In this document: piece by piece, positions 1 to 62,931 of the stretch
Layout: each line of letters opens with the position of its first letter
Numbering within the stretch: position 1 is the stretch's first letter
Virus record (IMG/VR): IMGVR_UViG_3300017782_000013
Coordinates: 1 to 62,931 of that record
Length of the DNA: 62,931 nt
From: a virus
Direction: 5' to 3' (one strand)
Position numbers and translations under genes: made by a program
Notes under the pieces: generated by a model
Seen by the model: the letters and a program-made list of their open reading frames with translations, nothing else
The model's database searches: none
Told to the model about the DNA's origin: nothing

Positions 1-592
1 GGGGTACAATATTTATCCAAATACATATAACAGATATTCAGATGCGTTTACTACACAGAGTGCAACACCTGAAGCCTACAATGCTCTTGCTAAAGAAATA
101 TATAATGCAGGAATAGGTGATATATCACCGTCAACTCTTTACTTTTTTGCTAATGCTTACTTAGACGGCCCTGCTAGAATACTAGCTACGTTAGATGGCA
201 ACGTAAGAGCTTTCTCTGGCAATAAAAGTTTTGATAAATACGACATACCATTTTTTGGTAGCTTTGCCAGTAAAGAAAGTAATGTAGATGGCAAACAATT
301 TGCGGAAGCCGAAAGAGATTTAAGAGTATATCAAAAGGAACTTAAAGCGGCAGAAGGACAAGGTAGATTACGTGAGTACGTAGAAAGATTTCCAGAAAGA
401 TATCGAGCTACTAAATTATATAACTCACAAGTTAATCGTACTCTTCGTACATTAAGAACCGCTAAGAACAAGTTAAAAAGAAATCAAAAGTTAACTCCAA
501 AACAAAAAGAAGAACGCTTAAAGTATTTAGACAACGCAATCAATAAACAAAAAAGAATGATATTAAATCGTTTAGAGAGATTTGACTACTAA
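1..592 (+). CDS. 3' end of giant virion (polyvalent) protein, continued from 57013-62931
   Basis: The open frame begins at base 2 with no start codon and ends at TAA 590-592. Its first two codons (Gly-Tyr) repeat the last two codons at the right end of the window in the same frame, so this is the C-terminal part (about 194 further residues) of the gene that starts at 57013. The tail is rich in Lys, Arg and Glu from about base 290 on and looks helical or coiled-coil. The stop codon overlaps the stop codon of the convergent minus-strand gene ending at 589. See the 57013 entry for function. Confidence 0.85.
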   Translation, partial: GYNIYPNTYNRYSDAFTTQSATPEAYNALAKEIYNAGIGDISPSTLYFFANAYLDGPARILATLDGNVRAFSGNKSFDKYDIPFFGSFASKESNVDGKQFAEAERDLRVYQKELKAAEGQGRLREYVERFPERYRATKLYNSQVNRTLRTLRTAKNKLKRNQKLTPKQKEERLKYLDNAINKQKRMILNRLERFDY

Positions 593-780
593 TCTATCTT
601 CCAAATCCTTACTCCATATATATTGTCGTATACAACACTCTTTATTCTAATTTTAATATCCTCTTGCTTTGCTAATTTTCTTATCTCTTTTGTTATAGAG
701 TCTGGTTCTAAAGTGGGGACAAAAAAACTCTCCCCACTCTTCATAGCTTTAAACGGATATTTCCAACTAGGTTCTTTCAT
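589..780 (-). CDS. Small conserved-looking phage protein (63 aa)
   Basis: This is the last gene of the leftward arm. It starts with ATG preceded by an AGAGATAGAAG purine run and overlaps the 3' end of the primase-helicase gene by 14 bases, so it is probably translationally coupled. The N-terminus (YPFKAMKSGESFFVP) resembles short phage proteins often found beside replication genes. No catalytic motif is visible and the function is unknown. It ends at TAG 589-591, overlapping the stop of the plus-strand gene; there is no hairpin terminator between the convergent genes. Confidence 0.7.
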   Translation of the reverse strand: MKEPSWKYPFKAMKSGESFFVPTLEPDSITKEIRKLAKQEDIKIRIKSVVYDNIYGVRIWKID

Positions 781-3607
781 CTTCTATCTCTTTAAAAGCG
801 TTCTGGTCAAATATAATGCAATAAGGTCTGTACCCACTACCTTGTTCCCAACCTTTGTCTATAGTTTCTCTTGACCTTCTTTTAACAATTATTCCCTTCG
901 CTAACAAATCTTTTTCAAACTCTCTAAAGTTATATTTCACATCAGAACAATACTTCTCCATTTCGGATTTGATGACAAAAGTTCTTTTAGTATCTTTCTC
1001 CACTCTCATTACCAATTTATTTTTTGGAGTAGCGATAGGTACTTTTGTGTCATAACCGCTATCGTCTTTTCCGTTTTGTCTAAGAACTAAACTGTTGTTG
1101 GCGTTCAGAGCTAAGAAATCTCCAAGAATTTGCTCAGAAGTTTTAACCTTATTGTAGGCTTCTTTAGATATACTTCTTACCCCTTTTATAACAGCGTCAT
1201 ATATCCGTTCGTAATTCAAACCTACAATATCTATTTCAGAAGCTATCTCCATACCAGCCATACTTGAGGCTATGATAGCAACCCAATGCCTGTCTAATTT
1301 ATTAGTGTCGTTGATAACTCTATCCATCCATAGTTCCACTCTTCTTTTCAATTCCTTGTCAGTTTGGCAACATAACCATTGTGCATACATAATACCTGCA
1401 TGACCGTAATTCTCATGAATTGGATTTAAGTTTTGCCTACACCAATTGATTGTGAACCAATCAGGTTTCTTATCTATGTTTAATTGTAAAATTCTTACCA
1501 TCTCTCCTTCTGCCGAAGATTTATACCTAGATAACAATTCATATGCCGAAGTGTTTGAAGTAGTCAAAGCTAAAGTTGCCCATTTTGTGTTGTTCTTTCT
1601 TTCCTGATTTGAGCTTCTCATCATTCTAGCTTTGCCTTTACCCATTGGCATAGTGTATGCAAAATCAGATAAATCTTGCGGAGTCATGTTTGATATTTCA
1701 TCAACATATAAAGGTAGACTTCTAAGAACCCCAAGTCTTTCAAATTTTGCATTGATGGTGTGTTTAGCTAACATCATCTCTGATGGACAACCCCAAACAC
1801 TCAAAGCAAAATAACCGCTTAGTGTCTTACCACTTCCTGGTTTTCTACTATATAAATTAAGAATTGCCCCATTGACATTTGTATATTTTAATAAAGGTGT
1901 TCCAAAAGAAGCTCCCGCAAGAAATGTTTGATACTCTAAACCTTCTGCATCTAGTTTTTCAAAACATTCTCTCCATTTTTCAAATTGTCCACCAGTACGG
2001 CAAGTAGGAGCAACTTCTGTAATTGCCTTATTTGGAGCAACGTCATAACCACCGTCTTTTCTGTACTCTTTATAACCTAAAACAAAACCTTCCAAGTCAT
2101 TAGTCCACCCCATGTTTGCATGAGATGTGTCTGCTTTTTGTTGAGATTGTAGGTGTTTTACCCATTTTGTTACATATTGCATAAGTCTCTCCATTAAATG
2201 TTTATACGGCATGACGCCGCTACTTCTTACTACTTCCCCAAATTTTTCGCTAGACCCAAGACATTTCATAGGAATAGGAAAATCTTTTACGCCATCATGT
2301 TCAAAATGAACTCTTGCTATTACGCTGTCGCCATCTATCGGGTCTGTAATTCTTTTCACAATATAGAAATCGTTTTCGTAAATTTCTACTGGGTCTTCTT
2401 GAACCATTTGCCCTGACTTCTTATCGAACACAGGCGGCGGACTATATAACACACCACCATTTGCTCCCCTACTAAAAGGCATTAAATCATCAGGGTACTC
2501 GTGCTCTGTCTCAGAGGCAATGGTTTTTAGTACTTTCTTTTTCTCTTGTATTATATCTTTCGAGAGATTCTGTACCTGAGTATTCTCCTTGGTTATCCGA
2601 CCCAAGTGAAGAGGGGTCTTGACTTTCCCCCGATTTGGGCACTTCAAACAAATGTTTGAATCATGAGATATTTCTTCAAACGTAGCACAAGTATGAGGTT
2701 TTTGTATTCTCCTAGCTTTTAGTTCTGTTTTTTCATGGTCGTACTCAGGATGTAATCTGGACATTTCATGTATTGCGTTTTCCTCTACGCAAAGATTTGC
2801 AATTGACAAACCCGCAAACCAAACTCTTTCTCCAATTTTCTTTTGTTCCGTTACTATCCATTTTAGTTGACCGCATCCTTTACCTTGCATTGTCTTTTCA
2901 GCTATACGCCTCCAACTATATTCAAAGTTATAATTATCTGAATCAAATGGTTTATCAATAGAAGAATGTGCCAACGCTGTTTTTTCTTTTGAAATATCTC
3001 TTTGATAAGCGGTAAACACTTTTTCTCTGAGTTGCTCCCAACTAACAACTTCTCCAATTGCTTCTATATCGCAAAGTCTTTTTCTTTTAAAGTTGCGTGT
3101 AAATGGCAGTCTGAGAAGTCGTGTCGGGTCGCTAGGTACAGCTAAATCTATTTTGAAATTATGATGTTTGCATAACGTCTTAAATTTTTTAGCTACTTCT
3201 AACCAATCTTCTTTAGGTATATTTGTATCAGTAGCCCAGTAACAATGAAAACCACCACCTGATTGAATGATTGTAGGTTGGTCTAAATTTAACTCCTGTG
3301 AAAATCTTATAAGGTCTTGTATTGCTTCTTTATTGCTTGTGTATTCTCTACCATCACAATCAATATCTAAAAACAAACTTTTTAAGTGCGTACTGTTTTC
3401 TGCGGTGCGTCTACCATCTTTAAACACACTTTGTGAAAAATAAGAATTACTACCATTTATGTTTTGTTTATTAGCCCATACAAGTAACTCAGATAAATCT
3501 TTACTAAACTTATGTGCTACTTGCCCACTTTTATCTATCGAAGCTAAACAGTATTCTCCAAGCTCCGAAGAAGGTAAGACCTTCTCTAAAAATTCTTTTT
3601 GCTCCAT
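767..3607 (-). CDS. Primase-polymerase (AEP) / P-loop helicase fusion
   Basis: A 946-residue protein that probably primes and unwinds phage DNA at the fork. The N-terminal third has archaeo-eukaryotic primase signatures: FLDID at about 79-83 (acidic metal-binding pair), SGGGFHCYW at about 116-124 and a KIDLAVPSDPTRLLRLP segment near 155-168. A Cys cluster near residues 307-323 (CATFEE..., CLKC) may bind zinc. The C-terminal half has Walker A PGSGKT at about 590-595 and a Walker B-like LPLYVDE, as in DUF927-type helicase domains. A TTG 12 bases upstream (3619) is an alternative start, but ATG at 3607 is preferred; neither has a clear Shine-Dalgarno sequence. Two terminator-like hairpins lie just upstream, so expression may need read-through or a promoter hidden there. 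Confidence 0.88.
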   Translation of the reverse strand: MEQKEFLEKVLPSSELGEYCLASIDKSGQVAHKFSKDLSELLVWANKQNINGSNSYFSQSVFKDGRRTAENSTHLKSLFLDIDCDGREYTSNKEAIQDLIRFSQELNLDQPTIIQSGGGFHCYWATDTNIPKEDWLEVAKKFKTLCKHHNFKIDLAVPSDPTRLLRLPFTRNFKRKRLCDIEAIGEVVSWEQLREKVFTAYQRDISKEKTALAHSSIDKPFDSDNYNFEYSWRRIAEKTMQGKGCGQLKWIVTEQKKIGERVWFAGLSIANLCVEENAIHEMSRLHPEYDHEKTELKARRIQKPHTCATFEEISHDSNICLKCPNRGKVKTPLHLGRITKENTQVQNLSKDIIQEKKKVLKTIASETEHEYPDDLMPFSRGANGGVLYSPPPVFDKKSGQMVQEDPVEIYENDFYIVKRITDPIDGDSVIARVHFEHDGVKDFPIPMKCLGSSEKFGEVVRSSGVMPYKHLMERLMQYVTKWVKHLQSQQKADTSHANMGWTNDLEGFVLGYKEYRKDGGYDVAPNKAITEVAPTCRTGGQFEKWRECFEKLDAEGLEYQTFLAGASFGTPLLKYTNVNGAILNLYSRKPGSGKTLSGYFALSVWGCPSEMMLAKHTINAKFERLGVLRSLPLYVDEISNMTPQDLSDFAYTMPMGKGKARMMRSSNQERKNNTKWATLALTTSNTSAYELLSRYKSSAEGEMVRILQLNIDKKPDWFTINWCRQNLNPIHENYGHAGIMYAQWLCCQTDKELKRRVELWMDRVINDTNKLDRHWVAIIASSMAGMEIASEIDIVGLNYERIYDAVIKGVRSISKEAYNKVKTSEQILGDFLALNANNSLVLRQNGKDDSGYDTKVPIATPKNKLVMRVEKDTKRTFVIKSEMEKYCSDVKYNFREFEKDLLAKGIIVKRRSRETIDKGWEQGSGYRPYCIIFDQNAFKEIEDERT

Positions 3608-3616
3608 TATTTTATC

Positions 3617-3644
3617 CAAAAAAATAGGGCGGACTAGCCGCCCT
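3617..3644 (-). terminator. Rho-independent terminator (minus strand)
   Basis: Perfect 7-bp stem AGGGCGG (3626-3632) / CCGCCCT (3638-3644) with a 5-base loop. On the minus strand it is followed by a run of T (plus-strand A run about 3617-3624). It lies immediately before the primase-helicase start, so it could also act as an attenuator. Confidence 0.75.
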
Positions 3645-3652
3645 CAAGTTTA

Positions 3653-3680
3653 GAAAAAAGGAGCTGCGTTGAGCAACTCC
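3653..3680 (-). terminator. Rho-independent terminator (minus strand), tandem with the next
   Basis: Stem GGAGCTGC (3660-3667) / GCAACTCC (3673-3680) with one mismatch and a 5-base loop. On the minus strand it is followed by TTTTTT (plus A run 3654-3659). It begins three bases after the stop of the HTH gene and makes a double terminator with 3617-3644. Confidence 0.75.
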
Positions 3681-3682
3681 CA

Positions 3683-4000
3683 TTATATATTAAGAGAGCG
3701 AAAATAAGCAACCATTTCCTTTTTTGTTCCCAACGGCAACTTCCCTTTTTCCATATCGTCAAGAATAATCTCTGTAAAAGCAACTACTCTGTCGAGTCTT
3801 TTTTCATTTATATTTTTACCGTTGAACCAATTGAAAATTGTCATTCTGCTAACTTTAAAATACTTTGCTAGTAAACCTGTATTTAATCTTGCATCAATAC
3901 AAGCTGCAGCGAATTGCAAAGAATCGGTATCTTGAGCAGAATCTCTTAATCTCTCAATAGTCCTAGTACCATACGCTCTAGTTCTAGGTTCTTTTTGCAT
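3683..4000 (-). CDS. Small helix-turn-helix DNA-binding protein (105 aa)
   Basis: The middle of the protein (about residues 38-62, LLAKYFKVSRMTIFNWFNGK) fits a Cro/C1-type or XRE-like helix-turn-helix with a recognition helix around SRMTIFNWF. It is a probable transcriptional regulator acting on phage promoters. GGAG lies 7 bases before the ATG. It follows the putative ssDNA-binding gene by 3 bases and is closed by a double terminator. No inducer or dimerisation domain is visible. It could equally be a replication accessory protein. Confidence 0.7.
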   Translation of the reverse strand: MQKEPRTRAYGTRTIERLRDSAQDTDSLQFAAACIDARLNTGLLAKYFKVSRMTIFNWFNGKNINEKRLDRVVAFTEIILDDMEKGKLPLGTKKEMVAYFRSLNI

Positions 4001-4003
4001 CTC

Positions 4004-5023
4004 TTAATCTCCATCATCTACTGTCGAAGACTCTTTTTTACCCCAAGTAGAAATTAAATCAGAAACATTTTCGTCCTTGTTTTCAAGTTCGGCTACTGCT
4101 TCTTTCTTCTTGTTTAATTTCTTAACAGGTTTGCTTTCTGCTATATCAATAACATCAGCAGTTTCAGGAAGTTTAGTTCCTTTGTTTGCTTCATGTTCTT
4201 TTAAAACATAATTGTTATTAACATTCACAAAGTCCGCAAAGTCTTTGAGCAAGTTGTTTACAGGGTCGTCCTTACCCTCGAATGGTATTTTTTTGCTACC
4301 CATTTCAAAAGTAGGAATGTAGAATTTACCTCCCGTGGCTAAAGTTCTTTCTTCAACATCTAAATCAAACGTGCGGTTGAAAGGAAGTTCTTTGTTTTCG
4401 TAGAGGGCTTTCATAATTTCCCCTGATGCTGTGTAAGCCTCTTTGTTGTGAATATCCCAAATGAAAGGAATAGGCTCTTTGTATTTATCAGATACATCTG
4501 TACCTTCAAAATCGAGTGCATCATTCATGGTAATTTCGCCAAACAAAACCCTTACTCTTTTTATATTTCGTAATAAGTCTTTAGCGTCTTGAGGCAAACT
4601 ATCAAAATCTTTTATATAGCCGCCTTTTCTACCACAATTAAATCCACCCTCTGTATCAGGTAACTCGCTATTCAAAGAACCCTCGTTGCACATTACAGTT
4701 TTAATGTACTTATTGTCATCAGACAAATACTTCTGGTACATAAACTTTTGGAGAAACAACTTTATCGTAGGCTGTTCAGAATATACTTTGTCGCCCTCTG
4801 AATCTTCAAGAACAAAAGACCCCGCATCAACAAGAAAAATTTGTTTCTTCTTGCCTTTAACTTCTGCTTCGCCTTTTATACCCTGATGGTCAATCTTTAA
4901 ACGGGCTAAAGTATTTTTCTGTTTGACACTTGGCGGAGTCATACCTAGCTGTTCAGCTAAGACGCTGAAATCGGACGTGTCGCTACCGATAACTAACTCC
5001 GTATTACTGTTCCATTTACTCAT
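4004..5023 (-). CDS. Putative ssDNA-binding/replication accessory protein with acidic tail (339 aa)
   Basis: The protein has no catalytic motif. It ends in a Lys-rich segment followed by an acidic tail (SSTVDDGD at the very C-terminus), the arrangement seen in many single-strand DNA-binding proteins that recruit partners by the tail. It sits between replication genes and directly after a Cys-containing protein of similar context, suggesting a pair. ATG at 5023 is chosen because of TGAGGA 5 bases upstream; an ATG at 5035 has no such site. Function is inferred from context and tail only. Confidence 0.6.
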   Translation of the reverse strand: MSKWNSNTELVIGSDTSDFSVLAEQLGMTPPSVKQKNTLARLKIDHQGIKGEAEVKGKKKQIFLVDAGSFVLEDSEGDKVYSEQPTIKLFLQKFMYQKYLSDDNKYIKTVMCNEGSLNSELPDTEGGFNCGRKGGYIKDFDSLPQDAKDLLRNIKRVRVLFGEITMNDALDFEGTDVSDKYKEPIPFIWDIHNKEAYTASGEIMKALYENKELPFNRTFDLDVEERTLATGGKFYIPTFEMGSKKIPFEGKDDPVNNLLKDFADFVNVNNNYVLKEHEANKGTKLPETADVIDIAESKPVKKLNKKKEAVAELENKDENVSDLISTWGKKESSTVDDGD

Positions 5024-5038
5024 TTTAATCCTCATTGG

Positions 5039-5740
5039 TTAATTTATACCCGCAAATCGGGCTACTTTTTCGTACTGCTCCTTTTTGTCTAAGTCCTCCT
5101 TTCTCATTTCTTCGTAATTAAGTGTTATACAATTCGTTACTTCTGGTTCTGTCCTTCTTTTATTCACTAAAAAATATTCTTCGTCTGTCAAAGCACGAAT
5201 AGGTTTGAAATGAAGTTTTGGTACAGGAAAATCTAAATCAAACTCTATCTGAGTTACTAACTTGTTAATTGGCAAATTGCCCTCTAACAAAAAATTCATG
5301 TATGCCTTAAAAGGTTTTTTACCTAGGTCTCCTCTACCAAATATGGATGTGCTTGGAAGAGTTAGCTTAAATATATCTTTTGAAAGACCGCCTTCTAATA
5401 CAACTGCTGTTCTCCAATTGTATTTACAAGCCTTAGAATTACCCTTACCACTACCCATAATGTTTTGTTCACAATTCATACAAACATTTGAAATAGGTTT
5501 ATGAACATTCCTATCAGGAGTTCTACCATTACTTGACCAACAACGTGGTAAAGCTCTAACTTTTTCATCATAAGGCATATCATAATAAATCCTACTGGGT
5601 TGTGTAGCTCGTTCCACAAATACTATGTTTAGTTTTTTTTCTTTAGTGTATTTTTCTTCCCCACTTTTGAAGATTGTAAATACACCGCCTTTAATAGATA
5701 TTCTGTTAGGCTTAGAAGAAACAGATGTTACTATTTTCAC
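5039..5740 (-). CDS. Putative zinc-containing ssDNA-binding protein (233 aa)
   Basis: A cluster of four Cys in the first half (CWSSNGRTPD ... CMNCEQ ... KACKYNW) could bind one zinc ion. The rest is beta-rich and ends in a charged helix (EEMRKEDLDKKEQYEKVARF). Proteins of this shape occur in phage replication clusters and are often annotated as ssDNA-binding, but I see no decisive motif. It overlaps the upstream gene by 4 bases, which implies translational coupling. Its neighbours are the acidic-tailed protein at 4004-5023 and the coiled-coil protein at 5737-6138. Confidence 0.55.
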   Translation of the reverse strand: MKIVTSVSSKPNRISIKGGVFTIFKSGEEKYTKEKKLNIVFVERATQPSRIYYDMPYDEKVRALPRCWSSNGRTPDRNVHKPISNVCMNCEQNIMGSGKGNSKACKYNWRTAVVLEGGLSKDIFKLTLPSTSIFGRGDLGKKPFKAYMNFLLEGNLPINKLVTQIEFDLDFPVPKLHFKPIRALTDEEYFLVNKRRTEPEVTNCITLNYEEMRKEDLDKKEQYEKVARFAGIN

Positions 5741-6138
5741 GAAGGCTTCCTAACCACAACTACAAACTCTTTCAGAATATCCACACCTGGTGGAAACTTA
5801 TCAGGGTTCTCTTCAAGAAAAGTTTTTATATTACTTTCGTGAACTCTAGTTTGTAACAAACCTATTTCTCCAGTTTCTAAAACAAACTTATTAAAACTGT
5901 GTTTGTCATTCACAATATGCCTTTGTTTTATAGACCTCACGATTGTGCCACTTTTTGTCTTGATAGAACTACAACCTATCTTTTTACAAAGTGCCAACGC
6001 TTGTTCATCTAAGGCTCTTTTCTTTTCAGTAATAAGATTTACTTTTTTATCACAATCAGCTTTGATGTTTCTAATAGCTGTATTACATAATCTGATTTGT
6101 TCAGATAACTCTTCTGCCGTAGCTTCTTTCTTGCTCAT
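5737..6138 (-). CDS. Conserved-looking phage protein with N-terminal coiled coil (133 aa)
   Basis: Residues about 5-55 form a charged coiled coil. The second half has a compact domain (KTKSGTIVRSIKQRH... FVLETGEIGLLQTRVHESNIKTFLEENPDKFPPGV) like a family of small proteins found beside phage helicases and recombination genes. There is no catalytic motif and the biochemical role is unknown. It lies 17 bases after the SF2 helicase gene and overlaps the next gene by 4 bases, so it is part of the same operon. Confidence 0.65.
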   Translation of the reverse strand: MSKKEATAEELSEQIRLCNTAIRNIKADCDKKVNLITEKKRALDEQALALCKKIGCSSIKTKSGTIVRSIKQRHIVNDKHSFNKFVLETGEIGLLQTRVHESNIKTFLEENPDKFPPGVDILKEFVVVVRKPS

Positions 6139-6155
6139 TTTTTCCTCTTTTCTAA

Positions 6156-7709
6156 TTAAATACCCAACTCGTTTTTATATAATTCTACTAACTGACTATG
6201 GGAAACAACCTTTGTTTGTAACATCCCATACATCCGTCTTTCTACTGCACTTCCTTCAAGATGAATTACTGTCATTTTATTTTTCTGTCCGTACCTATCA
6301 ATCCTAGCGATACATTGTAAGTATGTTTCAACTGACATAACAGGCGACCAAAAAACTACTGTGTCTGCACGGGTTAAAGTTACTCCATGCGAAGCCGCTT
6401 GCGGTTGTATTACTAAAACTCTAGGTCTTTCTTCATCTTGAAATCTTTTGAAAATCTCTGTTCTCTTATTTGCAGTAACGCTTCCATGAATAATACTAGT
6501 GTAAACTTTATGCTTTGTCAAGTGAGAAAATACTGTATCAATTGTGTGTCTGTAAGGAACAAAAACTAAAACTTTATGGTCTGTTTGTTCTATAACATCC
6601 ATTAGTTCTTTTAGTCTTGGTTTAATATCAAACTCAACTACATCACGATTGTCAGTATATACATTACCTCCTGAAATTTGTAATAGCTTAGTTAAATTAG
6701 CTGCAGCGTTTACTGCTGTTACTTCTTCCCCACCCGCCTGTATTAAGAACTGAGACTTTAAAGCTCTATAATATTTTTCTTGCTGAGTAGTTAAAGGTAT
6801 GTGTCTTGTTTCAACTAAAACTGACGGTAAATCTAAACATTCTTTTTTAGTAAATCTTATTGCGGGTTGCAACGCATCAAAGACCATGTTTTTTGAATCA
6901 GGTTTAGGAATCCATTTAAACTGAGTAATCTTTATCATTACTTTGTCTTGCCATGCACCTTTATATTTTGGCACTCTTTCTGGACTTACCATTTTTGCTA
7001 ATCCAAAAGCGTCTACTGGAGATTGTGAAGCGGGTGTTCCTGTTAACATCCACAACCATGTACTAGGAGTTAATATTTTATTTAAAATTTTCCATCTTTT
7101 TGTACTTGGGTTTTTGTATGCGTTTGCTTCATCAACTACAATTAGGTCAAAGTTTTGTTGAATTATATCTTCTGCTACTATTTCTAACCCGTCATAATTT
7201 ATAATTACAAACTCGTAACCTTTTTTAATAACTTGTTTTCTAATTTCTGGTTTGCCGTAAGCAATCCCAACAGTTCTGTGCATAGCTGTTTGAAGAATAT
7301 CTGTTCTCCACGCAGACGACATAATGGATAAAGGACAAATAACTAAAACTTTTTTTATCACTTTTGTTTTCATTAAGTAGTCAGCCGCCCAAACTACCGA
7401 AGAGGTTTTACCCGTCCCTGTTTCGTTAAAACAAAAACATCTTTGGTGTAAACTTAAAAAAGAACTCGTTAGTAGTTGGTGTCGGAAAGGTTTGTAAAAT
7501 CCTGGAAATGTATAATTCCTAAGGATAGGAGAGGGTACATTTTTTATGTTTAAGTTCTTCAAAACTTTTGATTCGTTGTAGCCCCAATGCACTAAAACTT
7601 CTCCGACACCTGATTCTTTTTTAATTACTCGACTTTTTGGTATCAGTTGTTTTATCTGGTCGTACTTTTTTGTCTTTAAAAGTAAAGCACTATTGTCAAC
7701 TATTTCCAT
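6156..7709 (-). CDS. SF2 (SNF2-like) DNA helicase/translocase
   Basis: A 517-residue protein with the full set of superfamily 2 motifs: Walker A ETGTGKT at 96-102, DEAN box at 193-196, TGTP at 223-226, and in the C-terminal RecA domain QPQAASHGVTLTRAD followed by QCIARIDRYGQ (motif VI with arginine fingers). The RIDRYGQ form is typical of SNF2-type translocases. It probably remodels or unwinds DNA during replication or recombination. AAAGGAG lies 5 bases before the ATG. It is flanked by nuclease genes, consistent with a recombination/repair role. Confidence 0.9.
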   Translation of the reverse strand: MEIVDNSALLLKTKKYDQIKQLIPKSRVIKKESGVGEVLVHWGYNESKVLKNLNIKNVPSPILRNYTFPGFYKPFRHQLLTSSFLSLHQRCFCFNETGTGKTSSVVWAADYLMKTKVIKKVLVICPLSIMSSAWRTDILQTAMHRTVGIAYGKPEIRKQVIKKGYEFVIINYDGLEIVAEDIIQQNFDLIVVDEANAYKNPSTKRWKILNKILTPSTWLWMLTGTPASQSPVDAFGLAKMVSPERVPKYKGAWQDKVMIKITQFKWIPKPDSKNMVFDALQPAIRFTKKECLDLPSVLVETRHIPLTTQQEKYYRALKSQFLIQAGGEEVTAVNAAANLTKLLQISGGNVYTDNRDVVEFDIKPRLKELMDVIEQTDHKVLVFVPYRHTIDTVFSHLTKHKVYTSIIHGSVTANKRTEIFKRFQDEERPRVLVIQPQAASHGVTLTRADTVVFWSPVMSVETYLQCIARIDRYGQKNKMTVIHLEGSAVERRMYGMLQTKVVSHSQLVELYKNELGI

Positions 7710-7741
7710 ACAACTCCTTTATATAAACACGTTATATTTTT

Positions 7742-7984
7742 TTATACTTTGTTTTTCTTAGACCGATTTTTTTTCTTGCTAATCAGTCTTAAATTACTTC
7801 TTTTGTTACTACCACCCCTTGTTAATGGTATTTTGTGGTCTATATCTTTATTACCTCTTTTAATTCCTCTTTTGTCGTAATCTCTTCTAGCTTTCTGTCG
7901 TTTCATTCTATTGGCGTGTTCGCCTCTAGCTTTCTGCTGTTTGTATTCTTTTTTGTAAGGTCTTTTTTTGTTAACGTATGCCAT
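7742..7984 (-). CDS. HNH endonuclease (80 aa)
   Basis: A short, very basic protein with a C-terminal HNH core: DIDHKIPLTRGGSN ... NLRLISKKKNRSKKNK, i.e. DH, the GGS-N turn, the central N-L and the final N-R-S-K-x-N. No Cys pairs are present. Start ATG 7984 is used because it lies two bases after the stop codon of the nuclease gene; an upstream ATG at 8008 lies inside that gene. It may be a nicking enzyme or a free-standing homing-type HNH; its position inside the replication operon favours a phage function. Confidence 0.75.
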   Translation of the reverse strand: MAYVNKKRPYKKEYKQQKARGEHANRMKRQKARRDYDKRGIKRGNKDIDHKIPLTRGGSNKRSNLRLISKKKNRSKKNKV

Positions 7985-7985
7985 A

Positions 7986-8648
7986 TCAATGCTCTGGATT
8001 ATATTCACAAGATTCTACTGGACACCACTTACACAAAGGGGTAGGGTTTGGATTCCATGTACCAGATGCAAATGATTGTCTTAGTTTGTATAAGTTTATC
8101 TCAAACCTTTCCCACAATTTTTCTAAATCTTTTCTCTCATATGTTTCTTTTATTATACGATTTTTAACCATAAATAATAGACAAGCCTTAATGTTTTTTA
8201 TTTTAGGAAAGTGGTAAAAAGCCATAATTGCCATCAGTTTTAACTGGTCGGTATCTGCAAATCTATCGTTTCCTGTCTTGTAATCAACTATGTAAGCCAA
8301 ATCTCCATCAATTATCAGTAAATCAACTATTCCCCTGACCCACATATCTTTACTTTCAAACCCACATGGTTTTCTATCTTTGTCTAAAGCAAATTGATAC
8401 TCTGTTAATTTAGTTCCGTCTATATTGTTAAGGGCTTTCATCATGCTATCGAACTGAGAAAACCGTTCGGGAAGCTCTGTACCTTTCTCAATATATAATT
8501 CACAAGCTGTGTGTACCTCCTTACCGTAGATAATTGCTTGTGTTTCCGAGGTCTTGTAGTTTCTAAGAACTTTAGTTTCATGGTATTTCCTAGGACACTT
8601 CGTAAAGTCCTTTAAAGAAGAAAATGACCATGAAACTAATTTATCCAT
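7986..8648 (-). CDS. PD-(D/E)XK nuclease, Cas4/AddB-like with Fe-S cysteines
   Basis: A 220-residue RecB-family nuclease. H46, D109 (RGIVDLL) and D122-x-K124 (VDYKTG) form the PD-(D/E)XK site. C18 near the N-terminus and C206, C209 and C214 at the C-terminus match the four cysteines that hold a 4Fe-4S cluster in Cas4 and AddB. It probably processes DNA ends in phage recombination together with the SF2 helicase next door. The start overlaps the stop of the 33-aa ORF upstream (TAATG), so the two are coupled. Confidence 0.85.
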   Translation of the reverse strand: MDKLVSWSFSSLKDFTKCPRKYHETKVLRNYKTSETQAIIYGKEVHTACELYIEKGTELPERFSQFDSMMKALNNIDGTKLTEYQFALDKDRKPCGFESKDMWVRGIVDLLIIDGDLAYIVDYKTGNDRFADTDQLKLMAIMAFYHFPKIKNIKACLLFMVKNRIIKETYERKDLEKLWERFEINLYKLRQSFASGTWNPNPTPLCKWCPVESCEYNPEH

Positions 8649-8749
8649 TATTTATATGTAAAAAATGTATGTGGGTTGTACAATATTTCATAAGGGATTT
8701 CTATTGTATAGCTGTTCCCTCCCTTGATAACGCACTCTAATTCAATCAT
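8648..8749 (-). CDS. 33-aa ORF coupled between ribonucleotide reductase and nuclease
   Basis: The ATG (8749) overlaps the TGA of the reductase gene (ATGA) and the TAA (8648-8650) overlaps the ATG of the nuclease gene (TAATG). The frame fills the whole 97-base gap without waste. A GGGAGGA purine run lies 8 bases before the start. The product (MIELECVIKGGNSYTIEIPY...) is a short beta-rich peptide with no known motif. The double overlap is the main evidence that it is real. Confidence 0.6.
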   Translation of the reverse strand: MIELECVIKGGNSYTIEIPYEILYNPHTFFTYK

Positions 8750-10635
8750 ATTTCACATCCTCCCGCAGTACATGATAGTTCTTGAACACCCTTGACGTTA
8801 TCATCTTCTTCAACTAAAGAATCCCAGTTCAGTTCTGTCGGCATTTTAGCTAATAACTCCTTATATTGCTCCTCAGTACATTCTTCATAAGGTGCTTGTT
8901 TGTATGTACCGCCATCCCAAGGGAGAAAAGATATACCAGAAATTTTACTAAAGTTTTTCCAAACCCAAGCTCCTACTTCTACCCATTCTTCTTCTTTGAC
9001 AGAAATAGTTACTGATGGTTTATGTTCGCACCACTCTTCCTGATACATCAACCATAGTTCTAAATGTTCAATGGCGGTTAAATCTTTTCTCATTATAGCT
9101 GATTCAGGTGATTTTATGGGGAATGAAAACACCGCAGTAGAATCGGGTTTCATTACACAATCCTCAGTAGGTACACCTGACTTCTTTAAAAAATCCGTAA
9201 GAGGGTCTTTTTTATCTCCACGCACCCTACGAATATAATAAGGGCTATGTCTACCATGAATACCAGAGGCAGTATTGCACAACTGACTAACAGTCCCAGA
9301 AGGCTTGACACAAGTGATAGCAGTCGATTGCGGGATTCCGAGTAAAACAGATAAGTCAGCGTTTGTTTTAACAGCCACTTGTTTGAGGTCTGCGAGTATT
9401 CCCCTAGTTCCGTCATCAACTTTCCCCATAAATTGGTTGTCTAAAATACCTGTAAGAGAAACACCTAACAGCCTTTCTTCCTCTGTATTCTTCTGCCATA
9501 TTTTGCGTAAGTATGGAAAATGAGTAAGTGTCGATTGCCAAGTACCTAATATTGTAGCTATTTCTACTTTTTCTTTCAAGGTTGCGGGAGTATCTTCTTC
9601 CCTCACTATTACCTCTGAGAGATTACAGAACTGATAAGGACGCAAAATAATTTCGCTGCAAGGATTACAACCAAATTCATAATTGGAGAGTCTTCTTTTG
9701 AGGGATGCTACTTGTCGTTTACTAGCCCCTCTACTAAATATCCCACGCTCTCCTGATTTTGAATCATACAAACTTTTCCATTCAGATAAAAATTGTCCAG
9801 TATCAGGTTCTACCTCATATACTGCTGAGTTATTAGCTAAGGCTCTTTGTCCCTCTTGTTGCCACCATGCTCCTGACTTACAAGACCTCATATGGTCGTC
9901 CTCTAAATCAGATAAAGAAATCATAGCTGACCTACGCACACCACCAACTACTACAACTTCCCCAATCTTACACATAATATCGTGGCACTCGATTGAGTTT
10001 AGCTTACGACCTGCTGCTTTGCGAAACTTACCAATTACAAATTTGAACAAACTTTCAAGTGGTTCTGGGCCTGATGCTCTACCACCAAATGTTTTTAATC
10101 TAGCTCCTGATGGTCTAACTTTTCTCATATCCCATTTTGGAATCTCGCCAGAATATAACAAAGCGATTAACTGTCTTAGGCTTTTCGCCCAACCCTCTTT
10201 ACTATCTGACACCGAAATAACGGTTTCAGACTCAAACATCTTTTCTGGTATTTCGGGTAACTGATTTATATACTTGTGTTCGACTGAGTAGCCGACACCA
10301 GTTCCGCACAAAAGAATATACATAGATTCGTCAAACGATTTCACATCATCAACAGGCAAATAACTACAATTGTAAGCTGCTGTGTTATCTCTTTCACAAG
10401 CCCTTCCGCCCGTCATAATCGCTCTCATGCTAGGCATAACTTCTAACTTGCATATTGCTTCATGCACTCTAAACTTAGTAGGGGTATCAACTACATGACC
10501 AACCTCTTTTTCTAAATGATTAACCATGAAATCCATATACCGACTGACGGATTCACTCCAATTCTCTCTCCTTTTTTCGTCTGTCATATATCGTGCGTAT
10601 CTGCTCTTAGCTATAAATTGGCTATATAAGTCCAT
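8746..10635 (-). CDS. nrdJ: Class II (adenosylcobalamin-dependent) ribonucleotide reductase
   Basis: A 629-residue monomeric-type reductase that makes deoxyribonucleotides for phage DNA. Key residues are visible: C90 (AAYNCSY) and C337 as the active-site thiol pair, NPCSE at 324-328 with C326 as the radical cysteine, and the C-terminal redox pair C622/C627 (CTAGGC). The spacings 326-337 and 622-627 equal those of the Lactobacillus leichmannii enzyme (408-419, 731-736). At 629 residues it is about 110 shorter than that enzyme. No NrdB-like radical subunit is needed or present, so B12 must come from the host. It starts directly after the polymerase stop. Confidence 0.93.
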   Translation of the reverse strand: MDLYSQFIAKSRYARYMTDEKRRENWSESVSRYMDFMVNHLEKEVGHVVDTPTKFRVHEAICKLEVMPSMRAIMTGGRACERDNTAAYNCSYLPVDDVKSFDESMYILLCGTGVGYSVEHKYINQLPEIPEKMFESETVISVSDSKEGWAKSLRQLIALLYSGEIPKWDMRKVRPSGARLKTFGGRASGPEPLESLFKFVIGKFRKAAGRKLNSIECHDIMCKIGEVVVVGGVRRSAMISLSDLEDDHMRSCKSGAWWQQEGQRALANNSAVYEVEPDTGQFLSEWKSLYDSKSGERGIFSRGASKRQVASLKRRLSNYEFGCNPCSEIILRPYQFCNLSEVIVREEDTPATLKEKVEIATILGTWQSTLTHFPYLRKIWQKNTEEERLLGVSLTGILDNQFMGKVDDGTRGILADLKQVAVKTNADLSVLLGIPQSTAITCVKPSGTVSQLCNTASGIHGRHSPYYIRRVRGDKKDPLTDFLKKSGVPTEDCVMKPDSTAVFSFPIKSPESAIMRKDLTAIEHLELWLMYQEEWCEHKPSVTISVKEEEWVEVGAWVWKNFSKISGISFLPWDGGTYKQAPYEECTEEQYKELLAKMPTELNWDSLVEEDDNVKGVQELSCTAGGCEI

Positions 10636-12465
10636 TTAACAATCTCCATAAGATTTTCCAAAAGTCGCCTCGCAAGACAAAGGTAATCCCTTAGCCCATT
10701 GAGGCACGAAATTCATACTATTTTGAACATAAGAAAGGGCTTCTTCGATTTCAGATTCTCTTGCTACACACACAACAGAATCATGAACAGTCAATGCTAC
10801 TTTGTATTGTTTAGAAATTAAAAGCAATTGCTCCGCAACAATACACCTTGCAAGGGCTTGTACTACGTTCTCAACAACAGAACCACCCCAAATATTGACT
10901 TCTCCATCTCTTGACTCGTAAGAAAATTTAATGCGATTGTTTTCAGTTTTATGTTTTAACTTCGGGTATCTTATTTTAAAAGAATTAGGTAACTCAAAAC
11001 AATTTGCATTTATATTAGGGACACCCCTAACTCCAAATATCCCATCTTCTCCTTTTTTCTCTTCAAACAGTTCTAACATTTTATCAGCTTGATTCCACAA
11101 TTCAACCACTTTATTATTAACTTTTCTATATGAACCTACAATTGCTTTAGATTCTTCGTCTGTAATATATAATGGAGAACTACTAACCTTTAAATACGAC
11201 TGGAACTTCTGCCAACCCGTGCCATACCCACAACCAAGCACCGCAGTTTTACCTACAAAGCGTTCGATTGGTGATATTTTTTCGACTTCCTTATTATATA
11301 TTTTAGAAGCCATAATCTTGTAAACGTCCTGCTTATCTGCAAATTGTTTTACTACATTGTCTTGACCAGAAAGCCAAGCTAAAACTCTTGCCTCTATTTG
11401 TGATGAATCACAATTTATAATTACATAACCATCAGGAGCAACCAAAGCCTTTTTAATAACAGACTTTTCTTTATCACGGCTAGGTAAGTTTTGTAAGTTT
11501 ACTTTATCCGAGCCTGACCACCTTCCCGTGTGTGCCCCATAGTATTTTAACGGAATAGGTAATTTGTTATTCATTCTTTGAGCTACGCCAATAAATCTTT
11601 CTAACCTAGTTTCTTCGATAGTAGATTTTATTGATAGTCTAGCTTCGGCTAACATTTTTATAGGTACACATTTGTGTTTCAATAAATCTAAAAAAGCAAC
11701 ATCTGTTTTTGCCAACGCTAAAGTTTCTTTTCCAGTCCGAGGGCTAATTTTTGTAGGTGGTTCTACACCTAAATTTTCCAGTAACATGGCGAACTTCTGA
11801 TTCGACATTATGGTTTCCCTGTCTTGACCGCAATCATTTAGTATCTTCTTTTTTTCAGTTAAAACTTTCTTCAATTGTTTAGTGAGTAAATCTACCTGGA
11901 GATTCAATACTGGTTCTAAATACATATTTAGAGTGGTATGGATTAGCTGCAGCTCGCTGAGTGGACAAGACTTCACTAGACACTTAAAAAGTTTGTAAGT
12001 TAGTTCAACATCATTCTTACAATATTTTGCGTACTGTTTTAATTCTTGTTCAGAAAAATCTACTTTTCGTTTATCTTTTGCCTCGTGAACCTCCGTGCCT
12101 TTCTCTCCTATGTTATATCTTTCAGAGAGTGCTTTTAATGACGCACCTTGTTCTACTCCGTGTAATGCTCTGCCCATACAAAGTGTGTCTAGCCAACCTA
12201 ACTTTGGTGATAACCCAAATTTAAACTTGAGTATCGCTCCATCAAATAAAGTATTGTGTGCAAGGCAAAACGTAGACCAATCAAACTTATAAAGAAACTC
12301 TTTTGTTTCCTCAAACGTACCAGAAAACCATTCAGTCTCTTGGTCGCCTTGTTTAACCGCCACCCCTATGATTTCAAAGTCAGAATGATTTATATATTCT
12401 TCGGTAGTAAGTTTGGTAAGAGAATAACCTCGACCATAAAAAGTTTCAAAGTCTATGGTTATCAT
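10636..12465 (-). CDS. Family A DNA polymerase with DEDDy 3'-5' exonuclease
   Basis: A 609-residue replicative polymerase. The exonuclease domain has D5-x-E7 (IDFET), D75 (NTLFDG) and YCKND with Y148 and D152. The polymerase domain has HTGRWSGSDKVNLQNLP (312-328), motif A with D353 (NCDSSQIEAR), the O-helix (RFVGKTAVLGCGYG, about 402-415) and motif C with H561-D562 (LTVHDSVV). It is compact, with no 5'-nuclease domain. It overlaps the VRR-NUC gene by 20 bases and abuts the reductase gene, forming a core replication block. Confidence 0.95.
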   Translation of the reverse strand: MITIDFETFYGRGYSLTKLTTEEYINHSDFEIIGVAVKQGDQETEWFSGTFEETKEFLYKFDWSTFCLAHNTLFDGAILKFKFGLSPKLGWLDTLCMGRALHGVEQGASLKALSERYNIGEKGTEVHEAKDKRKVDFSEQELKQYAKYCKNDVELTYKLFKCLVKSCPLSELQLIHTTLNMYLEPVLNLQVDLLTKQLKKVLTEKKKILNDCGQDRETIMSNQKFAMLLENLGVEPPTKISPRTGKETLALAKTDVAFLDLLKHKCVPIKMLAEARLSIKSTIEETRLERFIGVAQRMNNKLPIPLKYYGAHTGRWSGSDKVNLQNLPSRDKEKSVIKKALVAPDGYVIINCDSSQIEARVLAWLSGQDNVVKQFADKQDVYKIMASKIYNKEVEKISPIERFVGKTAVLGCGYGTGWQKFQSYLKVSSSPLYITDEESKAIVGSYRKVNNKVVELWNQADKMLELFEEKKGEDGIFGVRGVPNINANCFELPNSFKIRYPKLKHKTENNRIKFSYESRDGEVNIWGGSVVENVVQALARCIVAEQLLLISKQYKVALTVHDSVVCVARESEIEEALSYVQNSMNFVPQWAKGLPLSCEATFGKSYGDC

Positions 12466-12754
12466 CTATTCTTTTCAATATCCTATGTAAATGCTCTAAG
12501 TTATCTTCGTTGACTACGAGTGCAGTCCCTCCTGCTGTTTTGATTTTTTCTAAATTAGATAATTGGAGAGCAGTAGGTTTGTTTGTACCCGCCTTACATT
12601 CAATACCAATAAAATTACCATGTAGACAAGCAATTATGTCAGGTATTCCACTACTACCATATCCGCCTGTAACTGGGTAAAAATAGTAACAATCGAATTG
12701 CTTTAAAATACTAACGCATTTATCTTTAACTTTTTTTTCTGGTGTTTTTGCCAT
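12446..12754 (-). CDS. VRR-NUC domain nuclease (102 aa)
   Basis: A minimal PD-(D/E)XK nuclease of the VRR-NUC type: SSGIPDII with D39, then ECKAG with E52 and K54, followed by ALQLSNLEKIKTAGG as in this family. Stand-alone phage VRR-NUC proteins are structure-selective, Holliday-junction-like nucleases. It overlaps the DUF3310 gene upstream and the polymerase gene downstream, so it belongs to the replication operon. Confidence 0.88.
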   Translation of the reverse strand: MAKTPEKKVKDKCVSILKQFDCYYFYPVTGGYGSSGIPDIIACLHGNFIGIECKAGTNKPTALQLSNLEKIKTAGGTALVVNEDNLEHLHRILKRIDDNHRL

Positions 12755-13007
12755 AATATTTCTCTATTATTTCCTCATAATTTTCTCTTACAAACTCTAA
12801 ACAATGAATAGCTTTTTCAATATCCTGAAGTCCGCCTTTATCAGAAAACCTTGAAATATATCTTAGAACATCACTCGTCCAAGGGTCTAAGCCCCACCGC
12901 AATCTTACTTCCCAAGGTTGTAATTTTTTCTTAGTGTAGTGGTCGCCACCAACTTGTTTTAAACCATCTTTTATATAATCTTTAATTGTTCCGTGTTCTT
13001 TTTTCAT
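12726..13007 (-). CDS. DUF3310 protein (T7 gp1.7 nucleotide-kinase-like)
   Basis: A 93-residue protein with the DUF3310 pattern: VGGDHYTKKKLQPWEV near residues 19-34, then VLRYISRFSDKGGLQDIEKAIHCLEF. The T7 member (gp1.7) has nucleotide kinase activity, so a role in nucleotide supply is plausible next to the reductase and polymerase. The ATG overlaps the stop region of the 83-aa gene upstream. Catalysis here is inferred from the family only. Confidence 0.85.
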   Translation of the reverse strand: MKKEHGTIKDYIKDGLKQVGGDHYTKKKLQPWEVRLRWGLDPWTSDVLRYISRFSDKGGLQDIEKAIHCLEFVRENYEEIIEKYYGKNTRKKS

Positions 13008-13255
13008 CTTTTAAATCCTAATCTTTCTCTACGTTCTTGGTCATCTTCAAAGTGTAGCAACATACACTCTTGTCTTAATTTTTCTTCTGTCCATTTATAC
13101 TGTGCTTCTGCAATTTTGTTTCCATCTCCATAACCCATTTTATACGCAGTTTCCCACATTGATTTCATATGGTCTATATTGTTTACAGTTGCGTAATAAG
13201 TTAAAAATGCTGTACCCAAAATACATAAAGAGAAAAAAAATTTATTCATCTTCAA
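13004..13255 (-). CDS. Small membrane-anchored or secreted protein (83 aa)
   Basis: Residues about 5-24 (KFFFSLCILGTAFLTYYATV) form a hydrophobic segment after a short Lys-containing start, i.e. a signal anchor. The rest is charged (YGDGNKIAEAQYKWTEEKLRQE). It overlaps the methyltransferase gene by 14 bases and the DUF3310 gene by 4 bases. No family recognised. Confidence 0.65.
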   Translation of the reverse strand: MKMNKFFFSLCILGTAFLTYYATVNNIDHMKSMWETAYKMGYGDGNKIAEAQYKWTEEKLRQECMLLHFEDDQERRERLGFKR

Positions 13256-14318
13256 GCCTTTCTTCTATCAATTTTTTGTAGTCAGGATTCAGTTCTATCA
13301 ATACTGAATGGCGGTTGTTTTTCTTGGCTACTAACCCTGTTGTACCCGCACCCGCAAATGGGTCTAAAATATATCTTTGGGGAGGACAACTTGCCAACAC
13401 GCAAGGCTCAATCAAATCCTCTGGGTAAGTGGCAAAATGAGCCTTTTTGTATGGTTTAGTTGTAACACTCCAAACACTTCTTTTATTTTTCTTTAAACCA
13501 TTTTTACCTGACATTGAGTTCATTTTTGTGCCTCGTCTAGCATCTCCCCGTGAACCTCTATCGTCATTAGGGTATTTGCATGGTTCTTTAATAGCTTCGT
13601 TATCAAAGTAATAGCTTTTGTTTTTACTAAATAGAAAAATATATTCGTGTGCTTTCGTACATCTATCTTTTACAGACTCAGGCATAGGATTTGGTTTGTG
13701 CCAAATTATATCTTGTCTTAAATACCACCCAAACTCTTGCATGGCGAACGCAAACTTCCACGGGATTCCCATGAGGTCTTTCTCTTTGTAATTATATAAT
13801 TTATTAGCCCGTTTCGGGTTGTGTGAAGGCAAATCCTGTGATGTTTTACTGACTGTTTGCTTTGGCATAGATTGTCCACGCTTTGGTCGATAGTTATAAT
13901 AACTATCCCCAAGATTTACCCATACAGTTCCATCTTCACGCAACACTCTATGTACTTCAGCAAAGACACTTACTAGGCTACTAATATATAATTCAGGAGT
14001 TTCTTCTAGTCCAAGCTGTTCATCATCTCTAACCGCACCACACTTCGGACAAGTCGTTTTATAAATAGCATCTCCTACTACTGAGCCTTGGTCGTGCATA
14101 CCTTGATGTCCTGTAATCGTTTTTACAGTTTTACCAATTTTTGTAGTTCTTTTATGTGGACAGTTCGAGTCGCCACCAATCCATTTTCCAGTTCCGTAAT
14201 CTCGGAGTCCGTAATATGGCGGAGAGGTGATAACTGATTGTATTGATTTTTCTGGCATTGTCTGTATTACATCTTTACAGTTGCCAACCTTAATAATTGT
14301 TTTAGGCGGTAATATCAT
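13242..14318 (-). CDS. DNA methyltransferase (TSPPY type, N4-cytosine or N6-adenine)
   Basis: A 358-residue amino-methyltransferase with the catalytic motif first (TSPPYYG, residues 31-37) and the SAM-binding motif near the C-terminus (DPFAGAGTTG, about 319-328), i.e. beta-class order. An insert after the catalytic motif has C53, C90 and C93 (CPHK ... CPKCG) that may bind zinc. A TSPPY motif fits either N4-cytosine or N6-adenine methylation. No restriction enzyme lies nearby, so it is probably an orphan enzyme protecting phage DNA from host restriction. It overlaps the upstream 109-aa gene by 17 bases. Confidence 0.9.
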   Translation of the reverse strand: MILPPKTIIKVGNCKDVIQTMPEKSIQSVITSPPYYGLRDYGTGKWIGGDSNCPHKRTTKIGKTVKTITGHQGMHDQGSVVGDAIYKTTCPKCGAVRDDEQLGLEETPELYISSLVSVFAEVHRVLREDGTVWVNLGDSYYNYRPKRGQSMPKQTVSKTSQDLPSHNPKRANKLYNYKEKDLMGIPWKFAFAMQEFGWYLRQDIIWHKPNPMPESVKDRCTKAHEYIFLFSKNKSYYFDNEAIKEPCKYPNDDRGSRGDARRGTKMNSMSGKNGLKKNKRSVWSVTTKPYKKAHFATYPEDLIEPCVLASCPPQRYILDPFAGAGTTGLVAKKNNRHSVLIELNPDYKKLIEERLEDE

Positions 14319-14631
14319 CTACTTCTCCCTCGACCGATTTAATTAAATTTATTATTTGGTCTTGGGTTAAGTAGCATTGAACAGAGAGGTCATGTTGTTT
14401 ATCCGTTACTAAACGCTTAAAAAAACCATTGTCGTTAAAAGTAGAGTCTACCAATTTAGATATTATATCTTTTGGTATTTGGTTTTCTGTAACAACTAAA
14501 TGATTTAACCTATCGTACTTTGACGGCATCTTTGTAGAATCCAAGATGACAAACTTCCAACAAGTTTTTGGCTCTGATACCAGAGATTTTTTTCTTTTAA
14601 ACTCAACCCAAATATCTTTTTCTTCACTCAT
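14302..14631 (-). CDS. Hypothetical protein (109 aa)
   Basis: No recognised family. An acidic/basic N-terminus (MSEEKDIWVEFKRKKS) is followed by a mixed domain with a C-terminal helix (LTQDQIINLIKSVEGEVDD). It overlaps the methyltransferase start by 17 bases, so it is co-translated with it. Two TTTACAT motifs (minus strand, 14651-14676) and an AT-rich GGTATAAAAT lie upstream and could hold a promoter for this operon, but the spacing is not canonical. Confidence 0.65.
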   Translation of the reverse strand: MSEEKDIWVEFKRKKSLVSEPKTCWKFVILDSTKMPSKYDRLNHLVVTENQIPKDIISKLVDSTFNDNGFFKRLVTDKQHDLSVQCYLTQDQIINLIKSVEGEVDDITA

Positions 14632-14702
14632 TTTTTATTATTTTATACCCCTATGTAAAGCTGTAATGTAAATACTACCATACTAATTTTATGCGATACC
14701 AG

Positions 14703-14858
14703 TTATTTTATTTTATTCTTTTCCGTAACTTTAATTTTGTCTTCGGTACTCATGTCTTGCCAATTACATATTTCTTCGACTGTTCTATTGCAACCGATAC
14801 AGACGTTATCTTTTAATTCGCACACGCCAATACAAGGGGACTCTATCTCTGTTTCCAC
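14703..14858 (-). CDS. DUF1289 small cysteine protein (51 aa)
   Basis: The product starts at GTG and reads METEIESPCIGVCELKDN followed by CIGCNRTVEEICNWQDMSTEDK. This is the DUF1289 pattern: SPCIGVC, CxGC, RT-x-EI-x-W, MS-x-E-K. The four Cys probably bind a metal or Fe-S cluster. A TAA codon in the same frame lies two codons upstream, so GTG is the only start that includes the conserved SPC. It lies between the terminator at 14884-14917 and the 109-aa gene. DUF1289 genes are common in Proteobacteria; function unknown. Confidence 0.75.
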   Translation of the reverse strand: METEIESPCIGVCELKDNVCIGCNRTVEEICNWQDMSTEDKIKVTEKNKIK

Positions 14859-14883
14859 ATCTTATTTTATCATTTTGAGTAGA

Positions 14884-14917
14884 CAAAAAAAAGGCAACCA
14901 TTATCGGTTGCCTTAAA
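14884..14917 (-). terminator. Rho-independent terminator ending the MoxR/VWA operon
   Basis: Perfect 9-bp stem AAGGCAACC (14891-14899) / GGTTGCCTT (14906-14914) with a 6-base loop. On the minus strand it is followed by TTTTTTTT (plus A run 14885-14892). It separates the 15.0-21.7 kb operon from the replication genes. Confidence 0.85.
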
Positions 14918-14925
14918 ATAAGCTG

Positions 14926-14941
14926 ACGGCAAGATTGCCGT
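14926..14941. repeat. Dispersed hairpin repeat A (ACGGC-N6-GCCGT)
   Basis: ACGGCAAGATTGCCGT folds into a 7-bp stem with a 2-base loop. It shares CTGACGGC-N6-GCCGT with copies at 19427, 21868 and 22375. It lies just upstream of the strong terminator at 14884. Confidence 0.7.
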
Positions 14942-14965
14942 TTGATAATTTAGCCGTTCATAGTT

Positions 14966-14987
14966 TTACAGAATATATATTTTGTAA
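14966..14987. promoter_or_regulatory. Near-perfect 22-bp palindrome (operator candidate)
   Basis: TTACA (14966-14970) and TGTAA (14983-14987) flank the palindrome AATATATATT (14972-14981); only one symmetric pair of bases departs from perfect symmetry. The minus-strand half, CTTACAAAATATATATT, recurs exactly at 49447-49463, just before the tail-fibre gene. No standard -35/-10 pair could be placed over it. Confidence 0.45.
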
Positions 14988-15033
14988 GTATCTAGTTCGC
15001 TGCTGACATCAGCTACATAACAAAAATTACAAA

Positions 15034-15423
15034 TTATATCTTGTGCGAAATTCTTTTCAGAGTCGCCTCCAAGTCAACTAGATTTTCTCGCATATAATCT
15101 TCTGCTGAGATACCAGGTTTCTGTCTTAACTCCTGTAATCTATCTTTCACAACTTGTATCTGAGCTTGGACTAAACTCCTTGACACTTTCTTAAAGAAAC
15201 AATATTTCTCAAACACTTTCAATCCTGTCCATGCTTGCTTGTGCGTTGGTTCTCTACCAATATGTTTCTTCATAGAAATAGACCTACAAATATCTATTTC
15301 ACGGGGGGTTAGATGTTCTGTTTCCTTACCCCAGATGATAACCTTTTCCCACTCAGAACAAGTGATAAAAGCACAACGCTCAATTCTTGATACTGAACCC
15401 ATGATAACGTCATTCATTTTCAT
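15034..15423 (-). CDS. Hypothetical protein (129 aa)
   Basis: Last gene of the MoxR/VWA operon. AGGAG lies 6 bases before the ATG, which overlaps the stop region of the 52-aa ORF. The C-terminal half is helical and charged (SLVQAQIQVVKDRLQELRQ, then EDYMRENLVDLEATLKRIS), suggesting a coiled coil. No known domain recognised. Confidence 0.65.
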   Translation of the reverse strand: MKMNDVIMGSVSRIERCAFITCSEWEKVIIWGKETEHLTPREIDICRSISMKKHIGREPTHKQAWTGLKVFEKYCFFKKVSRSLVQAQIQVVKDRLQELRQKPGISAEDYMRENLVDLEATLKRISHKI

Positions 15424-15578
15424 TTGACACTCCTGTTTTTAGATTTATAAGAATAATACTCCTCTTCAACAACTACCAACTTAGAGAAATCGCTTTGCTT
15501 CATCTTCTCCGCTACGTCTTTGGGAATATGTATTAGCACAAACTTTTCCTCCAGCCGTTTCTTCAAACTAAGTTCCAT
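15420..15578 (-). CDS. Small hypothetical protein (52 aa)
   Basis: ATG 15578 is chosen because GAAAGGAG lies 5 bases before it; an upstream ATG at 15614 lacks such a site. The product begins MELSLKKRLEEKFVLIHIP and ends in a basic tail. It overlaps the next gene by 4 bases. Function unknown. Confidence 0.6.
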   Translation of the reverse strand: MELSLKKRLEEKFVLIHIPKDVAEKMKQSDFSKLVVVEEEYYSYKSKNRSVK

Positions 15579-15592
15579 ACCAACTCCTTTCT

Positions 15593-15757
15593 TTAGTGAT
15601 AAGTTTTTATCCATTTTTGTAATAGACTTCTTGCGGTGTATTTATCAACATCAAACTCAGCCATGATAAGTCTTGTTGTACCCATCATGTTGACTTCGCC
15701 TGATTCTCTAAGTAAGTCTAAGTAGAAAAATACTTCATCTTGGTTTTCATGTTCCAT
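15593..15757 (-). CDS. Small hypothetical protein (54 aa)
   Basis: The ATG shares its A with the TGA of the 726-aa gene, and GGAG lies about 8 bases upstream, so it is coupled. The second half (TRLIMAEFDVDKYTARSLLQ) resembles a short winged-helix or HTH unit: helix, turn with DVDKYTAR, helix. Possibly a small DNA-binding protein; unproven. Confidence 0.6.
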   Translation of the reverse strand: MEHENQDEVFFYLDLLRESGEVNMMGTTRLIMAEFDVDKYTARSLLQKWIKTYH

Positions 15758-17937
15758 CAGTTTTCTCCTAATATATAATATGCTTCGACTTCTTCTTTCT
15801 CGCCGCACTTGCTAATTACTTCTGCGGTACTTTTGTGAAATTTATCTTCCACAAATTTTTTGTTCCAACCAATTGGGTGGATAATCCAATCGTTAGAATA
15901 TGTGCTGTTAGCGTATTGATGAAACAAAATCATATCTCTCTCAGGAATATAATTACAAATAGCTTTCCTGTAATGCTTTCCACCACGATATTCTTTTTTA
16001 CCATCTGAACCTATTTCGTACGAAACAAAACCCTCTCTATCAAACTCTTCTTCCATTCTTGCGAACGTCAGGTTGGTAAACTGTTCCCCAAATAAATCTT
16101 TGTTGAATTTGGTAATGTCGTCTATATGTTTAAGTTGAAACAATCGTGTTTCTTGGTTTCTGTAATTACCCTTGTATAAAAACATATTGTTGGAATTTGG
16201 TAATTGGACTGTATTAGTTTCATTAAACAAATTATTTATCTCTTCTTGTCTGATGAGTAATTTATTCGTATCTTTGACAAGACCACTAGAAGGCACAACG
16301 CCAACCTCATAACTTTCCAAATACATAAATCCATAACAACCATTCTTACCAAGAGGTAACAGACCCACATAGTTTACAAACGATTTGTTTATCCTCGTAT
16401 TTTCGTTAGCCAACTCCAAGTAGTTTGGTAAGGCATCATCAAACATATATTTGATAAGGTCTGAACCAAATACATTTTCGAGTATGTCAGACGTACTACT
16501 GTCCAAAGAAATAGTATTGTTAGTAAACGCTGATTTGACACTTTTTGACTTGATGAAAGAATCAATCGTCTTTAGTTTGTCAGAAGATATATTCTTTTTC
16601 ATGCCATCTGTCATGTTGTCTATCAATAACTTGAGTATCAACCAACGACTGTCTCGATTATCTACTCCGTTTCCAGTCAAATTAAAACCACCATCTCTTT
16701 CGACTGTACCGATATGTAAATCTTCTTTGTCTAATCTCCTCTTGTAACGTGAGCCATCTTTCAGGTCGGTATCACTTGGTTCAAATATATGTTTGGTAGT
16801 CATGCCCTCCGTAATTTCTAACTTCAATCCATGATTAGCGTTGTCGCAATAATCATGAATAAAATCCAATTTATCGTTTAACTCTCGCCTACGAATTTTC
16901 TTAAAGAAAGTAGAAAACGAATTGTTGTAGTTGGACACATCTCTCGTATTACGCAATTGAGACTCGCTCGACAATCGAGTAGAGTGAATAGAGTATTGCG
17001 TAGTTGGGTTAACTTCGCTATGTCTTTTACCCTCTCTCGAATTGTAGTCATACTGGTCATAGTGAGAAATGCGGAGCATTGTAAGAGGTACGCAATCTTC
17101 ATCAGTCACTAAGAAATTACATGATTGTCCAGACCTTTTTGAATCGCTACCATCATGAGGTTTCAAATATTCTGCACTAAAATCTAACCCTTGTAGAGTC
17201 TGCAAAGTACCATGTCCAACAATAGAAGAAAATTGTTTGCCCTCCGCAATATCATGCAATCCTTGACAAATATCCATTATCGTTTTGTTTTTAGTATTCA
17301 TTGTTCTAAACAAATCTTGACAAACAAAACCATGCTTGTTGTCGTGCAATAAAAACAAATGGTGTCCTGTTTCCAAATTTGAAAACTGATTGGAAAGAAA
17401 CGTGTCGTTGGGTATCTTTGTTTCGTTGGGGTTGATATCAACTAGGTCAATTTTTTCCGTAGGGAAATCTCGTTTGTTTGGTACATCAAAAATATTCCAT
17501 GTCCCTGTTGAATGATACACTTGTTTGATTGTAGTTTTAGCCAACGTAGTTGGGTGGGTTATAGTACCATCTGAGCCATGCCCTACTTCAAATTCTTGTA
17601 GAGCCGACTTTCCATGATTATATAATTCCTTGGCGACTTCTCTTGCGTCTCTATGTTTTAGTACAGGGTTCTGTCTGATGAACCAATCTGGGTGTATTTT
17701 TGAAAACTTTTTTGTAAGACTCAAACAAGAATTTTCAAACTCACTCTTTGTTCCCATGTAAAAGAATCTCAAGTTTGTTTCCTTGCCGAACTTCTTTTTG
17801 AACCCATACAAAAATTCCTGTACATCAAATCTAAAATCGGCTGACTTGAAATTGTATGCACGAATGGGATAATGCTTTGAAACTTCATACATATCTTTAC
17901 AACTGAAATTACCAAATCTTTGGTCAACTTGACTCAT
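15757..17937 (-). CDS. Large protein of unknown function in the MoxR/VWA module (726 aa)
   Basis: No domain recognised. The start has an excellent GAGGAG site preceded by the repeated TTATATATTA element. The protein is hydrophilic, rich in Asn, Asp and His, without membrane segments. Visible landmarks are HGKSALQEFEVGHGSDGT (about 108-125), FSSIVGHGTLQTLQG (about 236-250) and HDYCDNANHGLKL (about 361-373). The last is faintly like the N-box of GHKL ATPases, but no glycine-rich G1 box follows, so I do not assign that fold. It is co-directional with the AAA+, VWA and DUF3150-like genes and is the largest member of that operon; it may be the target or effector that the AAA+/VWA pair remodels. 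Confidence 0.85.
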   Translation of the reverse strand: MSQVDQRFGNFSCKDMYEVSKHYPIRAYNFKSADFRFDVQEFLYGFKKKFGKETNLRFFYMGTKSEFENSCLSLTKKFSKIHPDWFIRQNPVLKHRDAREVAKELYNHGKSALQEFEVGHGSDGTITHPTTLAKTTIKQVYHSTGTWNIFDVPNKRDFPTEKIDLVDINPNETKIPNDTFLSNQFSNLETGHHLFLLHDNKHGFVCQDLFRTMNTKNKTIMDICQGLHDIAEGKQFSSIVGHGTLQTLQGLDFSAEYLKPHDGSDSKRSGQSCNFLVTDEDCVPLTMLRISHYDQYDYNSREGKRHSEVNPTTQYSIHSTRLSSESQLRNTRDVSNYNNSFSTFFKKIRRRELNDKLDFIHDYCDNANHGLKLEITEGMTTKHIFEPSDTDLKDGSRYKRRLDKEDLHIGTVERDGGFNLTGNGVDNRDSRWLILKLLIDNMTDGMKKNISSDKLKTIDSFIKSKSVKSAFTNNTISLDSSTSDILENVFGSDLIKYMFDDALPNYLELANENTRINKSFVNYVGLLPLGKNGCYGFMYLESYEVGVVPSSGLVKDTNKLLIRQEEINNLFNETNTVQLPNSNNMFLYKGNYRNQETRLFQLKHIDDITKFNKDLFGEQFTNLTFARMEEEFDREGFVSYEIGSDGKKEYRGGKHYRKAICNYIPERDMILFHQYANSTYSNDWIIHPIGWNKKFVEDKFHKSTAEVISKCGEKEEVEAYYILGEN
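15765..15779 (-). promoter_or_regulatory. ATTATATATTAGGAG leader element
   Basis: Minus-strand ATTATATATTAGGAG joins an AT-rich decamer to the Shine-Dalgarno sequence of the 54-aa ORF. The same combination stands before the 726-aa gene, the VWA gene and the plus-strand tail-fibre gene at 49475. Confidence 0.5.
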
Positions 17938-17944
17938 AATAATG

Positions 17945-17962
17945 CTCCTCTAATATATAATT
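17945..17962 (-). promoter_or_regulatory. AATTATATATTAGAGGAG leader element
   Basis: Same element as at 15765, here placing GAGGAG 7 bases before the ATG of the 726-aa gene. It could be a translation enhancer, an internal promoter (TATATT-like -10) or a late-promoter type motif. Confidence 0.5.
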
Positions 17963-18019
17963 AATAAGCTATAAATAAAAATAGCGTTTGCACAATTTAC
18001 TTCTTTACTTCTTTACTTC

Positions 18020-19357
18020 TTATTGCTCGTCAGGTATGTAAGGTACTAGACGACCTTGGGTTGGTACAAAATTTGTTTCTCCATCTGGAGTAACAACCAA
18101 CCATAAAACAGGTTTGCTAGGTTGCCACTCGATTGGGTGCAAATATCCATCTGTGAAAATGCAACACGCTTCCCAGTTGATATTGTTTTCTTCCAAATAT
18201 GTCGGAATACATTGTGCATTTGTACCACCACCACCAATAGGTTTAATCATCTCTGCGAACCTATGGTAATCTTTTGGGAGATATATTTCGTCAGACACAA
18301 TACTTGTGTCCCAAAACAATATCCGTACACACTCTGGTCGCATACGTTCCAATATCTCTTGAACTTGCTCAACAAAAACTTTCAATTCTTTATGTATTGA
18401 ACCAGAACAATCGAACGCAATCACAATCTCTCCAACTTTGTCGGTATAGTCTGTCGGATAAATTGGGTTCACATCATCATACCCTCCAACATCTAAGATA
18501 CTTCTTGGGTTATATATTGCGTAAGTCTGGTCGTCTGCTCCTTGTTGCGAAACAAGAACAATGTCCTCGAACAAAGGTTGCCAACGAACTTTGATTGCCA
18601 TTTCTCCATCAATCATTTTGTTTGAGTTTGGCGAACCCTCTTGAATCAAATGTTTTGCGTGAGCAATCATGTTGTCCAAATGCTCGACCATTTCTTGCAT
18701 GGCTTTTGCTTTTTCTTGGACAGATTGATTTGACTTGTCGCCATCTGAATCTCCATCATCAAAACCACCAAACTCCATCTCGTCAGTTGGTTCTCCGTCT
18801 GGACTCCACTTGCCACCCTCTTTTTCTTTTTCTTGTTTCTGTTTTTGTAGGTGCTTGAAAATCTTGAGTGGACTCCAACCACGATAAGACTCGTCCCAAA
18901 GACAACCCTCGATAAATTCAACACACGTTCTGTCTGGGTCTAGTTGGTCTATCCAATCGTTGACTTGATAGTCTGCTGAAATTCCTGTTAGTTGAGCATC
19001 AATCTTGAACAATCTTTTACAGATGAAAGTATGCTTGAGTAGGATATGACAACATTCGTGGCACATGACAAAATTCACTTCTTTTTGAGTGAGCGTGTCC
19101 ATAAACTCTTTACAGAAAACCATATCCCACCCGTTTGTATACGCTGTAAATGAATATGAACCATCTGGACTCGGAGCGGAAACAATCGAAATTTCTCCGC
19201 ACATCATAAATGGTAACAATGCTCTGAGAGTCGGGTGTTTACCAATCATAATTTTTGCTCTCATCAATGGTCGATAATCTTGTATCGGCATTTTGTGTTG
19301 CGATACCAGTTGCGTGGTCTTGCCGAATGTACTTGTTGTTGATGTTGTACCTGCCAT
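18020..19357 (-). CDS. VWA protein with metallopeptidase-like N-terminus (DUF2201/COG3864 type)
   Basis: A 445-residue protein. The N-terminal domain has the zinc-peptidase motif HECCH (H100, E101, H104) within VNFVMCHECCHILLKHTF. A Lys/Glu/Asp-rich linker follows (about 170-215). The C-terminal VWA domain has the MIDAS sequence DCSGS at 316-320 and a later FTDGY. This layout matches DUF2201-type proteins, which pair with MoxR-type AAA+ ATPases; the ATPase gene lies directly upstream. VWA/MoxR pairs act as metal-insertion or protein-remodelling chaperones (CobS/CobT, NorQ/NorD, RavA/ViaA). ATG 19357 is chosen for AGGAG 7 bases upstream. The intact HExxH suggests possible proteolysis, which is untested. 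Confidence 0.88.
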   Translation of the reverse strand: MAGTTSTTSTFGKTTQLVSQHKMPIQDYRPLMRAKIMIGKHPTLRALLPFMMCGEISIVSAPSPDGSYSFTAYTNGWDMVFCKEFMDTLTQKEVNFVMCHECCHILLKHTFICKRLFKIDAQLTGISADYQVNDWIDQLDPDRTCVEFIEGCLWDESYRGWSPLKIFKHLQKQKQEKEKEGGKWSPDGEPTDEMEFGGFDDGDSDGDKSNQSVQEKAKAMQEMVEHLDNMIAHAKHLIQEGSPNSNKMIDGEMAIKVRWQPLFEDIVLVSQQGADDQTYAIYNPRSILDVGGYDDVNPIYPTDYTDKVGEIVIAFDCSGSIHKELKVFVEQVQEILERMRPECVRILFWDTSIVSDEIYLPKDYHRFAEMIKPIGGGGTNAQCIPTYLEENNINWEACCIFTDGYLHPIEWQPSKPVLWLVVTPDGETNFVPTQGRLVPYIPDEQ

Positions 19358-19364
19358 TTTGAAT

Positions 19365-19383
19365 CTCCTTGTAATATATAATT
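19365..19383 (-). promoter_or_regulatory. AAATTATATATTACAAGGAG leader element
   Basis: Third minus-strand copy of the AT-rich decamer plus GGAG, here before the VWA gene, with four bases (CAA-G) between the decamer and GGAG. Confidence 0.5.
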
Positions 19384-19426
19384 TGTTAGTGTCTGTGGTG
19401 CGGTCGTATGCTAGACAAAATAGACA

Positions 19427-19444
19427 GACGGCTGTTTTGCCGTC
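19427..19444. repeat. Dispersed hairpin repeat B
   Basis: GACGGCTGTTTTGCCGTC, a perfect 6-bp stem with a 6-base loop, lies between the AAA+ stop (19459) and the VWA start. On the minus strand it is followed by TGTCTATTTTG, so it may be a weak terminator or an mRNA-stabilising hairpin. The core GACGGCTGTTTTGCCGT is identical to repeat C at 21868. Confidence 0.7.
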
Positions 19445-19458
19445 CGCCAATATAACGA

Positions 19459-20562
19459 CTACCCAAATATTAAATCTGAATTTTCGACAACCCACTTATC
19501 GAAACCGACCAATGATTTTGTCATTTTCTTGTCAATGTGCATAAGTGAAAAACAGAAAGTCGAGATGATTTGCTCGTCCGAAAACCGCTTCATGTACTTC
19601 CAAAACTTTTGAGCGTTCTCGATTGATTCGTCTTTTGCGAATTGGACACACGCCAAACACTGCATATACTGAACCATTGGTGCTGTTGGAATTGGTGCTT
19701 TGTCTGGGTCTGCGATAATGTCCGTTGGTGCGGTAACGTCTTTTGCCACTTGCATGAAAACAAGTAAATCATTTGCAAATGCTTCGCCAGATAATCCACC
19801 CAACATAGCCCTCAAGTTGTTGTCTTTTTTATCGACAGGTTGCCATTCATCAACGTAAGCATCTCTATTTACATAAACCCTAAATGAACGCTCCAATGAA
19901 CGTGGAGTACAAAACTGTCTGTTTGGGTGTTTGGGGTTCATAATGTAAGGGTTGTTTTCTTGACCCGATTGACGATAGTCTGCCAACACTTCTGGTTTGT
20001 GCATCAAAAACGCAAGGCAACTTGAGTCCCAATTGTTTTGTGAACCATACACAATCAACTCTTTTGGAGTAACATTCTTCAAATGTAGAACTGACAAGCG
20101 ATTGCCAAAGTGTGCTTCGATAAAGTCTCCGAGTCCATCTTGAGTACGATTAGATGTACCAAAAACAATTGAACCATCTGGTAATTGTTTACCCATAAGG
20201 TTGTGTTCCTGAATCAAACGAGTGAATATAAGTTTGACCGACCTAGCACATTTCAAAACTTCGTCAAGCATAATGATAAGTGGTTTGTTCTCGTCCAACT
20301 TGTAACGCTCGTTCAACCATGTCTCCAGAACACCCTTTGAAACATTTGGTACAGTCAAACCATTGTCTTGAACTGTCTCGGTAGGACAGTCAATATATAA
20401 ATAGTTATATTTGTCGCCATACTTGTCCATCAATTGCTTGAGAGCGGTTGACTTACCCTGACCCGCACCACCAACAATAAGTTTGGATATTTCTGGGTCT
20501 GCCATAATCATGGTTGGTAACGAATTGATTGATACTTCGGTTGCTTTGATTTCTCTACTCAT
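19459..20562 (-). CDS. MoxR-type AAA+ ATPase
   Basis: A 367-residue ATPase. Walker A GGAGQGKST (31-39), Walker B LIIMLDE (95-101) and a sensor-1-like Asn in VFGTSNRT (about 133-140) are present. A C-terminal lid domain follows (TPRSLERSF). This fits the CobS/CbbQ/NorQ branch of MoxR ATPases, which work with a VWA partner; the VWA gene is next in the operon. ATG 20562 is chosen because GAGGAG lies 7 bases upstream; a TTG at 20577 would swallow that site. It probably forms a hexameric remodelling machine in the cytoplasm. The substrate is unknown. Confidence 0.9.
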   Translation of the reverse strand: MSREIKATEVSINSLPTMIMADPEISKLIVGGAGQGKSTALKQLMDKYGDKYNYLYIDCPTETVQDNGLTVPNVSKGVLETWLNERYKLDENKPLIIMLDEVLKCARSVKLIFTRLIQEHNLMGKQLPDGSIVFGTSNRTQDGLGDFIEAHFGNRLSVLHLKNVTPKELIVYGSQNNWDSSCLAFLMHKPEVLADYRQSGQENNPYIMNPKHPNRQFCTPRSLERSFRVYVNRDAYVDEWQPVDKKDNNLRAMLGGLSGEAFANDLLVFMQVAKDVTAPTDIIADPDKAPIPTAPMVQYMQCLACVQFAKDESIENAQKFWKYMKRFSDEQIISTFCFSLMHIDKKMTKSLVGFDKWVVENSDLIFG

Positions 20563-20588
20563 TTTATTGCTCCTCAAATATGTATTTA

Positions 20589-21488
20589 TTAAATGTTGAA
20601 TTTCTTTAAGATTGCTTCCATGTCAGATTTGACTTTCAAGCGTGTGTCGTCATTGTCTCGCAAGGTTTCAAAGTCGTTTACCTTGTCCCGCTGAATTGGA
20701 CTCATGGCTTTCTCGAAATCTGTAATTAGAGAACTAATCTTTGTGTTGTTGCCAATGTTGAAAGCATTGAGAATGTTGACCAATTCCAGATGGTTGAGCA
20801 TAGACGATTCTTGAAAACGATTTGGTTTAACCACTTCGTTGCCATGCTTGTCCTTGATTGCTTGACTCGAAAACGCTTTGATAATATGTCTTACAGAATC
20901 AAGAATCCTGTCTTGCGTTTGCTCCTCGACTTTCTCCAAATTGCGGATATGGTCTTGTTTTGCTTTTTCCTTGATAAAGTCAACGTGTTCATCAATCGCA
21001 TCAAGTCGTTCATCTTGCATATCGGACAGAGCATTGAGATTGTAAGTAAAAGAAAATTTTGCCCTCGCTTGTTTGAATGTCGGGTACATACTCGCATCAA
21101 AACCATTGGGGTCGTTGTCTTTTGCTCTTTGAATCATTTGACGATAAGTCTTTTCGTCTGGCAAAAACTGTTCAACAAGGTCGTTGAAATCAGACTCAAA
21201 CTTGTCCACATACTTCTTGAAATTCTCGAAATATGTAACGTCAAGAGACACCAACTTCAAACTGCCATGCCAATCAAGAGTCCGTCTTTTTAGGTTGTTG
21301 ATGAAATCTTGCCTTTTCAAACGAATAGCCTTGTAAACTGGGTCGTCTGCGGATAGGTCGGTTGTCGCATTGTGAACGGCAACACCCTTGACAGATTCGT
21401 TGAGTTTATCGGTATTGACTCTATGTTTGCGAGTCAACCCCAAAAGGGTACATTCATACCCGAACACAATGTAGTTGTTTTGTAACAT
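20589..21488 (-). CDS. DUF3150-like protein (299 aa)
   Basis: A hydrophilic, mostly helical protein with a central segment (SMYPTFKQARAKFSFTYNLN) like the conserved block of DUF3150 proteins. DUF3150 genes are typically neighbours of CobS/NorQ-like AAA+ and VWA genes, and that order is seen here. The start codon overlaps the stop of the 80-aa ORF by one base. There is no catalytic motif; it may be a substrate adaptor of the ATPase. Family assignment is from recognition of pattern and context, not from a search. Confidence 0.6.
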   Translation of the reverse strand: MLQNNYIVFGYECTLLGLTRKHRVNTDKLNESVKGVAVHNATTDLSADDPVYKAIRLKRQDFINNLKRRTLDWHGSLKLVSLDVTYFENFKKYVDKFESDFNDLVEQFLPDEKTYRQMIQRAKDNDPNGFDASMYPTFKQARAKFSFTYNLNALSDMQDERLDAIDEHVDFIKEKAKQDHIRNLEKVEEQTQDRILDSVRHIIKAFSSQAIKDKHGNEVVKPNRFQESSMLNHLELVNILNAFNIGNNTKISSLITDFEKAMSPIQRDKVNDFETLRDNDDTRLKVKSDMEAILKKFNI

Positions 21489-21730
21489 TACTTGTCCTCC
21501 ATTTTTGTAGTCATATGATTTATATGGTCTAGTAACGGAGTTACTTGTCCCTTTGTTACGGCTTCAACGAATTTATCCACGTTAAAGTTTGGGTTGTCCT
21601 CCGAAAAGAAAAACGACAATCCGTTCATTGAAATCGTAGGGTTGTATCTATCTTCTGGGTCGTTAGTATTTCGTAACAACTCAGCTATAGCCATGTAATG
21701 TTTCTTAGTGAATAATGGTTTCTTACTCAT
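21488..21730 (-). CDS. Hypothetical protein, first gene of the MoxR/VWA operon (80 aa)
   Basis: AAGGAG lies 9-10 bases before the ATG, and a -10/-35 pair (21766-21794) lies upstream. The product (MSKKPLFTKKHYMAIAELLRN...) is a small soluble protein with the look of a phage accessory protein. No family recognised. It overlaps the DUF3150-like gene by one base. Confidence 0.65.
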   Translation of the reverse strand: MSKKPLFTKKHYMAIAELLRNTNDPEDRYNPTISMNGLSFFFSEDNPNFNVDKFVEAVTKGQVTPLLDHINHMTTKMEDK

Positions 21731-21765
21731 AGGTCTGAACTCCTTTTTCGTTAATGTAAAGTCTT

Positions 21766-21794
21766 ATTGTAAAGTATGTAAATCAAAAAAACAA
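21766..21794 (-). promoter_or_regulatory. Sigma70-like promoter for the MoxR/VWA operon
   Basis: Minus strand: -35 TTGTTT (21794-21789), 17-base spacer, -10 TACAAT (21771-21766), about 35 bases before the ATG at 21730. A second TTTACA/TTACAT pair overlaps it slightly downstream. Confidence 0.5.
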
Positions 21795-21827
21795 GCGAAA
21801 TGTTTTGTGCTGGTAAAACTGAACTAC

Positions 21828-21851
21828 CCAAATACATAATTGGATATTTGG
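21828..21851. promoter_or_regulatory. Inverted repeat upstream of the promoter (operator candidate)
   Basis: CCAAATA (21828-21834) and TATTTGG (21845-21851) are perfect 7-base arms separated by 10 bases, one helical-turn geometry suitable for a dimeric regulator. It lies 34 bases upstream of the -35 box. Confidence 0.4.
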
Positions 21852-21867
21852 TAAGTAAAATAGGCTG

Positions 21868-21883
21868 ACGGCTGTTTTGCCGT
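21868..21883. repeat. Dispersed hairpin repeat C
   Basis: ACGGCTGTTTTGCCGT followed by ACGGCTAT. It shares CTGACGGC-N6-GCCGTACGGCTAT with repeat D at 22375, and its 17-base core is identical to repeat B. Confidence 0.7.
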
Positions 21884-22026
21884 ACGGCTATATAAGAACC
21901 AAACACACACGCAATATTCCGCTTCGTTATCGTAGACAACCGACAACAAAGCCACAATACCATGCGAGTTGTTTTTATACAACAGATAAGGGAAACTATC
22001 GTAAAATATAAGATAAGGTTTTTTTG

Positions 22027-22321
22027 TGTCTTAACTGTCCTACAACGATTGATGATTGGGACACTCCGAAACCAGTTGTTTATATAGTCGTGTCCCAACT
22101 GTCCTAAGTGTCTTAGTCTAAATATGTAATATAGATATTTATATATACGGAGATTTTGTTTTTGACACACTCGCCAATCTGCCCTCGACCGCCAAAGATT
22201 CTCAAACCGCTCGCACATATACCCTTTTTTGTTGGGACACTTAGGACAGTTGGGACAGTTGGCTTGTACTAGCCGTTTGGGGCGACTTGAGATGACTCAA
22301 TGTTTATATATTTTGGGACAG
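22027..22321. repeat. Array of about ten 9-base iterons (TTRGGACAS)
   Basis: Units occur on both strands: two on the minus strand at 22027-22044, one on the plus at 22056-22064, three in tandem on the minus at 22090-22116, three in tandem on the plus at 22232-22258 (TTGGGACAC, TTAGGACAG, TTGGGACAG) and one at 22313-22321. The inner two triplets form a perfect 22-base inverted repeat (22091-22112 and 22236-22257) around a 123-base AT-rich centre. Confidence 0.75.
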
Positions 22322-22374
22322 GCACATTAGCGGCACCTACGCCCGTATGATAAACTTCCGAATTATATAATCTG

Positions 22375-22390
22375 ACGGCAATCTTGCCGT
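22375..22390. repeat. Dispersed hairpin repeat D
   Basis: ACGGCAATCTTGCCGT, 7-bp stem, 2-base loop, followed by ACGGCTAT as in repeat C. Confidence 0.7.
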
Positions 22391-22465
22391 ACGGCTATTT
22401 TATCAGGACAATCCTCACTAATTTAGTAATCGACCCGCACCCACGCATACGCACATGGCGACAAG

Positions 22466-22480
22466 TAACTGGCTTCAATA
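22466..22480. repeat. 15-base direct repeat, copy 1
   Basis: TAACTGGCTTCAATA, identical to 24117-24131. Both copies lie in the only two long non-coding regions that flank the leader operon. Confidence 0.6.
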
Positions 22481-22535
22481 TCCAAATTTCTAAATACCTG
22501 CATGACGAGCGACACCAGTTCCCAAAAATTAAAGA

Positions 22536-22571
22536 CAAAAAAAAAGGGTAGAGCCGTTAAGCCCTACCCTT
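22536..22571 (-). terminator. Strong terminator ending the leader operon
   Basis: Stem AAGGGTAG (22544-22551) / CTACCCTT (22564-22571) with two further inner pairs. On the minus strand it is followed by a run of nine T. It starts 6 bases after the stop of the 69-aa membrane protein. Confidence 0.85.
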
Positions 22572-22577
22572 CACTAC

Positions 22578-22787
22578 TTAGAGTGGCAAGTCCATTTGCT
22601 TAGACTCTTTACTCTCGACTGCATTTGTAATGTCAGTCCATTTGATGATAGTCTTATCATCAGCTAGTTGCTTCTTACGTTTGTAGTCAGCATATTCCAT
22701 ACCGATTGCAAAACATACTGCACCGAAGAAGAACAACATAGCGAGAAACAACGCTACTTCGTTGTGTGTCATGATGTCGTTACACAT
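22578..22787 (-). CDS. Small single-pass membrane protein (69 aa)
   Basis: ATG 22787 is preferred because AAAGGAGG lies 8 bases before it; an upstream ATG at 22820 has no such site. Residues about 10-31 (EVALFLAMLFFFGAVCFAIG) form one transmembrane segment, followed by a basic cytoplasmic tail (YKRKKQ). As an early gene it may affect the host membrane, for example superinfection exclusion; this is only inference. Confidence 0.65.
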   Translation of the reverse strand: MCNDIMTHNEVALFLAMLFFFGAVCFAIGMEYADYKRKKQLADDKTIIKWTDITNAVESKESKQMDLPL

Positions 22788-22791
22788 AATA

Positions 22792-22980
22792 TTAACCTCC
22801 TTTCTGGTCGAGTTTATCAAGTTCTGCTTTTAACTTCTCCCAAGAGGACTCAACGTCTATCTTCTTGATGTCCCGCTCTATTTCATAATGTCTTTTGACA
22901 TACGGTAGAAGTGCTCCAAAAATTTCTTCATCGGTTACTGCTCCACGTCCTGCGTTGGTCGCCACCTTTTTATTGTTCAT
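22792..22980 (-). CDS. Small hypothetical early protein (62 aa)
   Basis: A charged helical product (YVKRHYEIERDIKKIDVESS, then WEKLKAELDKLDQ). Its last codons contain the Shine-Dalgarno sequence of the next gene (AAA GGA GGT TAA). AGGAG lies 13 bases before the ATG, which is a long spacing. Function unknown. Confidence 0.55.
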   Translation of the reverse strand: MNNKKVATNAGRGAVTDEEIFGALLPYVKRHYEIERDIKKIDVESSWEKLKAELDKLDQKGG

Positions 22981-23004
22981 AATGTTTTAACAGCTCCTAG
23001 TATT

Positions 23005-23034
23005 TAAAAAAGTGAGGGGAGCGAACTCCCCTCC
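23005..23034 (-). terminator. Rho-independent terminator with UUCG tetraloop
   Basis: Perfect 8-bp stem GAGGGGAG (23014-23021) / CTCCCCTC (23026-23033). The minus-strand loop is TTCG and it is followed by ACTTTTTT. It separates the 294-aa gene from the two small genes, so these are expressed by read-through. Confidence 0.85.
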
Positions 23035-23055
23035 CAAGTAGTGCTGATTAAGAAG

Positions 23056-23940
23056 TTACTTCTTAGATTTTTTGTACTGCTCTAAGATAGATACGAAGCC
23101 TAACTGGAACTGCTTGAGATTGTTCATTTGTTTCTCAACAAACTCATTCCCGTATTCTGCTCTGACCGTATCGCTTGATAGTGCATTACCTACCATTCCG
23201 ACATAGCTTTCGAGAATACCCTTGTTAGTACCCTCCTTCTTAACCTCGCCTTCGGCTTTCATCGCAGACTTGAACAAGTCCCCGTCGACTGGATGACCTT
23301 GACCGTTAATACGCTGGTCGAAAGTCTTAGCTACTCGCTTGTTACCCTTTCGCTTCCCGTCTTCGAGTAGTGACTGCAATTCCGTAGGAATCTCAACCCC
23401 AAGATTGAATAGTGCGGTAACACTATCTTTCCTGAACTTGATGAACTTCTTTCCGATGGAACTTGAAAAGTCACTACGGATTCTGGATGCTGTCTCCTTG
23501 TTAGGGGAGTCAGAAGATTTAGCAAGACCGTTCAAAAGAACTTTCTTGATGGTGTCTGCTGTTGCAGACTTCTTAGCATAACTAACCGCTTTCTTCTTGC
23601 CGTTACTCTTAGCTTCTTTCCAAGAGTAGCTTTCAGATTTGGCGGCATTTTCTGCCCATCCATCGACGTTACACAACACGCCTAACCCTGGTGCGTCCGT
23701 GTCCATTGATGCAAACAGCGGCTTCGAGAGAACAACAGTCAGTATGGAATCAACCTTTTGGGTTGCTCCCTTGACTACAACCTCCAAGTGTTGCTTGGAG
23801 AGAGACTCGTGCAGACCAAAAAATACTGCATCTCGGTTTGCATCCGCATCCTGTAGCAACTTACTGAAAGTAAATCTCACGTTGGTTACCGCACTTTTTA
23901 CACCGTCGGCGTAGGTGTACTCCGTTTTAGCTTTAGTCAT
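23056..23940 (-). CDS. First early gene, unknown function (294 aa)
   Basis: The first gene of the leftward arm, directly under the best promoter in the window. ATG 23940 follows AGGAG by 7 bases; the frame extends upstream to 24003 but without a start site of similar quality. The protein is soluble, Lys/Ser-rich, with a central basic stretch (KEAKSNGKKKAVSYAKKSA) and a C-terminal helix ending in KKSKK. Position suggests a host-takeover role or an abundant DNA-binding protein, but no family is recognised. Its codons are richer in C and G than those of the core replication genes. Confidence 0.75.
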   Translation of the reverse strand: MTKAKTEYTYADGVKSAVTNVRFTFSKLLQDADANRDAVFFGLHESLSKQHLEVVVKGATQKVDSILTVVLSKPLFASMDTDAPGLGVLCNVDGWAENAAKSESYSWKEAKSNGKKKAVSYAKKSATADTIKKVLLNGLAKSSDSPNKETASRIRSDFSSSIGKKFIKFRKDSVTALFNLGVEIPTELQSLLEDGKRKGNKRVAKTFDQRINGQGHPVDGDLFKSAMKAEGEVKKEGTNKGILESYVGMVGNALSSDTVRAEYGNEFVEKQMNNLKQFQLGFVSILEQYKKSKK

Positions 23941-24045
23941 TAAATGACTCCTATTGAATAGGTTAATAAAAACCAATTGGAACAACACCAAGTGCTGAAC
24001 CAATCAGCACTAATGAACTAGCGATGTTTTGCTGTCCATACCTCT

Positions 24046-24073
24046 ATTATCTACATTTTTTCAGTATTGTCAA
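24046..24073 (-). promoter_or_regulatory. Sigma70 promoter for the early arm
   Basis: Minus strand: perfect -35 TTGACA (24073-24068), 16-base spacer, -10 GATAAT (24051-24046); ATAATA at spacing 17 is the alternative. It lies about 105 bases upstream of the ATG at 23940. Confidence 0.7.
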
Positions 24074-24116
24074 GCGTTATTGTAAAATAACCGTAATATA
24101 TCATACTTTAGTATAA

Positions 24117-24131
24117 TAACTGGCTTCAATA
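24117..24131. repeat. 15-base direct repeat, copy 2
   Basis: TAACTGGCTTCAATA, identical to 22466-22480, next to the TATAAT of the divergent region. Confidence 0.6.
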
Positions 24132-24233
24132 CCCCACCTACCCCCGACCCACCGCATATGACCTAGCTATGCACATTTACTACTACACAATAATCCGCAC
24201 AAATTATTGAAACTTTGTGGTATATTTCAAAAC

Positions 24234-24755
24234 ATGAAATCATTAGAACCAGCCATAGAGCAGGGAATACCTGTGCCTAACGTCAGACAAAAGCTGTTAC
24301 CGAAGCTAGATGAGAAAGAAGAACTTATGGTTAGAGCTAATACGGTCAAACTTTTATCAGATTTGACGGGCAATGAATTAGTAGTAACAGAAAAAAATAG
24401 AGAACAGGCTAAAGAAGCCTTGGTGTCTGACGATGATATACAGGAAGACCTCAAAAAATTTCCCAACGAAACGATAACCTACCTTGCAGGTTTGGTAACT
24501 ACTTACGATAAAATGGTGGTCAGGGACTATGCTGACCTAAAAAACTTCGTTGTAAACAAACTAATTGAAGAAAGTCATGGCAAAAACTCCAAAGATAGGA
24601 TTTCTGCTCTACGAGCTTTAGGAGATGTTGACGGAGTAGACGCATTTAAGAAGAGAACCGAGGTAACTTATTCACAAAAAAGCACAGAGGACATAGAAAA
24701 AGAGTTATTAGAGAAGTTAGATGCAATGACTATTGATGTAACGCCTCAAAAATAA
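24234..24755 (+). CDS. Probable terminase small subunit (173 aa)
   Basis: First gene of the rightward arm, directly before TerL and overlapping its ATG by one base (TAATG). The protein is acidic and helical, with a repeated-helix middle (KMVVRDYADLKNFVVNKLIEE) and KNSKDRISALRALGDVDGVDAFKKR near the C-terminus, as in small terminase or DNA-recognition subunits. A TTG 27 bases upstream (24207) is an alternative start; neither has a Shine-Dalgarno sequence, so the message may be nearly leaderless. Assignment rests mainly on position. Confidence 0.65.
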   Translation: MKSLEPAIEQGIPVPNVRQKLLPKLDEKEELMVRANTVKLLSDLTGNELVVTEKNREQAKEALVSDDDIQEDLKKFPNETITYLAGLVTTYDKMVVRDYADLKNFVVNKLIEESHGKNSKDRISALRALGDVDGVDAFKKRTEVTYSQKSTEDIEKELLEKLDAMTIDVTPQK

Positions 24756-26257
24756 TGCTTTCACCTACTAAATTATCCACAATACGAAATAATGTAGGGA
24801 ATATGTCTGAAAAAGACAAAAAAGAGACTCTTTTACTATTAAATGAGTGGGAAAAACGCCAAAAAACCCAAAAAGGACAGTCAAACTTATTAGATTTTAT
24901 AAATTATGTGTATAAAGGCTATAAAGTAGGCCCACACCACAAAAGATTAGCAAAAATTTTTGAAGATATAGCCTGTGGTAAGAAAAAAAGGGTAATTGTT
25001 AACATAGCACCCCGCCACGGCAAGTCAGAATTGATATCATACCTCGCTCCAGCGTGGTTTCTAGGTAAATATCCGCATAAAAAGGTAATTATGGCTTCAC
25101 ACACTGCTGATTTAGCGGTGAACTTTGGTAGAAGAGTAAGAAACTTAGTAAATTCTGGTGAATACAAAGATGTATTTGGAGGTGTTCAACTACAACAAGA
25201 CTCGAAGTCTGCTTCTAGGTGGGGTACAAACCACAATGGAGAATATTTCGCTATCGGTGTAGGAGGTGCATTGGCTGGTAGGGGTGCTGATTTATTTATT
25301 ATTGATGACCCCCACTCTGAGCAAGACGCTAAACAAGGCACACCCACCGTATTCCAACCTGCTTGGGAGTGGTTTCAATCAGGGCCATTACAACGTCTGA
25401 TGCCAGGCGGTGCGATTATAGTTGTTATGACTAGGTGGAGTAAATTAGATTTAACGGGTCAGATAATCAACAACATGACAAAGAACGAAAAAGCTGACCA
25501 ATGGGAGATTGTAGAATTTCCAGCTATATTAAATGAAAAACCTTTATGGCCTGACTTTTGGTCTTTAGAAGAACTACAATCAAAAAAAGCTACACTAGAC
25601 CCACGGTATTGGCAATCTCAATATATGCAGAACCCCACCTCCGAAGAAGGTGCTTTGATAAAACGAGAGTGGTGGAAGACATGGGAGAAAAAGACACCTC
25701 CCGATTGTGAGTTTATAATAATGTCGCTAGATGCGGCACAGGAGAAAAACAACAGAGCAGATTATAATGCACTAACCACATGGGGCGTATTTTATTCTGA
25801 AGAGTCAAATGTGCCAAATATAATATTACTGAACTCTATAAAAAAGAGATTAGAGTTTCCAGAGTTAAAAGACATGGTTTTAGCCGAATACAAAGAGTGG
25901 CAACCTGATGCTTTCGTTGTAGAGAAAAAGTCAAACGGTGCGGCTCTTTATCAAGAGTTAAGAAGAATGGGTATACCCGTTGGAGAGTTTACCCCCTCAA
26001 AAGGTCAAGATAAAATTACTAGAGCAAATGCGGTAGCAGATATATTTGCTTCTGGTCTTGTATGGTGTCCAGATACAAATTGGGCAAAAGAAGTTGTTGA
26101 AGAATGTAATGACTTCCCTAGCGGTGCAAATGATGACTTAGTTGACTCTACGACTCAGGCTATGTTGAGATTTAGGCAGGGTGGGTTTATCCAGTTGCCT
26201 AGCGACGAGGAGGATATTAGTTATGATTTCAACCCTAGGAAAGCCGCTTACTATTAA
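24755..26257 (+). CDS. terL: Terminase large subunit
   Basis: A 500-residue packaging motor. The ATPase domain has Walker A APRHGKSE (85-92), Walker B FIIDDPH (181-187) and a coupling segment (VVMTRW, about 223-228). The C-terminal RNase H-like nuclease has D326 in MSLDAAQE and DD in GANDDLVDS (about 470-478). It cuts and pumps DNA into the prohead through the portal. The start codon overlaps the stop of the small-subunit gene. The last 35 bases overlap the HNH gene. Confidence 0.95.
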   Translation: MLSPTKLSTIRNNVGNMSEKDKKETLLLLNEWEKRQKTQKGQSNLLDFINYVYKGYKVGPHHKRLAKIFEDIACGKKKRVIVNIAPRHGKSELISYLAPAWFLGKYPHKKVIMASHTADLAVNFGRRVRNLVNSGEYKDVFGGVQLQQDSKSASRWGTNHNGEYFAIGVGGALAGRGADLFIIDDPHSEQDAKQGTPTVFQPAWEWFQSGPLQRLMPGGAIIVVMTRWSKLDLTGQIINNMTKNEKADQWEIVEFPAILNEKPLWPDFWSLEELQSKKATLDPRYWQSQYMQNPTSEEGALIKREWWKTWEKKTPPDCEFIIMSLDAAQEKNNRADYNALTTWGVFYSEESNVPNIILLNSIKKRLEFPELKDMVLAEYKEWQPDAFVVEKKSNGAALYQELRRMGIPVGEFTPSKGQDKITRANAVADIFASGLVWCPDTNWAKEVVEECNDFPSGANDDLVDSTTQAMLRFRQGGFIQLPSDEEDISYDFNPRKAAYY

Positions 26258-26714
26258 GAAATGTTCTCGGTGTAACAAAGTAAAGAAGGTAGCAGAGTTT
26301 CATAAACATGGCATACGTTATAGAAAACAAAGATATAGACCTATGTGTACTGAGTGTTTTAGAGGTACAGTAGATAAGGTAAAAAGAAGAGAAATACAAA
26401 AAAGGCATTATCAACGCAATAAACAATATTATTTTGATAGAAACTTAAAAAGTAAGAAGAGATACAAGAAAGCTACCCCACCTTGGGTTAATTTTGATAA
26501 AGTAAGAGAAATTTATGCTAAAATGCGACAATTGAACGAGATGTCGAAAGATAAACTTTTGGTGGTAGACCACATCATACCAATAAAAGGTAAAACAGTT
26601 TGCGGACTTCATGTGCATTATAATTTACAAATCGTTACAGAAACATATAATAAACAAAAGGGGAGTATCTATGACCCCGTTTTATACCCCGAACAAGGAT
26701 TAGACAATGATTGA
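26223..26714 (+). CDS. HNH endonuclease with zinc fingers, next to terminase (163 aa)
   Basis: Starts inside the TerL gene at ATG 26223, with GAGGAGG 9 bases upstream; the frame extends upstream to 26181 without a better site. The N-terminal part has two Cys pairs (CSRC ... CTEC); the C-terminal part has VVDHIIPIKGKTVCGLHV, then NLQIVTETYNKQKG, an HNH core. HNH proteins beside TerL stimulate end cutting in several phages, so a packaging role is likely. The reading frame overlaps the portal gene start by 8 bases. Confidence 0.82.
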   Translation: MISTLGKPLTIKKCSRCNKVKKVAEFHKHGIRYRKQRYRPMCTECFRGTVDKVKRREIQKRHYQRNKQYYFDRNLKSKKRYKKATPPWVNFDKVREIYAKMRQLNEMSKDKLLVVDHIIPIKGKTVCGLHVHYNLQIVTETYNKQKGSIYDPVLYPEQGLDND

Positions 26715-29127
26715 CAAAGGTATTTATCAAACGTCTGAAGCCACTGCTCCAATAAAAGAAGCTAATGAAGATGTCCAAGTAGAAATAGTTGCGGACGATA
26801 TTGAAGATGCCGTTGAAATGGCAGATGCAGTTTTAGACAGTTTTAAAAAGAATGATTTTTCTAAGAATTTAGCTGAAACAATTGACGACGATACTTTAGA
26901 CCATCTTAGTATAGAGTTAATGAGTTCTTATGAAGGAGACTTAAATTCACGCTCAGAGTGGGAAAAGACTTATAAAGACGGTCTTGAACTACTAGGATTA
27001 AAGTTTGAAGAACGTACAGAGCCTTGGGATGGAGCTTGTGGTGTATTTCATCCTATACTCACGGAAGCTATTGTAAAATTTCAAGCAGAATCTATAACAG
27101 AGACATTTCCCGCAACAGGCCCAGTAAAGACTCAAATTATTGGTAAAGTTACTGAAGATAAAGAACAAGCGTCGCAACGTATAAAAGAAGATATGAATTA
27201 CAGGCTTATTGAAGAGATGCCTGAGTATAGACAAGAACATGAAAGAATGTTGTGGAATCTTCCCATAGCAGGTAGTGCTTTTAAAAAAGTTTATTTTGAC
27301 CCTTCTTTAGATAGACAGGTGGCTATGTTTATACCTGCTGAAGATTTGGTTGTTTCTTATGGTGCATCAGACCTTTCAATGGCTGAAAGATGTACGCATA
27401 GAATGAGAAAAACAGAAAACGAATTGTTAAAGCTACAATCTTCTAAGTTCTATAGAGATATTGATTTAGATGAACCCGCAAACGAAAGAGATGATTTATT
27501 AAAAGAAAAAGATAAATTAGTCGGAATAGATGGCTCAAAGGACGAGCGTTATACGTTACTGGAGATGCACGTCGAAATAAATATTCCAGAAGCTAAAGAT
27601 GGGGATTTAGCTCTTCCGTATGTCATAACCGTCCTAAAAGATACTGGCGAGATATTGTCAATATATAGAAATTGGGAGGAATCTGATGAAGTTAAGCGAA
27701 AAAGAGAACATTTTGTGCATTATAATTATATTCCTGGTTTTGGATTTTATGGGTTTGGGCTTGTCCACCTTATAGGTTCTCACGCAAAATCAGCTACTTC
27801 CTTACTTAGACAATTAGTAGATGCAGGTACTTTATCTAATTTACCTGGTGGATTAAAAAGTAGAGGGCTAAGAATAAAAGGTGATGAAACACCTATTGCA
27901 CCTGGTGAGTGGCGAGATGTAGATGTGCCTGGCGGTAGTATTAAAGAGAATTTATTACCGTTACCTTATAAAGAACCATCACCTACTTTGTTTAATTTGT
28001 TAAATACGATAGTTGAAGAGGGTAGAAGGTTTGCCGCTGTCAATGAGTTAAAGATAAGCGATAGTTCAGCAAATGCCCCTGTCGGCACTACTTTGGCTTT
28101 ATTAGAAAGAAGTTTAAAGGTTATGTCAGCAGTACAGGCTAGGATTCACGCATCTATGAAAGCGGAGTTCAAACTATTAAAAAACATTATCAGGGATAAC
28201 GGTTCTATAGCGTACCCCTATGAAGTTGACCCATCTAGGATGGTTAAAACAAAAGATTATGAATTTGTAGAAGTTCTACCTGTATCTGACCCTAACGCAA
28301 CTACTTTGTCTCAAAGAGTAGTCCAATATCAGTCTGTGATGCAGTTGGCACAACAAAATCCAGATTTATACGATATGGTAGAGTTAAATAAAGAGGTATT
28401 AAAAGTTCTTGGTTTAAAGAATATTGATAAGTTAGTACCTAGTGCGAAAGAACAAAAACCTGCTGACCCTGTAACAGAGAATATGAATATTCTAATGAGC
28501 AAGCCAGTAAAAGTATTTGCTTACCAAGACCATGAGGCTCATATAACTGCACACTTAAATGCTATGAAAGACCCAAAAATAGCTATGTTGATAGGGCAAA
28601 ATCCAAAAGCATCTTTAATTATGAACGCTTTACACGCTCACGTTGCGGAACATACAGCTTACGCATATAGAAACGAAATAGAGAAATTAGCAGGAGTACC
28701 GTTACCTGACCCAGAGAAGGCGTTGCCAGCAGAGGTCGAGTTTAATCTTGCAGGGGTAATCTCTAAAGCTAGTGATAAATTGTTACAAAAGAACCAAGCT
28801 CAACAGGCTCAACAACAAGCACAGCAGAAAGCTCAAGACCCTGTTCTACAAATACAGAAAGAAGAGCTTGGCTTGAAGTCTAAGGAATTAGATTTGAAGA
28901 AACAAATCCACGAAGATACTATGAACGTGAGAATGATGGAGCAAAACACCAAGAAAGAACTAGAGTCTCAGAGATTAGCTAGTCAGGAAAGAACTGAAGG
29001 AGCTAAACTTGGGGCTAAAATTACGATGGACAATAAGAAAGCTACATTACAACAAGGCTTAGAAGGAGCTAAGTTGGGAGCTAAAATGGTTTCTGAAGGA
29101 ACGAAAGGAAGACAAAGTGGCAATTAA
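26707..29127 (+). CDS. Portal protein
   Basis: An 806-residue protein following TerL/HNH and preceding scaffold and capsid genes. Visible features are the N-terminal portal core (EPWDGACGVFHPILTEAI, then EDMNYRLIEEMPEYRQEHER) and, after about residue 670, a Gln/Ala/Lys-rich helical barrel (QAQQAQQQAQQKAQ) as in long P22-like portals. It forms the dodecameric ring at the capsid vertex. The length exceeds T7-type portals (about 535) and is near that of P22 (725). Confidence 0.88.
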   Translation: MIDKGIYQTSEATAPIKEANEDVQVEIVADDIEDAVEMADAVLDSFKKNDFSKNLAETIDDDTLDHLSIELMSSYEGDLNSRSEWEKTYKDGLELLGLKFEERTEPWDGACGVFHPILTEAIVKFQAESITETFPATGPVKTQIIGKVTEDKEQASQRIKEDMNYRLIEEMPEYRQEHERMLWNLPIAGSAFKKVYFDPSLDRQVAMFIPAEDLVVSYGASDLSMAERCTHRMRKTENELLKLQSSKFYRDIDLDEPANERDDLLKEKDKLVGIDGSKDERYTLLEMHVEINIPEAKDGDLALPYVITVLKDTGEILSIYRNWEESDEVKRKREHFVHYNYIPGFGFYGFGLVHLIGSHAKSATSLLRQLVDAGTLSNLPGGLKSRGLRIKGDETPIAPGEWRDVDVPGGSIKENLLPLPYKEPSPTLFNLLNTIVEEGRRFAAVNELKISDSSANAPVGTTLALLERSLKVMSAVQARIHASMKAEFKLLKNIIRDNGSIAYPYEVDPSRMVKTKDYEFVEVLPVSDPNATTLSQRVVQYQSVMQLAQQNPDLYDMVELNKEVLKVLGLKNIDKLVPSAKEQKPADPVTENMNILMSKPVKVFAYQDHEAHITAHLNAMKDPKIAMLIGQNPKASLIMNALHAHVAEHTAYAYRNEIEKLAGVPLPDPEKALPAEVEFNLAGVISKASDKLLQKNQAQQAQQQAQQKAQDPVLQIQKEELGLKSKELDLKKQIHEDTMNVRMMEQNTKKELESQRLASQERTEGAKLGAKITMDNKKATLQQGLEGAKLGAKMVSEGTKGRQSGN

Positions 29128-29287
29128 GAAAAAGACTAAGAAAAAATCAGGTTCTAAACCAACAAACCCAGCTTTGTACGCTAGAGTAAAAGCTGAAGCA
29201 AAGCGTAAGTTCAAGGTATATCCTTCGGCTTACGCTAACGGTTGGTTAGTCAAAACATATAAGTCAAGAGGCGGAGGGTATGCTTAA
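29117..29287 (+). CDS. Small basic phage protein, GTG start (56 aa)
   Basis: GTG start inside the end of the portal gene, with AAAGGAAG upstream. The product is a Lys-rich leader (MAIKKKTKKKSGSK) followed by PTNPALYARVKAEAKRKF and KVYPSAYANGWLVKTYKSRG. This sequence pattern (proline-Asn, YARVKAEAKxKFxVYPSAYAN) recurs in short proteins of tailed phages. Possibly a DNA-binding or head protein. The stop overlaps the next ATG. Confidence 0.7.
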   Translation: MAIKKKTKKKSGSKPTNPALYARVKAEAKRKFKVYPSAYANGWLVKTYKSRGGGYA

Positions 29288-29355
29288 TGGGACTTGTTAT
29301 GTTTTTTATAATTTTTGTAGTGCCTGTTATTTGGGTAGTTTACTATGTCTCTTAA
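29287..29355 (+). CDS. 22-residue hydrophobic micro-protein
   Basis: ATG overlaps the previous TAA (TAATG) and the frame overlaps the next gene by 11 bases. Nearly all residues are hydrophobic (MGLVMFFIIFVVPVIWVVYY), so it is a single membrane helix. Translational coupling on both sides supports it; the size makes it tentative. Confidence 0.4.
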   Translation: MGLVMFFIIFVVPVIWVVYYVS

Positions 29356-29623
29356 AGAATGGTTCGGTAAAGGCTCTAAGGGAGATTGGGTCGATATAGG
29401 TGCTCCTAAAAAAAAGGGAAAATATCAAGCCTGTGGACGCAAATCGACAAAAACGAGCAAACGTGGCTATCCGAAATGTGTGCCAAGAGCAAAAGCCAAT
29501 ACAATGACTTCAGCACAAAAAAAGTCTGCGGTACAAAGAAAAAGAGCCGCTGGAAATCCTGGTGGTAAACCTACTAACGTAGCAACTATTAAAAAGAAAA
29601 GGACTAAAAAACGTGTTTCATAG
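29345..29623 (+). CDS. Basic Cys-containing phage protein (92 aa)
   Basis: Lys/Arg-rich, with two Cys and a characteristic block (WVDIGAPKKKGKYQACGRK, then KRGYPKCVPRAKANTM) and the C-terminal KKSAVQRKRAAGNPGGKP. I recognise this pattern from other marine phage head-gene clusters, where function is unknown. It may bind DNA or the portal. Confidence 0.7.
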   Translation: MSLKEWFGKGSKGDWVDIGAPKKKGKYQACGRKSTKTSKRGYPKCVPRAKANTMTSAQKKSAVQRKRAAGNPGGKPTNVATIKKKRTKKRVS

Positions 29624-29822
29624 TTTCGCAGAACATTTTTTAAAATACTTAGAAGAGGAGGAAAACTTAAAAAAAGACGTAGTAATTACGGGTAGTTGTA
29701 AAAATATTGAAGACTACCGCTATTCGGTTGGTTATATGGACGGTATAACTGCTGCTAAACGGGGATTTAAAGACCTGCTTGATAAATTAGATAAGGACGA
29801 AGATGAAAGAAGACCAAGATAA
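29613..29822 (+). CDS. Hypothetical protein (69 aa)
   Basis: GTG start at 29613 with AAAAGGA upstream, overlapping the previous gene by 11 bases and the next by 20. Product acidic and helical (FLKYLEEEENLKK, then AAKRGFKDLLDKLDKDEDE). Function unknown. Confidence 0.6.
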   Translation: MFHSFAEHFLKYLEEEENLKKDVVITGSCKNIEDYRYSVGYMDGITAAKRGFKDLLDKLDKDEDERRPR

Positions 29823-30159
29823 GAAGGCTACTCAATTGCCTAAACCTGTTGGTTATAAAATATTGATTGCGTTACCAGAAGTAGAAGATAAGTATGATTC
29901 TGGGTTAATAAAAGCTGATACAACAAAAAGTACAGAAGAATTGTCAACTATTGTTGGATTTGTTATAGAATTAGGCCCAGACTGTTATAAAGATGAAGCT
30001 AAGTTTCCACAAGGTGCATGGTGTAAAAAAGGAGATTTTGTTTTATTTAGAGCTTATTCGGGCACTAGATTTAAGGTGCATGGTAAGGAGTTTAGATTTA
30101 TAAATGATGATTCTGTAGAAGGAATCGTTGAAGACCCTCGTGGTTATACACGAGCTTAA
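29803..30159 (+). CDS. GroES-like co-chaperonin (118 aa)
   Basis: Fits the GroES fold: an N-terminal strand (PVGYKILIALPEVED), a mobile-loop-like segment with GLIKADTTKSTEE, then TIVGFVIELGPDCYKD, WCKKGDFVLF and a C-terminal GKEFRFINDDSVEGIVED. As with T4 gp31, a phage co-chaperonin can replace host GroES to let GroEL fold the large capsid protein. It lies between portal and scaffold, consistent with head assembly. No GroEL gene is present. Confidence 0.8.
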   Translation: MKEDQDKKATQLPKPVGYKILIALPEVEDKYDSGLIKADTTKSTEELSTIVGFVIELGPDCYKDEAKFPQGAWCKKGDFVLFRAYSGTRFKVHGKEFRFINDDSVEGIVEDPRGYTRA

Positions 30160-30174
30160 CACTTGGAGAGTGCG

Positions 30175-31134
30175 ATGGAAAATCAAGAAATTCAAAAAGA
30201 AGTACCAATTAGCGAACAACCAGTCGGTATACCAGAAGAAGATACACCAGAAATAGAGGTTGTTGACGATACTCCTAAAGAAGACCAAAACAGAAAAAAG
30301 TTTAAAGGCGACCCAGAACCAACTGAGGACGAATTAAATGAATATTCTGAGGGTGTACAAAAGAGAGTTCAGCAACTAACACACGCAAGACACGACGAAC
30401 GTAGAGAAAAAGAAAGGATAGCTAGAGAGCGTGATGAACTAGCAGCTCTCACAAAAAAGCTATTAGATGAAAAACGACAACTACAACAGAATTATGCTGA
30501 AGGCGAAAAGTATGTTGTTGGTAAATTTAAACAAAATGCTGAACAAAATATAGCTCACGCTAAGAAAATGTATAAAGATGCCCACGAAGCTGGGGATTCT
30601 GAAGCTATGGCTATGGCTCAACAGGCATTAACAACCGCAACTTTGGAACAGAAACAATATGAAAACTTTGTTCCTAGACCTGTTGACAAAGAAGAAACAC
30701 CTGTTATATCATCTGAAGATAAACCTGAAGAACCAGTTAAAGTAAAGCCTGATAAAGATACAATTAATTGGGTAGAAAAAAATGATTGGTGGTTCGGGCC
30801 TGATAAAGACAGACGCATGACAGGTTATGCGTATGGTGTACACGACGAATTAGTCGCAAAAGGCATAGACCCAAGGGTTGAGCCAGAGGTTTACTACACG
30901 GCAATTGACCGTGCTATGAGGGAAACATTCCCTGACAAGTTTGCAGAACGTGGGGGGACAAAACCTTCAAATGCTAAACCACAAAATACCGTAGTAGCTC
31001 CTGTAAAGCGAACAGCTAACGGAAAAGTAAAGGTAACTTTAACTGCAACTCAAGAACGTATTGCTAGAAGATTAGGAATATCTAAAGAGCAATATGCCCG
31101 TGAACTCGTTAAATTGGAGCAAAATAATGGCTAA
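30175..31134 (+). CDS. Scaffolding protein
   Basis: A 319-residue acidic protein before the capsid genes. It has a Pro/Glu-rich N-terminus, a long coiled coil (about residues 60-150, e.g. ARHDERREKERIARERDEL) and a Lys-rich C-terminal helix (RIARRLGISKEQYARELVKL). This layout is typical of head scaffold proteins. ATG 30175 is preferred because GGAG lies 6 bases upstream; a TTG at 30163 would include that site. Position between portal and major capsid supports the call. Confidence 0.75.
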   Translation: MENQEIQKEVPISEQPVGIPEEDTPEIEVVDDTPKEDQNRKKFKGDPEPTEDELNEYSEGVQKRVQQLTHARHDERREKERIARERDELAALTKKLLDEKRQLQQNYAEGEKYVVGKFKQNAEQNIAHAKKMYKDAHEAGDSEAMAMAQQALTTATLEQKQYENFVPRPVDKEETPVISSEDKPEEPVKVKPDKDTINWVEKNDWWFGPDKDRRMTGYAYGVHDELVAKGIDPRVEPEVYYTAIDRAMRETFPDKFAERGGTKPSNAKPQNTVVAPVKRTANGKVKVTLTATQERIARRLGISKEQYARELVKLEQNNG

Positions 31135-31573
31135 TCAAAAGATAAGTCGTGAATTAAACACAAGAGAACAGTCTAAGAGAAACGAACCTTGGAAACCTGC
31201 GAATACCTTACCCGTACCGCAGCCAGAAGATGGATGGACTTTTAGATGGATTAGGAAATCTATTCTCGGAACATCTGACCCTACCAATGTTTCTAAGAAA
31301 CGGAGAGAAGGTTGGGAGTTTTGTAGAGCAGAAGACCATAAGGACTTGTTAATGTCTATTGACCCTGACGCTACGAACTCAGGTCTTATTGAAGTAGGTG
31401 GTTTGATTCTTTGTAAGATTCCAACGGAAATAAAAGAGTCAAGAGATAACTACTACAAAGAGAACAATCGTAAGCAATTAGAGTCTGTGGATAATAATTG
31501 GATGAGAGAAAACGACCCTCGTATGACTAAGTTTTCTGAAAAAAATACGAAGGTTAGTTTTGGAAAAGGTTAA
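31127..31573 (+). CDS. Head-associated hypothetical protein (148 aa)
   Basis: ATG 31127 has GGAG 8 bases upstream and overlaps the scaffold gene. The protein is hydrophilic with several Trp (DGWTFRWIRKSILGTSDPTN; REGWEFCRAEDHKDLL). Similar proteins sit between scaffold and capsid genes of other podovirus-like phages. Function unknown. Confidence 0.65.
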   Translation: MANQKISRELNTREQSKRNEPWKPANTLPVPQPEDGWTFRWIRKSILGTSDPTNVSKKRREGWEFCRAEDHKDLLMSIDPDATNSGLIEVGGLILCKIPTEIKESRDNYYKENNRKQLESVDNNWMRENDPRMTKFSEKNTKVSFGKG

Positions 31574-31594
31574 TTAAATTTTAGGAGATAGAAA

Positions 31595-32257
31595 ATGGCG
31601 ACAACCGCTTCTTTTTTTGGTTTAAGACCTGTCAATTTGATAGGTGGAAGACCATATAATGGCGGGGCTAGAAGGGAGTACAAAGTTGCTTCCAATAACT
31701 CTGCCGCTATGTTCAATGGCGATATTATAGCTTTAACTAATGCTGGACTGCCTGTGGCTAGGACAGCTACGCCTACTGCTATTAAAATACCCGCAACTGC
31801 TGCTGATGCTGTAGCTGGAGTAATGGGTGTTATGGTGGGTTGTAGGTATATTGATGCCAGTGGACAGTTACAATTTGCTCAGTATTTACCAGCTAATGCA
31901 GTCAACAGTGGGTTTGAGGACGTTCATGTTTTTGTAAATGATGAACCAGACCAAATCTTTAAGGTTGTTGGAAGTGCTGCTTTGGGTACACTTAATAGTG
32001 GAACTAACGGTTCAGGATTCCCTAAAGCAATTGGTAAAAATGCAGCACTAGGTAACTTTAGTTCAGGTAGTACCGCAACAGGTAATTCAGGTGTAAATCT
32101 TGTGGTAGGTTCTAATGGTGGTTCTTTAGCCGTTACTTCTACTTTAGCAATGAGAGTTGTTGATGTAGTTAGAGGCACTGAGGGACACGCTTACCCTGAA
32201 TTTCTTGTTAAATTTAATGTTGGCGTACATTCGTACACTAACTCACTTGGTATTTAA
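31595..32257 (+). CDS. Capsid-associated (decoration-like) protein (220 aa)
   Basis: Gly/Ala/Ser-rich, beta-rich protein without charged helices (ATTASFFGLRPVNLIGGRPY at the start; YPEFLVKFNVGVHSY at the end). It lies directly before the major capsid gene with a good RBS (AGGAGAT). It could be a head decoration or cement protein. No exact family recognised. Confidence 0.65.
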   Translation: MATTASFFGLRPVNLIGGRPYNGGARREYKVASNNSAAMFNGDIIALTNAGLPVARTATPTAIKIPATAADAVAGVMGVMVGCRYIDASGQLQFAQYLPANAVNSGFEDVHVFVNDEPDQIFKVVGSAALGTLNSGTNGSGFPKAIGKNAALGNFSSGSTATGNSGVNLVVGSNGGSLAVTSTLAMRVVDVVRGTEGHAYPEFLVKFNVGVHSYTNSLGI

Positions 32258-32268
32258 GGAGACTTTAA

Positions 32269-33177
32269 ATGGCTATTTCAAGAGCACAATTACTTAAAGA
32301 ACTCCTACCTGGCTTAAACGCTTTATATGGTATGGAGTACGCACGTTATGGTGAAGAGCATAAAGAGATATACGAGACAGAAACTTCAGATAGGTCATTT
32401 GAAGAAGAAGTTAAGTTGTCTGGATTCGGTACTGCTCCAACTAAATCAGAAGGTGCAGCTGTAGAATTTGATACAGCACAAGAGGCTTTCACTTCAAGGT
32501 ATACACACGAAACTGTAGCACTCGGCTTTGCGATTACAGAAGAAGCAGTAGAGGACAATCTTTATGATAGTCTTTCAACTCGCTACACAAAATCGTTAGC
32601 TAGAGCTATGGCTTATACTAAACAAGTAAAAGCGGCTTCTACGTTAAATAATGGTTTTGATTCTAACTTTAAAGGCGGTGATGGCAAGGCTTTATTTGCT
32701 ACAGACCACCCACTAGTTAGCGGAGGGACAAACAGCAATCGTTTTGCTACAAATGCAGACTTGAATGAAACATCTCTCGAAGATGCAGTAATTCAAATTG
32801 CAGCTTGGACAGACGAGCGTGGTTTGTTAATCGCAGCTAGACCAAGAAAGTTAATCATACCTCCTGCTCTACAGTTTGTGGCAACACGAATTTTAGAAAC
32901 GGAAAAAAGAGTCGGTACTGCCGATAATGATGTTAACGCCCTTTCTACTAATGGAGCAATTCCAGAAGGGTACACAATTAACCATTATCTAACAGATACA
33001 GATGCTTTCTTTTTAACAACTGACATACCAAACGGATTGAAGCATTTTGTTCGTGCTCCGATGGCTACGTCAATGGACGGTGACTTTGAAACAGGTAACG
33101 TTCGTTACAAGGCTCGTGAGAGATATTCTTTCGGATTCTCTGACCCATTGGGAATGTTTGGCTCACCAGGAGCTTAA
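32269..33177 (+). CDS. Major capsid protein (HK97 fold, Mu gpT-like)
   Basis: A 302-residue protein. The start (ELLPGLNALYGMEYARYGEE) and the block KALFATDHPLVSGG resemble Mu-type major head subunits. Later RPRKLIIPPALQFVATRIL fits the P-domain of HK97-fold capsids. It has a strong RBS (AAGGAGAC) and is followed at once by a terminator (33180-33213), as expected for the most abundant late product. No N-terminal cleavage site is evident. Confidence 0.85.
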   Translation: MAISRAQLLKELLPGLNALYGMEYARYGEEHKEIYETETSDRSFEEEVKLSGFGTAPTKSEGAAVEFDTAQEAFTSRYTHETVALGFAITEEAVEDNLYDSLSTRYTKSLARAMAYTKQVKAASTLNNGFDSNFKGGDGKALFATDHPLVSGGTNSNRFATNADLNETSLEDAVIQIAAWTDERGLLIAARPRKLIIPPALQFVATRILETEKRVGTADNDVNALSTNGAIPEGYTINHYLTDTDAFFLTTDIPNGLKHFVRAPMATSMDGDFETGNVRYKARERYSFGFSDPLGMFGSPGA

Positions 33178-33179
33178 TC

Positions 33180-33213
33180 GAGTAGGGGGCTTTATGCCCC
33201 CTCACTCATTTTT
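33180..33213 (+). terminator. Terminator after the major capsid gene
   Basis: AGGGGGC (33184-33190) / GCCCCCT (33196-33202), loop TTTAT, extended by GAGT/ACTC across a one-base bulge, then TTTTT (33209-33213). It should lower transcription of the tail genes relative to the capsid. Confidence 0.85.
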
Positions 33214-33223
33214 GGAGATTAAA

Positions 33224-33364
33224 ATGGATTTGTTTTTTAAATTTACAGATTCTTGTATTAAACTTACCAAAGGTATAATTGACGCTAATACAGCAATAGC
33301 AAAAAAAGTGGTAGATTATTCTGAAAAGCCTTACAATTGGTTTAAAGATACAGTTAAAAAATAA
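33224..33364 (+). CDS. Small hypothetical protein (46 aa)
   Basis: ATG 33224 has GGAG 7 bases upstream, just after the capsid terminator. The product is amphipathic (FFKFTDSCIKLTKGIIDANT; YNWFKDTVKK). Function unknown. Confidence 0.6.
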   Translation: MDLFFKFTDSCIKLTKGIIDANTAIAKKVVDYSEKPYNWFKDTVKK

Positions 33365-33420
33365 CTAGGGTTAATTAGTCATACATACTGACCTAGCAGA
33401 CATATTAGAGATTGTATGAC
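33365..33420. promoter_or_regulatory. Intergenic region with two alternative hairpins
   Basis: GTCATACA (33378-33385) pairs with TGTATGAC (33413-33420); CTAGG (33365-33369) pairs with CCTAG (33392-33396). The two structures exclude each other. It could be an operator or RNA switch before the 33445 gene. Confidence 0.3.
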
Positions 33421-33444
33421 GAGTGCTAATACACGGAGATAAAA

Positions 33445-33876
33445 ATGGCATCAACGACATTTTCAGGCCCAATTAAAGCTGGAACAGTTAAAGAAGGGTC
33501 TTCAGTAAACGTAGGTTCAGTAGTAATGGCTCAGTCAGCAGTAATTGATATTATTGGTGCAACCAATAGTGCTACTGTAGCTACAGTACCCGCTAATTCA
33601 CAAATTATAGACGTTATTTTAAACGTATCTACAGTTAGTAATGATGGCGGTGCAGCGACTGTTAAAATCGGTACAGGTACAGATGATGATGAGTTTCTTG
33701 CGGCTACTAACGTAAAGGCTGTAGGGACAACTCGTGGAACTATAGGTGCTGAAGGAACTGACGTAGGTTCTTCTGATTTATCTGTTAGTTATACTTTTAC
33801 TGGGGCAAACGGTAACGGCACAACAGGTGCGGCTACAGTAACAGTCTTATATATTCAGAACAACAACCTTTCATAA
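33445..33876 (+). CDS. Structural (decoration-like) beta protein (143 aa)
   Basis: Ala/Gly/Thr/Val-rich with few charges (VPANSQIIDVILNVSTVSND; TVKIGTGTDDDEF), a beta-sandwich look. Good RBS (CGGAGAT). It lies after the major capsid gene. Probably a head decoration or fibre protein; family not recognised. Confidence 0.6.
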   Translation: MASTTFSGPIKAGTVKEGSSVNVGSVVMAQSAVIDIIGATNSATVATVPANSQIIDVILNVSTVSNDGGAATVKIGTGTDDDEFLAATNVKAVGTTRGTIGAEGTDVGSSDLSVSYTFTGANGNGTTGAATVTVLYIQNNNLS

Positions 33877-33886
33877 GGAGTAGTTC

Positions 33887-34207
33887 ATGGGAGATGTTAA
33901 ATCAGCTAGTAATTCCAGTGGCCTTAATTCAGCAGAAACAGCACAGCTTGTACCTGTAGGGCAAAGAACTAGACTAAGAAGTGTCTTACTTTCTGGGCCT
34001 ACTTGTCAGATAACTTTTTTAAATGGTTCAGCAGGCGGTTCTGGTTCTGTTTTTAATATAATATCTGACTCAAATGGTTCAGGAGGGCCGTTTCAATTAT
34101 CAATACCCGGTGATGGTGTTTTATTTGATAATGGAATAGGACTTTTAGTAAAAAGTGCAGATAGTACCTTTAAAACAGGAAGTGTAACTATTTTCTACGA
34201 AGGGTAA
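33887..34207 (+). CDS. Hypothetical structural protein (106 aa)
   Basis: Ser/Gly-rich beta protein (RTRLRSVLLSGPTCQITFLN; GLLVKSADSTFKTGSVTIFY) with AAGGAG upstream. The pattern is like small trimeric head or tail decoration proteins. Followed after one base by the next gene. Confidence 0.6.
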   Translation: MGDVKSASNSSGLNSAETAQLVPVGQRTRLRSVLLSGPTCQITFLNGSAGGSGSVFNIISDSNGSGGPFQLSIPGDGVLFDNGIGLLVKSADSTFKTGSVTIFYEG

Positions 34208-34208
34208 T

Positions 34209-34577
34209 ATGGAAATAATCAACCTTCCCTTAGTAAATGTAGCCTCAAACTCACATTTTTTTAGTGACGATGTAGATAAACCATCTAGGTTTTTTGGGTT
34301 ATTTTTTGAGTTAGATTTAGACTCCAATAATCTTGCAATTGCTTTGCAAACAAATGATGAGTCAAGAACGGAGAGTTCAGGTTCTGCTGTAAATAATTCT
34401 GCTATTTGGTCTTTTACTATTAGTCGGTCACCTGGAGAACTACAAAAGGCTTCTAACCCTATGGTTATAAAGTTTGACTTTCCTATATTTTCATCTAATG
34501 GAACTACTATTGCTTTTACAAAGGGGCAAGCAGACCATGTAATGCCTAATTCAGTAAACATATTTGTGCAAAGATAA
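34209..34577 (+). CDS. Hypothetical structural protein (122 aa)
   Basis: A beta-rich protein with mid-size aromatic strands (PSRFFGLFFELDLDSNNLAI; NPMVIKFDFPIFSSNG). It overlaps the next gene by one base (TAATG). No family recognised. Confidence 0.6.
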   Translation: MEIINLPLVNVASNSHFFSDDVDKPSRFFGLFFELDLDSNNLAIALQTNDESRTESSGSAVNNSAIWSFTISRSPGELQKASNPMVIKFDFPIFSSNGTTIAFTKGQADHVMPNSVNIFVQR

Positions 34578-34870
34578 TGGCTACAAAACGTAAAGGTATG
34601 GGAATCAAAACTTCTGTTAAGTCTGGTAATTTTCGTAAAACCAAAAGCGGTGCGGGTATGACTAAAAAAGGTGTAGCCGCATATCGTAGGGCTAATCCTG
34701 GTTCTAAATTAAAAACAGCCGTAACAGGTAAAGTTAAAAAAGGTTCTAAAGACGCAAAAAGACGTAAATCGTTTTGTGCAAGGTCTGCGGGACAAATGAG
34801 ACAATTTCCAAAAGCGGCTAAAGACCCAAACAGTCGTTTACGACAAGCAAGAAGAAGATGGAAATGTTAA
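34577..34870 (+). CDS. Basic phage protein, DUF6321-like (97 aa)
   Basis: Strongly basic, with the recurrent block KSGAGMTKKGVAAYRRANPG, then KTAVTGKVKKGSKDAKRRKS and FCARSAGQM, ending RRRWKC. This pattern is widely repeated in marine phage genomes; function unknown, nucleic-acid binding is plausible. Confidence 0.75.
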   Translation: MATKRKGMGIKTSVKSGNFRKTKSGAGMTKKGVAAYRRANPGSKLKTAVTGKVKKGSKDAKRRKSFCARSAGQMRQFPKAAKDPNSRLRQARRRWKC

Positions 34871-35166
34871 TAGATACGGTTACTGCTTTTCAAGGTGATA
34901 AAATGGAAAAAGAAGATATACAGAGAGTTTTTGGCAAAGATATAAATAGTAAAGTTGCTGTCCAAGGCAACGAGATAAAACATATGCAAAAAGATATGGA
35001 CGAAATGAAGTCAGATATAGAAGAAATTAAAAAGTCTTTGATAGAGATTCATGCTGTATTATCAGAGGCTAAGGGTGGGTGGAAAACACTCATGTGGGCA
35101 GCAGGTGCAGGTAGTGCCGTAACGGCATTTTTAATTATGATTCAACAATTTTTTTGGGGGAAGTAA
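34858..35166 (+). CDS. Coiled-coil membrane protein (XhlA-like, 102 aa)
   Basis: A coiled coil (about residues 38-66: EIKHMQKDMDEMKSDIEEI) is followed by one C-terminal membrane segment (about 77-98: WAAGAGSAVTAFLIMIQQFF). This resembles XhlA/hemolysin-type phage proteins that help holins. An internal ATG at 34903 is an alternative start. It overlaps the previous gene by 13 bases. A lysis role is inference; the main lysis genes lie at 48.2-49.0 kb. Confidence 0.6.
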   Translation: MEMLIDTVTAFQGDKMEKEDIQRVFGKDINSKVAVQGNEIKHMQKDMDEMKSDIEEIKKSLIEIHAVLSEAKGGWKTLMWAAGAGSAVTAFLIMIQQFFWGK

Positions 35167-35167
35167 A

Positions 35168-35539
35168 ATGAGTAGCTATAATAAACAACCAAGCAGTAGT
35201 TATTTTACAAAGAAAAAAAGACCTATGGCGGAAAAAGCTAGGGACGCAAGTAGTAGTTATTATGGTAAAGCTAAAACTAAAGCTGATAAACCAAAAAAGG
35301 TTTTAACTAAAGAAGACAAGCGTAAAGCAAAAAATGCAGGTTCTTCTTCAACTTATAAAATGACTTCTGACTATGCTACAGCACTTAAAAAGCCTAAAGT
35401 TAAAAAGAAAGTTAATATGCCTAGTAACAAATCAACTTTCAAAATGGGGTCAAATAAAGTGAAAGGTACTTCTAATGTAAAAACAAGATTTAGTGATGGA
35501 AGAGCCGTAAAAGGATTTACAAAAGGAAGACTTGTTTAG
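35168..35539 (+). CDS. Lys-rich repetitive protein (123 aa)
   Basis: Very basic, with repeated SSYY/F-K-K units (PSSSYFTKKKRP, then ASSSYYGKAKTK). GGGGGAAG stands before the ATG. It may bind DNA or serve as a disordered linker. Its stop overlaps the GTG of the next gene. Confidence 0.6.
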   Translation: MSSYNKQPSSSYFTKKKRPMAEKARDASSSYYGKAKTKADKPKKVLTKEDKRKAKNAGSSSTYKMTSDYATALKKPKVKKKVNMPSNKSTFKMGSNKVKGTSNVKTRFSDGRAVKGFTKGRLV

Positions 35540-36258
35540 TGGCTTATTTAATAAGCAACATTCCATATACTAAAGTTTGGGTTAGAAAAGAATTTACACA
35601 TGGACACGAAAAATATCACGGGGAGTTCGTACATGGTTTGGCAATCGCAGTTACAACAATGCCAGACAGATGCCTCAGCTTTCAAATCATCTTTACAGGA
35701 TGCGAAGCAGAAGAGGGAGAAGACAACCCGCACGGTGGAGCAATGTGGGCACGTATGCCCCTCACAGCCTTATGTGGCGACATCCCAATTGATGACGAAA
35801 TGCCACCTAGAATGGAGACACACCTTGCACAACCGTGGGATTGCCCCTCGCATCACCACTCTATTGTGTCCCTTGACAGGTGTAAACCTAGCCCCTGGAT
35901 TGCAAAAATTGCAGGTGAGTTTCACACAGCAAGATACTTATTTACCGTGGACTACACCGAAAGCGAAATTGCAGACTGTCCAGCCCAACACAAACAGAGT
36001 CACGTTATGGTGCTAACTGATGGTCAATGGAAAGGTAACATGGTAGCATTACCTAATAACAGGGTAAGAGTTACTAGTCCTGCTTTGTGGGTAACTGGAG
36101 AAGGTGCTCCTGACTTTAGACCGACACAATTTACGCATTGTGCAGAGCAAGATGATTCATATATGGATGCAGACGTAACTTTTGATAATTTATACCGAGA
36201 GGATGAAGATGGCGATAGGAAGAAGTCAGATGAAGAAGACTACTATGGCAACACCTAA
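35539..36258 (+). CDS. Hypothetical protein, GTG start (239 aa)
   Basis: GTG overlaps the previous TAG. The protein is rich in His, Cys and Trp (EEGEDNPHGGAMWARMPLTA; HLAQPWDCPSHHHSIVSLDR; TAESEIADCPAQHK-like segment), suggesting a metal-binding enzyme-like or structural protein. GC content looks higher than in its neighbours in its first 500 bases. Similar sequences occur in marine phage clusters; function unknown. Confidence 0.65.
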   Translation: MAYLISNIPYTKVWVRKEFTHGHEKYHGEFVHGLAIAVTTMPDRCLSFQIIFTGCEAEEGEDNPHGGAMWARMPLTALCGDIPIDDEMPPRMETHLAQPWDCPSHHHSIVSLDRCKPSPWIAKIAGEFHTARYLFTVDYTESEIADCPAQHKQSHVMVLTDGQWKGNMVALPNNRVRVTSPALWVTGEGAPDFRPTQFTHCAEQDDSYMDADVTFDNLYREDEDGDRKKSDEEDYYGNT

Positions 36259-36526
36259 ATCTAAAAAGAAATTAACTGATTTAACTGGAGATGGTAAAAT
36301 AACTTATGCTGATGTCTTAGAGGGCAGAGGCGTTAATAAAGCCAGAAAAGGAGGAGTTATGAGGATGTCAAAGGGTAAAGCCGTTATGAAAATGGCGAAA
36401 GGTAAGGCTGTTATGAAATTGTCTGGTGGTAAAAAAGTAAAAGGCGGTTCTGTTATGAAAATGGCAAAAGGTAAGGCTGTTATGAAAATGGCGAAAGGTA
36501 AAGCTGTAAGAAAACCTAAAAAATAA
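36230..36526 (+). CDS. Repeat protein with EF-hand/dockerin-like loop (98 aa)
   Basis: ATG 36230 follows AGGAAG by 6 bases and overlaps the previous gene. An EF-hand-like calcium loop (DLTGDGKITYADVLEG) is followed by at least four copies of a basic repeat KGKAVMKMA, also visible as DNA repeats at 36366-36500. It may be a structural or adhesion protein. The repeat number could vary by recombination. Confidence 0.6.
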   Translation: MKKTTMATPKSKKKLTDLTGDGKITYADVLEGRGVNKARKGGVMRMSKGKAVMKMAKGKAVMKLSGGKKVKGGSVMKMAKGKAVMKMAKGKAVRKPKK

Positions 36527-36537
36527 GAGAGGCTAAT

Positions 36538-37005
36538 ATGGCAGGTGGTGGACAAATGGGTGGTGGACAACCACCAAGTGGAGCATACGGTTCTCCCAAC
36601 TTTGATTCTTCTAATCCAGTAAATCAACCTTCATCAGGTTCAGGCATGAAGCCGCCTATGGGAGGTTTAGGTACAATGGGTATGGCTGGTATGGGTATGG
36701 CTGGTGCTATGCCTCAAGATATGGGCGGTGTTACGCCTCAACAACCTTCTGCATATGATACGGCTTATCAACCTAGATATAATTATATGTACGGAAATCC
36801 TATGGCTAATCCATTTGGTGGCGGAATGAATCCATTTTATGGTGGTTATTCTCCATTTTATCCTCAGTTACCCCAATCTGCATCATTATTTGGTCAAAAT
36901 CGTCTTTCTAGCATACAAGGAGAAATGGATGCTGAAGCGAAAGCTGAAGAGGAACGGGAAAAACGAAAAAGACCCATAGGTCATGGTCTGTATGAATACT
37001 ATTAG
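36538..37005 (+). CDS. Gly/Met/Pro/Gln-rich low-complexity protein (155 aa)
   Basis: GAGAGG precedes the ATG. The sequence is nearly all low complexity (GGGQMGGGQPPSG; GMAGMGMAGAMPQDMGG; NPFGGGMNPFYGGYSPFY), probably disordered, ending in a charged helix (DAEAKAEEEREKRKR). It lies between head and adaptor genes. Confidence 0.6.
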   Translation: MAGGGQMGGGQPPSGAYGSPNFDSSNPVNQPSSGSGMKPPMGGLGTMGMAGMGMAGAMPQDMGGVTPQQPSAYDTAYQPRYNYMYGNPMANPFGGGMNPFYGGYSPFYPQLPQSASLFGQNRLSSIQGEMDAEAKAEEEREKRKRPIGHGLYEYY

Positions 37006-37020
37006 GAGTATTGATAATAA

Positions 37021-37704
37021 ATGACTACTTCAAATACAGCTACATTTAATCCAGACATAAGTGAAATTATAGAAGAGGCTTATGAGAAAGCTGGTTTAGA
37101 AGTGAAATCTGGCTATGATGTAAAAACAGCTAGACGTAGTTTAAATTTAATTTCTATAGAATGGGCAAACAGAGGCGTTAATTTATGGACGATAGAAGAA
37201 GGCTCTGTGGTTTTAAGTTCAGGAACAGCAGAATACAATTTACCTGCTGACACAATAGATTTATTAGAGCAAGTTATAAGAACTACATCTGGAGGGCAAA
37301 ACCAAGACATAAATATATCTAGGATGAGTGTTAGCGATTATGCTGGAATACCTAATAAACAACAATCAGGAAAGCCTGTTCAGATTTGGATTGACCGTCA
37401 AAACACACCTCGTTTTTACGTGTGGCCTGTACCTGATAGTTCTACGACATATACCTTACGCTATTGGCGTTTGCGGCGTATTCAAGATGTGGGCAACACA
37501 GGACAGCTTACCTTTGATATTCCTTTTAGATTTATTCCTTGTTTAATAGCTGGTTTAGCCTATCAAATCGCTTCAAAAAGACCTGAAGCTGAAGCTAGAA
37601 TACCAAGATTAAAACAAGATTATGAAGAACAATGGACACTTGCTGCTCAAGAAGATAGAGAAAAATCTTCTGAAAGGTTTGTTCCACAGACTTATTCGGT
37701 GTAA
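37021..37704 (+). CDS. Head-tail adaptor protein (227 aa)
   Basis: The N-terminus (PDISEIIEEAYEKAGLEVKS) is helical and the following beta part has NLPADTIDLLEQVIRTT and TYTLRYWRLRRIQD. This matches P22 gp4/adaptor-type proteins that bind the portal ring. It is followed by further connector genes. AGGAG is present upstream, at a long spacing. Confidence 0.75.
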   Translation: MTTSNTATFNPDISEIIEEAYEKAGLEVKSGYDVKTARRSLNLISIEWANRGVNLWTIEEGSVVLSSGTAEYNLPADTIDLLEQVIRTTSGGQNQDINISRMSVSDYAGIPNKQQSGKPVQIWIDRQNTPRFYVWPVPDSSTTYTLRYWRLRRIQDVGNTGQLTFDIPFRFIPCLIAGLAYQIASKRPEAEARIPRLKQDYEEQWTLAAQEDREKSSERFVPQTYSV

Positions 37705-37706
37705 AG

Positions 37707-38021
37707 ATGTCTAAGTTTGCATCTGGAAAACACGCAAACGCACATTGTGATAGGTGTGGGCAAAGATATAAGTATCATGAATTAAAACCTTTAGTCATAA
37801 ATAAAAAAATAACCGCAATAAGAGTTTGTCCAGAATGTTTTGAAACTGACCACCCACAATATAAAATAGGAGACTTAAACGTGTTTGATGCTCAAGCACT
37901 TCGTCATCCCCGCAAAGAAAGCGGGTTGTTTGACTCTCGAAATATATATTGGGGCTATAATCCAGTTTATAATTTAGAAATGCAGTCAGATGTAGGAACA
38001 GTAACCGTGGAAATATCATGA
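37707..38021 (+). CDS. Zinc-ribbon structural-region protein (104 aa)
   Basis: Two Cys pairs, CDRCGQRYKYHELKP and CPECFETDHPQYK, form a zinc ribbon; the rest contains a conserved-looking RHPRKESGLFDSRNIYWGYN. It lies between adaptor genes and overlaps the next by 4 bases. Probably a connector accessory protein. Confidence 0.7.
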   Translation: MSKFASGKHANAHCDRCGQRYKYHELKPLVINKKITAIRVCPECFETDHPQYKIGDLNVFDAQALRHPRKESGLFDSRNIYWGYNPVYNLEMQSDVGTVTVEIS

Positions 38022-38650
38022 ACTATACAGAACTAACTGAAGCAATTAAAAATTATACAGAAAATGATGAAGATACTTTTGTAAATTCTATACCTACGTT
38101 TGTAAAAAACGCAGAAAGGTTTATTTACAATAGTGTTAGATTACCTGCTTTAAGAAAAAACGTAACCGCAAATACTACTTCATCTAATAAATATTTATCT
38201 TCACCTAGTGATTTTTTAGCTGTCTTTGAGATAGCGATTATACAAGCAGATGGTACTTATGAATTTTTATTACCAAAAGATGTTAGTTTTATAAGACAGA
38301 ATTATCCAGACCCAGCTTATGTGGCTTTACCTAAGTATTATGCTATATTTGATGAAGATACGTTTATATTAGGCCCAACGCCTAATAGCAATTTTTCTGT
38401 AGAACTTCATTATTACTATTATCCAGAAACTATTGTAACTGCTAATACCTCTTATTTAGGGGATAACTTCGACCAAGTTTTACTTTATGGTGCTCTAATA
38501 GAAGCGTACACCTTTTTAAAAGGAGAGCCTAACATGATGAAAGAGTATAAAGAAAAATTTGGAGAGTATATGCAAACTTTAGTTACGTTAGCAAACGGAA
38601 AGTTAAAAGCAGATGTATATAGAAACAGTAAATACTTTACTAACTTTTAG
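38018..38650 (+). CDS. Second adaptor/tail connector protein (210 aa)
   Basis: Starts with MNYTELTEAIKNYTEN and continues with TFVKNAERFIYNSVRLPALR and PSDFLAVFEIAI, the pattern of phage adaptors (P22 gp10-like or tail tubular proteins). The helical C-terminus has KEYKEKFGEYMQTLVTLANG. It probably forms the next ring below the portal. Confidence 0.72.
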   Translation: MNYTELTEAIKNYTENDEDTFVNSIPTFVKNAERFIYNSVRLPALRKNVTANTTSSNKYLSSPSDFLAVFEIAIIQADGTYEFLLPKDVSFIRQNYPDPAYVALPKYYAIFDEDTFILGPTPNSNFSVELHYYYYPETIVTANTSYLGDNFDQVLLYGALIEAYTFLKGEPNMMKEYKEKFGEYMQTLVTLANGKLKADVYRNSKYFTNF

Positions 38651-38658
38651 AGGAATAT

Positions 38659-38946
38659 ATGTTTTTAACAGGAACAGCGACAATTAATAACGTAACAGTA
38701 AAAACTAGTAATAATGGTGGATTATCTACACAAGATTTAGCTGAAATTTGTGCAGATAAAATTATCTCTGTATCCGAAACTGCTGACCCCGCAATAAGAG
38801 AACAGGCTTTATTTTTTAAAAATAATGTGAAAAATCTGTTAGAATATTGGATAAATCAAGCAAAGCAATCTGAAAAAGACAGATGTATGCAAATTTTACT
38901 TCAGGGTGGGTATGAGGAGGCGGCTAATATATTAAGGAGATTATAA
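38659..38946 (+). CDS. Hypothetical connector/tail protein (95 aa)
   Basis: GAGG precedes the ATG. It has a helical second half (IREQALFFKNNVKNLLEYWI; RCMQILLQGGYEEAANILRR). Similar small proteins occur after adaptor genes in other podovirus-like phages. Function unknown. Confidence 0.65.
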   Translation: MFLTGTATINNVTVKTSNNGGLSTQDLAEICADKIISVSETADPAIREQALFFKNNVKNLLEYWINQAKQSEKDRCMQILLQGGYEEAANILRRL

Positions 38947-38947
38947 C

Positions 38948-39379
38948 ATGGCTTTTAACGGAAGTTTTTTAGCAACCAGCTTTAAGAAAGAACTGCTTAC
39001 TGCAACGCACAATTTTACCAACGGAAGTGGTCACACTTTTAAATTAGCTTTGTACAGTAATTCAGCTACTTTAAACGCTGCAACTGAAGTGTATACAACA
39101 AATGGTGAAGTAACAGGAAATGGGTATAGTGCGGGTGGAAACACTTTAACAAATCAAACACCGACTAATAGTGGAACAACTGGATTAACTGATTTTGCGG
39201 ATACTTCTTTTTCTAATGCAACTATAACAGCTAGAGGGGCTTTAATTTATAACAGTTCTGCTAGTAATAAAGCTGTCGCAATTCTTGATTTTGGTTCGGA
39301 TAAAGCTGCGTCTTCAGGAACATTTAGCGTAATTTTCCCAACACCAGACGCAAACAATGCAATTATTAGGATAGCCTGA
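38948..39379 (+). CDS. Fibre-like structural protein (143 aa)
   Basis: A beta-rich protein (FKLALYSNSATLNAATEVYT; SFSNATITARGALIYNSSAS; KAVAILDFGSDKAASSGT) of the kind repeated in marine phage fibre clusters. It overlaps the next gene by one base. Confidence 0.7.
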   Translation: MAFNGSFLATSFKKELLTATHNFTNGSGHTFKLALYSNSATLNAATEVYTTNGEVTGNGYSAGGNTLTNQTPTNSGTTGLTDFADTSFSNATITARGALIYNSSASNKAVAILDFGSDKAASSGTFSVIFPTPDANNAIIRIA

Positions 39380-39771
39380 TGGCACTTATACAAGCAGATA
39401 GAGTAAAAGAAACCACAGCTACTACTGGGACTAGTGATTTTACATTAGCAGGTGCTAGTACGGGGTTTCAAACATTTGCTAGTGGTATAGGAGCTAATAA
39501 TCAATGTTATTACACTTGCACGGATGGAACTGCTTTTGAAATAGGTTTAGGCACTTTAAACGGTGCTGGTAATGTTTTAGCGAGAACAACTGTTTTTAAA
39601 TCTACTAATAGTAATAATAAGGTTTCTTTTAGTTCAGGTAGCAAAGATATTTTTGTAAGTTACCCTGCTGAAAAGGCAGTTATATTAAGTGGAAACGATA
39701 CATTAGTGTCAAAGTCAGGAGTTCCTTTAAACCAAGACCCTGTGGCTATGTCACTAATATTTGGAGGATAA
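39379..39771 (+). CDS. Fibre-like structural protein (130 aa)
   Basis: Starts MALIQADRVKETTATTGTSD and continues FTLAGASTGFQTFASGIG and CYYTCTDGTAFEIGLGTL, a compact beta domain that I recognise as a common unit of phage tail fibres and baseplate-like proteins. No adhesin motif is visible. Confidence 0.7.
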   Translation: MALIQADRVKETTATTGTSDFTLAGASTGFQTFASGIGANNQCYYTCTDGTAFEIGLGTLNGAGNVLARTTVFKSTNSNNKVSFSSGSKDIFVSYPAEKAVILSGNDTLVSKSGVPLNQDPVAMSLIFGG

Positions 39772-39772
39772 A

Positions 39773-40411
39773 ATGGCTTTAAAAGGAACACCCATAAATA
39801 TAAGTCCAACAAAACAAACATTGTTGGAAGTACCAGCTACGTTAGAAGCATCATTACACTCTCTCATATTATCTAATTCAACAGATACCGATAGAAGTGT
39901 AACGCTTTCTTATTTTAATTCTTCTGCTTCTTCAGAGTCTACATTTTTAACTACGACAGTTTCGGGTAATTCAACTTTTACTTTACCAAAACCTGTCAAC
40001 ATGGAAGCAGGGGATAAGATAGAAGCATCAGCCAACGGCACTGGTATCGTTGCTCTTGTATCTAGTTTTCAAAATAGTGCTACACCGATTGCTCAGGGAT
40101 TTAGTCCATTGGGTTCGTTTACAGCAGCTACCTCGTATGCCGTTAATGATGTAGTTTCTTTTACTGATGGGAATAGTTATTTATCAAGAACAAGTAGCAA
40201 CTTAGCTAATACTCCTAGTTCATCGCCAAGTAGTTGGCAAGTTTTAGCCCAAAAAGGAAACACAGGGGCGATAGCTTCTATAACAGCAGGGGCAGGTTTA
40301 ACTGGCGGTACTATAAACACTAACTCGGCTACTGGTACTTTTGCAGTAGACACAACCTCAATTTCAACCAAAGCAAGTGCATTAGTATTTGCAATGGTAT
40401 TCGCTAAATAG
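39773..40411 (+). CDS. Tail-fibre/carbohydrate-binding-like protein (212 aa)
   Basis: ATG 39773 has GGAGG 5 bases upstream; the frame also contains a TTG at 39761. The middle segment (GSFTAATSYAVNDVVSFTDG, then NSYLSRTSSNLANTPSSSPS and SWQVLAQKG) resembles CBM5/12-type carbohydrate-binding modules, and a Gly-rich tail follows. A receptor- or polysaccharide-binding role is inferred. Confidence 0.65.
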   Translation: MALKGTPINISPTKQTLLEVPATLEASLHSLILSNSTDTDRSVTLSYFNSSASSESTFLTTTVSGNSTFTLPKPVNMEAGDKIEASANGTGIVALVSSFQNSATPIAQGFSPLGSFTAATSYAVNDVVSFTDGNSYLSRTSSNLANTPSSSPSSWQVLAQKGNTGAIASITAGAGLTGGTINTNSATGTFAVDTTSISTKASALVFAMVFAK

Positions 40412-40420
40412 GAGTAAGAG

Positions 40421-40774
40421 ATGGCAAACCCAAATATAGTAAATACTACTGAGATTCAAGGAAAAACTCAGACATTTGCTTTAGACGTAGCAGAGGCAAC
40501 TTTATTAACTGCATCCGCTAATACTGTTTATAAAATAAATGTAATTCAAGTAGCAAACGTAGATGGAGTAAGTGCAGCGGATGTAACTATTAAGTATCAT
40601 GATGGCACAAACAACAGACCTATAGTTTCTACTTTAAGCGTACCTGCTGATGCGGCAGTTGTAGTCACCGATAAAAACACTGGGTTTTATTTAGAAGAAA
40701 ATGATTCTATAAAAGCTAGTGCTGGAGCTTCTGCTGATTTAACTTGTATGATTTCTTATGAACGCATACTTTAA
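40421..40774 (+). CDS. Small structural protein (117 aa)
   Basis: AGGAGTAAGAG precedes the ATG. An Ala/Val-rich beta protein (TANTVYKINVIQVANVDGVS; LSVPADAAVVVTDKNTGFYL; DSIKASAGASADLTCMISYE), similar in feel to the protein at 52643. Function unknown. Confidence 0.65.
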   Translation: MANPNIVNTTEIQGKTQTFALDVAEATLLTASANTVYKINVIQVANVDGVSAADVTIKYHDGTNNRPIVSTLSVPADAAVVVTDKNTGFYLEENDSIKASAGASADLTCMISYERIL

Positions 40775-40785
40775 GGAGATTTTAA

Positions 40786-41832
40786 GTGAGGTATATAGGC
40801 GGAGTTTTATCTTCTGTTGAACCTGAAGTAACTAGTTCTAACGCTAGTGGTGTTTTTACTTTAAACGACTACGCTCAAAAACTCTCAGCATCTAATCTTC
40901 CTGTTCCACAATTAGGCATCCAATTTATTATGGTTGGAGGAGGCGGTGCAGGTTCGCCTGGTAACGGGTCACGAGGGGGTGGCGGAGGTGCTGGAGGCGT
41001 ATTAGAATCCCTAGATTTTTCTTTTAAAATAAATAGAGGTGTTAATTACACTATTCAAATAGGTGCAGGTGGTGGTGTTACGGAATTTGTTAGTGGTACA
41101 AATGGAACAAACACAGAGGCTTTTGGTTTATCAGCTTTAGGAGGTGGTCGAGGAGCAATATCACAATATAATGTTTTTGCTGGTAGTGGTGGCTCTGGAG
41201 GTGGAACTAGTCATTACCAATTAAGAGGTGGTTTTTCTATACAAGAAGCTCCAAACGGAGTTGGTAACGTAAATGCTTTTGGTAATCATGGTGGTGGTTT
41301 TGCTGGTAGACCTAATGTTTCACCTGCTAATTCTGTACCTGGAGGTGGCGGCGGAGCTGGAGAACAAGGCAATACAGACGGAATATACCAAGGCGGTGAT
41401 GGTAAGTCTAATACTGTTTTTAAAAAAGCAGACGGTACCACTTTTTACGGAGAAGACGGTATATATGCAGGAGGAGGAGGTGGAGCTTTTGAAGCTACTA
41501 CGGCAGCTCCAACAAGCGGTATAGGCGGACTTGGTGGAGGAGGAGATACTAGTTATAAACTAAACATGGGGTTTGGAACTGCTGGTAATACAGGAGTTAT
41601 TTTTGATTATCACGTTAATGGATTACCAAATACTGGTGGTGGCGGAGGTGGAGATTTTCACCATAATAGCGTTAATTATAATCCTCCTGGTAACGGTGGT
41701 TCTGGAATACTTATTGTGAGATACCCAGACAACTTCCCTGCGGCTGTGGTAACAGGTTCACCCGAAATAGTTAACGCAAACGGTCATAGGCAATATGCTT
41801 TTTTAGCATCTGGAACATTTAAGGTAGACTAA
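40786..41832 (+). CDS. Glycine-rich tail/fibre protein, GTG start (348 aa)
   Basis: GTG start after AAGGAGATTT. The body is built of glycine blocks (GGGGAGSPGNGSRGGGGGAG; IQIGAGGGVTEFVSG) as in phage and plant glycine-rich proteins, ending in a beta strand (HRQYAFLASGTFKVD). Glycine-rich tips serve as receptor-binding loops in T-even long fibre adhesins, so an adhesin role is possible. Confidence 0.75.
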   Translation: MRYIGGVLSSVEPEVTSSNASGVFTLNDYAQKLSASNLPVPQLGIQFIMVGGGGAGSPGNGSRGGGGGAGGVLESLDFSFKINRGVNYTIQIGAGGGVTEFVSGTNGTNTEAFGLSALGGGRGAISQYNVFAGSGGSGGGTSHYQLRGGFSIQEAPNGVGNVNAFGNHGGGFAGRPNVSPANSVPGGGGGAGEQGNTDGIYQGGDGKSNTVFKKADGTTFYGEDGIYAGGGGGAFEATTAAPTSGIGGLGGGGDTSYKLNMGFGTAGNTGVIFDYHVNGLPNTGGGGGGDFHHNSVNYNPPGNGGSGILIVRYPDNFPAAVVTGSPEIVNANGHRQYAFLASGTFKVD

Positions 41833-42206
41833 TGGCACATTTTGTTAGATTAGATAAAAATAATATAGTGGTAGAAACTATTGTTGTTTCTAACTCTGTA
41901 ATTCTCGATAAGAATGGACAGGAGAACGAACAGTTGGGAATACAATGGTTAAAAAATTTTAGAGGTGGTCAAGGGACTTGGAGAAAAACCTCTTATAGTG
42001 GTAAAGAAAGAGAGAAGTTTGCGGGTATTGGATATAAATACGACACCATAAACGATATATATACACCACCTAAACCTTTTGATTCTTTTGTCTGGGATAA
42101 AACAATTAAGAATTGGAAACCGCCTGTAGCTTTAGGGAAAGATTTAAAACCCGAAGAGTATGAGTGGGATGAGTTTAATAAAACTTGGAAAAAAATAAAG
42201 GAATAA
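41832..42206 (+). CDS. Tail-associated hypothetical protein (124 aa)
   Basis: Trp-containing C-terminal part (FDSFVWDKTIKNWKPPVALG, then EEYEWDEFNKTWKKI) and start MAHFVRLDKNNIVVETIVVS. This shape is common in fibre gene clusters of cyanophages and other marine phages. It overlaps the previous gene by one base. Confidence 0.68.
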   Translation: MAHFVRLDKNNIVVETIVVSNSVILDKNGQENEQLGIQWLKNFRGGQGTWRKTSYSGKEREKFAGIGYKYDTINDIYTPPKPFDSFVWDKTIKNWKPPVALGKDLKPEEYEWDEFNKTWKKIKE

Positions 42207-42208
42207 CA

Positions 42209-45200
42209 ATGGGATTTAAAGGCAACATAATTAAAGCAAAAAGAACCTTACCTACTAAAGAGAAAGCCTCTGGAGTTTGGAAGGTAGAAGATGTTGCTGA
42301 AGCAAATCAAAGAGGTGAGTGGCCTGGTAAAGTTAAGAGAGACCCACATAGGGCTAATACCACTTTTATGATAAAAGCAGAAAATACAGATGGTGGAAAC
42401 AACGACAATTTAAGTGGAGATGCTTTTTTAAATGTATCTGACCACAATGCGGGAACTGGATATTTAGAAAACCAAGGCCCATCAGCAAAAGACACCTACA
42501 CTTTTAGATATTTTAATCAAGGTTTAAGACAAGCTAATAATATAGCTTCTCACGAAAACCCATTTGAAAAAGATGGATACTATTCATGGCATTTTTTCAA
42601 CGAAAATTTTAGGTCAATGATAGTTCCAAACATAGATAAAGGTTTTTGCCAAGGCGACCACTATGATTTTCATTGGGGCAGTGCAGAAGGCACACTTGAG
42701 ATGTTCATAAGACCAAATGAAACAGGTGAAATTGAAAACACTATTCAAAGTGCTATATGTGGGGCATTTACTAATAACTATGCACAAGTAAACGCAGAGC
42801 AATCTGGTTGGGCGTTATGGGAAGATAACAACAACGCACCTAGAAGAATAAGTTTTGCTTTAAAAGAACATAATACTAATGTTCTTACTCCATTTTTAAC
42901 TTCTGCCGTGCCGCATAGAGGAAGAGGTTGGGTACACGTTGCTCTAACTCGTGATAATCGTGAAACTGATTCAAGATATAGATTATTTATAAATGGTATG
43001 TTAGCCGCAACAAATACGATAGCGAAAAATACCAATTGGGGTGGTTATGAAGCAAACTACGCAATGTCTATTGGAGATTCATTATTAAATCAAAACTCTT
43101 ATTACTACAAAGGTTACATATCTAATATAAGAATATGTAAATCAGTACCTTCTGATTATGTAACATCTGCTTCTGTAGTAGGCACACATTGTTTTGACCC
43201 TCCTATGGACAGATTAACACCAGATTCTCAAGGTGCTAGTTCTTGTTCTTATTTAGGTTTGCAAAGTGCCTTGGCAAAAAACAATGCTAGTGGTTTTACT
43301 ATAGGTTACGAGTATAAAGATGGTGAAAGAGTAACTGCTTCACCTACTCATGAAATATCTAATTGGCAACCTCTTCAAGACGGAATAGGTCATCCTTGGA
43401 CAGGAACATATAATAACGCTACAAAAAACCCAGTTGCAGACCATGCTAACTATGGTGCGGAATGTAGAAACATTAGTCCATTTCATGGCGGTAATAAAAC
43501 ATTTACGTTTCAGTTAGGAAGTGCAACAGGTGTAGCTAACGGAACAGGGTTTTGTATTGAATCTGAGTTTGGTTCTGTAGGAACTGCGTTTGTTAGCGAA
43601 ACAATAACTATGTACGAAGGCTTTAAATATTCGTTTGACCAACAACACGCAACCAACTTTGGAAACCAAATAAAATTTTCTATAACAGAAGATGGAACTC
43701 ACGGAGGTGGTGTTGAATTTACTGATTTTGTTTCAGCAGAAGGGACTGCTGGTCAGTCTGCTTCATTTACTTCTATAACTATACCTAGTGGATTTACAAC
43801 TAACATAGCACCAAGATTATTTTATTACTCTGTAGGTGCTGCTAATCGTGGTGGAAAAATACAAATAAGTCCTAGATACATACCTAAATCAGAAAGTCAT
43901 AATTATGGTTCACAATTTTTTCCTTACCATGAAGAAGGTGGAAGTTTTTATCAGTTTGGTTCTGGTATGGATTCAGGTCTGTATGATACAGAAGTTACCA
44001 AAGCATTTATGTTTTCTGCTAGAGAAGCCTTTTGTTTTGAAGGGTGGTGGAAATTTGAAAGAAATACTGGCGTAGGTATAAGAGCCACAATGGGGTTTTT
44101 TGGTGCATATAACGTAACGAACCCTAACAGTCATCAATTTGTTTTTCGTATGCACGAGCTTACTGGTAATCCAAATGTAGCTATAATGGCTGGCGATACT
44201 GCTAATTACAGGTTTAATCAAGATTTATGGGTAAGTAATAATTTACAACATACTGCCCCTATAACTTTGGGAGGGTGGAATCACATTGCCGTTTGTAGAA
44301 CAAAACCACCAGTAAATACAAGTGCTGCGGTTTATGGAATATTTATAAATGGTAAAAATGTTAATTCTACTCAGGCTACAGTACAGGCAAACGGAAATAA
44401 CTTTATGCATGCCACTTACAATAAACATGGTTTTGCTTTTGGCACACCAAATAATAACGCAGTACCAGGAGCAGGTGGTTTACCTCCTCGTCTTGCAAGA
44501 AGAGGCAGATTTCCTAATTCAGATGGAAATGCGTTTATGAATAATGTTCACGTTTCTAACTTTAGATATGTAAGAGGACATTCTGTTTATAATGTATCGG
44601 CTGACCAAATATATTTACCATCTTCTCCGTTTACTACTTATCAAGGTCTTAACTCTGCTATGGCAACAACGCAGACTACGGCAGATGGAACTTCTACAGT
44701 TGTGCTTACTTTCCAGAACAAAAATGAAACAAGACAACGAGGTCTTTTAGATAAATCGCCTCAACAAAGAAGAGTAAGAACACATCCTGGAAATGCAAAT
44801 TTGCAATGTGGTACAGGTAGGTTTACTCCGTTTATAAAACCATTTGGGTATTGGTCTGGTTACTTCAGACAAAACTCTTATTTAGATATTACAAAAGAAT
44901 CTACCAGCACGGTGTTTAACGGAACAAATGCAGATGATACGTTTACATTAGAAGCATTTATTATGAACACTGCTCCTTCTATTTCTACAAGCGGTACTGA
45001 TGACCAATTCAATTATATATTTGTAAAAGGTCTAGGAACTAATATTGGTAAAGGTTTAGGAGTTACGACAGATGGTAAGTTAAGATTTATATACTATGAT
45101 GACACTTCAACGCAACACGTTATTGTAGAGTCTGCGGCTGGAAAAATAAAGTTTGGGCCTTGGTATCACGTTGCTGTATCAAACGCATCGGGTTCAGGAA

Positions 45201-47056
45201 ACTTAAAGTTATTTATTGATGGGGTTGAAGTCGCTTCTGGTACATATGGAGCAACTGCTACACAAAACGGTGAAGTTCCTAGAATTGCAATGGGAGATTA
45301 CAACCAAAGAAATTTTCAAGGATTTACAGGTTATATAAGTAATCTGAGAGTTTCTACTTCAACTAGATACACTCAAGGTTTTTCTCCTATTGATAAACCG
45401 TTTTCTGATGATGCGAATACAACATTACTTTGTTTAAATAATTATAGATGGACAGATTCAAGTAGTAATAACGCAATATTTGACTTTCCATATGGTTCAC
45501 CACAAGTAAATCCTTTGAGTCCTTTTGTTCCTCCTGTAGAAACTTATGACCCAGAGATTCATGGGGCTAGTTGGTATTTAAGAAATAACCATGATAGCCA
45601 AACCTTATTTACTCCTAACAACACTAAGTATTGGTATGTAGAAAGACAAGACGTTATGCTAGAGCCTGAAATGGCTGACTACACAATGGAGTGTTGGGTA
45701 TATCACGAAGGTAATAACTATACTACTGATTCAGTAGTAAAAGGCGGAAGACCATTTTTCAATACCAATGGTACTGGTGGTGCTGTTTCTGCTACCTGTT
45801 TAGATGTACCAGAAAACACAGTTCATCCATTTACTTGGAATCATTTGGTTATTCAAAAAGAACAACATAGCCCTGCTACAAGCACCTCTGGTAATCACGG
45901 CACGGTAGCAAGGTTTTCTATGTACTTAAATGGTAATCGAGTATATGAATCTACAACATGGCCTTTACGTCAATATAATGATGATGTTCCTTTAGAGTTT
46001 GCTAGAAATTTAGGTCAAGCTGTTAGTAGAGTAGACCTAATGCACATGGGAACTGGAACAGGAAATAGATGGGCTTGGTGTTTAGATGGAAGCACTTACG
46101 GAGGAATGAGAGGTTATATATTTGATATAAGATACCTTAAAAATAAAAACACATTCCCAGCTTCTAAAGCAACTTATGATGTACCTACTAAACCTACAAA
46201 AGTAGATGTAAACACTCAATTTCATTTAAACGCTTCAGGGTCGGCTTTACCAAATGTTACAGGTACAAGTAATGTAAGAACTGTAGCACAAGCTCAAGCC
46301 GCTAATAATGTTCCAGCAAAATTTGGTAGTGGGTGTATATATTTTACAGATAACGGTTCTGACCATTTATCTACACCATTAGACGTTAATAATTGTATGG
46401 AGCGTTGTTCATTTACTATTGAAGGGTTTGTTAAATATGAACAGTTATATAGAGTTGTTCAAAATGAACCAGATTACAGAGGGGCAATTGTTGGTACAGC
46501 ACAACAACACCAAGGGCTATTCCACATTATAAATCGTGGAGATGCTATGCAAAGCACTAATAATGGTTTAGGTGTAAGGTTAGATATTACCAGTAGTTTT
46601 ATGATGAGCTATAATTATCAAAACGCTACGACCTTTTCTACTGTAGCTGAAAACACTGCTGGACAACCTGAGTTAGCCGCAGGAAATTCTGCTGGACATA
46701 CTTATAACACTATTGTAGCTGAATCAGACTTTGGGCCTCTTGAAGATAGACCAGGACATCACAGAAAAGACCAAACTGACTCAAAAGCACCTTGGTATCA
46801 CTTTGCTTTAGTTCGTGACGCCACGTTGGCTTCTAACAATTTAGTGTTCTATTTTGACGGTAAAAAGAAACTTTTTGCTACGGACTCTAGTAACTACCCT
46901 GTAGATATGCCTTTTCTAAAAATAGGAATACACAATAACGCCGCCCATACTTTAGTAGGGTGGATGGATAACTTTAGAGTTACAAAAGGAATTGCTAGGT
47001 ACGATGTAAGTCAAGATACAATATCTGTTCCGACAGAGGACTTCCCTGAATTTTAA
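42209..47056 (+). CDS. Giant LamG/concanavalin-like repeat protein (1615 aa)
   Basis: ATG 42209 has AAAGGA 7 bases upstream. About five LamG (concanavalin A-like) modules can be traced by their W-x-H-x-A and F-I/F-x-G signatures: WVHVALTRDN...LFINGM, WNHIAVCRTK...IFINGK, WYHVAVSNAS...LFIDGV, WNHLVIQKEQ...MYLNGN and WYHFALVRDA...FYFDGK. Each is followed by a YISNIRI/NFRVT-type strand. LamG modules bind glycans, so this is a likely receptor-binding or surface tail protein. It is the second-largest gene in the genome. Confidence 0.85.
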   Translation: MGFKGNIIKAKRTLPTKEKASGVWKVEDVAEANQRGEWPGKVKRDPHRANTTFMIKAENTDGGNNDNLSGDAFLNVSDHNAGTGYLENQGPSAKDTYTFRYFNQGLRQANNIASHENPFEKDGYYSWHFFNENFRSMIVPNIDKGFCQGDHYDFHWGSAEGTLEMFIRPNETGEIENTIQSAICGAFTNNYAQVNAEQSGWALWEDNNNAPRRISFALKEHNTNVLTPFLTSAVPHRGRGWVHVALTRDNRETDSRYRLFINGMLAATNTIAKNTNWGGYEANYAMSIGDSLLNQNSYYYKGYISNIRICKSVPSDYVTSASVVGTHCFDPPMDRLTPDSQGASSCSYLGLQSALAKNNASGFTIGYEYKDGERVTASPTHEISNWQPLQDGIGHPWTGTYNNATKNPVADHANYGAECRNISPFHGGNKTFTFQLGSATGVANGTGFCIESEFGSVGTAFVSETITMYEGFKYSFDQQHATNFGNQIKFSITEDGTHGGGVEFTDFVSAEGTAGQSASFTSITIPSGFTTNIAPRLFYYSVGAANRGGKIQISPRYIPKSESHNYGSQFFPYHEEGGSFYQFGSGMDSGLYDTEVTKAFMFSAREAFCFEGWWKFERNTGVGIRATMGFFGAYNVTNPNSHQFVFRMHELTGNPNVAIMAGDTANYRFNQDLWVSNNLQHTAPITLGGWNHIAVCRTKPPVNTSAAVYGIFINGKNVNSTQATVQANGNNFMHATYNKHGFAFGTPNNNAVPGAGGLPPRLARRGRFPNSDGNAFMNNVHVSNFRYVRGHSVYNVSADQIYLPSSPFTTYQGLNSAMATTQTTADGTSTVVLTFQNKNETRQRGLLDKSPQQRRVRTHPGNANLQCGTGRFTPFIKPFGYWSGYFRQNSYLDITKESTSTVFNGTNADDTFTLEAFIMNTAPSISTSGTDDQFNYIFVKGLGTNIGKGLGVTTDGKLRFIYYDDTSTQHVIVESAAGKIKFGPWYHVAVSNASGSGNLKLFIDGVEVASGTYGATATQNGEVPRIAMGDYNQRNFQGFTGYISNLRVSTSTRYTQGFSPIDKPFSDDANTTLLCLNNYRWTDSSSNNAIFDFPYGSPQVNPLSPFVPPVETYDPEIHGASWYLRNNHDSQTLFTPNNTKYWYVERQDVMLEPEMADYTMECWVYHEGNNYTTDSVVKGGRPFFNTNGTGGAVSATCLDVPENTVHPFTWNHLVIQKEQHSPATSTSGNHGTVARFSMYLNGNRVYESTTWPLRQYNDDVPLEFARNLGQAVSRVDLMHMGTGTGNRWAWCLDGSTYGGMRGYIFDIRYLKNKNTFPASKATYDVPTKPTKVDVNTQFHLNASGSALPNVTGTSNVRTVAQAQAANNVPAKFGSGCIYFTDNGSDHLSTPLDVNNCMERCSFTIEGFVKYEQLYRVVQNEPDYRGAIVGTAQQHQGLFHIINRGDAMQSTNNGLGVRLDITSSFMMSYNYQNATTFSTVAENTAGQPELAAGNSAGHTYNTIVAESDFGPLEDRPGHHRKDQTDSKAPWYHFALVRDATLASNNLVFYFDGKKKLFATDSSNYPVDMPFLKIGIHNNAAHTLVGWMDNFRVTKGIARYDVSQDTISVPTEDFPEF

Positions 47057-47067
47057 TGGAGAATTAA

Positions 47068-47508
47068 ATGTTAATTGCAAAGATAGAAAACGAACAAGTA
47101 TATGAAGTAGGACATTGGTCTAGGTGGTTTGCTGTAGAACCTAGTTCTAGCAGACTGTCCCAAATGAGTTTTAAAAAAGTAAGCGATAGAGCTTATCATG
47201 ACCCTAATACGCAAAAACTTGTTTCCTGTCCGCCTTATATAGATGGAGATTTTGTAGTTACTGTAAAAGTAGAATCTTTATCAACCGAAGAATTAAAATC
47301 TCAAAAAGAAACTGTTTTAGAAGACATACGTTTAGAACGAAATAATAGACTAGCTAATACAGATTGGGAAGTAGTTAGAACATTAGAAAAAGGTTCTGCT
47401 GTAGGTACTGCTATGGTGACTTATAGACAAGCACTACGAGATATACCAAAAGAAATCGGTGATAAAGACCCAAGAACTTGGGATAACTGGCCTAAGTTAG
47501 ATGAGTAA
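47068..47508 (+). CDS. Tail fibre assembly/chaperone-like protein (146 aa)
   Basis: The C-terminal half (EDIRLERNNRLANTDWEVVR, then GTAMVTYRQALRDIPKEIGD) matches the R-x-x-L-x-x-TDW ... YRQALRDIP pattern of phage tail assembly chaperones (pfam16778-like). It follows the giant LamG gene and may assist folding of fibre proteins. Confidence 0.75.
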   Translation: MLIAKIENEQVYEVGHWSRWFAVEPSSSRLSQMSFKKVSDRAYHDPNTQKLVSCPPYIDGDFVVTVKVESLSTEELKSQKETVLEDIRLERNNRLANTDWEVVRTLEKGSAVGTAMVTYRQALRDIPKEIGDKDPRTWDNWPKLDE

Positions 47509-48014
47509 TGATAGACCCGATAACTGCACTTTCAGCAGCGTCTGTCTGCTTTACTACTCTGAAAAAAGCAGTAGCCTTAGGAAAAGACGTTGAAGAAATT
47601 TATGGAACTCTGTCTAAATGGGCAGGGCACATTGAAGATGTAAAAGAGGTAATTTCACAGGAAAAAGCTAAACCAGGAATATTTAAAACATTAACTTATA
47701 AAAAAACAGCAACACAAGAAGTATTTGACACTATTATTGCAGAGGAAAAAATACGTGAACAGGAAAAATATATCAGAGAATTTTTTACCTCAAATTGGAC
47801 AGCAGACTGGGGAGGCATACAAGGATATAGAAAATTCATTGATTTGCGTAGAAAAATTAAAGCAAAGAGAGAATCTGAAATATATAATCAGATGCGAAGA
47901 AGGAAGAATTTTTTATATAACACCAAAATGGGAATTTTTATTGGAGTTTTAGTTTTAGTTTTAATTTATTTGTCTAATTTTTTATGGACAGCAGTGGTGG
48001 AATCAAGTAAATGA
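47508..48014 (+). CDS. Membrane-anchored lysis-region protein (168 aa)
   Basis: Starts on the previous stop (TAATG). A helical N-terminal part is followed by one C-terminal transmembrane segment (about 139-160: KMGIFIGVLVLVLIYLSNFL) and a short tail. Similar proteins precede holin genes in cyanophages. It may be a holin accessory or spanin-like protein. Confidence 0.62.
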   Translation: MIDPITALSAASVCFTTLKKAVALGKDVEEIYGTLSKWAGHIEDVKEVISQEKAKPGIFKTLTYKKTATQEVFDTIIAEEKIREQEKYIREFFTSNWTADWGGIQGYRKFIDLRRKIKAKRESEIYNQMRRRKNFLYNTKMGIFIGVLVLVLIYLSNFLWTAVVESSK

Positions 48015-48202
48015 CAAGTATATTTTTTGTAACATGGATGGCGACTGTTGTTCCAAACCGCCACCAATACTATTGTAAGTTGGAATGGGTGGAGAGAAAA
48101 CTATGTTACTACTGGTGTGCGAATGAAACAAGAGGGTTTAATTGGTTTGAGCCAGAAACTAGAAAAGGTTGTAAAATAAGAAAAAAGTTCTATAAGACAT
48201 AA
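48011..48202 (+). CDS. Small secreted or membrane-associated protein (63 aa)
   Basis: ATGA overlap with the previous gene. A short hydrophobic N-terminus (MTSIFFVTWMATVV) is followed by a Cys/Trp-rich basic part (YYCKLEWVERKLCYYWCANE). It could be a spanin-type or disulphide-rich periplasmic protein in the lysis cassette. Confidence 0.55.
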   Translation: MTSIFFVTWMATVVPNRHQYYCKLEWVERKLCYYWCANETRGFNWFEPETRKGCKIRKKFYKT

Positions 48203-48215
48203 TTGGAGAAAATAA

Positions 48216-48674
48216 ATGTTGCAATTACTAACAGGATTATTACCAGTAGCAGAAAAAGTTTTGGATAGGGTTATTCCTGACCCAACTGCACGTGCTAAAG
48301 CTATGAAAGAACTCAAAGCTATGGAGCAAAAAGGTGAACTTGCAAAACTCGAAGCTGAGTATGCCGATAGAGATTCAGCAAGAAAAAGAGAGACGGCTAT
48401 TGCTACTAGCGAAAATGCTAGTTGGTTAAACAAATGTGTGACTCCAATACTTGCATTAGGCACAGTAACAATGTCTTTTGCTTTATTCTTAGTGATTATA
48501 TTTGCAGATGTAGATGTAAACTCAGGAGCAAAAGATATTTTGGTGTACGTCTTGGGTGCTCTAAACTCAGCTACTACTATGGTGTTGGCATATTATTTTG
48601 GCAGTAGTGTAGGTAGTAAACAAAAATCAAATGAATTAAATGACATATTAGAAAAGAAAGAGCCAAGAGTATGA
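48216..48674 (+). CDS. Holin (3TM type)
   Basis: A 152-residue protein with a charged N-terminal half (KAMKELKAMEQKGELAKLEA) and two or three membrane segments (about 75-97 PILALGTVTMSFALFLVIIF and 106-127 ILVYVLGALNSATTMVLAYY), matching the phage holin_3TM family. The RDSARKRE region is typical. It permeabilises the inner membrane so that the endopeptidase downstream can reach the wall. Confidence 0.82.
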   Translation: MLQLLTGLLPVAEKVLDRVIPDPTARAKAMKELKAMEQKGELAKLEAEYADRDSARKRETAIATSENASWLNKCVTPILALGTVTMSFALFLVIIFADVDVNSGAKDILVYVLGALNSATTMVLAYYFGSSVGSKQKSNELNDILEKKEPRV

Positions 48675-49048
48675 ATTGGGGGAAATATTTTACGCAAAAC
48701 GAGTTTAAATGTAGCCACACACAAAAGTGCGAAATGAACCAAGACTTTATAAATAAGTTAAATGAGTTAAGAAAAGCCTATGGGCGACCAATGAGAATTA
48801 CATCAGGCTTTAGAGATGTTACTCACCCCATAGAAGCTAGAAAGAAAAACGGTGGTGGTGCTCATACCACAGGATGTGCTGCAGATATAGGGGTAGCAAG
48901 AGGAGATGCTTTTGATTTAGTTTCTTTAGCACTTGCTATGAAATTTACTGGAATAGGTATAAATCAAAAAGGTGATGCTAGGTTTATACATTTAGATACT
49001 TTAGAAAACACGAACGGGAGACCCAGACCTACTATTTGGTCTTATTAA
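48671..49048 (+). CDS. Endolysin, M15-type (D-Ala-D-Ala-like) peptidase (125 aa)
   Basis: Zinc ligands typical of M15_3 are visible: ITSGFRDVTHP, GGAHTTGCAADIGV with H65 and D72, and IHLD with H107. It would cleave peptide cross-links of the host cell wall. The start overlaps the holin stop by 4 bases (ATGA), so the two are coupled. No signal peptide, so export depends on the holin. Confidence 0.88.
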   Translation: MNWGKYFTQNEFKCSHTQKCEMNQDFINKLNELRKAYGRPMRITSGFRDVTHPIEARKKNGGGAHTTGCAADIGVARGDAFDLVSLALAMKFTGIGINQKGDARFIHLDTLENTNGRPRPTIWSY

Positions 49049-49050
49049 CT

Positions 49051-49440
49051 ATGTTTTATGGTGGCGTTGCTTTTTCTCAAGATTCATATGCTTCTTTTGG
49101 AGTAGTAGCAGAAGCACCTACTGTTGTTAATGTAACAGGACTTTCCGCAACTGCTGGATTAGGCACAGTTTCCATATCAATAGCTGGTGCAGGTAGCGTT
49201 TCATTTACCGTGGCTGGAGTAGCTGGTACAAGTGCTTTGGGAAATGCAGAAAGTGTGGTAATTACACCAGTAAATGTAACAGGAGTATCAGCAACAGGAG
49301 TTTTAGGAACTGCAATAGTAGAATTTAATGCTTTTGCTTCTGCAACAGGAGTTTTAGGTACTGGGGCTGTTGGAGCACCAGTGGTTTACGGTATAATAGA
49401 CGACAGTCAAACACCAATATGGACGGATATACCAACATAG
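49051..49440 (+). CDS. Repeat-rich beta structural protein (129 aa)
   Basis: ATG 49051 is used; a TTG at 49036 lies in the end of the peptidase gene. A short hydrophobic start (MFYGGVAFS) is followed by Ala/Gly/Val beta repeats of the form GxSATGxLGT (GLSATAGLGTVSI, GVSATGVLGTAIV, ASATGVLGTGAVG). This repeat is common in phage structural proteins. Function unknown. Confidence 0.6.
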   Translation: MFYGGVAFSQDSYASFGVVAEAPTVVNVTGLSATAGLGTVSISIAGAGSVSFTVAGVAGTSALGNAESVVITPVNVTGVSATGVLGTAIVEFNAFASATGVLGTGAVGAPVVYGIIDDSQTPIWTDIPT

Positions 49441-49446
49441 TCGAGA

Positions 49447-49469
49447 CTTACAAAATATATATTAGGAGA
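49447..49469 (+). promoter_or_regulatory. AATATATATTAGGAG leader with shared 17-base sequence
   Basis: CTTACAAAATATATATT (49447-49463) is identical to the minus strand at 14988-14972 and joins to AGGAG before the tail-fibre gene at 49475. Confidence 0.5.
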
Positions 49470-49474
49470 TAAAA

Positions 49475-50509
49475 ATGGCAAGTACTTACACTAGTAATTT
49501 AAAGATAGAAAAAATAGGTGATGGTGAACAAGCTGGAACGTGGGGTAATACCACTAATCAAAACCTTGAGGCTTTGGAAGAAGCTATATGTGGAAGAGTT
49601 GTTTTAGGAACAAGTGATTTTACAAATAATGTAGCTACTCTTTCTTTAAGTAACAGCAATGCTACTGCTAATGCTAGACATCTTTATATTGATGTTACAG
49701 CTACGCTGTCAGCAAATGCTACTATAAATTTACCTAATATACAAAAAACATATATAGTGCATAACAATAATGCTGGTGACTATCAAGTAACTGCAAAAGT
49801 ATCAGGGCAAACTGGCATATTTATACCTAAATCTGAAAAAGCATTTCTTGTCGGGACAGGCTCAGATTTTAAAGACGCTATGACTCACACAGAGAATCTA
49901 GGTGTTAACATGAGAACGGCTGGATTAGCCAATGATGCGAATAACTCTCCTGGCGGTAACTGGGCTTTATACGCACAATCAAATGACGAAGCACCTGCTA
50001 TCGGAGCTTTTGGATATAAGTTTGGTGGGTCTTTTCCATCCCCTTCTATGGTTTGTTACACAAATCAAACATCAAGTAATAACTTAATTCAGTTTCATTA
50101 TGTGGAAAATGCTAGTTTAACTAGTGTAGGAAATACAAGTGTTAGTGTTGGTAATATTCTTACAAATGGTTCAGCTACTACTTACTCTACTTCTTCTGAC
50201 TATAGGTTAAAAGAAAATGTTGTACCTTTGGAAAATGCTCTAAACAGAGTTAATCTTTTGTCTACATATAGGTTTAATTTTAAAAACACACCTGATACAA
50301 CTGTAGATGGGTTTATTGCTCACGAAGTAGCAAACGTAGTACCTGAATCAGTTACAGGCTATAAAGATGAAGTTGATAAATTAAGTAGACCTGTTTATCA
50401 AGGAATTGACCAAAGTAAATTAGTGCCTATTTTAGTAAAAGCTATTCAAGAATTAAGCTCTAAAGTAGATGCCCTTGAAACTAGGATACAGACTCTTGAA
50501 TCTAAGTAA
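49475..50509 (+). CDS. Tail fibre with S74 intramolecular chaperone
   Basis: A 344-residue protein. The N-terminal part is beta-rich. The C-terminal part has the S74 chaperone signature (SSDYRLKENVVPLENALNRV, then FIAHEVANVVPESVTGYKD) followed by a coiled coil (AIQELSSKVDALETRIQTLE). Such domains trimerise fibres and cut themselves off after folding; the SDYRLKEN site is where the cut usually occurs. It is a receptor-binding or fibre protein. Confidence 0.88.
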   Translation: MASTYTSNLKIEKIGDGEQAGTWGNTTNQNLEALEEAICGRVVLGTSDFTNNVATLSLSNSNATANARHLYIDVTATLSANATINLPNIQKTYIVHNNNAGDYQVTAKVSGQTGIFIPKSEKAFLVGTGSDFKDAMTHTENLGVNMRTAGLANDANNSPGGNWALYAQSNDEAPAIGAFGYKFGGSFPSPSMVCYTNQTSSNNLIQFHYVENASLTSVGNTSVSVGNILTNGSATTYSTSSDYRLKENVVPLENALNRVNLLSTYRFNFKNTPDTTVDGFIAHEVANVVPESVTGYKDEVDKLSRPVYQGIDQSKLVPILVKAIQELSSKVDALETRIQTLESK

Positions 50510-52469
50510 ATTAAAAATAGCACCTGGAATAGATAAGCAAAATACTGAGTATGGTGCTGAAGGTCGATGGATTGATTGCGATAATGTTCGATTTAGATAT
50601 GGTAAAGCCGAAAAAATAGGAGGTTGGGAAAAATTTTTCGGTCAAGTTAAAGCGTCTGACCCTAGCCAAAGTGCAAAATTTGTCGGTCGTATAACAAACA
50701 TGATTTCTTGGGTTTCAAATAGTGGTTCTCCTTTTATAATAATAGGAACATCTAAAAAATTATACGCATACAATGGCGGTAACTGGGGTGATATTACTCC
50801 TCTTAGAAGTGTGAACGGTAGTTTTAGAGGTTGGGGTGCAGGGTTATGGAACAGGCAATCTTTTGCGGGACAAACAACAGCGTTTTCTACTACAAACGGT
50901 AGTAATGTAGTTACTGTTCATGTTAGTAATCACGGTATATTGATAGGTGATTTTATTACTTTAAGTGAACTAACTGGAGACCCTGGTGGGATTGCAAACG
51001 CTAATTTAGAAGGCGAGTTTGAAGTACAAGATGTAACAGGAATAAACACTTTTACAATTATAGCAAGAGCAAACGCTACTTCTACACAAAGCATACCTGT
51101 CGGTGCAGCTAATATAACATTTCAAATAAATGTAGGTACAGATGTAGGTTCTGTTGACTATGGTTGGAATGTGGGTTCTTGGAATGAAGGCTCTTGGAAT
51201 ACGGCTAGGTCAGTTTCAGCTAATGTAATAGAACCAAGGGTATGGCAGTTTGATTTATATGGAGAAGACGTAATATGTAATTTAATAGGAGATAGGCTGT
51301 ACTTATTTAATACTAGTTCAGGTATAAACTCCAGAGCAACCGAAATAACAGATGCTCCAGCGGCAACAGAATTTTTTATAATGGCCCCGACTTCTAGGCA
51401 ACTAATATGTTTAGGAACGGATTCCACAGTTGGAGATAGTGCAACACAAAACAAAATGCTATTAAGGTTTTCTGATATAGAAGGTCTTAACACAACAACG
51501 TCTTCAACTTTTGATGCAATTACTAACACTAGTACATTTACCGAAAAAGTAGAAAATTTTGCAGGTGCTATACGATTAACAGACGGAAGTAAGATAATGA
51601 CTGCTGTTAAGTCAAGAAACCAACTAATTGTTTTAACAGATACCGCAGCTTACGGTTTGCAATTTGTAGGCGGTACTCAAGTTTTTGCTTCTCAACAATT
51701 AGGAGCTAATTGCGGGTGTGTTGCTCCGTTAGCTGCTGTTGAAGCAGGTGGTATTACATATTGGATGTCTAAAGATTCGTTTTATATGTTTGATGGTACT
51801 GTTAAAAAATTACCTTGCACAGTAGAAGATTTTATTTTTGATAATTTAAACTTTACGCAATCTCATAAATTTCATGTTGGTCTAAACTCAAAGTTCAATG
51901 AAATTACATGGTGGTACACAACCACTAATTCTGACTATATAGACAGAATGGTTACATATAATTATTTAGAAGGTATTTGGTCTGTTGGTAGTTTATCTAG
52001 GACGGCTTGGGTAGATTACGGGTCTTTTGAAAACCCTATAGGGGCTGAATTTTTACCAACCGATAGCTCAGATACTTTAACTGACATACAAAGTTTATCA
52101 AATGGTAGAAGCGTGTTATATACGCATGAAAAAGGTGTGAATAACGAAAATCAACCTATTACAGCTTTCATACAATCAGGTTATTTAGATATTGCTGATG
52201 GAAATAGCGTTTCATTTGTTCGTAAATTTGTGCCTGATTTTAAAAACCAACAAGGTAACTTAAACATACAATTATTAACAAGGGTTTACCCAAATGCTCA
52301 AGCAAAAGTTAGCGTTACAGATTTGCATGATATTAGCCCAACTACGGAGAAAGTTGACACAAGGGCGAGAGGAAGACAAGTATCTTTAAAAATACAAAGT
52401 CAAAGTGTAGACACAACTTGGCGTATAGGAGATAACAGAATACTAATACAACCTGACGGATTAAGATGA
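50496..52469 (+). CDS. Large tail protein (657 aa)
   Basis: The frame is open from ATG 50469, but TTG 50496 (preceded by AGGATACA) gives the expected N-terminus LNLSKLKIAPGIDKQNTEYG. A following WIDCDNVRFRYGKAEKIGGW is a hallmark of large tail proteins of podovirus-like phages (stabilisation/needle-type). The rest is beta-rich and ends QKVSLKI...DNRILIQPDG. It overlaps the fibre gene and shares ATGA with the next small gene. Confidence 0.8.
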   Translation: MNLSKLKIAPGIDKQNTEYGAEGRWIDCDNVRFRYGKAEKIGGWEKFFGQVKASDPSQSAKFVGRITNMISWVSNSGSPFIIIGTSKKLYAYNGGNWGDITPLRSVNGSFRGWGAGLWNRQSFAGQTTAFSTTNGSNVVTVHVSNHGILIGDFITLSELTGDPGGIANANLEGEFEVQDVTGINTFTIIARANATSTQSIPVGAANITFQINVGTDVGSVDYGWNVGSWNEGSWNTARSVSANVIEPRVWQFDLYGEDVICNLIGDRLYLFNTSSGINSRATEITDAPAATEFFIMAPTSRQLICLGTDSTVGDSATQNKMLLRFSDIEGLNTTTSSTFDAITNTSTFTEKVENFAGAIRLTDGSKIMTAVKSRNQLIVLTDTAAYGLQFVGGTQVFASQQLGANCGCVAPLAAVEAGGITYWMSKDSFYMFDGTVKKLPCTVEDFIFDNLNFTQSHKFHVGLNSKFNEITWWYTTTNSDYIDRMVTYNYLEGIWSVGSLSRTAWVDYGSFENPIGAEFLPTDSSDTLTDIQSLSNGRSVLYTHEKGVNNENQPITAFIQSGYLDIADGNSVSFVRKFVPDFKNQQGNLNIQLLTRVYPNAQAKVSVTDLHDISPTTEKVDTRARGRQVSLKIQSQSVDTTWRIGDNRILIQPDGLR

Positions 52470-52642
52470 GTAAGATACACACAACAAGATTACCGTCTTT
52501 TTATAACAAAGATTACAACCCAGAACAATTAAATCAATTAGTTCTAGTTTTAGAAAGAGTCTTAACAGAATTAAATAGTGGTTATACGCCACCGCAGTCA
52601 GAAAATAATACACAAGCTATGGCTTGGTTTTTTGGAAAATAA
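52466..52642 (+). CDS. Small protein after tail gene (58 aa)
   Basis: ATGA overlap with the tail gene, and the next ATG follows its TAA directly. The product is MSKIHTTRLPSFYNKDYNPE followed by QLNQLVLVLERVLTELN and ending MAWFFGK. The middle is a clear amphipathic helix. Coupling on both sides strongly supports a real gene. Confidence 0.7.
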   Translation: MSKIHTTRLPSFYNKDYNPEQLNQLVLVLERVLTELNSGYTPPQSENNTQAMAWFFGK

Positions 52643-52990
52643 ATGTCAAATAAATTTAAAAGATTTTCGTTAGTAAATTTAGCCAATAATACACAAACTA
52701 GTATTTTAACTGTACCAACTGATACTACAGCTATTGTTAAATCAGCTATTGTTGCAAATAAAAGTGCAGGAACTAGAAACGTAAAAATGACTTACACCCC
52801 TGTAACAGACTCAGGGACAGGTACAGAAGTTATGTTGATACCAGTGGAGGGTGTTACAGCTAATCAAAGTGAAGATGTATTAAATGAGAGAAACCCCGTA
52901 GTTTTAGAAGGTAATGACATATTAAAATTTGAAATAAATGGCACTAGTGCTGATGTTACAGTAAATGTATTATTTGTTGACAGAGAATGA
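52643..52990 (+). CDS. Small structural protein (115 aa)
   Basis: A beta-rich protein (NLANNTQTSILTVPTDTTAI; RNVKMTYTPVTDSGTGTEVM; NVLFVDRE at the end). It resembles the protein at 40421. It overlaps the GNAT gene by 4 bases. Confidence 0.65.
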   Translation: MSNKFKRFSLVNLANNTQTSILTVPTDTTAIVKSAIVANKSAGTRNVKMTYTPVTDSGTGTEVMLIPVEGVTANQSEDVLNERNPVVLEGNDILKFEINGTSADVTVNVLFVDRE

Positions 52991-53415
52991 TTGAGATAAA
53001 AAAAGTTAAGATTGATACAAAAATAAAAATACAACTAATAAATATGCAAAAAGTATGCTTACCAGAAGATAAACCGATAAGACCCACTAAAGAAAAGGCA
53101 AACTGGTGGTGGGTTGGTAGAGAATTAGAACAACCTGTTTGCTTTGCAAGTTTAAAACAATCTTCTCAATGGTGCGATACAGTATATTTAGCTAGGAGTG
53201 GTGTTTTACCAAAGTGGAGAGGTCAAGGTTTACAAAAGAAAATGATAACTATAAGAGAGAAATTTGCTAGAAAACTAGGTTATAATTGGGTGATTACAGA
53301 TACTACGGATAATTTACCTAGTTCTAATAGTCTAATTAGTAAAGGATATAAAATGTTTTATCCTAGCAACCCTTGGGGGTACTCTAATAGTTTGTATTGG
53401 AGAAAAGAATTATGA
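52987..53415 (+). CDS. GNAT-family acetyltransferase (142 aa)
   Basis: Motif A of GNAT enzymes is visible (SGVLPKWRGQGLQKKMITIR, about residues 73-92), followed by IVITDT-like strand and NSLISKGYKMF. It may acetylate a host or virion protein. Start overlaps the previous stop (ATGA). The catalytic base cannot be placed with certainty. Confidence 0.75.
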   Translation: MIEIKKVKIDTKIKIQLINMQKVCLPEDKPIRPTKEKANWWWVGRELEQPVCFASLKQSSQWCDTVYLARSGVLPKWRGQGLQKKMITIREKFARKLGYNWVITDTTDNLPSSNSLISKGYKMFYPSNPWGYSNSLYWRKEL

Positions 53416-54548
53416 ATTATGTAATAGAACAGATTGCTAACGCTGGACGGTATGGAGACGACAAGCTCGTTCATATGTCATCTGATGAAGTAGCAGGTTT
53501 AAAAGGACTTGCAAATGCTTATGGCACAGAGATAACTAAAAATCCACAAACAGGGTTAGACGAAGCGTTTAATTTAAAAAGTTTATTGCCTATGGTAGCA
53601 GGTCTGGCTTTAGGCCCAGCAGGTGTTGGTTTGACTGCTTTACAAGCTGGTATTGCAACAGGAGTTGGGGGTGCTCTAATAACAGGCGACCCACTTCAAG
53701 GTGCTATGATGGGGCTAGGTGGATATGGTGGTGCTGGTCTAGGCGGAGCTTTATCTTCGGCAGGTAGTGCTGGTGCTCAAGCGGGAAATACAGCCGTATC
53801 AACGGGTACTGAGACAATAACTGCTGCAACGCCTACAAATTTACCTAACGCATTTCCTGGTGGAGTTCCACCTATGAATCCAGCTACCGACACACTAGCA
53901 ATGGGTTCTGGAACAACTCCAGGTTTAGCTAATGCATTTAGTCCTAGTGAGGTAGCGTCACAAGCCGCTAATTATACTCAAAATGTAGTACCACCTGCTT
54001 CAACATCTTCAGGTGGATTCGGGGCAGTAGGGGACGGGTTACAAGGCGTAATTTCTGACGCACCTGGTGCTAGAGAAGCATTTATGTCTCCTGTAGAACA
54101 AGGCGGTATAGGTGGTAAGTCAGGTTTATTTAAGTCTGGTTTAGCTGCTTCTGCTCCTATGTTTGAGGAAGCTCTACAGCCAGAAGAAATGAACGCATAT
54201 TCAGACGGAGAGCCAATACCTTTTGAAAGCTATTTAGATGAATATGGTTTAAGGCGTGTAAGACCTAAAAAATTTGCAGAGGGCGGTTTGACAGACGCTA
54301 GTTTAACAAATAAAAGTGGTTTAGGTAGCCTAATACAAGGTAGTGGGGACGGCATGGGTGACGAAGTTCCTGCATTAGTTAGTCCTGGTGAATATATAAT
54401 TACTGCTCAAGCTGTTTCGGCACTTGGTAATGGTAATACAGATGCAGGGGCAAAAAAATTAGATGGAATGATGGACAGAATATATAAATCACAATCAGGA
54501 GAAGCTAAACAAATGCCAAGAATGTCAGATAGTGTGATGCCTACATGA
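53412..54548 (+). CDS. Internal/ejection virion protein (378 aa)
   Basis: ATG 53412 overlaps the GNAT stop, with GGAG 8 bases upstream. The middle is hydrophobic and Gly/Ala-rich (PMVAGLALGPAGVGLTALQA; GALITGDPLQGAMMGLGGYG), as in proteins that form a channel through the cell envelope. The C-terminus has FAEGGLTDASLTNKSGLGSL and DEVPALVSPGEYIITAQAV, a pattern common at the ends of phage tail/ejection proteins. Confidence 0.7.
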   Translation: MNYVIEQIANAGRYGDDKLVHMSSDEVAGLKGLANAYGTEITKNPQTGLDEAFNLKSLLPMVAGLALGPAGVGLTALQAGIATGVGGALITGDPLQGAMMGLGGYGGAGLGGALSSAGSAGAQAGNTAVSTGTETITAATPTNLPNAFPGGVPPMNPATDTLAMGSGTTPGLANAFSPSEVASQAANYTQNVVPPASTSSGGFGAVGDGLQGVISDAPGAREAFMSPVEQGGIGGKSGLFKSGLAASAPMFEEALQPEEMNAYSDGEPIPFESYLDEYGLRRVRPKKFAEGGLTDASLTNKSGLGSLIQGSGDGMGDEVPALVSPGEYIITAQAVSALGNGNTDAGAKKLDGMMDRIYKSQSGEAKQMPRMSDSVMPT

Positions 54549-54952
54549 ACGTAAAATATGTGCCAGTAGAACTATTACACCAGTATTGGAACAAAGTAGG
54601 AGGGTATTTACAAGCTGGTCTTGACAAAACAAACGGAGAATATGAACTCGCACATTTAAAAGTTTACTTAGGCACAGGTATGCACAGTTTATATATAGCG
54701 GAAGAAGACGAAGAGGTAAAAGGTGCGGCTAGTGTAAATTTTATAAACTATCCAAACCATAGAATAGCTTATATAATAAGCCTAGGAGGTAAGATGGTAG
54801 CTAATCCAGAAACTTGGTCTAATTTTGCTGAGTTACTAAAATTAGCAGGTGCTACAAAATGTCAAGGTTGTACTTTAGACTCTACAACAAGATTATGGGA
54901 GTCAAAGACAGGCTTTAGAAAGATATATTCTGTAGTTGAAAAAGATATTTAG
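54545..54952 (+). CDS. Second GNAT-like protein, T7 gp13-like position (135 aa)
   Basis: A compact alpha/beta protein (ELAHLKVYLGTGMHSLYIAE; KGAASVNFINYPNHRIAYII; ATKCQGCTLDSTTRLWESKT) with an acetyltransferase look but without a clear Q/R-x-x-G-x-G motif. T7 gp13, an internal virion protein, is a GNAT-like protein of similar size in a similar place. It overlaps the previous gene by 4 bases. Confidence 0.65.
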   Translation: MNVKYVPVELLHQYWNKVGGYLQAGLDKTNGEYELAHLKVYLGTGMHSLYIAEEDEEVKGAASVNFINYPNHRIAYIISLGGKMVANPETWSNFAELLKLAGATKCQGCTLDSTTRLWESKTGFRKIYSVVEKDI

Positions 54953-54961
54953 GAGAATGAT

Positions 54962-55717
54962 ATGTCAGGTGGTGGCGGAGGAACACAAGTACAAACAAAT
55001 ATACCCCCATTCTTAGAAGGCCCAACGAAAAAAGTTGTAGGTGCTGCTGATGAATTAGTTTTTGGAGAGGGTTCTGGTTTTACTCCATATGACCCTTATC
55101 AAGCAATTGCTCCTTTAAGCCAATCTCAAAGAATGGGTATTGGCGAAACACAGGGTTTAGGACAACAAGCAAGATTTACTCCAGAAGCAGCTCAATATTA
55201 CATGAACCCGTACCAACAATCGGTAACGGATATAGCAAAAAGAGAAGCTGTGCAAGATGGTCGAATGATGGAAAGAGACTTGCGTGAAAAAGCCGCTAGG
55301 GCTGACTCTTTTGGCAATTCAAGAATGGGTCTTGCAGAAGGGCAAGTAAGAGCAGATTTAGGTAAAAGACTAGATGATATTCAAGTAAGAGGTAATCAAG
55401 CTGCATATAAAGATGCACAAGCTATGTTTGGTGCAGACCGTGCTGAAACATATAATAGGATAAAAGCGTTAGGTAATGCTGGACAACTTGAAAGAGGTAT
55501 ACAACAAGACCTACGAGACTTTTCATACGGACAGTTTCAAGATGCACAAGATTATGATTTTGACAGATTAGAAAGATTACGAGCCATAATTAGTGGAGTG
55601 CCATACAGCAGTATGCAACAAACACAAACATCAAGTCCATCTGCTATGAGTCAAATTGCTGGTCTAGGTATAGCTGCAGCGGGGGCTTATCCATATTTTG
55701 GGGGTAGAAGGTCATGA
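54962..55717 (+). CDS. Internal virion protein (251 aa)
   Basis: A Gly-rich start (SGGGGGTQVQTNIPPFLEGP) is followed by a long helical part (VTDIAKREAVQDGRMMERDL; KDAQAMFGADRAETYNRIKA) and a short Gly/Ala hydrophobic C-terminus (QIAGLGIAAAGAYPYFGG). Such proteins form the ejected core. The stop overlaps the next ATG. Confidence 0.7.
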   Translation: MSGGGGGTQVQTNIPPFLEGPTKKVVGAADELVFGEGSGFTPYDPYQAIAPLSQSQRMGIGETQGLGQQARFTPEAAQYYMNPYQQSVTDIAKREAVQDGRMMERDLREKAARADSFGNSRMGLAEGQVRADLGKRLDDIQVRGNQAAYKDAQAMFGADRAETYNRIKALGNAGQLERGIQQDLRDFSYGQFQDAQDYDFDRLERLRAIISGVPYSSMQQTQTSSPSAMSQIAGLGIAAAGAYPYFGGRRS

Positions 55718-57012
55718 TAACAGCAGGCGATTCTTCAAATTTAGTAAAAATAGCCGATAATTTAAAGGGTCTGACAGATAATGCTTTAGAGCGAGAAAAA
55801 CAAAACCCGCATGGGTTTGCTCCTGCATACATGATTGTGTCAGAACAAGGAAGAAGAAAAAAATTACGAGACAAATATCCTGGCGACCCGCAAACAACTG
55901 TAGCACAAGATTTATCTATGGCTACACAAGCCTATCAAGGGCAAGATGTTTTGACAGGCATAATGGCAGGTGGTCAACCACCTATGATGCAACAACCACA
56001 AATGGCTGCTGAAGGCGGTCTTATGGGTTATAACGAAGGTGGTATTATAGGTTACGCTAACGGCACTCAACCAGGTGCGGTTCCTGAAGAAGAAGAAGAA
56101 GAACGTATGTCAGGACTTGCAAGGTTATTACAAGGCCCAGAAGGTGCTAGAGAAAGATACGAAGAGAATCAAGCTCGTATACGGGAAAGACAAAAACTTG
56201 CAAATGAAGGTTTTGGACAAGGTTTTTTTGCAGGTTTATTTAAAAATGAAACGGATGCTGAGTATCAGGCAAGAATAGCAAAAAATAAAGAACGTGACCA
56301 AGCTCTAGCTGATACATACAAGATACCAGGTAAATCTAAAAAAGATGCAAAAGAAGCAGTAGTTGATAAAACTAAAAAAAGTACAGATACAGGTACAGGT
56401 ACAGGTACAGGTACAGGTACAGGCAAAAGTACAGGTATAAAAGGAGGTCAACCAAAGGGAGGTCAACCAATACCACCGCCTAATCCTTTTGCAGAGTTAT
56501 TAAAACAAGAGTATGAAATGAGTAAAAAAGCCTATACTGATGCTCAAAATCAAAGAGATATGTCAAAACAGTTAGGTTTAATGGGTTTTGGTCTTAATCT
56601 TGCACAAACAGGAAGTCTTGCTAAAGCAGGTATAGCTGGTTTAGACCAGTTTAAAGGTGAGAAAGATAAACAAAGAAAAATACTTTCTGGACTTGCTAAA
56701 GATAGGTCTGCTTCTGCTAAAACTTACGCTAGTGGAATGTTAGATGTAGAAAAACTAGGATTAGACCGACGTAAACTTGCACAAACCGCTAAATTTAATG
56801 CAGAAAAAATTAAAACCGAATGGGCAAAAGCTAATTCTACTTCAGATAAAAATGAAGTATTAGGTGCTGCAGAAATACTAGAGAACGCAAGAACAGACGG
56901 AAAATTTATTACTTACGCAGAAGCTGTAAAACAATATAGAAACACAGCTGGGAGGCGAACAAAACCCATAGGGAGAGACGAAACTCGTAACCTAAGTTTA
57001 GGAATAGCTTAA
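55714..57012 (+). CDS. Internal virion protein with TG repeat (432 aa)
   Basis: ATG overlaps the previous TGA. Features: AAEGGLMGYNEGGIIGYANG (about residues 92-112) as in many ejection proteins, an acidic run (EEEEEER), an in-frame hexanucleotide tract giving TGTGTGTGTG (about residues 225-236), then helical segments (ARIAKNKERDQALADTYK; KAYTDAQNQRDMSKQLGL). It probably belongs to the ejected core together with the genes before and after. Confidence 0.7.
   Translation: MITAGDSSNLVKIADNLKGLTDNALEREKQNPHGFAPAYMIVSEQGRRKKLRDKYPGDPQTTVAQDLSMATQAYQGQDVLTGIMAGGQPPMMQQPQMAAEGGLMGYNEGGIIGYANGTQPGAVPEEEEEERMSGLARLLQGPEGARERYEENQARIRERQKLANEGFGQGFFAGLFKNETDAEYQARIAKNKERDQALADTYKIPGKSKKDAKEAVVDKTKKSTDTGTGTGTGTGTGKSTGIKGGQPKGGQPIPPPNPFAELLKQEYEMSKKAYTDAQNQRDMSKQLGLMGFGLNLAQTGSLAKAGIAGLDQFKGEKDKQRKILSGLAKDRSASAKTYASGMLDVEKLGLDRRKLAQTAKFNAEKIKTEWAKANSTSDKNEVLGAAEILENARTDGKFITYAEAVKQYRNTAGRRTKPIGRDETRNLSLGIA
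56391..56425 (+). repeat. ACAGGT hexanucleotide tandem repeat
   Basis: About six in-frame copies of ACAGGT (with flanking degenerate copies) encode Thr-Gly repeats. Copy-number changes would keep the frame. Confidence 0.8.
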
Positions 57013-60000
57013 ATGTCGTATAATTTAAAAGGGTATGAGTTTGAAGATGATGTCCCTGAAGAGGAGGCAATACAGTACCTAAAATCAATGGGTATATCGG
57101 CAGGGCAATCTCAAGAGGGGGCTGATACCAGTCTTTTTAGAGATATTGGTGGCTCTTTAGTAGGTGGTCTTGGTTCTTTGGTTGAACTTGGCGGTGCTGG
57201 TTTAGGTTTAGCAACAGGTAGCGACCCCGAAAATATACTTACAAAAGCTGGTGGTGGTATAAGAGATTTTGCGAGAGATACTATACAATCAGAGGGGTTT
57301 CGCCAACAAAGAGATGAAGTAGAACAAAGATTAGCAGAGCTGGGTGATAAAGAATTAGGTAAACAAATTAGTGGTACTTTAGGGGAATTGTTTACTAACC
57401 CTTACTATTTACTTAATTTGGGAGTCGAACAAGCTCCACAATTACTGGGTGGTGCAGGTGCAGGTCTAGCCGCTAGAGGACTTATAAGAAGTGCTGCTAA
57501 GAAAGAATTTAGAGATACGAAACAGATACCTTCTTTAACAAAAGAACAAAAACAAAAATATGACGAAATACTAAATACAAAGAAAAAGAAAGGCGACAAA
57601 GTATCCCCTGAGAAAAAAGCTGAAAATTATTTAAACAGAGTGACGCAAAAGTCTGGAGTCGGAAAATTTGATGCTGGTGATATAGGAAACGTAGCTGCAG
57701 CTCGTACAGGTATAGGAGCAGCAGGTGCTTTACAAGGTGCAGATGTAGCTAAAAACACTTACGATGAAATTATGGGGTTGCCACCTGAAACTCTTTCAGA
57801 ATATCCAGAATACTTAGAGTTAATAAATCAAGGTTTATCAGGAGAACAAGCACAAAAAGAAATAGCTACAAGACAAGCTAGAGATTCGTTTGTAAAAGCT
57901 GGTTTGTTATCTCTTGGTACAGCAAGTCTTTTACCTAACACTCTAGAGAAAGGTTTATTTAGAGGATTTGGCGACACAGGTAGACTTAAAGGTGCTGGAA
58001 AAGGTGCGTTTATGGAAGGTCTACAAGAGACAGCCGAGGAGGGTGGCGGTGCGTTAATTACAGGTTTTAATGTGCAAGATGTAGACCCAACTCGTGACCC
58101 ATATCAAGGTGTAGGTGTTGCAGGAACAATGGGCGGTACATTAGGTGGTTTCTTTGGTTTAGGTGCAGGTGCTATTAGAGGCCCACAAGTAGAACCTAAA
58201 AAACCAGAAGAAAAGAAACTTGAAGAACCAAAACAACTTGGATTTACGCAAAAAACGGCTGGAGAAAATCCAGGTGTATTAGTCGGTGGGGTAAATCCTT
58301 TATCTGTTGACGAGAGAAGAGAAATTGCAAATATTTTAAAAACACCGAAACTTATAAAAGAATACGCAGAAAAAAACAAACTTACTGAAGTACAAGCTAG
58401 ACAAGAGTTAAAAGAACAATTAAGCAAGGGGGTAACAAATGTTACAGCCGAAACGAAAACCAATAGTACTAAAGACGTGGGTAATGACGGACTTAGAACT
58501 AAGCCAAATGTGGATGTACCTACTGGAGGGGCGGAAACTACCACGGAAACTAAAGATGCTGGCAGAGGAAAATCAGGTAGTGTTACTGGAAATGTTGAAG
58601 GAGGAACTGGAGGAACTAAAGGAGTCAACAATACATTAAAAGGTAAAAAACCATTTGTACCATCACCAAGACAAGTATTATATCAAGCCTCAAGACAAAA
58701 AGTTCTTAGCCAAGCAGAACCAACAACTGACGTTGAACAAAACAATGATATAAATAATCAAGAAGCACTATTGGAAAATGATGAACGAGCAATAACTGAA
58801 GGCGACCCAACAGAAACTAAAGATAAAAAAGACACAGGTAAAAAAGGCAAAGGCAAAGGCACAGGCAAAGGCACAGGCAAAGGCAATATGATGCTTGCCA
58901 AAGGTACTCCAGTAATTACTGACCAAGGTATAGTTAATTCTACAAACGGTGCTACAAGCGTTGCTCCTGCGATATCAAAAATAGAAACTATAAGACAAAA
59001 GGCTTTAAGAGACACTAAAAATATTGCTGCTAAACAAAACCATAAAGCAGCACCTATAACAAAAAAAACTGACGCAGAGCAAGATGCTGAAGCAAAGTTA
59101 GAAGCGGAAAATTTAAAAAGAGAAAGATTAGCAAAACAATTTGACGATAGAATAGAGCAAAAAAGAAGAGCAGGAGATAGTAGCGAACCTGATGTGTTGT
59201 CGTCTTTTCAAAGTAGTTCTAAAAAAACATTTCAGTTTAAAAACGATGTACGAAATGAAGATGAAAATTTAAACGATATATTTGACAAAGCAAAAGGGAC
59301 AGAGGGGTTTCTTAACAAACTAACGAATTATATAAGAAACGAAGAAGGTAACGATAAACAAGCCGACACGCTTGTACAAATAAGACCTTTTTTAAAAGAC
59401 GTAACTATAGAAAGATTATCTGATAAAAGTCCAAAAGATGTTATTAAGTTTATGGCAGATAATAAAGCTCATGGAACAATAGTTTATAATTCTGAAACTG
59501 GAAAATCTAAAATATTTTTAAATTCTAATTCAGGGATGAACGCTACAACAATACTACACGAGTTAATTCACGCTGCTACTATAAAAAGAATTTCTGTTGC
59601 TCAAAGAATAAAAAAGAATAAAAAGTTAGAAAAATCTGTTGGTAAAAATAATACTTTACTAAAATCATATGAGGCTTTACAAACTACGCTGTCGGCTTTA
59701 AGAACTTACGTAAAAGACCAATTGATAGACCCTAAAACTGGTAGACCAACAGGTAAAATAAAAACTGATAAAAATTCTACACTTATAACTAAACTTATAG
59801 CAAAAGTACAAACTTCTGTTCAAAACAACGCAAAATTAAATGAACAAATAGAAGCGGTTAATGACGACATTAACTCAATTACAAAAAACGTTTCTGAAAG
59901 ACAACTACAAGAATTATTTGCGGGAGAAAAAACAAATAAAGACCTACAAAAAGAACTTGAACTTAATGAAGACCAAGTTAAGGAACTACAAAAATTACGA

Positions 60001-62931
60001 AAAGAAAAACAAAAATTAGAAGCACAATTAGAGTCAAACATTTTTAGAAATACTGCTTTTGAAAATACTCATGAGCTTGTAGCTTATGCTATGTCAGACC
60101 CTCTATTTCAATCTTTCTTAAAAAATAAACAAATAATGAGGACTGATTTAGGCCCAATATTAGACCCAAAAACTGGGGAAAGACTGACTCAAGAAACTAG
60201 AGACAACGCACCTCCTTTTTATGAATCTCAGCGAAAGCAATTAGAAAAAGAAGGTATGGTAAACATTAGTTTATTTAAAAAACTTTTTGACGCAATATTT
60301 AGTATGTTGGGTTTAAGGTATACTTCAAAACTTGTTACTAAAAGAAGATTAGGAGACGACCCTGGCGGTGTATTTTATAGTCAAGACGCAATGTCTATAA
60401 TTTCAAATCAGTTTGAAATTTTGTTAGCAATAGAAGATAGTAAATTAGATAAAGTTGTTAAAGATGCAGAAGTAGAAGTGCCAGGTGCAATGGCATTAAA
60501 CCAAATAACTTTAGCTCAAGCTATGGCGAGTACACCTATAAGAATGTTTGGTTCTGACGGTAATGTAGTTAATTTAGGTGGTAAACAAAATCACCCAGCA
60601 CAGACACCGTATGGTATTTCTAAATTATTTGATAGGTTTTATGGCGACCAAAAAGAATCAACTATAAATAAATTTATACAAAAATTTGTAAACGATAGAG
60701 TATATGCTAAAGCTAAAGAAGAAGAAATTACAAACAATGGTGACGCTAAATTTGAAAATGAATTAGGAGATAATGGTTATAACTTAGTCTTTACAGCTTT
60801 AACTAATATGAATGGATTAGCTGAAGGAGATTATTTAAAAGATGTAAAAGGTTTGTCAGATGAAGTAGAATCTATATTAGAAGAAATAGTTGACTTAAAA
60901 GGTAGCGATTCAGAAACAGCTATGTCGCACATTAACAATGTCATGACTGCTCTGCATGATAAAGAAAGACGAGTTGTGAATAAAATGCTTTATTCTAAAC
61001 TAACTGAGACTAATGAAAAAAGAAGAGCAGAAATAATGGCAGAAATATATGATGGCGATACAGAAATAAGTAATGAAAGAATTGACCAACTAAGAGCAGA
61101 GTTAGAACAAATAATACAAAACGACCCAGAAGCTCAAAAATATGATTTTGATAATGACAGATACCAAGTGTCGCATTTAAAACCTTCTCAAAGAGACCAA
61201 ATATTAGACTTATATGAAAAAGATACAGAAATAAAAGAACAAATAGATAACATACGAGATGCGATAAAAAAACTTAATGGTACAAAAGAAACAGATGGGG
61301 TGACAATAAGTTTAAATAAAGCAGGTAATTATTGGTCAAAGCCTGTTGATAGAATTAAAAGACTATACGGTTTTGACAACTATGTACCATTAAAAGGGCT
61401 ACCACAAAACGAAGATAAAACCGATATGTTTAATTTTAGCTCAAGAAAAATATCTGGAGAACTTCAAGATAGAGTAACAGCTATGGAAGGTAGAACATCT
61501 GAGTCCGATAATGTTTTAACTAGAAGTTTTGTTGACGCTTCACAAGCTACACTAAGAAAACACAAAAATCCTGTTACTCTTGCAGTTCATAATTTAGTAG
61601 CCCAAAAAAAAGTTGAAGGAACTATCGAAAGAATATCTTTTAAACAAAGAGCAACAACAAAAGATTTTGACAAGTTTAAAAATCCAGAATACATATTTCA
61701 CTACGCAGAAAACGGAGATGTTTTATTAGTAAAAATAAAAGATAAAAATTTTAGAGAATCTGTTAGAAGAACATATAGAGAGACAAACCCATTACTAGAT
61801 ACTTTAAATGGCATGACCGCAAAGATGGGGCAGTTTCACACAAGGTATAATCCAAACTTCCCATTTTTAAACTATATAAGAGACTTACTAACAAACGCAT
61901 TTATTTTTGGAGCAGAGTACGGCCCTGGTGCCGCATTTAATATTATTAAAAAAATGACAATGGAGTCTGGCACTCACTTACATAAAACATTTACGTTTGC
62001 TCGTTTATATAATGGTGGAAAGGTTGAAGAAGCCTATAAGTATTTAGAAGATAGTGGCGACCCGTTTATGGTGAACTTAGCAGAATATATAAGAGGGGGT
62101 GGAAGAATTGCGTATCTTCAAGGTTTAACAACCGATAATAAAACTTCTCAATTTGAAGAGGCTTTGCCAACAGGTGGTGCTCTTGGAGAAACTGGAGTAA
62201 AACTATCTAAAGCAGGGCGAAAGTTAAGTAACGGTTTTGATATATGGATGGACACTTTTGAATTAACAGCTAGGTCGATTGCTTATTCAGAAGCTAAAAA
62301 ACAAATTCAAGCAGAAAACATTGAACAAGGTAGACCACCAATACCTCCAAAGATATTACAAGAAAGAGCCACAGCTTACGCAAAAAATTTAGCTAACTTT
62401 GAACAAACAGGAGAGTATGGAAAAGCCATAGGTGCATTTGCCATGTTCTTTAGACCATCTGCTACAGGTGCTTTACGTTCAGCCGAAGCAATTATGAAAG
62501 GCAAACATGGTGGTAAAATGGCATTGGTTCTATTAGGTGCTGGAGCATCTACTTATTTAATGTCATTAGCTGCAGCGGGAGAAGATGAACAAGGTAGAAA
62601 TACAGTTGCTAATGACGATATGACGAGGTGGACAAGATATTGGAGAATACATCTTGGAGACGACAAAGTTTTACAAATACCGTATGGATTCGGTAATGGC
62701 GGACTTCTAGCAGCAGGGGCACAATTAGCGGCTCTTCTATCAGGTAATCAAACAAATGCAAGTACAATATTTGAAAACGTAGCAAGGATTGCACAGGACT
62801 CGTATTTCCCAATACCTATTTCACAAATAAGTCCGTTTGAAAATCCTAGTGCTTTTTTAGCTGATACTATTACGCCTTCAATTGGTAAGCCTCTTGTTCA
62901 GTTTGGTATGAACGTAAGTGGGCTGGGGTAC
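57013..62931 (+). CDS. Giant polyvalent virion protein with zinc-peptidase motif, 5' part (1973 of about 2167 aa)
   Basis: Starts at ATG directly after the previous TAA and runs off the right end; continued at base 1. N-terminal quarter: hydrophobic Gly/Ala segments (about 45-70, 130-150, 370-395) and a Lys/Gly linker (KGKGKGTGKGTGKGN). Middle: zinc-peptidase motif HELIH at 849-853 (TILHELIHAATIK) and a downstream HELVAYAMSDPLFQ near 1020, a likely third-ligand segment. C-terminal third: a domain with FAMFFRPSATGALRSAEAIM near 1815-1835 and hydrophobic helices, like LPD38 of polyvalent phage proteins. Polyvalent proteins are packaged and injected to act early on the host. Assignment of LPD38 is by pattern only. 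Confidence 0.85.
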   Translation, partial: MSYNLKGYEFEDDVPEEEAIQYLKSMGISAGQSQEGADTSLFRDIGGSLVGGLGSLVELGGAGLGLATGSDPENILTKAGGGIRDFARDTIQSEGFRQQRDEVEQRLAELGDKELGKQISGTLGELFTNPYYLLNLGVEQAPQLLGGAGAGLAARGLIRSAAKKEFRDTKQIPSLTKEQKQKYDEILNTKKKKGDKVSPEKKAENYLNRVTQKSGVGKFDAGDIGNVAAARTGIGAAGALQGADVAKNTYDEIMGLPPETLSEYPEYLELINQGLSGEQAQKEIATRQARDSFVKAGLLSLGTASLLPNTLEKGLFRGFGDTGRLKGAGKGAFMEGLQETAEEGGGALITGFNVQDVDPTRDPYQGVGVAGTMGGTLGGFFGLGAGAIRGPQVEPKKPEEKKLEEPKQLGFTQKTAGENPGVLVGGVNPLSVDERREIANILKTPKLIKEYAEKNKLTEVQARQELKEQLSKGVTNVTAETKTNSTKDVGNDGLRTKPNVDVPTGGAETTTETKDAGRGKSGSVTGNVEGGTGGTKGVNNTLKGKKPFVPSPRQVLYQASRQKVLSQAEPTTDVEQNNDINNQEALLENDERAITEGDPTETKDKKDTGKKGKGKGTGKGTGKGNMMLAKGTPVITDQGIVNSTNGATSVAPAISKIETIRQKALRDTKNIAAKQNHKAAPITKKTDAEQDAEAKLEAENLKRERLAKQFDDRIEQKRRAGDSSEPDVLSSFQSSSKKTFQFKNDVRNEDENLNDIFDKAKGTEGFLNKLTNYIRNEEGNDKQADTLVQIRPFLKDVTIERLSDKSPKDVIKFMADNKAHGTIVYNSETGKSKIFLNSNSGMNATTILHELIHAATIKRISVAQRIKKNKKLEKSVGKNNTLLKSYEALQTTLSALRTYVKDQLIDPKTGRPTGKIKTDKNSTLITKLIAKVQTSVQNNAKLNEQIEAVNDDINSITKNVSERQLQELFAGEKTNKDLQKELELNEDQVKELQKLRKEKQKLEAQLESNIFRNTAFENTHELVAYAMSDPLFQSFLKNKQIMRTDLGPILDPKTGERLTQETRDNAPPFYESQRKQLEKEGMVNISLFKKLFDAIFSMLGLRYTSKLVTKRRLGDDPGGVFYSQDAMSIISNQFEILLAIEDSKLDKVVKDAEVEVPGAMALNQITLAQAMASTPIRMFGSDGNVVNLGGKQNHPAQTPYGISKLFDRFYGDQKESTINKFIQKFVNDRVYAKAKEEEITNNGDAKFENELGDNGYNLVFTALTNMNGLAEGDYLKDVKGLSDEVESILEEIVDLKGSDSETAMSHINNVMTALHDKERRVVNKMLYSKLTETNEKRRAEIMAEIYDGDTEISNERIDQLRAELEQIIQNDPEAQKYDFDNDRYQVSHLKPSQRDQILDLYEKDTEIKEQIDNIRDAIKKLNGTKETDGVTISLNKAGNYWSKPVDRIKRLYGFDNYVPLKGLPQNEDKTDMFNFSSRKISGELQDRVTAMEGRTSESDNVLTRSFVDASQATLRKHKNPVTLAVHNLVAQKKVEGTIERISFKQRATTKDFDKFKNPEYIFHYAENGDVLLVKIKDKNFRESVRRTYRETNPLLDTLNGMTAKMGQFHTRYNPNFPFLNYIRDLLTNAFIFGAEYGPGAAFNIIKKMTMESGTHLHKTFTFARLYNGGKVEEAYKYLEDSGDPFMVNLAEYIRGGGRIAYLQGLTTDNKTSQFEEALPTGGALGETGVKLSKAGRKLSNGFDIWMDTFELTARSIAYSEAKKQIQAENIEQGRPPIPPKILQERATAYAKNLANFEQTGEYGKAIGAFAMFFRPSATGALRSAEAIMKGKHGGKMALVLLGAGASTYLMSLAAAGEDEQGRNTVANDDMTRWTRYWRIHLGDDKVLQIPYGFGNGGLLAAGAQLAALLSGNQTNASTIFENVARIAQDSYFPIPISQISPFENPSAFLADTITPSIGKPLVQFGMNVSGLGY

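Follow-up and report, generated by a model that had tools for sequence, protein, structure and literature searches.

A TTRGGACAS iteron array as the probable replication origin of a tailed phage with a SaPI Rep/Cch-type primase-helicase

The array and its genomic setting

The window (the whole stretch of DNA analyzed) comprises 62,931 nucleotides of a marine phage record. Plus-strand open reading frames (ORFs) run off both record ends (1-592 and 57013-62931); there is no exact terminal repeat at these ends, and joining them does not restore a single reading frame, which leaves circularity of the record unproven. A cluster of 9-bp units spans 22026-22321, within an intergenic gap of 847 bp (21731-22577). 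As the first-pass annotation had claimed, this is the largest non-coding region, at least within the part checked (0.8-26 kb). The relevant features are as follows.

767..3619, minus strand: gene for a 950-aa protein, an AEP primase fused to a DUF927 helicase of the SaPI Rep/Cch type with a C-terminal HTH_56-like domain; proposed initiator
3683..4000, minus strand: small HTH protein (HTH_3, weak, E 0.031) whose gene immediately precedes that of the helicase; less favored candidate for binder or regulator
18020..21730, minus strand: operon downstream of the array, encoding an 80-aa ORF, a 299-aa ORF, a MoxR ATPase and a DUF2201 metallopeptidase/VWA protein
22026..22043, minus strand: outer left iteron pair, TTAAGACAC and GTAGGACAG, units at 22026 and 22035 with one mismatch each
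22056..22064, plus strand: single iteron TTGGGACAC, opposite in orientation to the outer left pair
22090..22116, minus strand: left triplet with a 9-bp period, TTGGGACAC and TTAGGACAG exact, CTAAGACAC degenerate
22117..22231: spacer separating the inverted triplets and candidate site of melting, with an AT peak at ~22120-22160
22232..22258, plus strand: right triplet with a 9-bp period, all three units exact
22313..22321, plus strand: outer right single iteron
22091-22112 and 22236-22257: left and right arms of a 22-base perfect inverted repeat
22056(+), 22090(-), 22099(-), 22232(+), 22241(+), 22250(+), 22313(+): exact TTRGGACAS units

Seven exact units and three degenerate ones in register make up ten 9-bp units, which bears out the initial count of about ten, and the perfect 22-base inverted repeat described at the same time is indeed present. 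The two-mismatch unit at 22108(-) is the third member of the left triplet. The AT-rich center claimed for the array holds on a local scale only: within 21.7-22.6 kb, AT content over 40 bp peaks at ~22120-22160 (82.5%), between the inverted triplets, but the whole spacer (22117-22231) is no richer than the window, with an AT fraction of 0.63 in both.

Outside the array, the exact word occurs only twice in 62.9 kb (18306 and 47155). No 300-bp stretch in any of 300 first-order Markov simulations contained more than 2 exact units, as opposed to the 7 found here. With one mismatch allowed, the word is not enriched across the window (41 observed, 43 expected), and the enrichment signal is therefore the clustering of exact units. 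GC skew, which had also been suggested as a check, switches near 24 kb but tracks gene orientation; it is uninformative as evidence for an origin and provides no independent support.

Conservation of the array and replacement of its word

One related record (L050) carries this stretch at 99.9% identity. A second (L043) is a diverged syntenic relative, with protein identities of 75% for MoxR, 66% for the VWA protein and 82% for a methyltransferase, and its intergenic region keeps the arrangement of the array, with one extra triplet. Bases within units are 83% identical between the two phages, as compared with 64% in the remainder of the intergenic alignment (Fisher p 2e-4). The L043 counterpart of the outer left pair is GTGTCCTAAGTGTCCTAT, with one exact unit and one carrying one mismatch, and the third unit of its left triplet is CTAGGACAC. 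Two stretches of the spacer, TCTAAATATGTAATA and TATTTATAT, are conserved as well. The outer right single iteron (22313..22321) is not kept at the matching place in L043, which has the extra triplet instead.

Other elements are present around the array. A GC-rich hairpin (GACGGC-N6-GCCGT-ACGGC or similar) occurs in three copies, at 19417-19455, 21856-21895 and 22363-22402, two of which flank the array. In L043, a different palindrome (GGTCGGCCGGTCGGCCGA type) is located at both matching flanks; the two flanking elements apparently vary in concert, as though recognized by a phage-specific protein. A terminator-like hairpin (AAGGGTAGAGC / GCCCTACCCTT) at 22536-22571 adjoins an A tract and is kept in L043.

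The replication module is also present in three relatives at greater distance, G001, G021 and Pseudomonas phage Rollin. All three keep an inverted array, in G001 and G021 at the matching position, but with other words. In G001, whose helicase is 32% identical, GCGGAACA is present 11 times in inverted sets upstream of MoxR. In G021 (helicase about 30%, terminase large subunit 74%), inverted pairs of a TTGAACT type lie between the terminase and MoxR genes. Rollin (helicase 26%) has AGTATGCAA-type units that include a triplet at a 9-bp period in inverted geometry, and its array holds 8 of the 9 copies of TATGCAA in the genome; no MoxR homologue was detected in Rollin, though the array and the replication module are both present. 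An array in RHph_TM27A is weak and was set aside. The comparison with relatives upholds both word and arrangement in L043, and an inverted array with another word at greater distance. Judged from these sequences, the array follows the replication module rather than MoxR, and its word shifts as the module diverges. A fixed place with a changing word is what would be expected of co-evolution between an origin and its initiator, and is hard to explain as an operator of the MoxR operon.

Such an operator, bound cooperatively and controlling the leftward operon (80-aa ORF, 299-aa ORF, MoxR, VWA) without serving as an origin, is a rival reading. Its position is compatible, given that the array lies ~300 bp upstream of the operon and that arrays are found upstream of the module in relatives too. 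However, the comparable array in Rollin occurs without a detectable MoxR, the 16 other records from the motif search contain no MoxR homologue, and arrays elsewhere often follow helicase genes at their 3' end, which is not where the operator of a promoter would be expected. An operator function is accordingly quite unlikely. The first-pass annotation had left open whether the array was an iteron-type origin or an operator; its architecture, its conservation in L043, the replacement of its word in relatives and the proximity of arrays of the same word to replicative helicase genes elsewhere favor the origin.

The proteins of the MoxR module had themselves been put forward as binders. MoxR was rejected as a general iteron binder, with no homologue in 16 of the 18 records searched or in Rollin; the two records that do have one are the GCGGAACA relatives. 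A binder from this module is thus unlikely. MoxR, the DUF2201 metallopeptidase/VWA protein and a protein of ~299 aa adjoin the array in the window, L043, G001 and G021, and the module is located at 18020-21488 in the window, 5060-8365 in L393 and 35.7-39.1 kb in G021. It is absent from other array-bearing phages. Searches with the single MoxR sequence or with a 315-aa neighbor found no new relatives.

The proposed initiator

It had been noted at the outset that the genome encodes a primase-polymerase but no obvious origin-binding initiator. The second part of this statement is wrong, since the primase gene itself encodes an initiator helicase of the SaPI Rep/Cch type with a matching C-terminal domain. 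The N-terminal part of the 767-3619 protein is read as an AEP primase from PHROG primase-family matches and from short alignments to the primase regions of other array-linked proteins. The helicase core is DUF927 (PF06048, E 1.8e-22), with no match to D5_N or Pox_D5. Single-sequence phmmer comparisons link the protein to SaPIbov1 Rep (8tch, E 4.6e-9) and SCCmec Cch (5dgk, 1e-8). A profile built from it and four homologues matches 8tch with E 1.1e-32, in an alignment that spans the C-terminal domain and reaches residue 560 of 580. These computed alignments indicate homology to SaPI Rep and Cch, C-terminal domain included.

For the last 191 residues there is a weak match to HTH_56 ('Cch helix turn helix domain'), with E 0.0054, below the cut-off. 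A predicted model of this region is of moderate confidence (pLDDT 66.5); in a Foldseek search of the PDB, its top matches are 5dgk Cch and SaPIbov1 Rep 8tch (prob 1.00 and 0.99, E ~0.007-0.009). A model of the helicase half (residues 430-950) was too poor for use, with a pLDDT of 49.6.

It may be instead that the array is an origin at which the small HTH protein (3683-4000) recognizes the iterons and then recruits the primase-helicase. The first-pass annotation had listed this protein among its candidates, and in G001 and G021 too its gene directly precedes that of the primase-helicase. However, no convincing homologue was found by hmmsearch at the other TTRGGACAS loci searched, and helicases of the SaPI Rep/Cch class bring their own origin-binding domain (PMC7581432). 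The HTH protein is thus an unlikely reader, and stands only as a minority candidate. In Rollin, a protein of the same size but a different kind occupies this position upstream of the helicase. The primase-helicase would be the preferred cognate of the TTRGGACAS iterons.

The TTRGGACAS word in other genomes

Scans for TTRGGACAS dimers and triplets find many arrays in phages and bacterial genomes (39-71% GC), with sources that include Nostoc, Desulfovibrio, Elstera, Methylobacterium and Bacteroidales. In all, 98 loci pass a permissive filter for clusters on both strands; the set includes the window and is not de-replicated, and its weakest members could reflect chance or repeats within coding sequence. 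A triplet by itself carries no evidential weight, because permuted words also give hits and coding repeats can produce them. In the full viral scan, inverted clusters account for 28 of 47 triplet hits to TTRGGACAS, as compared with 1 of 34 and 4 of 120 for permuted words, a thin control of two permutations. For a one-base neighbor, TRGAACAS, the count is 9 of 61. Spacer AT exceeds that of its own locus in 51 of 56 arrays, by a mean of 12 points.

In many unrelated bacterial phages, inverted TTRGGACAS triplets adjoin the 3' end of replicative helicases from several Pfam families, including the DUF927 homologues at L112, L156 and L091. Among 53 ORFs with the 3' end facing an array, the domains found are DUF5906 (15), VapE-like (9), AAA_25 (7), Prim-Pol (5), D5_N (4), DUF927 (2) and DUF3987 (1), where one protein may match several domains. 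Pairwise hhalign detects no common C-terminal DNA-binding domain across the helicase classes, the best pair being D5 and DUF5906 at 14.6% probability. The word is found in none of 14 named phages with related helicases, several of which have iterons of their own downstream of the helicase (GGGAACAG, GTTGGTTC, GGGAACTA, TCTGACGG), and a literature search for it gave coincidental matches only. It is tempting, if doubtful, to regard TTRGGACAS as a widely shared, privileged origin word of D5, DUF5906/VapE, DUF927, DUF3987 and AAA_25 initiator helicases in the phages and prophages of several bacterial phyla, with one 9-bp iteron read via a domain-swapped or structurally convergent reader or a common factor; the loci were retrieved by the word itself, and part of the recurrence is thus selection from a very large collection.

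Some arrays have different neighbors. At L022, L024, L026, L054 and L057, inverted TTRGGACAS arrays lie ~87 bp from a gene of the small-terminase family with no adjoining helicase, and in the L197/L220 group they lie up to ~1 kb from such a gene and are not helicase-adjacent. The phage-plasmid pSTEC648_2 (L472) carries 14 GACACAG-type repeats inside its DUF927 helicase gene (33523-33702 of the record); with units within the gene and nearly all on one strand, this is a different layout, and it was rejected as an example of the same design.

A packaging-initiation (pac-like) site for the small terminase subunit could also be proposed. An array lies within ~1 kb of the small-terminase gene family at 14 loci, and terminase genes are ~2-3 kb from the array in the window and in G021. 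However, many other arrays neighbor helicases and not terminases, and the inverted two-set geometry fits known PICI origins, making a packaging role very unlikely.

Comparison with known origins

The closest design is that of phage-satellite origins, namely those of SaPI/PICI elements with Rep or Pri-Rep (SaPIbov1, EcCICFT073). In SaPIs, the iterons recognized by the C-terminal domain of Rep follow rep immediately, and recognition is apparently by two hexamers (PMC7581432). PICI origins invariably comprise two sets of iterons around an AT-rich region (PMC6092414). SaPIbov1 and the phage have in common a DUF927-type helicase initiator with a C-terminal origin-binding domain, predicted in the phage (PMC6092414, PMC7581432). 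In both, the Rep-type helicase is encoded by the array-bearing element itself. The phage protein combines a DUF927 core with an HTH_56-like C-terminal domain, though the HTH_56 match is sub-threshold, and its two inverted triplets have an AT peak between them, within a spacer of average AT content. In contrast to SaPI/PICI elements, the phage record is a 63-kb tailed phage and the helicase is fused to an AEP primase. The iteron word differs from that of the SaPI-like element PT1028, for which GGGAACTA was called de novo. The array does not lie immediately 3' of the helicase gene but 18 kb away (767-3619 and 22026-22321); for this reason it is not classed as a SaPI/PICI origin, although it appears to work like one. 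The distance is what is new relative to SaPI origins, and the array is otherwise of a known kind.

The putative origins of SCCmec Cch and Cch2 offer a second comparison, the phage helicase belonging to the Cch (5dgk) family. The C-terminal domain of Cch2 binds direct repeats (PMC7581432). The Cch2 site is just downstream of the gene and has only three 5-nt iterons, with no inverted triplets. The alpha protein of satellite phage P4 resembles the phage protein as a primase-helicase initiator with a C-terminal winged-helix origin-binding domain (predicted in the phage), but its helicase is of the SF3/D5 type and not DUF927. The P4 iteron word GGTGAACAG ends in -ACAG, like the TTRGGACAS word, and P4 has separate ori and crr regions. 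Iteron plasmids of the RK2 and pSC101 type also combine tandem iterons with an AT-rich opening region. Their origins consist of direct repeats of ~17-22 bp, to which a Rep protein that lacks helicase activity binds; none of the genes annotated in the window was found to encode such a Rep.

A model for initiation

The array is probably the replication origin of the phage, bound by its own primase-helicase. Protein binding, two-ring loading, the melting site and origin activity are inferred within the following model. The C-terminal winged-helix/HTH_56-like domain would bind the 9-bp units, one monomer each, and the inverted triplets would load two helicase rings, facing oppositely and flanking the AT-rich part of the spacer (~22120-22160). 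After ring loading, the AT-rich spacer between the triplets would melt, and the fused AEP primase could begin bidirectional synthesis close to where the two gene arms diverge. Cooperative loading is probably aided by the outer sites, both single and paired. Several points count against this reading. Some 18 kb separate the array from the helicase gene, whereas the known origins of SaPI/PICI elements follow rep directly on its 3' side; the AT content of the whole spacer is no higher than that of the genome and GC skew is unsupportive; the array is well placed for regulation of the MoxR operon; and both predicted models are weak.

The array probably marks the start of phage DNA copying. These data suggest a similar origin design in tailed phages from many lineages. 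Relatives in which the site of the array is fixed and the word changes constitute a natural experiment relating initiator-helicase residues to the bases that they read, and the array provides a simple sequence signature with which origins may be located in uncultured phages.
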